Source of the DNA: Victivallales bacterium | Lineage (GTDB): Bacteria > Verrucomicrobiota > Lentisphaeria > Oligosphaerales > Oligosphaeraceae | Length of the DNA stretch: 32,358 nucleotides | Assembly: GCA_017535315.1 (NCBI GenBank) | Contig: JAFXUD010000053.1 | Span: 1 to 32,358, forward strand | Reading direction: 5' to 3' | Shown: positions 1-32,358 of the stretch, one piece after another | Position numbering within the stretch: position 1 is the first letter of the stretch | How the letters are laid out: the number at the start of each line of letters is the position of its first letter | Translations under genes and position numbers: made by a program | The notes under the pieces: generated by a model | The model's database searches: none | The model's input: the letters and a program-made list of their open reading frames with translations, nothing else | Told to the model about the DNA's origin: nothing

Positions 1-99
1 CCCGTCCCTCCTGTCCCTCCCGTCCCTTTTAGGCTTTAATTATTTGCAAGGCAATTAACAGTCCCTCCCGTCTCTCCTGTCCCTCCCGTCCCTTTCAGG
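1..99. repeat. Nonamer short tandem repeats, two clusters
   Basis: Two clusters (1-27 and 61-93) of a 9-nt unit, CCCGTCCCT alternating with CCTGTCCCT, equal to GGGACGGGA/GGGACAGGA on the minus strand. They are separated by an AT-rich spacer at about 31-60. The second cluster ends in TTCAGG, mirrored by CCTGAAAGGG at the far right end of the window, where the same units run on the plus strand. The repeat lies just downstream of the minus-strand gene ending at 134. No coding potential is evident. Nothing else is seen between 99 and 134. Confidence 0.85.
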
Positions 100-133
100 C
101 AAGAAGTATTAGCATGGTCGCCGTCTCCACGCC

Positions 134-694
134 CTATTTAATCTTCAAGTTATCCAGGAGAATATAGTCTCCGACTGCATAGAACATCTTACCGTAGAAG
201 GTATTGTGCCATAGTGTGACAAAAAGCTTCACGTCGCCGCTGGCCTCCGTGCGAAAAGTGCCACTGTACTCCTTCCAGTTGCCTGTAACCTCGTAGTAGG
301 AGGATTTGAGAGGCGGCGCAGGCATCATCGTGACTGGCAGTTTCCGTCCACTCTTTTCACGCAAATCCAGCAGGAAACGTGGGGCCGTGCCCTTTAAGTC
401 AAAAGAGAAGTGGTAGTCGGTGTTCGGCTCAAGAGCCAGCGTGAAGATGGCGTTCGCATGGACGCCCTGTTCCCCGTCGTTTCTCTGCTCAATGGATGCG
501 ACCTCCACCTTCACACAGTGGTTGCGCCCAATCTCCTCCATGATGATGGACATCTTCCGAAACGTGCTGCCGACAAACTGCTTCAGGCTCTCCGCTGGAG
601 CCTCGAAGTCGCCCAGTGGCGTGAGGTTCTCGGCAGCGATGGCAAAACCTCCCGCTGCCCATAGCAACAAAAGCCAGAAGATAAAAGCCTTCAT
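134..694 (-). CDS. Small secreted beta-sandwich (CBM4/9-like) protein
   Basis: 186 aa. The start is taken at MKAFIFWLLLL because GGGGAG sits about 9 nt upstream; an upstream ATG at 715 lies inside the preceding gene's end and has no comparable site. Residues 1-20 are a typical signal peptide ending around AIAA, so the product should be exported. The mature part begins NLTPLGDFEAP, the usual opening of CBM_4_9-like (galactose-binding-fold) domains, and closes with a strand reading DYILLDNLKIK, also typical. It is a single domain with no catalytic module. Only 1 nt separates it from the stop of the GH9 gene upstream, so the two are almost certainly co-transcribed and probably act on the same polysaccharide. 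Its ligand cannot be told from sequence. Family assignment is by pattern only. Confidence 0.7.
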   Translation of the reverse strand: MKAFIFWLLLLWAAGGFAIAAENLTPLGDFEAPAESLKQFVGSTFRKMSIIMEEIGRNHCVKVEVASIEQRNDGEQGVHANAIFTLALEPNTDYHFSFDLKGTAPRFLLDLREKSGRKLPVTMMPAPPLKSSYYEVTGNWKEYSGTFRTEASGDVKLFVTLWHNTFYGKMFYAVGDYILLDNLKIK

Positions 695-695
695 C

Positions 696-3635
696 TTACT
701 TGACTCCCCGCACAAAGGAGCTTCTCTCCAGTTCGCCCATCAGCATAATCGCATAGGCGGTAGGCTTCTGGTAAACCTCGCATCCGTAGTTGGTGGTGAT
801 GGTGCCGCCTGGGTTGCAGCTTACTGGCTTTGAGAGAAGCGGCATATAGCTCAGATAGCGGAAACCATTGGCCATCATGCCCTTGATGACGCCGTCCTCG
901 TGCCCTGGGCAGAAGGTCAGTCCAGACATCACGGCGACAAAACGCCAGCCCATCCCCGACACCTCGCAGATGTTCTGCGGATTGCGCCCCATCCAGAACT
1001 GAAGGGTCTTCTCGGCCAGAACTGCATATTCGTCCGTACCGAGGATGCGCCCTGCCCGTAGGAGCGTCACGGCGCAGAGAGTGCTCTCCGCCGTGATGCC
1101 AATTGCCATGCAGGGGCGTCCATAATGACGGCAGAGCCTACGATGATCGAATACGGGGAAAAGAGCGTTCAAGTCATAGCCAGGGAGAATCATCCCCTCC
1201 ACATAGCGCTTGATGGAGGGCTTCAACTGTGCCACTAGTGGCTCATTCGGGAAGAGCTCCGCATACTCCAGCATCACATTGAAGTAATGGAGGGTTGCGA
1301 AGAAGGAGCGATGAGTATCGTACTTTGCATAATCCAGCTTATTGTTCAGGTCAATAATGCGCGAAAGCATTCGCTCGGCCTCAAGTTTATAACTCGCCTT
1401 ACCCGTCAGTTGGTTAAGATAGAGGGCCACATAGGCGATTTTGGCGGCGCAGCGGGAGAAATCCGCATAGTTCCAGTTCTGCTTCGTCTCTAGGCCCTCT
1501 TTTTCAAAGAGTTCCTGCAGCTTCACATAATAGGCGGCCATGATGGCAGTACACTTTTCTGCCATCTGCGGATTGCTGTCGCGAAACGCTAGCGCCGCCA
1601 TGCCAAGAGCCTCGTAGAAAACCCACTGGTTCCCTGTTTCCCCCGTATAACCATTCTCGGTCTTCTGGACGAACGCGACGCGGTCGTCCTCTGTTCCAGG
1701 GATGCCGTCCGTGCATTCATCGGGAGCACGCCCATACCAGAAGCTCTTCTTCGTCACCGTGATATTCGGGTAGAGGAAAGTGCCATCTCCCATGTAGAGC
1801 TTATCCGTATAATTGACCACACCCCACATCAGCTCATCAGCCAGACGCGCCGCCAACGGGTGCCGCCCCCCAACTCCATTGAGGTCGCGCGCAATAGAGT
1901 AAATGGTGGAGGAGGAGCACGGCTGCTTGGAATCGTCCCCCGCATCCCGCCAACCACCCGTCAAGTCACGATGACCCAATATGTACTTGGGGTTCAAGCG
2001 TCCATCTGGCAGGTAAAGCAGGTTCTCCTTGCCGCGCGCCTCGTTGGAGACAAGCGTGGCGTCGTCCATGTAGTCTGGTTTCTGCTTCCAGCCTTCCTGC
2101 TTGAAACCCTGCCGCTGCAGATAAAGACCGTCCAGCAGGAAACGAATGCCATCCTCATAGACCTTTGGCCCTAGTTTGAAGGTGTGAGAGGTCATCCCGT
2201 TGGATTTCACGCAATAAGCTCCCGCTTTCTTGAAATCCGAGAAATCGGCGACAAACACCTCGCGGCCATACTGCCTCTCCGCAAGACGTTTCGCCTTGCC
2301 TCTGTAGGTGCACCTCTCCCCATCCCACAACTCAAACTCCTCGCTCAAGCCGCCCTTGCGACTCCAGATAATGGCATCCTTATATCCATCGGGGCGGTAT
2401 CCAAGCTGGTTGACGATGATTTCAGCATCCTCCTTCCCAAGCAAATCCAGCTCCACCTCCTTCACAAGAAGGCTACCCTGCTCCACCACGAGTCCGACAT
2501 CCCCTTTAAACGCCGACTTCGGCAGTTCAAACTCAAATACCACATCCTGCCAATCGCCTGTGTTGGCAAACTGCGGACTCTCCAGCGAAGCCACGGTTAT
2601 CTCCTTAGCCTTAACGCTTCTGTCGAGCCCCGTCAAGTTTACGCGGAAACGGTTGTTCCCCGAAATGGACTTGACCTTGCCGCGCAGGCTATATACACGC
2701 GTGTTGTCTAGGAACGGCTCGTTTGCCTGCCAAAGCTCCAGAGTGCCTGTCGAACTCATCTCCAAAACGCCATCCTTGTAGAGATAGACGCCTTCGCCGC
2801 GCTTCAGCCAATTGGCGATGCGCCCTCGTTTGTCCAAATACTCGAAATTCGGATTTGGGATGACGTTGGTGGGGGAGGCGAAGTGGAAAAGCACACCATC
2901 TGGCAGAACCTTCCTACCGCTGGTCAGATGCTGTCTGAGAGCCTTCTGCGTGGCATCGTAATACTCCGCACCCGCCAAATTCGCGAAAGAAGTTACATCA
3001 ATGCCCTGCTTTGCCAGATGCTTCTCGTAGCAGCTGCGAAGTATCGTCGCACTTACGCCAGCCAGGCGCAACGGAATGAAATGCTCCTTCTGACCATAGG
3101 CGCCGCCTTCCAGCAGGGAAACATAGGTGTCCGCCTTCTCGTGAAGGCTACGGCAGATGTTGATATTGACCATCACATCCCCTTCTTTAACGGCACAGTA
3201 GGGTGCCAGTTCCGCAAACGGCACGCGAAGCGTCACCTTCCATGCGTTCTCGGAAATCTCCGCCGTAGCGGTCGCCGATGAATCCCAATCCCACTCGCGA
3301 AAGCGCAGGTCCTGAATCGTCCCGAGGGGATTCACAATGAACTGCATATAATCCTTCCCTTCTCGGGCCGCATCGATGTAAACCTCGATACTGTCATCCT
3401 TATAGACGTTGCGGTCATGAAGCCTGGAGACCGCCGTGAGGCTCTCTTTCGGCTGCTCGCAGTTCAGCTCAAACACCAGAGCCTCGCCGTCATGGCTCAC
3501 CCGCGCATCCGTCCTGTATTTTGCCTTCGTCCCCGCCTTGCTGTGGAACTTCTGGAAGCTCACGGGGGTGATGAGTTCGCCAAACAATAAAGCCGTGGTA
3601 CAAAGGAAAACAATGACAAACACTATTTTTCGCAT
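696..3635 (-). CDS. Secreted multidomain glycoside hydrolase family 9 protein
   Basis: 979 aa from MRKIVFVIVFL; AAGGAG lies 5 nt before this ATG, and the longer reading from 3698 adds a tail with no ribosome site. Order: signal peptide (1-20); CBM9-like/DOMON-type domain (about 25-200, with the DDSIEVYIDA pattern); a second beta-sandwich (about 265-410); a CelD_N Ig-like domain beginning IIVNQLGYRPDGYKDA (about 415-505); then a GH9 (alpha/alpha)6 catalytic domain to the C-terminus. The catalytic base motif is GGWRDAGDD with Asp564 and Asp567. The general acid is probably Glu953 in NYGCEVYQKPTA, although the surrounding signature departs from the usual GH9 C-terminal pattern. GH9 enzymes cleave beta-glucans (endo- or exo-acting) with inversion. 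Substrate here is unknown; exo-glucosidase or glucosaminidase activity is also possible. It is first in an operon with the small secreted protein at 134-694. Confidence 0.87.
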   Translation of the reverse strand: MRKIVFVIVFLCTTALLFGELITPVSFQKFHSKAGTKAKYRTDARVSHDGEALVFELNCEQPKESLTAVSRLHDRNVYKDDSIEVYIDAAREGKDYMQFIVNPLGTIQDLRFREWDWDSSATATAEISENAWKVTLRVPFAELAPYCAVKEGDVMVNINICRSLHEKADTYVSLLEGGAYGQKEHFIPLRLAGVSATILRSCYEKHLAKQGIDVTSFANLAGAEYYDATQKALRQHLTSGRKVLPDGVLFHFASPTNVIPNPNFEYLDKRGRIANWLKRGEGVYLYKDGVLEMSSTGTLELWQANEPFLDNTRVYSLRGKVKSISGNNRFRVNLTGLDRSVKAKEITVASLESPQFANTGDWQDVVFEFELPKSAFKGDVGLVVEQGSLLVKEVELDLLGKEDAEIIVNQLGYRPDGYKDAIIWSRKGGLSEEFELWDGERCTYRGKAKRLAERQYGREVFVADFSDFKKAGAYCVKSNGMTSHTFKLGPKVYEDGIRFLLDGLYLQRQGFKQEGWKQKPDYMDDATLVSNEARGKENLLYLPDGRLNPKYILGHRDLTGGWRDAGDDSKQPCSSSTIYSIARDLNGVGGRHPLAARLADELMWGVVNYTDKLYMGDGTFLYPNITVTKKSFWYGRAPDECTDGIPGTEDDRVAFVQKTENGYTGETGNQWVFYEALGMAALAFRDSNPQMAEKCTAIMAAYYVKLQELFEKEGLETKQNWNYADFSRCAAKIAYVALYLNQLTGKASYKLEAERMLSRIIDLNNKLDYAKYDTHRSFFATLHYFNVMLEYAELFPNEPLVAQLKPSIKRYVEGMILPGYDLNALFPVFDHRRLCRHYGRPCMAIGITAESTLCAVTLLRAGRILGTDEYAVLAEKTLQFWMGRNPQNICEVSGMGWRFVAVMSGLTFCPGHEDGVIKGMMANGFRYLSYMPLLSKPVSCNPGGTITTNYGCEVYQKPTAYAIMLMGELERSSFVRGVK

Positions 3636-3670
3636 AATACTCCTTGTTGCAGTGGTGACTTTTTTTAGGA

Positions 3671-3698
3671 AATATAAAACATCACTTCCTCTTTTCAA
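3671..3698 (-). promoter_or_regulatory. Candidate sigma70-type promoter of the GH9 gene
   Basis: On the minus strand TTGAAA (3698-3693), a 16-nt spacer and TATATT (3676-3671) lie about 35 nt before the GH9 start codon. The fit to the vegetative consensus is good, but promoter rules for this phylum are not established, so this is a sequence-only prediction. Confidence 0.4.
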
Positions 3699-3733
3699 GA
3701 TGCTAGATAACCAAAAGACCTAAACAATGCATG

Positions 3734-3782
3734 GACGCGGGACATCGGACGCGGGACATCGGACGCGGGACATCGGACAGGA
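3734..3782. repeat. GAC heptad tandem repeat
   Basis: Seven consecutive heptamers: GACGCGG and GACATCG alternate three times without error (a perfect 14-mer three times), then GACAGGA. It sits between the divergent promoters of the GH9 gene and the pseudopilin pair. The GACNNNG register is the same as in the array at 15121-15204. It cannot be a CRISPR, since there are no spacers. Function is unknown. Confidence 0.9.
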
Positions 3783-3868
3783 TTTTTATGCCACTTACGT
3801 CGTTTAGGTCCTTCCCTTTCTTTTTTGGAAGAATAGGGCAAAAAACAGTCTTTTTTCAATATAAACTC

Positions 3869-3904
3869 TTGCGAATTAGTCAAAACAGTAGTATATTTAT
3901 ACTA
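3869..3904 (+). promoter_or_regulatory. Candidate promoter with operator-like palindrome for the pseudopilin pair
   Basis: TTGCGA (3869-3874), a 17-nt spacer and TATATT (3892-3897) form a plausible -35/-10 pair about 50 nt before the ATG at 3952. The -10 lies inside a perfect inverted repeat, TAGTATA-TT-TATACTA (3889-3904). That is the size and placement expected of a repressor operator, but an AT-rich palindrome can also arise by chance. No regulator in the window can be linked to it. Confidence 0.4.
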
Positions 3905-3951
3905 TTGTATGGTGATTGAATTGGAAAATTACAATATCCCTAGGAAAAACA

Positions 3952-4779
3952 ATGAAAAGAATCTTGTGTTTTACGCTGATTGAGCTACTGGTGGTCATTG
4001 CCATCATCGCCATTCTGGCAGCCATGCTTCTCCCAGCATTAGCCAAGGCCCGCGCCAAAGCAAGGGACATCTCCTGTATCAACAACATGAAGACTATGGG
4101 ATTGGCCATGCAACTTTACGCTGGTGATTTTGACGACTACATCGTGCCTGGTTATGGCTGGAATCCGCCTGGTCATGGCTGGACTTTCGGGAAATCCTGG
4201 ATTGCCGTCCTCTCTGGTCATAAACTGGCCACCACGGCGGGCGCGGGTTATGGCACCTCCATCAGCAACGACTTCCTGCAAGGCGACAGCGGCAAATGGC
4301 CAATGGAGGGCAGCACATTTGTCTGTCCCAGTTCTGGCGTTCCATGGGGTAATCCCAAGCAAAACCTCTACGGTGAAACCCACTACGGAATCAACTGGAT
4401 GCTTGCAGGTTCCACCTCGTATTCAAATAGCTCCGATGCCAACACAAGAGCCATCCTCGGCACTTTCCATACCATGGGAAGCCTGACCCTCCCCAGCGAG
4501 GCGGTCATCGTCTTCGACTCCAAGCGTGTTAAACAAAGCCTCATCAACTGGAACAACGGCATCGGCGGACGGCACGGCGGTACAAGCGACGGCCTCACCG
4601 AAAGCTATTCCAACGACTGGCCGACTGGTACCCGCGTCCCCCAGGCAAAGACCAACTGGCTCATGATGGACGGTCATGCAGAAACCCAGACGTATGTCTG
4701 GTGGAACCAGCGCAAAGCGGACCAGGCCGTTCCAAACAACGATGGCCGCAAGCCCTTCTTCCGCGGCTTCCGTCCCTGA
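3952..4779 (+). CDS. Type II secretion-like pseudopilin, DUF1559/H-X9-DG type (copy 1)
   Basis: 275 aa. The start is at [13 protein letters not shown], with AGGA 8-9 nt upstream; an earlier TTG at 3916 would add 12 residues that break the short prepilin leader. A prepilin cleavage/methylation site (FTLIELL) is followed by one hydrophobic helix (about residues 9-28) and the charged stretch [11 protein letters not shown]. The globular part ends with GRHGGTSDG and then [10 protein letters not shown], which matches the C-terminal DGH motif of the pseudopilins abundant in Lentisphaerae and Planctomycetes. The residue before the processing site is Cys, not the usual Gly. A paralogue follows at 4831. 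Such proteins form minor pseudopilus subunits or surface filaments; the individual role is unknown. No secretion ATPase or prepilin peptidase gene is present here. Confidence 0.88.
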
Positions 4780-4830
4780 TACCTTAGTTTTTCATTAACT
4801 AATTCTCACCAACACAAGACTGGACACACG

Positions 4831-5643
4831 ATGAAAAAAGTTTTCGCGTTCACTCTCATTGAACTGCTGGTAGTCATTGCGATCATCGCGATTCTGGCCG
4901 CCATGCTCCTCCCAGCATTAGCCAAGGCCCGCGCCAAAGCAAGGGATATCTCCTGCATCAACAACATGAAGACCATCGGACTGGCCATCCAGCTCTACGC
5001 TGGCGACCACGATGACTACATCGTGCCTGGCCGCGGCTGGAATCCACCCACCAACGGCTGGAGCTTCGCTGGCACATGGTGCGCCATTCTCGCTGGCTGG
5101 AAATACTCTGTCACGGCGGGCGCGGGCTATGGGTGTTCCATCAGCGATGACTTCCTACAAGGCTCCAACGGGAAATGGCCGATGCAGGGCAGCACATACG
5201 TCTGCCCCAGCTCGGGCGTGCCATGGGGCAGACCCGAGGACAACCTCTACAACGAGACCCACTACGCCATGAACATCCTGCTCAGTGGCGACAAGAACTG
5301 GGCTAGTTCCAGTCCAGTCAACGGCACCTTCCGCACCCTCGGCTGCCTCACCATCCCCAGCGAAGCAGTCATTGTCATGGACTCCAAGCGCGTCAAATCA
5401 GCCATGATGAACTGGAGCAACGGCATTGGCGGCAGGCACGGCGGCACAAGCGACGGCCTCACCGAAAACTACAGCAATGACTGGCCGACTGGTACCCGCG
5501 TCCGCACCGCCAAGACCAACTGGCTCATGATGGACGGCCACGCGGAAACCAATGACTTCAACTGGTGGGACCAACGCACGGCGGATGCTGGCACCTTCAA
5601 CGGCGACTCCCGCAGACAGTTCTTCCGCGGCTTCCGTCCCTGA
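4831..5643 (+). CDS. Type II secretion-like pseudopilin, DUF1559/H-X9-DG type (copy 2)
   Basis: 270 aa, starting [13 protein letters not shown], 51 nt after copy 1. It shares the N-terminal helix and [14 protein letters not shown] almost residue for residue with copy 1, and keeps the internal landmarks [15 protein letters not shown] (here [11 protein letters not shown]), [10 protein letters not shown] and [10 protein letters not shown], ending FFRGFRP as copy 1 does. Residue -1 to the processing site is Ala. A 30-40 nt stretch near the 5' end is virtually identical at DNA level in both genes, suggesting recent duplication or gene conversion. The ribosome site is weak (no clear purine run before the ATG), so translation may be coupled to copy 1. 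A terminator at 5683 closes the pair. Confidence 0.88.
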
Positions 5644-5682
5644 TGCTTCATCCATGAAAGAATCATGACCTATCTACTGAGC

Positions 5683-5721
5683 ACCGCACCCAAACCAATG
5701 TGTGCGGTTTTCAGTTTTTTT
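5683..5721 (+). terminator. Intrinsic terminator after the pseudopilin pair
   Basis: A 7-bp stem ACCGCAC/GTGCGGT (5683-5689 and 5702-5708) with a 12-nt loop is followed by TTTCAGTTTTTTT on the plus strand. It lies 40 nt after the stop codon of the second pseudopilin. Confidence 0.75.
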
Positions 5722-5775
5722 ATTCCGATTGTTGTTCAATACCCCAAATAATAGATTTTTGAAAGAGCCGAAACA

Positions 5776-7413
5776 ATGCCAATCACTGAAATCCTGGAGA
5801 AAAACGCCTCTTTGTACGGCAATGATGTTGCCCTGGTTGAAATCAACCCCCAAGAGCTCGAAAAACGACATACCACCTGGCGTGAATATTCCCTGATAGA
5901 GTCAAGCGCCTTTGACGCGTTCCGTTCCGAAATGACCTGGGCCGAGTTTGACAAGAAGGCCAACCGCCTCGCCAATCTCCTCCTCGCGCGCGGTATTCAA
6001 AAGGGACAGAAGGTCGGCATCCTCCTGATGAACTGCCTTGAATGGCTCCCCATCTACTTCGGTATCCTTAAGAGCGGGGCAATGGCGGTGCCGCTCAACT
6101 TCCGCTACACCTCCGAGGAAATCCGCTACTGCCTGGACTTGGCAGACGTGGAAGTGCTGCTTTTCGGTCCTGAGTTCGTGGGGCGCGTGGAGGCCATCTG
6201 CGACAAACTCCCAAAAATCAAGTCCATGTTCTATGTGGGCGACGAATGCCCCTCCTTTGCGGAACCATACGCAAAGATGGTCTCCTACTGCACAAGCAGG
6301 GCGCCGCTGGTCGAAATTACGGACAACGACGATGCCGCCATCTACTTCTCCTCTGGCACCACGGGATTTCCCAAGGCCATCGTTCATCTCCACCGCAGCC
6401 TGATGCATTCCTGCAAGGTGGAGCAGAACCATCATGGACAGACACGCGAAGATACCTTCCTCTGCATCCCACCCCTTTACCATACAGGTGCCAAGATGCA
6501 CTGGTTCGGTAGCTTCCTGGTCGGCGGCAAGGCCGTCCTTCTGAAGGGCATCAAACCAGAATGGATCATCCGCACTGTCTCAGCCGAAAAATGCACCATC
6601 GTCTGGCTGCTCGTCCCATGGGCGCAGGACATCTTGGACGCCATTGACCGAGGCGAGATCAACCTCTCTGATTACAAGCTGGACCAGTGGCGCCTGATGC
6701 ACATTGGCGCGCAACCCGTACCCCCAAGTCTCATCAAGCGCTGGAAATCCGTTTTCCCGAACCATGCCTACGACACAAACTACGGCCTCAGCGAATCCAT
6801 CGGGCCAGGTGCCGTCCACCTGGGTGTCGAGAACATCGACCATGTCGGTGCCATCGGCGTGGCTGGATATGGCTGGCAGACCAGAATCGTTGATGAAAAA
6901 CACCACCCCGTAGCCAAAGGCCAAGTTGGTGAGCTGGCCATCAAAGGCGACGGCGTGATGAAATGCTATTACAAGGATGAAAAGGCCACCCATGAGGTTC
7001 TTCAGGACGGCTGGCTCTTCACGGGCGACATGGCGCGCGAATCCGAGGACGGCTTCATCTACCTCGTTGACCGCAAGAAAGACGTCATTATCACAGGAGG
7101 CGAAAACCTCTACCCTGTCCAGATCGAGGACTTCCTGCGCAAGAACGACGCCATCAAGGATGTGGCTGTCATCGGCCTCCCTGATAAGCGCTTGGGCGAA
7201 ATCGCCGCTGCCATCATCGAGGTCAAGCAGGGATTCAGCCTATCCGAGCAGGAGGTCAATGATTTCTGTCTTGCCCTGCCCCGCTATCAGCGCCCTCGTA
7301 AAATCATCTTCGCGGAGGTTCCCCGCAACCCGACTGGCAAAATCGAAAAACCGAAGCTGCGCAAGATGTATGGTGCCGAACAGCTCGTCGCCATGCAGAA
7401 CGAAATCAAATAA
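5776..7413 (+). CDS. AMP-forming acyl-CoA synthetase/ligase (ANL superfamily)
   Basis: 545 aa, the usual length for fatty- or aryl-acid:CoA ligases. ATP-dependent adenylation of a carboxylic acid followed by transfer to CoA, in the cytoplasm. Motifs in order: P-loop SSGTTGFPK (residues 192-200), TNYGLSES (about 335), GWLFTGDMA, the hinge region DRKKDVIITGGENLYP, and the C-terminal NPTGKIEK with catalytic Lys522. The N-terminal region (about 10-45) carries a short insertion before the first conserved block (EMTWAEFDKKANRLAN). The gene stands alone between two intrinsic terminators, so it is probably monocistronic. The substrate cannot be read from sequence: medium- or long-chain fatty acids are the default guess, aromatic acids are possible. 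The start is supported by homology-like N-terminal content rather than by a strong ribosome site. Confidence 0.88.
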   Translation: MPITEILEKNASLYGNDVALVEINPQELEKRHTTWREYSLIESSAFDAFRSEMTWAEFDKKANRLANLLLARGIQKGQKVGILLMNCLEWLPIYFGILKSGAMAVPLNFRYTSEEIRYCLDLADVEVLLFGPEFVGRVEAICDKLPKIKSMFYVGDECPSFAEPYAKMVSYCTSRAPLVEITDNDDAAIYFSSGTTGFPKAIVHLHRSLMHSCKVEQNHHGQTREDTFLCIPPLYHTGAKMHWFGSFLVGGKAVLLKGIKPEWIIRTVSAEKCTIVWLLVPWAQDILDAIDRGEINLSDYKLDQWRLMHIGAQPVPPSLIKRWKSVFPNHAYDTNYGLSESIGPGAVHLGVENIDHVGAIGVAGYGWQTRIVDEKHHPVAKGQVGELAIKGDGVMKCYYKDEKATHEVLQDGWLFTGDMARESEDGFIYLVDRKKDVIITGGENLYPVQIEDFLRKNDAIKDVAVIGLPDKRLGEIAAAIIEVKQGFSLSEQEVNDFCLALPRYQRPRKIIFAEVPRNPTGKIEKPKLRKMYGAEQLVAMQNEIK

Positions 7414-7416
7414 CCT

Positions 7417-7495
7417 GTAGAGGTAATTTCAAAACTATCATTGAAATGCGCTAAGAGATGGGCACATTTCGCGCTAGTTTTGGAAATACCTCTGC
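7417..7495. repeat. Small palindromic (MITE/REP-like) element
   Basis: 79-nt imperfect palindrome. The left end AGAGGTAATTTCAAAACT (7419-7436) faces the right end AGTTTTGGAAATACCTCT (7476-7493), with an inner GAAATG/CATTTC pairing. Read inwards, both ends share GAGGTA, then TTTC and AAAACTA. It lies between the ligase stop codon and its terminator. A related end occurs at 9456. No transposase is present. Confidence 0.6.
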
Positions 7496-7507
7496 AAATA
7501 GATTTTA

Positions 7508-7550
7508 GGGCTACTGCTTAAATATTTAGTTTAGCAGTAGCCCTTTTTTT
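7508..7550 (+). terminator. Intrinsic terminator after the acyl-CoA ligase
   Basis: A perfect 11-bp stem GGGCTACTGCT/AGCAGTAGCCC (7508-7518 and 7533-7543) is followed directly by seven T on the plus strand. It also separates the ligase from the convergent HTH gene that ends at 7563. Confidence 0.9.
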
Positions 7551-7562
7551 ATCAAATCGTTT

Positions 7563-8111
7563 TCAGGGTTCCTTACCGTTTTCTTCCTGGTTGTTCCGAG
7601 AATGGAAAATTATGTTTTCCTTTTCTTTCTGGGCAAACCCTCTAAACATCATAGGCGGTAACAACTCGCGCAAGGCGGAAATGGCTGCCTTGTCCATCTT
7701 CCGTATGAACTCCTCCCCTGTTTCTGGGCTCTGAGCGCAGATGTCATATACTTTACTAATTCTCTCCATGCAAAACATGATGCTGTCAGGAAGAATAGGA
7801 TGTGGCTGTTGAGAAGCATGTCCAGGACGAATCTGAGACTTGACAAGCATATCCACTTCGCCGCATATAAACGGACGGAACTTTTCGCAGGTACTAGCAG
7901 AAAGCCGATAGGTTGGACCATATTCCCACTTGTGAAGAGTCTGCGGGGTTATGTCAAAATATCTTGCGACATTCATTTTAGAAACATTCAATTCTGCTAT
8001 TTTATGCCGAAGAAGCTTTCTGAAACCATCTGTCAGAACGCCATAGAAATCATCAGGAAACGGTAAATCATCGGATTGCGACATTTCATTTTTTCTTTTT
8101 GTGTTACTCAT
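7563..8111 (-). CDS. Putative HTH (XRE-like) DNA-binding protein
   Basis: 182 aa from MSNTKRKNEMSQ; AGAGGA lies 7-8 nt before this ATG, and the upstream ATG at 8153 has no such site. A helix-turn-helix of XRE/Cro type is visible around residues 40-80: FRKLLRHKIAELNVSK, then MNVARYFDITPQTLHKWEYG, where the turn and recognition helix end in the typical KWE. The C-terminal 100 residues are charged, and I do not recognise them. No signal peptide or membrane segment. Both gene and flanks are clearly AT-richer than the rest of the window, which suggests transfer or relaxed selection. Target genes are unknown; the neighbouring ligase is convergent and so not an obvious target. Confidence 0.62.
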   Translation of the reverse strand: MSNTKRKNEMSQSDDLPFPDDFYGVLTDGFRKLLRHKIAELNVSKMNVARYFDITPQTLHKWEYGPTYRLSASTCEKFRPFICGEVDMLVKSQIRPGHASQQPHPILPDSIMFCMERISKVYDICAQSPETGEEFIRKMDKAAISALRELLPPMMFRGFAQKEKENIIFHSRNNQEENGKEP

Positions 8112-8496
8112 TTGACTTTCCTCTTTGCCTGCTTTTAGTTCATTCAAAACCAATCACCACTAAAAAAGATTGCATCAAAACACGAAAGAAAAGTTTCCCT
8201 GTTTACTCTCCTGAACCTCCTTTTTATTGACTTCAACTGGTCAAGTATAAATTGCAAAAACGACTGCAAAAATGCTTTACAGCTTCATACTGAATAGAGC
8301 CATCTTCAGCATAACATTTCGCAATTTGTCTTCTAATGCCGACTAGCTGAAATATCAAAGAGTCTTTTTATGCATAATAAAGCCTCTTTTAAAAGCATTC
8401 TTTTAGACTTCTCAATGAATATATAACCTAATTGCGATTTGTCAAATAAAAAAACAAAAATATCTTTTTTGATTTGTTCTGTTCGCCCAAAAGGGG
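8112..8496. other. AT-rich intergenic region
   Basis: About 385 nt without a convincing gene. It must contain the promoter of the HTH gene (minus strand). I see a short TTGAC/GTCAA inverted pair near 8227-8245 and several A/T runs, but no reliable -35/-10 pair. Short reading frames here lack ribosome sites and coding character. Confidence 0.5.
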
Positions 8497-8535
8497 GAAA
8501 AAAAACGACCTCAACGACAGGGTCATTGAGGTCGT
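8497..8535 (-). terminator. Intrinsic terminator after the methyltransferase
   Basis: On the minus strand a perfect 10-bp stem ACGACCTCAA/TTGAGGTCGT (8526-8535 and 8505-8514) with an 11-nt loop runs straight into a T tract (A at 8497-8505 on plus). It is placed 30 nt after the stop of the gene at 8565. A weaker T tract on plus (near 8541) leaves limited bidirectional function possible. Confidence 0.85.
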
Positions 8536-8564
8536 CTTGCTCCTTTTTGTTATTAATTCTCCCT

Positions 8565-9392
8565 TCACGGGCGCCATGCGGCAAAGCTCCCAGAAGGCAA
8601 AGCCAATTGGGATTCAATGAACATTTCCCCCGTTTCGATGTGGCCTTTGCCGAAGACCTGCCGAACCAGATGTCCAAGCACAATGGGGGTATAGCCAGGC
8701 GTATGGCAAGTCAGAAAGAGAAACAAAGGCTCATCAGAGAGAAGCTGGCGGCAGTTGTCCAGCAATGCAAGAAGCCCATCATCTATTTTGAACACCTCCT
8801 GGTTGGTTCCACGCCCAAAGCTTGGCGGATCCAATAGGATGCCATCGTATTTTCTTCCACGCCGTAGTTCACGTTGAAGGAACTTGTTGACATCATCCAC
8901 AATCCATCGGATGGGGGCATCCTGCAAGTTGTTGGCAGCGGCATTGCGGTGCGCCCAGTCAACGGTTTTCTTGGAGGCATCCAGATGGCAGAGTTCGCAT
9001 CCCGCTTTGGCAAGCGCAAGCGTGGCGCCGCCCGAATAGGCAAAGAGATTGAGGACGCTTGGATGCGGTCTGCTGGCCTCCTTCACCCGCTCCGTCATCC
9101 AGCGCCAGCCTATAAGATGCTCAGGGAAAACGCCCATATGTCCAAAATCAGTTGGAGAGACGATGAACGTGATGCCTCCGAGCTGGCAGTGCCACTCGCG
9201 TGGCATTTGCCTGCGAAAACTCCAGCCGCCGTTTTTCTCACGGGTGAAGAAGGCATCCGCCCTGCCCCACTCCTGTCGTGGAAGTGTTGTTCGCCATACG
9301 GCCTGGGCACACGGACGGTCTGTGACAAACTCGCCAAAACGCTCCAGTTTGCGCCCGTTTCCACTGTCCAATAACTTGTATTCTGCTGTCAT
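8565..9392 (-). CDS. Class I SAM-dependent methyltransferase (RlmI/COG1092-like)
   Basis: 275 aa. The start is placed at MTAEYKLLDSGNGRKLERFG, which matches how this family normally begins; the frame stays open 40 codons further upstream (to 9512), but that part holds a repeat element and shows no family similarity. SAM motif I reads VLNLFAYSGGATLALAKAG (about 112-130), the acidic residue of motif II is in CHLDASK, and the catalytic block is LLDPPSFGRG with Asp188, typical of the RNA 5-methylcytosine/RlmI-like group. The N-terminal PUA domain of RlmI appears absent. The likely substrate is rRNA or another RNA base, in the cytoplasm. It is a single gene ending in a strong terminator at 8497-8535. 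Confidence 0.82.
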   Translation of the reverse strand: MTAEYKLLDSGNGRKLERFGEFVTDRPCAQAVWRTTLPRQEWGRADAFFTREKNGGWSFRRQMPREWHCQLGGITFIVSPTDFGHMGVFPEHLIGWRWMTERVKEASRPHPSVLNLFAYSGGATLALAKAGCELCHLDASKKTVDWAHRNAAANNLQDAPIRWIVDDVNKFLQRELRRGRKYDGILLDPPSFGRGTNQEVFKIDDGLLALLDNCRQLLSDEPLFLFLTCHTPGYTPIVLGHLVRQVFGKGHIETGEMFIESQLALPSGSFAAWRP

Positions 9393-9453
9393 CTTCTGCG
9401 TGTGATATTTTAAAATGTGGGATATCGTCTTTCCAAATGCATATTTTTGCCAA

Positions 9454-9527
9454 GAGGTTATTTCAAAATTATCTCTTAGGAACGCTGTTTTTTCAAACAG
9501 CATATTTGACATCTGGAGAAATAACTT
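9454..9527. repeat. Second, degenerate palindromic element
   Basis: Left end GAGGTTATTTCAAAATTATC (9454-9475) matches the left end of the 7417 element at about 18 of 20 positions. A possible right end, GAAATAACTT (9518-9527), is complementary to AGGTTATTTC at 9 of 10. It lies in the divergent region between the methyltransferase and the serine hydrolase gene. Confidence 0.4.
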
Positions 9528-9549
9528 TAGTGTAATACGGATATTGCAA

Positions 9550-9580
9550 TTAACAACCCGTTTTGTCGTTTTTTTATACT
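9550..9580 (+). promoter_or_regulatory. Possible promoter of the serine hydrolase pair
   Basis: TTAACA (9550-9555), a 19-nt spacer and TATACT (9575-9580). The -10 ends only 4 nt before the ATG at 9585, so if used the transcript would be leaderless. The long spacer makes this uncertain. Confidence 0.25.
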
Positions 9581-9584
9581 GGAA

Positions 9585-10658
9585 ATGAACACAAATTGGA
9601 ATGAACTTCGCCCGATATTACAGGGTATTATGGACGATGCAACCCGCATTGGCGAGGAATGCGGGTGCCAACTGGCCATCTACCATCATGGGAAATTAGT
9701 GCTGGACCTCTGTTCTGGATACTATAGCCCCGACCAGGCACGCCCCATAACCTCCGACTCCCTTTTCCCCGTCTTTTCCTGCGGAAAGGGAGTGATGACC
9801 ACCGCCATGCACTGCCTCGTGCGACGCGGCCTCATCAGCTATGACACCCGTATTGGCGACATCTGGCCAGCCTTCGACTGCAACCGAAAACAGGATATCC
9901 AGTTGTGGCATTTCATGACCCACACCGCAGGCATGCAGCAACTTCCTGTGCCACGCGACAGCGAGGAACTTGCCGCCTGGGACTATATGTGCACGATTCT
10001 GGCAAAGTCCGCACCCGCATGGGCACCTGGCACAAAATGCGCCTACCACGGTATCACATTTGCCTGGCTGATGGGCGAAACAGCCGCCATCGCAGCTCGA
10101 AAAACTTGCCGCGACGTGGTTATGGACGAAGTGATTAAGCCCCTCGGCATTGAAAAAGAGTTCTTCTTCGGGACAAACAGCGAAGCCGACCAGCGCTTCG
10201 TCCCCGTGGATGGTTCTGCAAAAAATGGCTATGACTGGTGCGCAGCCTTCATCAACAATCCCGTGCTGCGCCATGCCGTGATCCCCTCTGCAAACGGTGT
10301 TTGCAGCGCCCGCGCACTTGCACGCCATTATGCCGCACTCATCGGCGAAGTGGACGGCGTTCGCCTCCTGAACGACAGCCTGCTTGACAATGCGACAAAG
10401 CTCAATCGTCCCAAAGAGGATTCTGGCAAATCAGGAGACTGGGTGCGATTCGGACTGGGCTATGTCCTGACGGGGCCAGAAGACAACCTGGGGATCCGTT
10501 TTGGACACGGCGGTGCCTGTGGTTCGGAAGGTCTCGCAGACCGCGAAAACGACGTTGCCCTTGCCTTTACCAAGAACAAATCCCTCCCGACGCACCCTGT
10601 CCACCCGATACGCGACCGTATCTCCAAGGCTCTTGGCCTTCCCATTCGGATTTGGTAA
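9585..10658 (+). CDS. Serine hydrolase, class C beta-lactamase/esterase EstB-like family
   Basis: 357 aa, no signal peptide seen, so probably cytoplasmic. The acylation motif S-x-x-K is SCGK with Ser65 and Lys68; the second motif is the esterase-type Tyr154 in CAYHGITFAW rather than Y-x-N; the third is the HGG box in FGHGGACGSEG (308-310). This combination is characteristic of EstB-like carboxylesterases and relatives, not of true AmpC cephalosporinases. The substrate could be an ester, a peptide or a muropeptide. The start is fixed by family-like N-terminal content; a short GGA precedes it. A second family member starts 30 nt downstream, so the two likely form an operon. Confidence 0.85.
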   Translation: MNTNWNELRPILQGIMDDATRIGEECGCQLAIYHHGKLVLDLCSGYYSPDQARPITSDSLFPVFSCGKGVMTTAMHCLVRRGLISYDTRIGDIWPAFDCNRKQDIQLWHFMTHTAGMQQLPVPRDSEELAAWDYMCTILAKSAPAWAPGTKCAYHGITFAWLMGETAAIAARKTCRDVVMDEVIKPLGIEKEFFFGTNSEADQRFVPVDGSAKNGYDWCAAFINNPVLRHAVIPSANGVCSARALARHYAALIGEVDGVRLLNDSLLDNATKLNRPKEDSGKSGDWVRFGLGYVLTGPEDNLGIRFGHGGACGSEGLADRENDVALAFTKNKSLPTHPVHPIRDRISKALGLPIRIW

Positions 10659-10688
10659 GACGGCAGTTGCAGCCTACCTTGAGCAAAA

Positions 10689-11750
10689 ATGGAATTCGCC
10701 GTGAAAAGTGCCGCCATTCAAGCGGCTTTAGACCAGGCCACCGCCAAATGTATCTTTCCATGCGGTGTCCTGATGCGAAAGCAAGCTGACAATCCTCCAG
10801 AGTTTTTCTGCTCTGGTAAATCGGTTTACGGCGACGGTGGCTTCAAGCCCGATGCTCATTCCTTGTTTGACCTGGCCTCCCTGACCAAAGTAGTCGCCAC
10901 CACCACGTTGGCAATGATGGCGTATGAAGAAGGCAGCCTGGATCTGGACAAGCCCGTCTCCGCCTGGCTTCCTGATTTCATGGATGGCGACCATCCCGAA
11001 TGGCGCGCCATCATCACACCGCGGATGCTTCTCGCTCACACGGCGGGCTTTGTTCCGTTCCTCCCCTTCTACCGTACATACGTAAATATTTCCAGCCGTC
11101 CCGAAAAACAACGCATTGTACGCCTGGCCCCCCTCCATTCACAGCCCAATGCCGAAACCGTCTATTCGGACATTGGAATGATGGTCATGGGGCAGATTGT
11201 TGAAACCATCCTGCGTAAAAGGCTGGATGCAGCCGTTTGGGAACTGGTCTTCAAACCTCTGGAAATGCTTGAAACCACCTTCAATCCCCCCAGCAAGCAA
11301 CACTGCGTCCCGACAGAGGAGATGGCAGACAAGCCTGGTCACTTCTGGACAGGCATTGTCCACGATGAAAACGCACGATGGCTGGATGGGGTTTCAGGCC
11401 ACGCAGGGCTCTTTTCCACAGCCGCCGACCTGGAACGCTTTTCAAACATGCTTCTGGAAAACGGCAGGCCGCTTCTGCACTCGCGACATACCCTGCAGCT
11501 TTTTGCATCACCCGCCAACCTGCTTCCTGGTTCGACACGCTGCCTGGGCTGGACACATTGGAGCGCAGTCCACAGCTCCTTTGGGCACACAGGCTTCACA
11601 GGCATCTCCCTCTGGATTGTCCCCGACCAGGGTCTCGCAACCCTCCTTCTAACCAACGCCGTGCATCCCCATCGGGAGTGCAAACAGAACGGCTACTTTG
11701 ATACGCGAGATCATCTCCATGCTCTATGCCTGGAAACCTCGCGTCCATGA
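10689..11750 (+). CDS. Serine hydrolase, class C beta-lactamase/D-aminopeptidase-like family
   Basis: 353 aa. Catalytic landmarks are SLTK (Ser64, Lys67), YSD (Tyr159) and a C-terminal HTG box in SFGHTGFTG (300-302). These are the three conserved elements of penicillin-binding-protein-like serine hydrolases. No signal peptide is evident, so a cytoplasmic role is likely; in other bacteria similar proteins accompany peptidoglycan-recycling genes, but none is seen here. It shares fold but little sequence with the preceding hydrolase, so this is not a recent duplication. The ribosome site is weak. About 30 nt separate its end from the convergent glycyl radical enzyme gene, and no strong terminator is visible between them. 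Confidence 0.83.
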   Translation: MEFAVKSAAIQAALDQATAKCIFPCGVLMRKQADNPPEFFCSGKSVYGDGGFKPDAHSLFDLASLTKVVATTTLAMMAYEEGSLDLDKPVSAWLPDFMDGDHPEWRAIITPRMLLAHTAGFVPFLPFYRTYVNISSRPEKQRIVRLAPLHSQPNAETVYSDIGMMVMGQIVETILRKRLDAAVWELVFKPLEMLETTFNPPSKQHCVPTEEMADKPGHFWTGIVHDENARWLDGVSGHAGLFSTAADLERFSNMLLENGRPLLHSRHTLQLFASPANLLPGSTRCLGWTHWSAVHSSFGHTGFTGISLWIVPDQGLATLLLTNAVHPHRECKQNGYFDTRDHLHALCLETSRP

Positions 11751-11782
11751 CCGAGTGACGAAAAAAAACCACCGAGGTAATT

Positions 11783-13822
11783 TCAATATTCAGTCCTGTC
11801 AATAATCTCCTGCTGTTCCTGCGGGGAGAGGGAGATGTAGTACTCGGAGAAGCCCGTCTTGCGGATAAGGAGGGAACGATGGTTTTCTGGGTGCTTTCTC
11901 GCATCTTCGAGAGTCTTACGCGAAACCATCGTAAAGCCGACATGAAGGCCGTCCATGGCGAAAAAACTACGCATGAGTCCTATCAATAAATCGGAGGATA
12001 ATCTTTGGGCGAATTTGAGATTCAGACCACCGCAGATGCAGCGCTTGAGCGGAAGCAAGGCAACGCTCTTCAGGAGGGCAGTCGGGCCGATGATGTCCAT
12101 GTCATGCACAGGTGACTGGTTTTCGCTGATGGTCTCGCCCTTGAGCCGTCCGTCGGGTGTGGCCCCGATAACGGAACCGAAGCGTGCGTGATGGGTGAGC
12201 GAGTAAAGTGACGGCATAGCAAGAAAGCCCTCCTTGAGGCCAGCGGCTTCCGCCGCGTCGATAAGAGCGTTGGCAGCCCTGGCTCCAAGGCAATCCACCT
12301 CCTCGATACCGTTGCCATATTTCGGCATGCGTGTTTTAAGTTCGGCGAGTAGGGTTTTGTGCCCGTTGAAATTGGCATCGAGAATGTCGCGGAGTTCTTG
12401 AAAGGTCATGCGCTTCTCGTCGTCAATGAGGCGTTTGATGGCCACGAGGCTGTCCGCCATATTGGCAATGCCCGAAAACATCAGATGGTTCCAACAGTAC
12501 TCCTCGCAGCCGCCCCGCCAAAGGTCCCTGCAGCTCTGCACGCAGCTGTCGAGGAAGATTGATTCAAGGTTGAAGCAGAACCTGTCGTGGATAATCTGCT
12601 TCCTCTGGACTTCGCGCATGTTCGCCGCAATGGCTTCCTCGGCCACGCTGCGAAGAGTGGCGAGGACGGCCTCCACGGCGGAGCCTTCCGTGGAAGCCTT
12701 GAAGATGGCCTCGCGGAACCACACAAACGAGTTGTGGAACTGGTCGATTCGAGGCATGATATTGTGGAGATGTCCAGGCAAATCAACGCGGTTACAGGCA
12801 GTGAATGTGTAGTTACACGCATCTTCAGGACGGATGCCTGAGTTGAGCAGCTTGTCGTGTATCAAGATGTCGTTGAAGAAGTTACATTGTGCGTCAAGCG
12901 TGGAGGCCGCCTCCCCCACAAGCTGCCACACCTCGTTGGGCATGCCGATGCCGATGCGGAAATTGAAGGTGGGCTGCGGAAGGTGCAGGCGCTGCGCCGC
13001 CTTGATGAAGAGGCACGAAAGTTCGTTGAACTGCCAGTTGCCATCAATGTCCCGCCCCCCAAGAGTAATGTACTCTTTGGTCGCCTGGCACGGGGTGGGT
13101 TTTTTCGCGTAGTTGTCCGTAGCAGTGCCCGTAATCTCGTTGAACTTCACAAGGAAATAACTCAGAAGAGTTGTCGCGCGTTCAGGATTTGGTTCGCGCC
13201 TGTAGAACGGGAGCAGGTGCTGGTCGAGGCGTCCAGGCGCAAAGTCCCTGCTGCCGATGATGCAGCTGAATATGAAATGCACCATCCAGACCGACTGCAG
13301 AGCTGAGTACAAATCGTAAGCGGGCTTGTTTGGTACGATTCGCAGCGCCATCGCCATCTCGCGCTTGCCCATGTCGTCGGCTGCCTCGGCGTAGCGAAGG
13401 CAGAATCTCCTGATGCCATCAATGCATCCTCGCGCCTGCCGCTCAAAGTACCTTGCCTCCTCGGAACCGATGCGCTCTGCATTGACGGCGATTTCCGCCA
13501 TCATTCCATCCAGTCCGATGGAGAGAATCTTCGATATCGGCAGGGTGATGTGCCCACTGCTCCTGATACCACCCGGCAACCGCGAAAACGGCTCGCTGTG
13601 CGGCCAGCGCGACTCTATCATCCGTCCAGCGAAGACATCTTCTGGCTCAATGGGCGTAGAGAGACCGTTGAAAAGCAGGTTTGCCTCATGCAGATACCTC
13701 TCCTGGATGGAAAGAGCCTTCGTGGCCTCCTTGTTTGCGAAAAGAATCTCCTCCCGCTCGATAAAGCAGGCAAGGTTGTCACAGGAATAAACCTTTTCAA
13801 TCAGTCTTTTCACTTCGTCCAT
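11783..13822 (-). CDS. Pyruvate formate-lyase-like glycyl radical enzyme with atypical active-site motif
   Basis: 679 aa from MDEVKRLIEKVYS; AAGGAA lies 7-8 nt upstream, better than the alternative ATG at 13843. The family is shown by SSGHITLPISKILSIGLDG near the N-terminus and the C-terminal glycyl radical loop RKTGFSEYYISLSPQEQQEI with Gly657. The active-site cysteine is Cys343 in YTFTACNRVDLPG; the 314-residue Cys-Gly spacing agrees with known members. PFL itself has two adjacent Cys, and glycyl radical dehydratases/decarboxylases have C-V-E; here it reads C-N-R, so neither class fits. The protein is shorter than the usual 750-850 residues. It needs a radical SAM activating enzyme, normally adjacent, and none is in this window. 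The substrate is unknown. It should be cytoplasmic and oxygen-sensitive. Confidence 0.88.
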   Translation of the reverse strand: MDEVKRLIEKVYSCDNLACFIEREEILFANKEATKALSIQERYLHEANLLFNGLSTPIEPEDVFAGRMIESRWPHSEPFSRLPGGIRSSGHITLPISKILSIGLDGMMAEIAVNAERIGSEEARYFERQARGCIDGIRRFCLRYAEAADDMGKREMAMALRIVPNKPAYDLYSALQSVWMVHFIFSCIIGSRDFAPGRLDQHLLPFYRREPNPERATTLLSYFLVKFNEITGTATDNYAKKPTPCQATKEYITLGGRDIDGNWQFNELSCLFIKAAQRLHLPQPTFNFRIGIGMPNEVWQLVGEAASTLDAQCNFFNDILIHDKLLNSGIRPEDACNYTFTACNRVDLPGHLHNIMPRIDQFHNSFVWFREAIFKASTEGSAVEAVLATLRSVAEEAIAANMREVQRKQIIHDRFCFNLESIFLDSCVQSCRDLWRGGCEEYCWNHLMFSGIANMADSLVAIKRLIDDEKRMTFQELRDILDANFNGHKTLLAELKTRMPKYGNGIEEVDCLGARAANALIDAAEAAGLKEGFLAMPSLYSLTHHARFGSVIGATPDGRLKGETISENQSPVHDMDIIGPTALLKSVALLPLKRCICGGLNLKFAQRLSSDLLIGLMRSFFAMDGLHVGFTMVSRKTLEDARKHPENHRSLLIRKTGFSEYYISLSPQEQQEIIDRTEY

Positions 13823-13858
13823 AAATAATTCCTTTTGATGCAATTGATTTCTTTTTCT

Positions 13859-13886
13859 AAATTACTAATTCTTATTGAGATTTCAA
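13859..13886 (-). promoter_or_regulatory. Candidate promoter of the glycyl radical enzyme gene
   Basis: On the minus strand TTGAAA (13886-13881), a 16-nt spacer and TAATTT (13864-13859), about 37 nt before the ATG at 13822. Layout is the same as at the GH9 gene (TTGAAA, 16 nt). Prediction by eye only. Confidence 0.35.
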
Positions 13887-13990
13887 GCCTGGAGGCCGTC
13901 AAATCTCATAGCCAACAGTACTGACAAATTAGAAGTACCCAAAAAACGTTTTTTGGGGGAACAATATACTTTAGTTGGCGATTGGACCTT

Positions 13991-14138
13991 ACCCACAGAG
14001 AAGAGCCGCGTAGCGGCGGCAAGAGCATAGCCGTGGGTAGAGCAAAGCCGCGACAGCGGCGAAGCGAAACCCACGGTCAGATGCCCACCCCAGTCCCAGT
14101 GCGCCTTGCCGCGTAGCGCAGCGAAGCGGCAAGGCGCA
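13991..14138. repeat. GC-rich multi-hairpin REP-like intergenic element
   Basis: Three linked inverted repeats. ACCCACAG (13991), CCGTGGGT (14031-14038) and ACCCACGG (14069-14076) allow the middle arm to pair with either side; inner stems GCCGC-gta-GCGGC (14005-14017) and GCCGC-gaca-GCGGC (14047-14060) recur with the same sequence. A separate perfect 13-bp stem, TGCGCCTTGCCGC against GCGGCAAGGCGCA, spans 14100-14138. Reading frames across it give arginine/alanine-rich peptides like the spurious small proteins annotated in PVC genomes. It lies between the divergent glycyl radical and isomerase genes in an otherwise AT-rich spacer. Confidence 0.75.
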
Positions 14139-14232
14139 TCCAAGCCATCTACCAATGAAGGATAATGTCATCAGGAAACTCAAGTATATAATTCCCTTTT
14201 TTTCTGGAAGTAGGTTGAAAAACTCTCCAGTA

Positions 14233-14249
14233 GATATAAATTCTATATC
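14233..14249 (+). promoter_or_regulatory. Operator-like inverted repeat before the isomerase operon
   Basis: GATATA-aattc-TATATC, a perfect 6-bp inverted repeat 45 nt before the ATG at 14294, in the AT-rich leader. A TTGAAA (14215-14220) and a TATAAA (14235-14240) are near, but their 14-nt spacing is short for a standard promoter. Tentative. Confidence 0.3.
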
Positions 14250-14293
14250 ATATATACCTAAATTGTGTCATTTTAACTCGAAAGGAAAGAAGA

Positions 14294-15115
14294 ATGCCAG
14301 TCAATTCTGATGTGAAGAAGTATGGTTCCAACATGAAGGTCAACCTGGCAGCAATGTCTGGCTGGTTCAGTGACCTGAGTCATGTCGAGATGGTCGAGCA
14401 GGTGGCTGCATACGGCTTCTCCGCCTTTGAATGTCTTTCCGCCAACAAGTGGGAGGACAAGGAGGCCGTGCGCGACAAATGCCAGGAACTGGGCGTCAAA
14501 GTCGGCGCCATCAGTTGCAGCGGAACCATCAAGGGAGACGGTCCCGTCAATCCAGCCTTCCACCCCACCTTCGTCGCCGAAACCAAGGAGGCCATCAAAA
14601 ACGCCAAGTTGCTGGGTACGAACGTTGTCCTGGCCCTGACGGGGGCTCTCCGCGACGACCTTTCCTTCGAACAGCAGATGGCCAATGCGGCGGCGGCTGG
14701 CAAGCTGGTGGCACCCTATCTGGAGGATGCGGGTGTCACCCTCGTCTGGGAGCTGCTCAATACCAAGGTCAACCATGCTGGCTACTCCCTGGTCTATTCC
14801 AAGGACGCCGCGGACCTCGTGCGCGCCACGGCCTCGCCTAACGTGAAAATGCTGTTCGACATCTACCACCAGCAGATCAGCGAGGGTGACGTCATCCGCA
14901 ACATCCAGACCTATTCAGCCGAAATCGGACACTACCACTTCGGGGACAACCCAGGACGCCATGAACCTGGCACTGGCGAACTCAACTACAAGAACATCTT
15001 CAAGGCGATTGCCGCCACTGGCTACACGGGCATCGTCTCCTCCGAGTTCAGCAAAACTCCAGAGATTACCGTTGATAGCCTGATGGCACTGCTCGCTGAA
15101 TGCGCGACGTGGTAA
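14294..15115 (+). CDS. Hydroxypyruvate isomerase-like TIM-barrel sugar isomerase/epimerase
   Basis: 273 aa; AAAGGAAAG precedes the ATG. Xylose isomerase-like (AP endonuclease 2) TIM barrel. The pattern follows the Hyi group: VWELLNTK with Glu153, then GYSLVYSK, LFDIYHQQISEGDV with Asp189 and His192, GHYHFGDNPGRHEPGTGE with His215, and SSEFSK with Glu251. Glu153, Asp189, His215 and Glu251 would bind the divalent metal. Family members interconvert hydroxypyruvate and tartronate semialdehyde, or other keto sugars and sugar phosphates; the real substrate is open. Cytoplasmic. It heads a collinear cluster, with a Gfo/Idh/MocA oxidoreductase following after a tandem-repeat spacer, a pairing often seen in inositol and rare-sugar pathways. 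Confidence 0.85.
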   Translation: MPVNSDVKKYGSNMKVNLAAMSGWFSDLSHVEMVEQVAAYGFSAFECLSANKWEDKEAVRDKCQELGVKVGAISCSGTIKGDGPVNPAFHPTFVAETKEAIKNAKLLGTNVVLALTGALRDDLSFEQQMANAAAAGKLVAPYLEDAGVTLVWELLNTKVNHAGYSLVYSKDAADLVRATASPNVKMLFDIYHQQISEGDVIRNIQTYSAEIGHYHFGDNPGRHEPGTGELNYKNIFKAIAATGYTGIVSSEFSKTPEITVDSLMALLAECATW

Positions 15116-15120
15116 CAACA

Positions 15121-15204
15121 GACGGGAGACAATGGACAAGGGACAACGGACGGGGGACAACGGACATTGGACAACGGACATTGGACAACGGACATAGGAC
15201 AACT
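15121..15204. repeat. GACNNNN heptad tandem repeat (12 units)
   Basis: Twelve heptamers in perfect register, all starting GAC: GACGGGA, GACAATG, GACAAGG, GACAACG, GACGGGG, GACAACG, GACATTG, GACAACG, GACATTG, GACAACG, GACATAG, GACAACT. It starts 5 nt after the isomerase stop codon and ends 30 nt before the next ATG. Although the period is not a multiple of three, one frame stays open through it, producing a false N-terminal extension of the next gene. Confidence 0.95.
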
Positions 15205-15234
15205 GATAAAAAACAACATAAGGAGAAACAAAGC

Positions 15235-16275
15235 ATGAAGAAACTGAATGTCGCCGTCATCGGGCTGGGATGGGTTGCCGAAGCACACATCATCGCCTAC
15301 AATGCCACAGACAATGCGCAGGTCACAGCCGTATGCAGCACGCGCAACCCTTCCCCCGCCGAGGTTGAGGCGCGTTATGGTTGCCCCCTGAAGGTCTATT
15401 CCTCACTGGACCAGGTGCTTGCAGACCCCACAATTGACATCGTCTCCATCTGCACGGCCAACATGATTCACCCTGAACAAACCATCGCCGCGCTAAACGC
15501 GGGCAAGCACGTCTATATCGAGAAGCCAGTCGCTTTGAACTTCGAGGACTTGAAGAAGATTCGCGAGGCGGTCATTGCCAACCCAAAACAGAAGGTGTGC
15601 GTCGGCTTTGAGCTCCGTTACTGCCAGCAGCTCAAGATGCTTATGTCCATTCTGGACCAAGGGCTAATTGGTGAAGTCCACTATGGGGAATCGGACTACT
15701 ACCACGGAATCGGCCCCTGGTACGGTCAGTTCCGCTGGAGCAAAAAGGCGGATGGAGGCGGTAGCGCCCTGCTCTCTGGCGGCTGCCATGCCTTCGACGC
15801 CCTGCTGAAGCTGATGGGCGAGCCCGTTGAAGAGGTGATGTGCTACTCCACCAAGAGCAAGGCCGACTGCTTCTCCGAATACGAGTTCGACCCCTGCTCG
15901 GTCACCATCCTCAAGTTCGCCAGCGGCAAGATCGGCAAGGTTGCAGCCTGCATCGACTGCATCCAGCCCTACTATTTCCACTGCCATCTCGTCGGCTCCA
16001 AGGGGAGCATCCTGGATAACAAACTCTCAACCACCGCCATCGACGGCCTCCGCAAGGAGAAGTGGACCACCATGGAGACCATCCTCGCCGATTCAGGCGA
16101 CGTGCTTGACCATCCCTATCTCCCGCAGATGCAGGCATTCACCAACTGCATCATCGATAACAAGCCGATGCCTCTGACGGGCTTTGCCGACGCCTACGAG
16201 ACCCACCGTGCCATCTTTGCGGCGGACCTCTCCGCCAAACTTGGACGTCCCGTCAAGATGTCCGAATTCCTTTAA
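15235..16275 (+). CDS. Gfo/Idh/MocA family NAD(P)-dependent oxidoreductase
   Basis: 346 aa. The start is at MKKLNVAVIGLGWVAEAH, with AAGGAG 10 nt upstream; the frame is open back to 15100, but only through the tandem repeat. An N-terminal Rossmann fold (GLGWVAEAH, the dinucleotide loop), then YIEKPVALNFEDLKKI with the family's EKP (Lys active-site motif), and the C-terminal alpha/beta substrate domain with GGSALLSGGCHAFDALLKLM, where the His equivalent to the family's catalytic histidine sits. Members oxidise or reduce sugars, inositols, sugar phosphates or glycosides. The neighbouring Hyi-like isomerase points to a joint role in sugar or sugar-acid catabolism. Cytoplasmic. Exact substrate unknown. 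The next gene begins 9 nt later. Confidence 0.88.
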   Translation: MKKLNVAVIGLGWVAEAHIIAYNATDNAQVTAVCSTRNPSPAEVEARYGCPLKVYSSLDQVLADPTIDIVSICTANMIHPEQTIAALNAGKHVYIEKPVALNFEDLKKIREAVIANPKQKVCVGFELRYCQQLKMLMSILDQGLIGEVHYGESDYYHGIGPWYGQFRWSKKADGGGSALLSGGCHAFDALLKLMGEPVEEVMCYSTKSKADCFSEYEFDPCSVTILKFASGKIGKVAACIDCIQPYYFHCHLVGSKGSILDNKLSTTAIDGLRKEKWTTMETILADSGDVLDHPYLPQMQAFTNCIIDNKPMPLTGFADAYETHRAIFAADLSAKLGRPVKMSEFL

Positions 16276-16284
16276 TCCAGACCA

Positions 16285-17013
16285 ATGTCCCGCACAACTC
16301 TCACATTAAACCAGGCAGCCGAGGCCATCGGTCTGCCTGCTTCTACCTTAAGAACTAAGGCCGTCCAGGGCGAAATCCGCTCCTGGCAACGGGGGGAGGA
16401 GTTGCTTTTCTTCCAGGACGACCTTGACCTCTGGTACTCCGAGATGCTTATCGGCAACCGAAAGCAACTGGAGAAGGAACAGGCAGAACCCAGACGCAAC
16501 CAGCCCAAGACTGTCCCCTCCCTTTCCGAACTGTGCCCTAGGCAGTGCGTCACCTGCGCCCTGCCTGGGACGACACGCGCATCCATCCTCAAGGCCCTCA
16601 CGGACCTTGCAGAGAAAAGCAATTATCTCTACGATCCAGCAGATTTTCTCAAGGAAATCACCAAACGCGAGGAGGCAGGCTCCACCAATCTGGGGAATGG
16701 CATCGCCATCCCCCACACGATGACACGCGAGATCGGCTTCTTCGAGCAGACTTTCGTCTGCATCGCAAAACTGGCGACGCCTTCCTACTTCAATTCCGCA
16801 CCAGACGGAAGCAAAACTGAGCTACTGCTCCTTTCCTGCTCTGCCGACAGCGGTGAACACCTCGCCATCCTCTGTAAAATCAGTGCCATCTGCCGCGAAA
16901 CCTCCTTCGTACAGGATGTTCGCGAGGCCACCACAGACGAGGAGGTCTTCCAGGCGCTTCTAGCCGCCGAGGAAAAGCTGGAAGGAAAACCAGGGAAAAA
17001 ACGTGCCCACTGA
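16285..17013 (+). CDS. HTH-PTS EIIA (PtsN/fructose-type) fusion, putative phosphorylation-dependent regulator
   Basis: 242 aa. Residues 1-60 look like an excisionase/MerR-type HTH: LTLNQAAEAIGLPASTLRTK, then an E-I-R-S-W-Q wing-like part and a DLDLWYSEM helix. After a charged linker (60-85) comes a PTS_EIIA_2 domain (about 95-235): FLKEITKREEAGSTNLGNG, then IAIPHTM with His144 as the predicted phosphorylation site. An HTH-EIIA fusion is also annotated in Chlamydia (the second ptsN copy), so this may be a PVC-wide architecture. No EI, HPr, EIIB or EIIC is in the window, so regulation rather than transport is likely. The phosphodonor is unknown. The stop codon overlaps the tadA start by 11 nt. 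Confidence 0.8.
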   Translation: MSRTTLTLNQAAEAIGLPASTLRTKAVQGEIRSWQRGEELLFFQDDLDLWYSEMLIGNRKQLEKEQAEPRRNQPKTVPSLSELCPRQCVTCALPGTTRASILKALTDLAEKSNYLYDPADFLKEITKREEAGSTNLGNGIAIPHTMTREIGFFEQTFVCIAKLATPSYFNSAPDGSKTELLLLSCSADSGEHLAILCKISAICRETSFVQDVREATTDEEVFQALLAAEEKLEGKPGKKRAH

Positions 17014-17506
17014 ACCTCCCATAGACGAGGCGGACCTCGCCTATATGCGAATGGCGCTTGAGGAGGCCGTCTTGGCGGCCTCCGAAGGCGAAGTCCCTGT
17101 GGGCGCCATCCTTGTCCATCAGGGAAACGTGGTGGCGAGGACGCACAACCATGTGGAGAGGGACAAAAGGGGCTTCGCCCACGCGGAACTCCTCGCCATT
17201 GAGGAGGCAACACAAAAGCTCGGGATGTGGAGGCTGGACGATTGCGTGCTCTATGTCACCAAGGAGCCTTGCCCTATGTGCGCGGGTGCCATGGTCAACT
17301 GCCGTCTTCCCCGCCTGGTCTTCGGTTGCGGCGACAAACGGACGGGCGGCGCAGGCGGTGCACTAAACGTCACGGCCATGCCCGACGGCATCCACCAGGT
17401 CAGCGTCACCTCTGGCGTGCTCGCCGATGAATGCCTCACCATCATTCAGGAGTTTTTCAGGAAACGACGCCAGGACATTTCAAAAAACAAGGACAATAGA
17501 GAATGA
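17003..17506 (+). CDS. tadA: tRNA-specific adenosine deaminase TadA
   Basis: 167 aa, the normal length. It uses a GTG start that overlaps the EIIA gene by 11 nt; AGGGA lies upstream, and an internal ATG would cut the first helix (YMRMALEEA). Deaminates adenosine 34 to inosine in the wobble position of tRNA-Arg(ACG). Zinc and proton-shuttle residues: HAE (His60, Glu62) and PCPMC (Cys90, Cys93). EVPVGAILV and GCGDKRTGGAGG also fit the family. It is essential in most bacteria, so its position inside a sugar-related operon, overlapped on both sides, ties expression of the neighbours to a housekeeping gene. Confidence 0.95.
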   Translation: MPTEPPIDEADLAYMRMALEEAVLAASEGEVPVGAILVHQGNVVARTHNHVERDKRGFAHAELLAIEEATQKLGMWRLDDCVLYVTKEPCPMCAGAMVNCRLPRLVFGCGDKRTGGAGGALNVTAMPDGIHQVSVTSGVLADECLTIIQEFFRKRRQDISKNKDNRE

Positions 17507-18588
17507 TTAAGATTCTATCTCCATTTCACGGAGCGGTGTTAACCCATCGCAACGGCAAGCAGGATGCAAGCGGGCTGACCATTGAAGTCAAGGGGACAGC
17601 TCCGTTGGAAACAGTGGTCAAAGTCAATGGTGTCGAAGCCAAACGCTGCGGCGAACTGTTCTATGCGCCCGTCAAGCTCACACGATTTGAAACGGAGATT
17701 GTAGCGGAGGCAGAGGGGTTCCAGGGGACGGGGCGGCACTCCGTCCGCGTGGTCTGGTTGAAAAATTCTTACAAGCGTTACCGCTTCTCCATCGACGACA
17801 ACTCCTTCTGGTGCCGCGACCTGCTCAAGAACAAGCCCAAGTACATCAACGACAACTACTACCTCGCCATCCTCAAAAAGCTGCATGATGAATTCGGCGT
17901 CAAGTTCACCCTCAACCTCTTTTATGAGACGCCCGAAAAGGAGTTCAATCTCTCCATGTTGCCGACCGAATGGAAGAGCCAGTTCGAGGACAATGCGGAG
18001 TGGATGCGCCTCACCTGGCACGCCTACAACGAGTTTCCCGACAGACCCTACCAGTACGCCTCAGCCGAGAAGGTCGCCCACGACTACGATTTGATTCACG
18101 ACGAGGTCGTCCGTTTTGCGGGCGAGAAGAGCTGGGCCCCGCCGACCATTGTGCATTGGGGAGAACTCCAGCCCTCTGTCTTCCCGACACTTTTTGAGCG
18201 TGGGGTCCGCACCTTGAGCGGTTATTTCGTGAAATACTCCAACCGCTATGATGTCAGCTACAACTTTGACGAGGCGCGCTGCGCCTACCTCAACTCCCAT
18301 GACGCGCTGATGGATTTCAAGAGCGGCATCTGCCTGAGCCGCATCGACATCATCTTCAACAACACCAACATAGAGAATGTCATTCCAACCCTTGCGCCGA
18401 ACATCGACGACGAGAACAACGGCGAGTACATCGACCTGCTCACCCATGAACAGTACTTCTGGCCCTTCTACTTCAACTACAGGCCCGACCATGCAGAACG
18501 CATCGCCACAGGCCTTCGTTTCCTAAACGAACACGGCTACAAGCCTGTGTTTCAACATGAGGGCATCATGGGCATCCCGCGCGACTAA
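17503..18588 (+). CDS. NodB/polysaccharide deacetylase-like protein of unknown function
   Basis: 361 aa; the start overlaps the tadA stop as ATGA, so translation is coupled. Residues 1-88 look like an Ig-like strand-rich domain (ILSPFHGAVL, VKVNGVEAK). From about 93 on, RYRFSIDDNSFWCRD, KLHDEFGVKFTLNLFYE and MRLTWHAYNEFPD recall the NodB fold of carbohydrate esterase 4: the paired Asp98-Asp99, and His173 as a possible metal ligand. The usual HxxxH is not complete, so activity as a deacetylase is doubtful. No signal peptide, unlike most CE4 enzymes, so it is probably cytoplasmic. I recall uncharacterised relatives in Firmicutes and Bacteroidetes, but no function. A sugar-related role is suggested by the operon only. 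Confidence 0.6.
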   Translation: MIKILSPFHGAVLTHRNGKQDASGLTIEVKGTAPLETVVKVNGVEAKRCGELFYAPVKLTRFETEIVAEAEGFQGTGRHSVRVVWLKNSYKRYRFSIDDNSFWCRDLLKNKPKYINDNYYLAILKKLHDEFGVKFTLNLFYETPEKEFNLSMLPTEWKSQFEDNAEWMRLTWHAYNEFPDRPYQYASAEKVAHDYDLIHDEVVRFAGEKSWAPPTIVHWGELQPSVFPTLFERGVRTLSGYFVKYSNRYDVSYNFDEARCAYLNSHDALMDFKSGICLSRIDIIFNNTNIENVIPTLAPNIDDENNGEYIDLLTHEQYFWPFYFNYRPDHAERIATGLRFLNEHGYKPVFQHEGIMGIPRD

Positions 18589-18621
18589 GTTTTCCTTTCA
18601 TACGACGGAGGAATAGATACA

Positions 18622-20016
18622 ATGGAGATAAAAATCAGTTTTCTGGGGGCTGCCAAAAACGTGACTGGCTCCAAATACCTCCTGGAGGCCAACGACAAGA
18701 AATACATCATCGATTGCGGCATGTACCAGGAGCACGACCTGAAGGACCGCAACTGGCAGCCTTCCCTGGTCCCCCCTACGGAAATTGACGGTATCTTCCT
18801 TACGCATGCCCATCTGGACCACTGCGGCCTTCTCCCATGCCTTGTCAAAGAGGGCTATCGTGGAAAAATCTACGCGACCGCCGCCACCTGCGAGCTGAGC
18901 AAGATTGTCCTAGCCGACTGTGCGAAAATCAACGAGGAAGACTCCAAGTTCAAGCAGAAACGCCATGAAAAGGAGGGACGTCAGGGACCACATCCCGACG
19001 TTCCCCTTTACACGCTGCCTGACGCCAAGGAGGTCTTCTCACTTTTCTCCTCCGTCCCCCTCAACCAGCCGCTTGGCCTAGGCAGCGGAATCTACGCGGA
19101 GTTCAGGGAAGTTGGGCATATTCTCGGGGCCACCAGCATTAAATTCACCATCCGCGATGACACAGAGACGCGCACAGTCTTCTTCTCAGGTGACGTCGGA
19201 CGCTGCAACATGCCCATCATACGCGACCCATCCCCCATCGAGGAGGCCGACTACATCGTGTGCGAATCAACCTACGGCAACAGGCTCCACGGCAACTCGG
19301 CAGACATCCCTGCTGAACTCGCCCGCATCATTAACGAGACTACCGAAGCGGGCGGTAATCTCATCATCCCCAGCTTCGCCATTGAACGTACACAAGACCT
19401 GATCTATTATCTGGCAACCCTGTTGAAAGAGGACAGAATCCCGCACCTGAGAATCTTCGTCGATAGCCCGATGGCCGTCAAGGTCACCGACATATTCAGA
19501 AGATTCCCCAACCTCTTCGACGCGGAAACGACGAAACTAGCCCGAAGCATACGTCTTCCAGGCCTGACCCTAGTCCGCACCACGGCTGATTCAAAATCCA
19601 TTAACAGAATCAAAGGCACCGCCATCATCATCGCGGGGGCGGGCATGTGTACTGGCGGACGTATCAAGCACCATCTGGCGGCCAACATCACGCGCAAGAA
19701 CTGCACCATCATGTTCGTCGGTTTCCAGGCAAAGGAAACCCTGGGGCGCATCATCTTGGAAGGGGCCAAAAACGTCCGTATCCTCGGGGAAGAATACCCC
19801 GTCAAGGCAAGAATCGAACGCATTTCAGGGTTCTCCGCCCATGCAGACCAGCAGGAGCTGCTTGACTGGCTAAAGACCGTCAAAGGCACACCGCGTAGGG
19901 TTTTCGTGACCCACGGTGAACCAGATGCAGCGGAAGTCATGTCAAGTGTCATCCAAGAAAAACTCGGCTGGCAGACATACGTCCCCGAATACAAGGAAAC
20001 CGTCACCTTGGATTGA
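18622..20016 (+). CDS. MBL-fold, beta-CASP family RNA exo/endonuclease
   Basis: 464 aa; GGAGG 9 nt before the ATG. Metallo-beta-lactamase fold with THAHLDHCG (His62, His64, Asp66, His67), GHILGATS, FSGDVGR, then a beta-CASP insert (IPSFAIERTQDLIYYL, IFVDSPMAVKVTDIF) and the RMMBL end with GAGMCTGGRIKHHL, SGFSAHADQQELLDW and FVTHGEPDAAEVM. This is the architecture of the bacterial YSH1/CPSF73-like group, zinc-dependent RNases that act in mRNA or rRNA processing in the cytoplasm. It is 33 nt after the NodB-like gene and likely the last gene of the cluster starting at 14294, though the spacing to the EF-hand gene (51 nt) would also allow read-through. Confidence 0.9.
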   Translation: MEIKISFLGAAKNVTGSKYLLEANDKKYIIDCGMYQEHDLKDRNWQPSLVPPTEIDGIFLTHAHLDHCGLLPCLVKEGYRGKIYATAATCELSKIVLADCAKINEEDSKFKQKRHEKEGRQGPHPDVPLYTLPDAKEVFSLFSSVPLNQPLGLGSGIYAEFREVGHILGATSIKFTIRDDTETRTVFFSGDVGRCNMPIIRDPSPIEEADYIVCESTYGNRLHGNSADIPAELARIINETTEAGGNLIIPSFAIERTQDLIYYLATLLKEDRIPHLRIFVDSPMAVKVTDIFRRFPNLFDAETTKLARSIRLPGLTLVRTTADSKSINRIKGTAIIIAGAGMCTGGRIKHHLAANITRKNCTIMFVGFQAKETLGRIILEGAKNVRILGEEYPVKARIERISGFSAHADQQELLDWLKTVKGTPRRVFVTHGEPDAAEVMSSVIQEKLGWQTYVPEYKETVTLD

Positions 20017-20067
20017 TTAGCATAGTATTTTTATTTTCAATAGCAAACAAACCAAAGGAAACAGCAA

Positions 20068-22509
20068 ATGGAATTTAGAAGATTTGGAAAATCCTTTCAG
20101 ATGGTCCTGAAAGATGGAAATGACCTCGTGGAAGCCCTTGAGCTTGATGAATCCCTGTGGGTGGCCCTGAGCGCACCCACCTCAGCCTTCTTCCGCTGCG
20201 ACCCCAAGCTCTTCGACTACCTGGACATCAACAAAAATGGGCGCGTCACCTCTAAGGAGCTCAGAAGCGCCATCAAGTGGTTGCGTGATAGGCTCGTCGA
20301 TATCAAGAAGATCACCCCCGAGTTTGACGGCAACCTTCCCATCGCTGACATCAGCGACAAAAGCGACGAGGGCAAGTCCATCATCGACTCCGCCAAGTGG
20401 ATTTCACAGGAGATCGGCACAGGCGAGACTGGCAAAATCAGCCTGAAGCAGGTCCGCGAGTTCATTGCCACCGTCATTCAGCGCGACCTGAACGGTGACG
20501 GCGTCATCACGCTCAAGGCTGCGCAGCGCGCCTCCACCGATGAATACAAGGCCGCCGTCACCGCATTGGTCAAGGATGTCGTCACCGCCACGGGTGGCAC
20601 CACGGACAAGGACGGCACGCAGGGCCTTGACGAGGCCACCATGACCGCCTTCCTCAAAGCCGTCCCAGAGTACCTCGAATGGTATGACAAGGGACAAATT
20701 CCCGAAGGGCAGACCAAAACCGACATCATGACAATGGGCACCGACACACCCGCCCTCGCCGCCATGGTCAAGGAGCACAGCGACAAACTCGACCAGTTCT
20801 TCAAGATCAGCAATCTGCTCTACTTCGACGAACGCATTCAGCCCAAGGCCCTTTCTACAGAATCCAAAGTGGCCGCCTTTGACCCAGCCGCCCAGGCAGA
20901 GGTCGATGCCTACCAGAACGCGTTGCCCCTCTCCACACCCAATGCTGACCGCATCCTTCCGCTCGTGGCGGACAAGATCAACCCCGCCTGCCAGGGCTGG
21001 TTCATGCCGCTGGTCGAAAAGGTCATCCTTCCCATACTCGGCTCCAATGCCTCCGATGGCTTGACGCAGGACGACTGGAACAAGGTCAAGGGCACCTTCG
21101 CCGCATACGAGGCCTATATGGCCTCCAAGAAGGGTGCTATCGTTGAGAAGATACCCGTCGCCGACCTACGCAAATATGTCAGTTGCGAAACGCTTCAGAA
21201 GGAGGTCCGCGAACTGATGGTCATTGACAAGGACGTCTCGAACAAGATTGCAGCTTCTACAGGCTTGGAGAAGCTCCTCCTGTTCCGTGGCAATCTCCTT
21301 GACTATGCCAACAACTTCATCTCCTTCACCGACTTGTACAGCCGTGAGAAGAATGCCATGTTCGAGTGCGGCAAGCTGGTCATTGACGGGCGCTGGTTCG
21401 CCGTAGCCTTCAAAATAACCTCCGTCGCCGAGCACCAGGCCATGGCGAAGAACAGCCAGCTCTTCTTGATGTATGTCGAAGTTACGAAGCACAGTGGTGA
21501 GAAATTCCAAGTGGTCGTTCCCGTCACCAGCGGTGACAAGGGCAACCTGATGGTCGGCAAGCGAGGCATCTTCTATGACACGGAAGGAAACGACTGCGAT
21601 GCAAAGATCATCAATATCGTCGAAAATCCCGTCTGTCTCCGTGAGGCCATCGAAGCCCCTATCCACAGGCTGTGGGGCATTATCGAAGGCAAGCTGAACT
21701 CCTGGTCTGGTGACGCCGAAAAGAATCTTCAGGGCAATTTCACTCAAGCCATCACCCCAGGTGCAGCCCCTGCTCCTGCCCCCGCGCCTGCACCCGCAGC
21801 TGCTCCTGCAGCTAAAGAGGCCAAGGAAAGCAAGCTGAATGCAAATGCCTTCATGGGCATCGGTATCGCTGCCGCGGCCATTGGCTCCGCACTCGCCTTC
21901 ATCACCAAGACACTCGCAGGCATGACTGGACTTCAGATTTGGATAACGGTCATCGTCGCTATCCTGGCCCTGATGCTCCCCATCTCCATCATCGCCATTA
22001 TCAAACTAAACCGCCAGGATCTGAGCTCCATCCTCGAAGGGTGCGGCTGGGGTATCAACATGAAAGTCCGCCTGGACGGGAAGTTGCGAAAGCAGTTCAC
22101 CTACTACGGTAAGTATCCTGTCGGTGCCAAAGGCACGCCCAGGAGTCATGCCCTGCGCATTCTGCTGATCATCATCCTGCTCATCGTCCTCTGCGTCGGT
22201 GGATGCAGGTACTACAAGAACTACAAAGCCCAGAAGGAAGAGCAGAAACAGGCTGAATTGAAGGAAAAAGAGGAAAAAGCCAAGAAAGCCGAAGCCGCCC
22301 AAAAGGAGCCTGAAACCGTCGCTGAGGCGGCTAAACAGGTGGTCGAAGAGGTCAAGGAAGGTGCCAAGCAGGTTGCAGAGGCAGTCAAGGAAGGAGCAGA
22401 AGAGGGCAAGAAGGCAGCTGACGCCGTCGCCCCCATCGCACCTGGGACTACCCCTGCGGCACCTGCTCCTGCGGCACCTGCTCCTGCGGCACCTGCTCCT
22501 GCAAAATAA
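20068..22509 (+). CDS. EF-hand-containing multi-pass membrane protein of unknown function
   Basis: 813 aa; AAAGGAAA lies 8 nt before the ATG. The N-terminus (no signal peptide) carries a canonical EF-hand loop D53-x-N-x-N-G-x-V-x-x-x-E64 and a second, DLNGDGVITLKA (140-151), whose last position is Ala; degenerate copies appear at 117-128 (GTGETGKISLKQ) and near 178-188 (TDKDGTQGLDE). A long middle region (about 230-565) is unrecognised. Then come an Ala/Pro linker (about 568-585), two membrane helices (about 594-615, 622-647), a loop, a third helix (about 697-715), a Lys/Glu-rich coiled-coil-like segment (717-780) and an APAAP repeat tail. With three helices the two ends should lie on opposite sides of the membrane. 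Possibly a calcium-responsive envelope or cytoskeletal-anchor protein; function unknown. Confidence 0.75.
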   Translation: MEFRRFGKSFQMVLKDGNDLVEALELDESLWVALSAPTSAFFRCDPKLFDYLDINKNGRVTSKELRSAIKWLRDRLVDIKKITPEFDGNLPIADISDKSDEGKSIIDSAKWISQEIGTGETGKISLKQVREFIATVIQRDLNGDGVITLKAAQRASTDEYKAAVTALVKDVVTATGGTTDKDGTQGLDEATMTAFLKAVPEYLEWYDKGQIPEGQTKTDIMTMGTDTPALAAMVKEHSDKLDQFFKISNLLYFDERIQPKALSTESKVAAFDPAAQAEVDAYQNALPLSTPNADRILPLVADKINPACQGWFMPLVEKVILPILGSNASDGLTQDDWNKVKGTFAAYEAYMASKKGAIVEKIPVADLRKYVSCETLQKEVRELMVIDKDVSNKIAASTGLEKLLLFRGNLLDYANNFISFTDLYSREKNAMFECGKLVIDGRWFAVAFKITSVAEHQAMAKNSQLFLMYVEVTKHSGEKFQVVVPVTSGDKGNLMVGKRGIFYDTEGNDCDAKIINIVENPVCLREAIEAPIHRLWGIIEGKLNSWSGDAEKNLQGNFTQAITPGAAPAPAPAPAPAAAPAAKEAKESKLNANAFMGIGIAAAAIGSALAFITKTLAGMTGLQIWITVIVAILALMLPISIIAIIKLNRQDLSSILEGCGWGINMKVRLDGKLRKQFTYYGKYPVGAKGTPRSHALRILLIIILLIVLCVGGCRYYKNYKAQKEEQKQAELKEKEEKAKKAEAAQKEPETVAEAAKQVVEEVKEGAKQVAEAVKEGAEEGKKAADAVAPIAPGTTPAAPAPAAPAPAAPAPAK
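22456..22500 (+). repeat. 15-bp coding tandem repeat, three copies
   Basis: GCGGCACCTGCTCCT occurs three times without a mismatch, encoding the APAAP tail at the C-terminus of the EF-hand membrane protein. Perfect in-frame copies are prone to slippage, so tail length may vary between strains. Confidence 0.9.
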
Positions 22510-22530
22510 CTCTATCTGGAGGTTCTGAAT

Positions 22531-23631
22531 ATGACAACACCTGTAATCGCTGGATTCGGCGAAGTGATGCTTCGCCTGAGCCCCGACGGTAAGAAGCGCT
22601 TTGCGCAGGTCTTGCCTGGCACCCTTGAAGCTACCTATGGTGGCGGCGAGGCCAATTTCTGCGCATCTATCGCGCTGTTGGGTGGCAAAAGCCGTTACTT
22701 GACCGCCCTGCCCGACAATCCTGTCGCTCGTGGCTTCAGCGCCTTCATGGCCTCATGTGGTGTCGATGCATCGCACATTACCTTCTCCAAGAAGGGACGC
22801 ATGGGCATCTATTACGCGGAGCACGGCTCCAATATGCGCGGCTCCAATGTCATCTACGACCGTGAGTACTCATCGATTTCCATGGCGGCCCCAGAGGACT
22901 ATGACATGGACGACATGCTGAACGGCGTCTCCCACCTGCATCTGACAGGTATCACCCCCTCCTTGACGGAGAAGGCCTTCCTGAGCACGCTTGCCCTGGC
23001 AAAGGCGGCCTCCGAAAAGGGTATCACCATCTCCCTCGACTTGAACTATCGCAAGAAGCTCTGGAACTGGGACCCCGCCCTGACCAAGAACCAGCTTGCC
23101 GAAAAATGCATGAGACAGATTGCCGCCTTTGCGGACATTATCATCGGCAACGAGGAAGACGCCTCCGATGTGTTCGGCATCAAGGCCGACAACACCTCCA
23201 TCGAGGAGGGCAAGCTCAACATCGCAGGCTATGTCCAAGTCGCCCAGAAGCTCCATGCCGCCTTCCCGAAGTCGAAATATGTCGCCATCACTCTGCGTGA
23301 GAGCATTTCAGCCGACCATAACAACTGGGGTGGGATGCTCTACGACTGCGCCAACGCCAAAGCCCATTTCGCGCCACTCGACACAGATGGAAACTATGCC
23401 CCCTACCAGATTCGCCACATCATCGACCGCTTTGGCGGCGGCGATTCCTTTGGAGCGGGTCTTGCCTTCGCACTGAATGACCCAGAGCTTTGCGCGCCTG
23501 AAACCGCCGTCCGCTTCGCGGTTGCCGCCAGTGCTTGGAAGCACACCATCCGTGGAGACGTCAACTTCGCCTCCAAATCCGAAATCGTCGCCTTGATGAA
23601 GGGCAATACCTCGGGGCGCGTCAAGAGATAA
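22531..23631 (+). CDS. kdgK: PfkB-family sugar kinase, probable 2-keto-3-deoxygluconate kinase
   Basis: 366 aa; GGAGG 8 nt upstream of the ATG. Ribokinase/PfkB fold: GFGEVMLRLSPDGKKRF at the N-terminus and YGGGEANFCASIALLGG in the substrate lid are typical of KDG kinases; LDLNYRKKLW is the usual KdgK-like central block, and the anion-hole/catalytic motif DRFGGGDSFGAG has Asp305 as base (more often GAGD). It phosphorylates 2-keto-3-deoxygluconate to KDPG with ATP, feeding the Entner-Doudoroff aldolase step, which fits uronic acid use. A KDPG aldolase is not in the window. A different keto-sugar substrate is possible. The zinc dehydrogenase 108 nt downstream is likely part of the same pathway. 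Confidence 0.82.
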   Translation: MTTPVIAGFGEVMLRLSPDGKKRFAQVLPGTLEATYGGGEANFCASIALLGGKSRYLTALPDNPVARGFSAFMASCGVDASHITFSKKGRMGIYYAEHGSNMRGSNVIYDREYSSISMAAPEDYDMDDMLNGVSHLHLTGITPSLTEKAFLSTLALAKAASEKGITISLDLNYRKKLWNWDPALTKNQLAEKCMRQIAAFADIIIGNEEDASDVFGIKADNTSIEEGKLNIAGYVQVAQKLHAAFPKSKYVAITLRESISADHNNWGGMLYDCANAKAHFAPLDTDGNYAPYQIRHIIDRFGGGDSFGAGLAFALNDPELCAPETAVRFAVAASAWKHTIRGDVNFASKSEIVALMKGNTSGRVKR

Positions 23632-23644
23632 CCCCCCTCCCCAG

Positions 23645-23683
23645 CGCTAAAGCACTGGGCACAGAACAAGTGCCCACTAAGCG
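23645..23683 (+). other. Intergenic stem-loop between kdgK and the dehydrogenase
   Basis: Stem TGGGCAC/GTGCCCA (23656-23662 and 23670-23676, 7-nt loop), with an outer CGCT/AGCG pair. No T tract follows, so it is not a normal intrinsic terminator; it could be an RNA-processing or stabilising hairpin, or a weak attenuator. Confidence 0.45.
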
Positions 23684-23739
23684 AGTTGAAAAACAATAAT
23701 CCCTAATAACCCCAAACCATAAACAACTGGAGAACCACC

Positions 23740-25002
23740 ATGAAAACCACAGCTTTGCGCATCTATGGCAAAGAAGATCTACGTTTGGAAAGCTTTGAGC
23801 TTCCGCCCTGCGGCGATGACGGCATCATCGCGGAAGTCATCAGTGACTCGATATGCATGTCAAGCTTCAAGGCCGCTGAGCAGGGTGCCGCGCACAAGCG
23901 CGTCCCGAATGACTGCGCCACCAATCCAACCATCATCGGGCACGAGTTCTCTGGCCGCATCCTGGAAGTTGGCGCCAAGTGGGCCGACCAATTCAAGCCT
24001 GGCGACCGCTTCGGCATCCAGCCTGCCCTGATGTATCACGGCTCCCTGGACGCCCCTGGCTATTCCTTCCCGACCATCGGCGGCGATGCCACCTACATCC
24101 GCATCCCCTCTTGCGTGATGGAATCCAACTGCCTGCTGAACTACAAGGGCGACGCCTTCTACAAGGCCTCCCTCTCAGAGCCGATGAGCTGCTTGATTGG
24201 AGCCTGCCATGCCCATTACCACATCCCGCCAGCCACCTACAACCATGTCATGGGCATCAAGGAAGGCGGCAAAGTTGCCTGCCTCGCCTCCGCTGGCCCC
24301 ATGGGCAACGGCCTCATCGACTACCTCATCCACGGCCCACGTAAGCCTGGACTGATTGTGGTCACCGACATTGACGATGCCCGCCTCGCCCGTGCGGAAT
24401 CCATCCTCACCATCGAGGATGCGAAGGCCAATGGCATTAAGCTCGTCTATCTCAACACCAAATGCCCCGACGCCGTCGAGAAGCTCATGGCCCTGACGGA
24501 CGGCACAGGCTATGACGATGTCTTCGTGCTGGCTCCTGTCGCCCCCGTTGTCGAACAGGGTGACGCTATCCTTGGGCGCGACGGCTGCCTCGACTTCTTC
24601 GCTGGTCCGCTCGACCCCAAGTTCTCCGCCAAGTTCAACTTCTACAACGTCCACTATGCTGGCACGCACATCGTCGGCACCAGCGGCGGCACCACCGCCG
24701 ACATCAAGGAAGCGCTCGACCTTATGGGCAAGGGCCTTCTGAACCCCTCCATGATGATCACCCACGTCGGCGGCCTCACCGCCGCACGCGAAACCACCCT
24801 GAACCTCCCGAAGATTCCTGGTGGCAAGAAGCTCATCTATACCCACAAGGACTTCCCGTTGGCCGCCATCGCAGACTTCGCCGAACTCGGCAAGACCAAC
24901 CCCGTCTTCGCTGAACTGGATGCCGCCTGCAAGCGCAACAACGGTCTCTGGAACACCGAAGCAGAGAAGATCGTCCTTGAGAAGATGCCCGAAGTAAAGT
25001 GA
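23740..25002 (+). CDS. Zinc-dependent medium-chain dehydrogenase, L-sorbose-1-phosphate reductase-like
   Basis: 420 aa, long for an MDR enzyme; GGAG 7-8 nt before the ATG. GroES-like N-terminal half with catalytic zinc ligands Cys39 (SDSICMSSFK) and His68-Glu69 (TIIGHEFSG), and a third in LSEPMSCLIGA; then a Rossmann half with LASAGPMGNGLIDYL and VTDIDDARLARA. HKRVPNDCATNP before GHE is a hallmark, as I recall it, of SorE-like sorbose-1-phosphate reductases. The structural zinc loop with four Cys is absent, which is also usual in that group. It probably interconverts a keto-sugar (phosphate) and a polyol (phosphate) with NAD(P)H. The paired KDG kinase suggests hexuronate or keto-sugar metabolism. 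The stop codon runs into a tandem repeat. Confidence 0.8.
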   Translation: MKTTALRIYGKEDLRLESFELPPCGDDGIIAEVISDSICMSSFKAAEQGAAHKRVPNDCATNPTIIGHEFSGRILEVGAKWADQFKPGDRFGIQPALMYHGSLDAPGYSFPTIGGDATYIRIPSCVMESNCLLNYKGDAFYKASLSEPMSCLIGACHAHYHIPPATYNHVMGIKEGGKVACLASAGPMGNGLIDYLIHGPRKPGLIVVTDIDDARLARAESILTIEDAKANGIKLVYLNTKCPDAVEKLMALTDGTGYDDVFVLAPVAPVVEQGDAILGRDGCLDFFAGPLDPKFSAKFNFYNVHYAGTHIVGTSGGTTADIKEALDLMGKGLLNPSMMITHVGGLTAARETTLNLPKIPGGKKLIYTHKDFPLAAIADFAELGKTNPVFAELDAACKRNNGLWNTEAEKIVLEKMPEVK

Positions 25003-25107
25003 TTAGTTATTAGTGGTTAGTGTTTAGTGGACAATGTCACTAAAAACTAACCATCAACTAAACACTAAATACTAACTAACCCCTAATCACTAACCACTAA
25101 CCACTCA
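25003..25107. repeat. TTAGT/ACTAA heptad repeat with inverted arms
   Basis: Left part (from 25001): GATTAGT, TATTAGT, GGTTAGT, GTTTAGT in 7-nt register. Right part: ACTAAAC, ACTAAAT, ACTAACT and ACTAACC-type units up to 25104. The right half is the reverse complement of the left in style and partly in sequence, so a long imperfect hairpin is possible. It fills the whole gap between the dehydrogenase stop and the DUF1846 ATG, leaving no Shine-Dalgarno site. Confidence 0.88.
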
Positions 25108-26619
25108 ATGTCTGCCTTTGACAACGACCGCTATCTTGCCGCCCAGAAGAAATCCATCCTGGCCCGCGTAAATGCATCTAAAAACCGCCTGTATCTTGAA
25201 TTCGGTGGCAAGCTCATAGGAGACTTGCACGCATCGCGCGTATTGCCTGGCTATGACCCAAACGTCAAAATCCGTCTTCTGAAGGAATTGAGCAGCAAGG
25301 CCGACATCATCATCTGCATCCATGCAGGGGACATTGAGGAACACAAGGTCCGTGCTGATCTCGGCATCACCTACGACAAGGAGGCACTGCGCCTCATTGA
25401 CGAACTGCGCAACAACGGTGTCGATGTGACAGCCGTCGTCATCACGCGGTTCAATGGCGAATCAGGGGCGCTGGCTTTCCAGAAGAGCCTATCTTCCAAT
25501 GGCATCGCAGTATATCTTCATCGCGGCATCGAAGGCTACCCGATGGACGTTGATCACGTGGTCAGTGACGCTGGCTTCGGCTCCAATCCATACATTCCTG
25601 TGACGCAGCCGCTGGTCGTCGTCACGGGGCCTGGCCCCAACTCGGGAAAAATGGGCACCTGCCTCTCCCAGATGTATCATGAATACAAGCGTGGAAACAT
25701 CGCACACTATGCAAAGTTCGAGACCTTCCCCGTCTGGAACCTACCATTGAACCATCCCGTCAATCTCGCATACGAAGCGGCAACCGCCGATTTGCGCGAC
25801 ATGAACGCGATGGACTTCTTCCACTTTGATGCATATGGCAAGATGGCCGTCAACTACAACCGTGACCTGCAGGCCTTCCCTCTGCTCCGCACTGTTTTCC
25901 AGCGGATTATCGGTGAAGAGTGCTGGTACAAGTCCCCGACGGACATGGGTGTGAACTGCATCAAAGAGGGCATTGTGGATGACGCAGCCGTCTCCAAGGC
26001 GGCAAACGAGGAGATTGCTCGCCGCTACTACCGCGCATACGCAGACTACAAGCTGGGGCGCGCTTCCGCCATGACCATCGCGCGAATGCAGGAAGTCGCA
26101 GCCAAGGCCAACATCGACGTGGAGAACCGCGACGTGGTCGTAGCCTCCAGAAAGGCCGCTGCTGAGGCAAAGGAAAAAGGCAAGGGCAACAAGGGAATAT
26201 TCTGCGGGGCCGCCATCAAACTTCAGGACGGTACCATTGTCACGGGCAAGAACAGCCCGTTGATGCACTCCGCATCCAGCATGATTCTCAATGCGGTCAA
26301 ACAACTTGCGGGCATCCAAGACGACCACCACCTTCTCCTGCCCGAGATACTCGAATCCATCGCCAATTTCAAGGATTCACTTGGTGCTGTCCGCTCGCCT
26401 GGCCTGGATGTCAGCGAGACGCTTATCGCGCTGGTCATCAGCGCCAACTCCGACAAGATGGCGCAAAAAGCGCTCTCCTGCCTCTCGGCCCTGCGTGGCT
26501 GCGATCTCCATTTAACCCACATTCCATCGGCGGGTGATGATGCGGGCCTCCGCAGGCTGGGTTGCCTCTTCACATACGACCCTGTGCCGCCCACTAAAAA
26601 ACTGTTTATGGAAAACTGA
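25108..26619 (+). CDS. DUF1846 (UPF0371) family protein
   Basis: 503 aa, the normal length. MSAFDNDRYLAAQKKSI followed by LYLEFGGKLIGDLHASRVLP and IIICIHAGDIEEHKVRADLG are diagnostic of DUF1846, as is TGPGPNSGKMGTCLSQMYHE (about 171-190), which looks like a nucleotide-binding P-loop (GPGPNSGK). Members are soluble cytoplasmic proteins whose structure is known but whose reaction is not. The ATG is fixed by the family N-terminus; directly upstream is a heptad repeat and no ribosome-binding site, which is unusual. The downstream mfd gene starts 8 nt after the stop, so the two are co-transcribed. Confidence 0.9.
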   Translation: MSAFDNDRYLAAQKKSILARVNASKNRLYLEFGGKLIGDLHASRVLPGYDPNVKIRLLKELSSKADIIICIHAGDIEEHKVRADLGITYDKEALRLIDELRNNGVDVTAVVITRFNGESGALAFQKSLSSNGIAVYLHRGIEGYPMDVDHVVSDAGFGSNPYIPVTQPLVVVTGPGPNSGKMGTCLSQMYHEYKRGNIAHYAKFETFPVWNLPLNHPVNLAYEAATADLRDMNAMDFFHFDAYGKMAVNYNRDLQAFPLLRTVFQRIIGEECWYKSPTDMGVNCIKEGIVDDAAVSKAANEEIARRYYRAYADYKLGRASAMTIARMQEVAAKANIDVENRDVVVASRKAAAEAKEKGKGNKGIFCGAAIKLQDGTIVTGKNSPLMHSASSMILNAVKQLAGIQDDHHLLLPEILESIANFKDSLGAVRSPGLDVSETLIALVISANSDKMAQKALSCLSALRGCDLHLTHIPSAGDDAGLRRLGCLFTYDPVPPTKKLFMEN

Positions 26620-26627
26620 GCAATTTC

Positions 26628-29600
26628 TTGAAAGACTGGCGCACAACATTCCGCAAATGGAGCACGCAGGAACTGCCTCAAGGCAGATTTCGCATGCTGT
26701 TGTTTGACGACACGCTTGTGCCGCTTGCAATTGCCACTACCGTATCCAGCCGCCAGGGAAGCGTTCTGGTGGTGCTGCCTGATTCAGCGGAGCTGGAATC
26801 CACGGCCTCCAGCCTCTCCACCCTTCTTCAGTTGACTGGCGAGAAACGCCCTATCATCCCCATGCCCGAAGTCGATTCGGAGCGGCAGATTTGGATACCC
26901 GAAAACGAGGCAGAACGCTGCGCGTCCCTTCAGTGCCTGATTGACAAGACACCCTCCATCTATCTGACAACCCCCGCTGTCCTCCTTTCTAAGACAATCG
27001 CCCCCAAATATTTCAAGTCTCAGAGTTTCACCTTGCGCAAAGGGGACACCATTTCCCCTACAGAACTTGCCAAAAAACTGGTTGACTTGGACTATGACAA
27101 TGAGGTGGAGGTCTATGAGCCTGGCGAATTCTCACGACGTGGCGGCATATTTGACGTCTATTCCCCGCTCTATGACGCCCCTATCCGCATTGAGTTCTGG
27201 GGAGACGAAGTGGATTCACTTCGCTTTTTCATGCCCGACACCCAGCGTTCCTTCAAAGATGCCCCAGAGCTGAAAATCATTCCCAGGGGGACAGCAGTCC
27301 TGGATGCCGAGGAGAAATACACCTCCTACGTGAAGGACTTCTTTCCAAAGGAAATCTGCACCTTCCTCGTCAATCCCGCAGAAATAGCGAATCATGTTGC
27401 CACCTTCCACACAACCGACATGTCTGAACGGTGGCAGGAATTGCACTCTTCCTTCCGCAAGCCCATTGACTTCGTCATCCGCGCCGATGACGGCCTGGCG
27501 GAGATGGACAAGGTACCATCCGTCAGGCTCTCGGCCCTGAGCCTTGCATCAGAGCTTGCCGACACCATGCCCGAACTTGGCGACGGTGCCACCGTATGGC
27601 ACTGGCAACAGCTTCGTGATTCCATCCGCCGCTGGACCTCGACCAAGCACACGGTCGTGGCGTGCTGCTCGGAAAAGGGCGAAGTCGAACGCTTCCGCCA
27701 GTTGCTGAAGGAGGATGTTTCCGCAGCCTCCCTGCCTGTCATCATCGAACACCAGCCTCTTTCCGAGGGTCTTCTGCTTCCTGATGCTCGCCTAGTTCTT
27801 TTAAGTTCACATGAGCTTTTCGGACGCAAGGCAAAGACGAAGCGCAAAAAGTTAATCGACTACAAGCACGACGTCTCCCTTTCTGGCAATATTGAGATAG
27901 ACGAGGGGGCATACGTCGTCCATATCACCCATGGCATTGCCATCTTCAGAGGCATCAAGCAACTTGAAATCAACGGCGACCTCCAGGAGGTGATGGAGCT
28001 TGAGTTCGCCGATGAAGTCAAGCTCTTCGTTCCGCTGGAGGAGGCGTTCCTGGTTAGCCGATACCTCGGCGCAGGCAAAGCGCAGCCCGTACTGAGCAAA
28101 ATCAACGGCAACGCGTGGAGGAACGCAAAGGCAAACGCGGAAAACGCCGCCCTTGACTTGGCCGCTGAGCTCATCCGCACGGAGGCGATGCGTCAGACAT
28201 CAGACGGCCACTCCATGAAGCCCGTCGTGGAATGGGAAACCTCTTTTGCCAATTCCTTCCCCTACAAGGAAACCCCCGACCAGGAGGAGGCAATCCGTGC
28301 AGTCCTGGAGGATTTGGAAAACCCGAAGCCGATGGACCGCCTCCTCTGCGGCGATGTCGGCTACGGCAAGACCGAGGTTGCCATCCGAGCCGCATTCCGC
28401 GCTGTTCTCAACGGCAAACAGGTTGCCGTACTTGTCCCGACCACCATTCTTGCGCAGCAGCACTATCAGACTTTTCGTGAAAGAATGGCGGAATACCCTG
28501 TCTCCATCGACCTCATCAGCCGTTTCCGTACATCAAAGGAGACGAAGGAGATACTTGCGAAAGCCGCCAGCGGGGAAGTCGATATCCTCATCGGCACACA
28601 CCGCATCATCCAGAAGGATGTCCATTTTCGCTCCTTGGGACTGTTGATTATCGACGAGGAGCAGCGCTTCGGCGTCGCCCATAAGCAGCGGCTGAAGAGC
28701 ATGAGAGCCGATTTGGACATCTTGACCATGACGGCAACTCCTATTCCGCGCACCCTCTATTTCAGTTTGTCTGGCATCCGCAACCTCAGCACTATCATGA
28801 CCGCCCCCGTCGATAGGCTCCCCGTCACAACGGTCGTGGCCGCGTTCGACAAGGAGTTGATACGCATGGCCATCACACGCGAAATCGAGCGAAAAGGCCA
28901 GGTTTTCTTCCTCTACAACCGCGTGGCGACCATTGCCAAGATGTGCGAGACCATCCGCGAACTGGTTCCACAGGCGCGCTGCGAGTTTGCTCATGGTCAG
29001 ATGGCGGACGGTGAACTGGAGAAGGTGATGGTGCGCTTTGTACGGGGCGACATTGACGTGCTGGTCTGCACGACGATTATCGAAAGCGGTGTGGACATCC
29101 CGAACGTCAACACCATCCTCATCGACCGCGCCGATCGCTTCGGTCTCTCCGAACTCTACCAACTGCGGGGACGCGTCGGGCGGCACATCCGCCAGGCATA
29201 CGCCTATCTGCTCCTGCCCCCCATGGGCGCCCTGCCCCAGAACGCACGCGAACGGCTTGCCGCCATCCGCCGCTACACGCACCTTGGCGCAGGCTTCAAA
29301 CTCGCTATGCGCGACATGGAGATTCGCGGCGCAGGCAATATCCTTGGCACGGAACAAAGTGGACACATCTCGGCAGTCGGCTTTGAACTCTATTGCCAGC
29401 TCCTGAAAGATGCCGTCAAAGGACTGACTGACGCCAAGAAAAATGCTCCGCCTCCCAGATGCAAGGTTTCCCTAGACCGAATCACCTACGCCATCGAATC
29501 CACCTCGGGGCGGACACCCATCAGCTTCCCGCCCTCCTACATAGCCGACCTGAACGAACGTCTCGCCTTCTACAAGAAACTGAACGCCGTCACGACGGAG

Positions 29601-29867
29601 CCTGAACTGGAGATGCTGCGCAGCGAACTCATCGACCGTTTTGGCAAACTCCCACAGGTCTCAGTTGATCTACTCTATTTCACATCCATTCGAATTCAGG
29701 CGCAGCAACTCCATCTTGTCAGCGTCTCCAGCCTGAATGGACGAATCCTGATCGAGACCACAAAGGGGCTTTACAGAGATTCACACGGTCAAATCCCCGT
29801 TTCCAATGCCCACAACGGACGGCAGCAAATCGCCGAAATCCTCGCTTTATTAAACAAACTACGTTAA
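26628..29867 (+). CDS. mfd: Transcription-repair coupling factor Mfd
   Basis: 1079 aa, slightly short for the family. The start is a TTG 8 nt after the DUF1846 stop; no in-frame ATG occurs before residue 24, where conserved sequence has begun. ATP-driven translocase that removes stalled RNA polymerase and recruits UvrA. UvrB-like N-terminal module (SRRGGIFDVYSP, about 168-178), CarD-like RNA polymerase-interaction domain (YVVHITHGIAIFRG, from about 425), superfamily 2 helicase with Walker A GDVGYGKT (575-582) and DEEQ (676-679), MTATPIPRTL, then IIESGVDIPNVNTI and the QLRGRVGR motif VI. The TRCF C-terminal domain covers about 960-1060. All catalytic residues appear intact. Confidence 0.96.
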   Translation: MKDWRTTFRKWSTQELPQGRFRMLLFDDTLVPLAIATTVSSRQGSVLVVLPDSAELESTASSLSTLLQLTGEKRPIIPMPEVDSERQIWIPENEAERCASLQCLIDKTPSIYLTTPAVLLSKTIAPKYFKSQSFTLRKGDTISPTELAKKLVDLDYDNEVEVYEPGEFSRRGGIFDVYSPLYDAPIRIEFWGDEVDSLRFFMPDTQRSFKDAPELKIIPRGTAVLDAEEKYTSYVKDFFPKEICTFLVNPAEIANHVATFHTTDMSERWQELHSSFRKPIDFVIRADDGLAEMDKVPSVRLSALSLASELADTMPELGDGATVWHWQQLRDSIRRWTSTKHTVVACCSEKGEVERFRQLLKEDVSAASLPVIIEHQPLSEGLLLPDARLVLLSSHELFGRKAKTKRKKLIDYKHDVSLSGNIEIDEGAYVVHITHGIAIFRGIKQLEINGDLQEVMELEFADEVKLFVPLEEAFLVSRYLGAGKAQPVLSKINGNAWRNAKANAENAALDLAAELIRTEAMRQTSDGHSMKPVVEWETSFANSFPYKETPDQEEAIRAVLEDLENPKPMDRLLCGDVGYGKTEVAIRAAFRAVLNGKQVAVLVPTTILAQQHYQTFRERMAEYPVSIDLISRFRTSKETKEILAKAASGEVDILIGTHRIIQKDVHFRSLGLLIIDEEQRFGVAHKQRLKSMRADLDILTMTATPIPRTLYFSLSGIRNLSTIMTAPVDRLPVTTVVAAFDKELIRMAITREIERKGQVFFLYNRVATIAKMCETIRELVPQARCEFAHGQMADGELEKVMVRFVRGDIDVLVCTTIIESGVDIPNVNTILIDRADRFGLSELYQLRGRVGRHIRQAYAYLLLPPMGALPQNARERLAAIRRYTHLGAGFKLAMRDMEIRGAGNILGTEQSGHISAVGFELYCQLLKDAVKGLTDAKKNAPPPRCKVSLDRITYAIESTSGRTPISFPPSYIADLNERLAFYKKLNAVTTEPELEMLRSELIDRFGKLPQVSVDLLYFTSIRIQAQQLHLVSVSSLNGRILIETTKGLYRDSHGQIPVSNAHNGRQQIAEILALLNKLR

Positions 29868-29923
29868 TTTCCCCATAACACCGCGATGCTTTCCGCGTCG
29901 CGCACACAACAAGGAGGCAAATC

Positions 29924-32290
29924 ATGTTACGAACCACCCTACTCTGTGTCCTGCTCGCCACCATTCTGGTATCCAGTGCAACGGCGCAACAATCGGAGAA
30001 CATTATGGAAATCAGCAAGACAAAACCTGTTCCCATTGTATTGGCTAAAGAGGCCTCCGCCTCGGAAAAATCCGCTGCCAAGGAGCTCCAGAACTACCTG
30101 CGCAAGATAACAGACGCAGAATGCCCCATCGTAGAAGTCGCGCCAGCACCTGCCATTCACATCGGCCCCACGGAGCTTGCAAAAGAGGCAATTGCCGACT
30201 ACGCCTCCCTTGGACGCGAAGAGTGGGTTATCAAGAGCTACAACGGGAACCTCATCCTCGCGGGTGGTCGTCCTCGCGGTACCCTCTACGCCGTCTATGA
30301 GTTTCTTGAACAGCAGGGAGTTATTTGGCCTGCCCCCACATTGGACTATGTCCCCAGGCTTTCTTTCCTCCTCATTCCACCCGTTGACCAGCGCAACAAG
30401 CCCGCATTTCTCATACGCGGCATCTATACCTCCGCCCCAATGAACTCGGCTGAAGCGTACACGTTCCTGGTGCGGAACAAGATGAATAATGACATGAGGG
30501 CGCCGATTGAGATGGGCGGCATGGACAACTTCGGCAGACCCAAGGGCTGCCACACCTTCTTCGCCTACTCGAAACCAGACTGGCCAGATGAATGGTTCGC
30601 TATGAATGGCAAGGGCGAACGCGTCCGCTCCACAAGTGCCAATTCAGGTCAGCTCTGCCTCACCAATCCCGATCTGCGCAAAGCCATGGTTGCACGCCTG
30701 AAGGAGTTCATCGCCGAAGACCGCAAGACTATTCCGCAGGAAATCTGGCCATTCATCTACGACATCAGCCACAACGATACAGGTGGCCAATGCCAATGCC
30801 CTGACTGCAAGGCTTTTGCAGAGCGTGAAGGCAGCTACAGCGGCCCTATGATTGACTTTGTCAACTCCATCGCCAACGAAATCGTAAAGGAGTACCCAGA
30901 AATCTACGTCCAGACCTTCGCCTACACCTGGACGCTGGACGCACCCAAGACCATACGCCCTGCAAAGAACGTCCTTGTCCGCGTCTGCAAGCTAGGTTGC
31001 GAGTTCCTGCCCAGCGGCAAGGCGGACACGCAGTTTCCCAACGTCCATCCGCGCAACAAAGACTATTACGGCAACTTTATGAAGTGGGCGGCCATCGCCG
31101 ACAATATCGCCATCTGGGACTACTGGATTGTTTACAGAAGACAGTACCAGCCACCCTATCTCAACGCCCGCAACCTCCAGCAGGATATGGTATTGTACCG
31201 CAACAACCATGTGAAGACCCTCTTTGTGGAAAACGAATCCTTCTCCGACACCAGCTTTGCGCAGTTCAAGCTCTGGTTCGGCCTGAAGATGCTCCAGAAC
31301 CCCGACCAGTCGTATGACACCCTGGCAGACAAGTTCTGTAAGGCCTATTACGGCCCAGCCGCAAAACTAATGCGCGAATACATGGACTACCTGCAGCAGC
31401 GCGAAATCGATGCGGACTTTCCCATCGGTCGAGGCACGATTTTCAGTTTCGCAAACATGCCTGGAGCTGAAAAAAGGGATGACATCCTCCCCTACACGGA
31501 CCGCGACTTCTTCGAGAAATCCAACGCCCTGCTGGACGCGGCGGAACGTCGCAGCAACGGCAACCCCGTGTTCTCGCAGAATGTCCGCCGCGAGCGCATA
31601 CCTGTCGATATCACGCTCATCAACTCCTTTGCCAGATACCAGGAGGATACGCCTGTTGGAAGCCTGATTCCTCCCACGCTGGAGGCACTTGTCACGCGCT
31701 ACTCGGACAACTACCTCGACAACATCAAATACTACTTCGACTCCCCTGTTTTCTCCAAAAATCCTGGACGCATCACCTACATCAAGGCAAAGATGGAGCA
31801 AAACAAGATATCCCTCACGAATCCCGAAGATTCCCTGCCCGAGCAATTCAAAGGGAAGAACGCAGTTGAATTCAACTGGGCCATGTTCAGCGAGAGGGAG
31901 GTTATCCACGACAAGGACGCATACGGTGAACACGCGAAGAAACTGCCAGGTAGCACCAGCCTCGAATTCCACAAGCTCCCCTTCAAAATGGGCCTCTACA
32001 CAGTAGAGACAAAGACTTTCCACACCACATACGAGCTGCCCGAAGACAAGATTCCACAGGACGAAAAGTACCACTGGTACACCCTCGGCAAGTTCGAAAT
32101 CACTCCACGCACCTACATCTGGTTCCACTGGACCTGGCGCCTCCAGCAGTACGTTGACAGCGTCTTTGTCAAAGACGGCGACAACTTCTGGAACATCCAC
32201 GTCTCCGTCAAACTCACAGGCGAGCCCTATGTAAAAGGTTCTAAGTCAGAACCACGTGTTCTGGTCGATAGGATCATCCTGACAAAATAA
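29924..32290 (+). CDS. Secreted DUF4838 (alpha-glucuronidase-like) protein
   Basis: 788 aa; AAGGAGG 6 nt before the ATG. Signal peptide at 1-21 (LLCVLLATILVSSATAQ), so exported. Residues about 30-135 form a GH67/GH20-type N-terminal domain (ASEKSAAKELQNYLRKIT, then LILAGGRPRGTLYAVYEFLE). The central DUF4838 domain contains FIYDISHNDTGGQCQCPDC with a Cys cluster, FVNSIANEI, and IWDYWIVYRRQYQPP, typical of this TIM-barrel-like family. The last 250 residues form an extra strand-rich module I do not recognise. DUF4838 proteins are abundant in PVC and Bacteroidetes glycan loci and are suspected glycosidases. It is transcribed separately or with mfd (56-nt gap). Confidence 0.85.
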   Translation: MLRTTLLCVLLATILVSSATAQQSENIMEISKTKPVPIVLAKEASASEKSAAKELQNYLRKITDAECPIVEVAPAPAIHIGPTELAKEAIADYASLGREEWVIKSYNGNLILAGGRPRGTLYAVYEFLEQQGVIWPAPTLDYVPRLSFLLIPPVDQRNKPAFLIRGIYTSAPMNSAEAYTFLVRNKMNNDMRAPIEMGGMDNFGRPKGCHTFFAYSKPDWPDEWFAMNGKGERVRSTSANSGQLCLTNPDLRKAMVARLKEFIAEDRKTIPQEIWPFIYDISHNDTGGQCQCPDCKAFAEREGSYSGPMIDFVNSIANEIVKEYPEIYVQTFAYTWTLDAPKTIRPAKNVLVRVCKLGCEFLPSGKADTQFPNVHPRNKDYYGNFMKWAAIADNIAIWDYWIVYRRQYQPPYLNARNLQQDMVLYRNNHVKTLFVENESFSDTSFAQFKLWFGLKMLQNPDQSYDTLADKFCKAYYGPAAKLMREYMDYLQQREIDADFPIGRGTIFSFANMPGAEKRDDILPYTDRDFFEKSNALLDAAERRSNGNPVFSQNVRRERIPVDITLINSFARYQEDTPVGSLIPPTLEALVTRYSDNYLDNIKYYFDSPVFSKNPGRITYIKAKMEQNKISLTNPEDSLPEQFKGKNAVEFNWAMFSEREVIHDKDAYGEHAKKLPGSTSLEFHKLPFKMGLYTVETKTFHTTYELPEDKIPQDEKYHWYTLGKFEITPRTYIWFHWTWRLQQYVDSVFVKDGDNFWNIHVSVKLTGEPYVKGSKSEPRVLVDRIILTK

Positions 32291-32323
32291 GAGGTGACGA
32301 CAACCACAATAATTGCCCTGAAA

Positions 32324-32358
32324 GGGACGGGAGGGATAGGAGGGACGGGAGGGACAGG
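32324..32358. repeat. Nonamer short tandem repeats at the right edge
   Basis: GGGACGGGA, GGGATAGGA, GGGACGGGA, GGGACAGG in strict 9-nt register, preceded by TTGCCCTGAAA. Same family as 1-99 but in opposite orientation. It runs off the window end, so the full length is not visible. Confidence 0.85.

Follow-up and report, generated by a model that had tools for sequence, protein, structure and literature searches.

A glycyl radical enzyme of Victivallales with Cys-Asn-Arg in place of the eliminase Cys-x-Glu motif

Results

The glycyl radical enzyme gene and its surroundings

The window, that is, the whole stretch of DNA that was analysed, is the 32,358-bp contig JAFXUD010000053.1 of a Victivallales bacterium. 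A gene on its minus strand (11783..13822) begins with ATG and encodes a 679-amino-acid-residue protein. A Shine-Dalgarno-like AAGGAA (13829..13834, minus strand) could be read 5′ of the ATG at 13822. Both PF02901 (E 7e-71) and PF01228 (E 6e-13) were matched over the Pfam cut-offs, and the product is predicted to be a member of the glycyl radical enzyme (GRE) superfamily defined by these two domains. GREs are oxygen-sensitive radical enzymes. The radical glycine, Gly657 (11852..11854, minus strand), was located by the PF01228 match and by alignment. It lies in the loop R654-K-T-G657-F (11849-11863), which has Lys where the family fingerprint RVxG[FWY] has Val (PMC11528403). Most Victivallales proteins of the clade described below read R-K-[TF]-G-F at this loop, and Gly657 is invariant across the clade.

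Compared with the orthologue from the same genus (90% amino acid identity), the gene showed a dN of 0.054 and a dS of 0.749, a ratio of about 0.07, and 227 of the 298 nucleotide differences fell on third codon positions. The gene is intact and under strong purifying selection. A pseudogene was ruled out by this ratio together with the invariant Cys and Gly loops. The GC content of the gene equals that of the window.

Divergent from the GRE gene is a gene (14294..15115, plus strand) for a TIM-barrel protein of xylose-isomerase-like fold, resembling hydroxypyruvate isomerase below the cut-off; a Gfo/Idh/MocA oxidoreductase gene is a further divergent neighbour. The intergenic stretch at 13843-14293 contains repeated GC-rich palindrome-like pieces (GCCGCGTAGCGGC, GCCGCGACAGCGGC). 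On the other side, a tandem pair of PF00144 beta-lactamase-family genes (9585-11750) is convergent with the GRE gene and ends 33 bp away from it. The window also holds a tandem pair of very similar genes with type II pilin-like N-termini (3916-5643) and a gene for a full-length DUF1846 protein (25108-26619).

The Cys loop reads C-N-R

The Cys loop, T341-A-C343-N-R345-V346 (12785..12802, minus strand), contains the thiyl Cys. In phmmer and profile alignments to PDB sequences, Cys343 aligned with C433 of glycerol dehydratase (GD), and Arg345 with Glu435 of the GD motif C433-V434-E435. A C-x-E motif in this loop marks the GRE eliminases GD, propanediol dehydratase (PD), CutC, HypD and IslA (PMC7077986). 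The initial annotation of this DNA had reported Cys343-Asn344-Arg345 together with Gly657, and both were found exactly so in the translation. One objection that it raised to its own reading, a local shift placing a Glu or a second Cys beside the thiyl position, was not borne out: the profile alignments contained neither such a shift nor a gap that would permit one, and rescue of the motif in this way was rejected.

Cys343 was invariant in 30 aligned GREs. The whole of T-A-C-N-R-V was invariant in 12 orthologues spanning about 40-90% identity (alignment A1), C-N-R was likewise invariant in a nine-row alignment (A3), and it was kept in Latescibacterota and Clostridia homologues at 36-38% identity. 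As far as these aligned sequences go, C-N-R, where the eliminase hallmark would be C-x-E, is a feature of the whole clade and not a quirk of a single protein. Other residues invariant in the 12 orthologues include H91, R192-D193, G232-T233, P242, P244 and Y540-S541. His91 (13550..13552, minus strand), invariant in alignments A1, A2 and A3, aligned with GD His164 and is probably the equivalent of HypD His160. Arg192-Asp193 (13244..13249, minus strand) took the position of GD His281-Ser282 in the alignment to 1r8w.

Distribution of the C-N-R clade

A search through 84,980 species found 25 loci, in Victivallales/Lentisphaeria MAGs, one Latescibacterota MAG and Clostridia MAGs. The orthologous C-N-R clade comprises about 20 genomes, namely Victivallales gut bacteria, the Latescibacterota MAG and four Clostridia MAGs. 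Many of the Victivallales/Lentisphaeria MAGs with loci come from herbivore rumen, reticulum, jejunum or colon. Among the host's relatives, orthologues (41-90% identity, >450 bits if full-length) were separated by a sharp gap from other GREs (about 31% or less, <240 bits). About 18 of the 198 genomes of the host's class carried an orthologue, normally in single copy; another species of the host's genus, represented less completely, gave no match to it. In Lachnospiraceae, the family of one Clostridia carrier, the gene was present in 3 of 397 sampled genomes. Such patchy spread would fit a horizontally moving accessory function. The Cys loop of the four Clostridia reads SGCNR, and four related Clostridia have C-C-T or C-C-A at the motif.

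Loss of the Glu is accompanied by an Arg-Asp pair

A tree was built from 85 aligned GREs with the Cys-loop columns left out. It comprised the nine GREs of the host genome, cluster partners, about 40 GREs from relatives, PflD, YbiW and GD fragments. One branch (SH-aLRT 99) united the C-N-R (19), C-C-[TA] (4), C-N-W (5) and C-H-N (1) rows. Outside it were 55 C-x-E/D rows and one long-branch C-M-G row, so that Glu/Asp was kept in 55 of the 56 sampled GREs there. PflD, YbiW and GD grouped together, apart from the branch without C-x-E, and the window protein fell outside the PflD/YbiW clade. It was thus not placed in a characterised clade, an outcome that the initial annotation had named as one that would overturn it; the NCBIfam equivalog scores were also far below cut-off. 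The separate C-N-R cluster that the initial annotation had proposed to look for is real; no conserved neighbour family recurred in all loci.

Arg-Asp occupied the position of GD His281-Ser282 in all 24 proteins with C-N-R, C-C or C-H-N, and in none of the 55 C-x-E proteins. Loss of the Cys-loop carboxylate is therefore accompanied by Arg-Asp at another pocket position. The C-N-W sister rows have neither the Glu nor the Arg-Asp. The loss of the Glu and the gain of Arg-Asp were possibly a single ancestral event. At the level of sequence, this correlation suggests that the acid/base group has been relocated and that the pocket binds an anion.

The C-N-W proteins (L097, L098, L099, L103 and L113), sister to the C-N-R/C-C branch, read HGCNWPDLPP, and no activase was present among the neighbours of C-N-W genes in L195-L197. 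The C-C-[TA] proteins are clostridial (L086, L088, L094 and L095); that of L086 is accompanied by genes for LacI, a PfkB kinase, an ABC sugar transporter and a nucleoside hydrolase.

No description of GREs without the CXE motif was found in the literature searched, in which coverage of subscription journals was thin. As far as that literature shows, the branch is undescribed; it falls within the GRE superfamily and is not a new type of system.

Predicted structure and closest known enzymes

An AlphaFold model of the window GRE, made with 30 homologues, had a mean pLDDT of 91 and a pTM of 0.90. The top Foldseek matches were GD, PD, PflD, HypD and CutC (TMq 0.82-0.85); benzylsuccinate synthase (BSS), MASS and HPAD scored lower. 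The model has the GRE barrel fold, with a TM-score of 0.84 to GD. BSS/MASS, HPAD and PFL were the most distant solved relatives.

The protein is short beside its closest solved relatives (679 versus 781-843 residues; PFL has 759), as the initial annotation had remarked. The host genome's other eight GREs have 681-758 residues and the operon partners in relatives 619-745, so shortness is not peculiar to C-N-R proteins and is not diagnostic. Its use as a sign of novelty was rejected, since it is common among the GREs of this lineage.

GD (1r8w) and 1,2-propanediol dehydratase (5i2a, 9rco) share with the window protein the fold, the Cys and Gly loops and the His164 equivalent. At 21-23% identity they differ from it in having C-V-E for C-N-R and His281-Ser282 for Arg-Asp, and they are about 110-160 residues longer, with most of the difference in the N-terminal part. 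In PFL the hallmark is a pair of adjacent cysteines, of which the second is the thiyl residue. The window protein shares the radical Gly and thiyl Cys with PFL, but it reads Ala342-Cys343-Asn344 where PFL has the pair, and it scored 46 against a cut-off of 994 for TIGR01255 (PFL). The C-C-[TA] sister group also differs from PFL, in that its extra Cys follows the aligned Cys and does not precede it. In benzylsuccinate and alkylsuccinate synthases, whose folds are among the most distant, the active-site Arg lies at Cys+15, whereas the invariant Arg here lies at Cys+2.

The best PDB sequence matches were PflD and YbiW of E. coli (8yjo/8id7), PFL2-type GREs that act as 1,5-anhydrohexitol-6-phosphate lyases in the GRE step of their route (PMC12441222). 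They have C-V-E/C-I-E and Ser-Ser/His-Ser where the window protein has C-N-R and Arg-Asp, and the corresponding NCBIfam model, PRK09983, gave 225 against a cut-off of 1109. HypD, trans-4-hydroxy-L-proline dehydratase, shares the fold of the model. It requires a pocket Asp278, and also His160, besides the essential Glu436 of its C-x-E (PMC7077986); this Glu is absent from the window protein, which scored 225 against the HypD cut-off of 1100. No NCBIfam equivalog of a named eliminase was matched (best score 225, cut-offs 1000 or more), and the generic TIGR01774 gave 287.6 against 678.

Activases

No activase gene is present in the window, as had been observed at first with the remark that it is usually next door. 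Among the 18 loci with enough flanking sequence to be scored, an activase stood beside the C-N-R gene or in the same run in 10 (L058, L064, L074, L085, L089, L189, L084, L087, L090 and L092) and did not adjoin it in eight (the window, L059, L060, L061, L062, L065, L066 and L067). The genome-wide search that had been proposed found two true activases over the TIGR02494 cut-off outside the window, for nine GREs in the host genome. One (C30:12649) sits between two GREs; the other (C22:19751) has no GRE within about 10 kb. With an adjoining activase in 10 of the 18 scorable loci and two activases elsewhere in the genome, the missing neighbour is uninformative, and activation in trans would be expected. 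Identity to the operon activases was 52-54% for the C22 enzyme and 42-44% for the C30 enzyme. In the activase tree the nearest neighbours of the C22 enzyme were other activases, with no specific pairing to C-N-R genes. The choice of a dedicated activase by phylogeny was rejected, since activases do not co-segregate cleanly with these genes.

Gene neighbourhoods

Four Victivallales operons encode, besides the C-N-R GRE, between one and four further GREs, a single activase and an Fe-alcohol dehydrogenase; a C-V-E and a C-T-E type recur as partner GREs. In the L058 operon there is an IclR regulator as well as a fructose-6-phosphate aldolase. L089 (2077-14144) carries five GREs in a run (C-T-E, C-M-G, C-V-E, C-N-R and C-Y-E) together with a single Fe-alcohol dehydrogenase and a single activase, and its C-M-G protein likewise lacks the Glu. 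The C-N-R GRE has no other GRE alongside in the window, G054, G026, G024, G018, G009, G047 and G022, and in Clostridia it is accompanied by an activase only.

Elsewhere the neighbours included a true lactaldehyde reductase, which scored 667 bits against a cut-off of 537, with an activase (L092), a KDPG/KHG aldolase (L067), a ROK kinase, a GH2-type enzyme and a TIM-barrel isomerase (L189), DUF4838 (L060), a glutaminase-A-type protein (L076), and PfkB kinases and glycoside hydrolases. A flavodiiron-rubredoxin-flavin reductase protein in L084 and L087 plausibly serves oxygen protection. A TIM-barrel protein of xylose-isomerase-like fold adjoins the GRE in L062 and L189 as it does in the window, and the one in the window (14294..15115) may act in the pathway of the GRE. 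Immediately 5′ of the C-N-R gene in the Latescibacterota MAG lies a gene for a 358-residue protein with no Pfam or NCBIfam match (L083, 1296-2372), itself preceded by a URO-D-like gene.

No neighbour family recurred in every C-N-R locus, and sugar genes are abundant throughout these genomes. Gene context is therefore a weak guide, and it points faintly to sugar or sugar-acid catabolism.

Discussion

In characterised eliminases the C-x-E Glu contacts a substrate hydroxyl and is generally regarded as the base; Gln in its place inactivates both HypD and IslA (PMC7077986, PMC8473560). An eliminase without this Glu thus has no precedent that we found. With Arg in place of a residue believed to carry out half of the chemistry, the C-N-R enzymes may catalyse a reaction that is still to be identified, and a reaction outside the known classes, as first suggested, is plausible.

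We tentatively favour, with slightly less than even confidence, a working GRE variant that probably acts on an anionic sugar derivative, with Arg345 and Arg192 holding the anion and Asp193 as acid/base. If the enzyme works as its family does, the Gly657 radical would be generated by a radical-SAM activase acting in trans and would pass to Cys343 as a thiyl radical that abstracts hydrogen from the substrate. The later steps are weaker suggestions. Arg345 and Arg192 may hold a carboxylate or phosphate of the sugar-derived substrate, and Asp193, helped by His91, may do the acid/base step given to Glu elsewhere. Elimination of a C-O bond would then yield an aldehyde or ketone, which the neighbouring Fe-alcohol dehydrogenases could reduce in some relatives. 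These four residues are assigned to the pocket by alignment, and their putative roles are drawn by analogy with HypD and with IslA, where two arginines together with a Gln hold the sulfonate (PMC8473560). On this proposal, which we hold just as tentatively, the branch would be a new mechanistic GRE class with a reaction not yet known, its carboxylate moved from C-x-E to the Arg-Asp strand and its Cys-adjacent Arg binding an anionic sugar derivative. Against this reading weigh the inactivity of the HypD and IslA variants that lack the Glu, the C-N-W group with neither Glu nor Arg-Asp, the varied neighbourhoods, and the chance that Arg-Asp and the missing Glu go back to one event.

The arginines could also be explained by C-C bond making or breaking, as in a 2-oxo-acid lyase, a decarboxylase or an addition enzyme. 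They would then hold a carboxylate as in PFL or through Arg508 of BSS, and no Glu base would be needed. At least two arginines expected to lie in or close to the pocket are indeed invariant in the C-N-R proteins, and succinate synthases hold one fumarate carboxylate by an active-site Arg (PMC12358834). We consider this unlikely: the second Cys of the PFL type is absent, the closest folds and profile scores are those of eliminases with BSS/MASS, HPAD and PFL the most distant, and L076, L083 and the Clostridia do not conserve Arg358, whose C+15 spacing is that of Arg508 in BSS. Nor was a gene for a small Fe-S accessory subunit, of the kind encoded alongside X-succinate synthases, recognised among the annotated neighbours. 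An ordinary polyol or anhydrosugar dehydratase/lyase with a moved base, acting on a substrate like that of GD or the 1,5-anhydrohexitol-6-phosphates of PflD/YbiW, would account for PflD being the best single-sequence PDB match. The fructose-6-phosphate aldolase and the alcohol dehydrogenases encoded close to some relatives would echo the PflD/YbiW route, which reportedly also includes aldolase and dehydrogenase steps. The aldolase linkage is seen in two loci only, however, identity is about 30% even to the nearest C-x-E relatives, from which a supported branch separates these proteins, and both substrate-contact positions (His281-Ser282 and Glu435) are changed; we regard such an enzyme as quite improbable. 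That the protein is a catalytically altered or silent paralogue, serving the C-x-E GREs beside it as a partner or regulator, is very improbable. Four Victivallales operons do place it beside other GREs with one common activase, but its Cys and Gly loops are invariant, it stands alone among GREs in the window and seven further genomes, and in Clostridia its only companion is an activase.

The C-x-E Glu has been regarded as the residue that defines GRE eliminases. A conserved natural branch that lacks it and carries a correlated Arg-Asp offers a ready test of the mechanistic need for this Glu, and is a place to look for a possibly unknown anaerobic reaction in the gut bacteria of herbivores. The lineage, whose genomes each carry about nine or more divergent GREs and few activases, also represents a large and little explored pool of radical enzymes. 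In the host, nine divergent short GREs (L001-L009) are spread over contigs C6, C22, C24, C25, C30, C78, C88 and C93, and their Cys motifs are C-A-E, C-N-E, C-W-D (two), C-Y-E (three), C-W-E and C-N-R.
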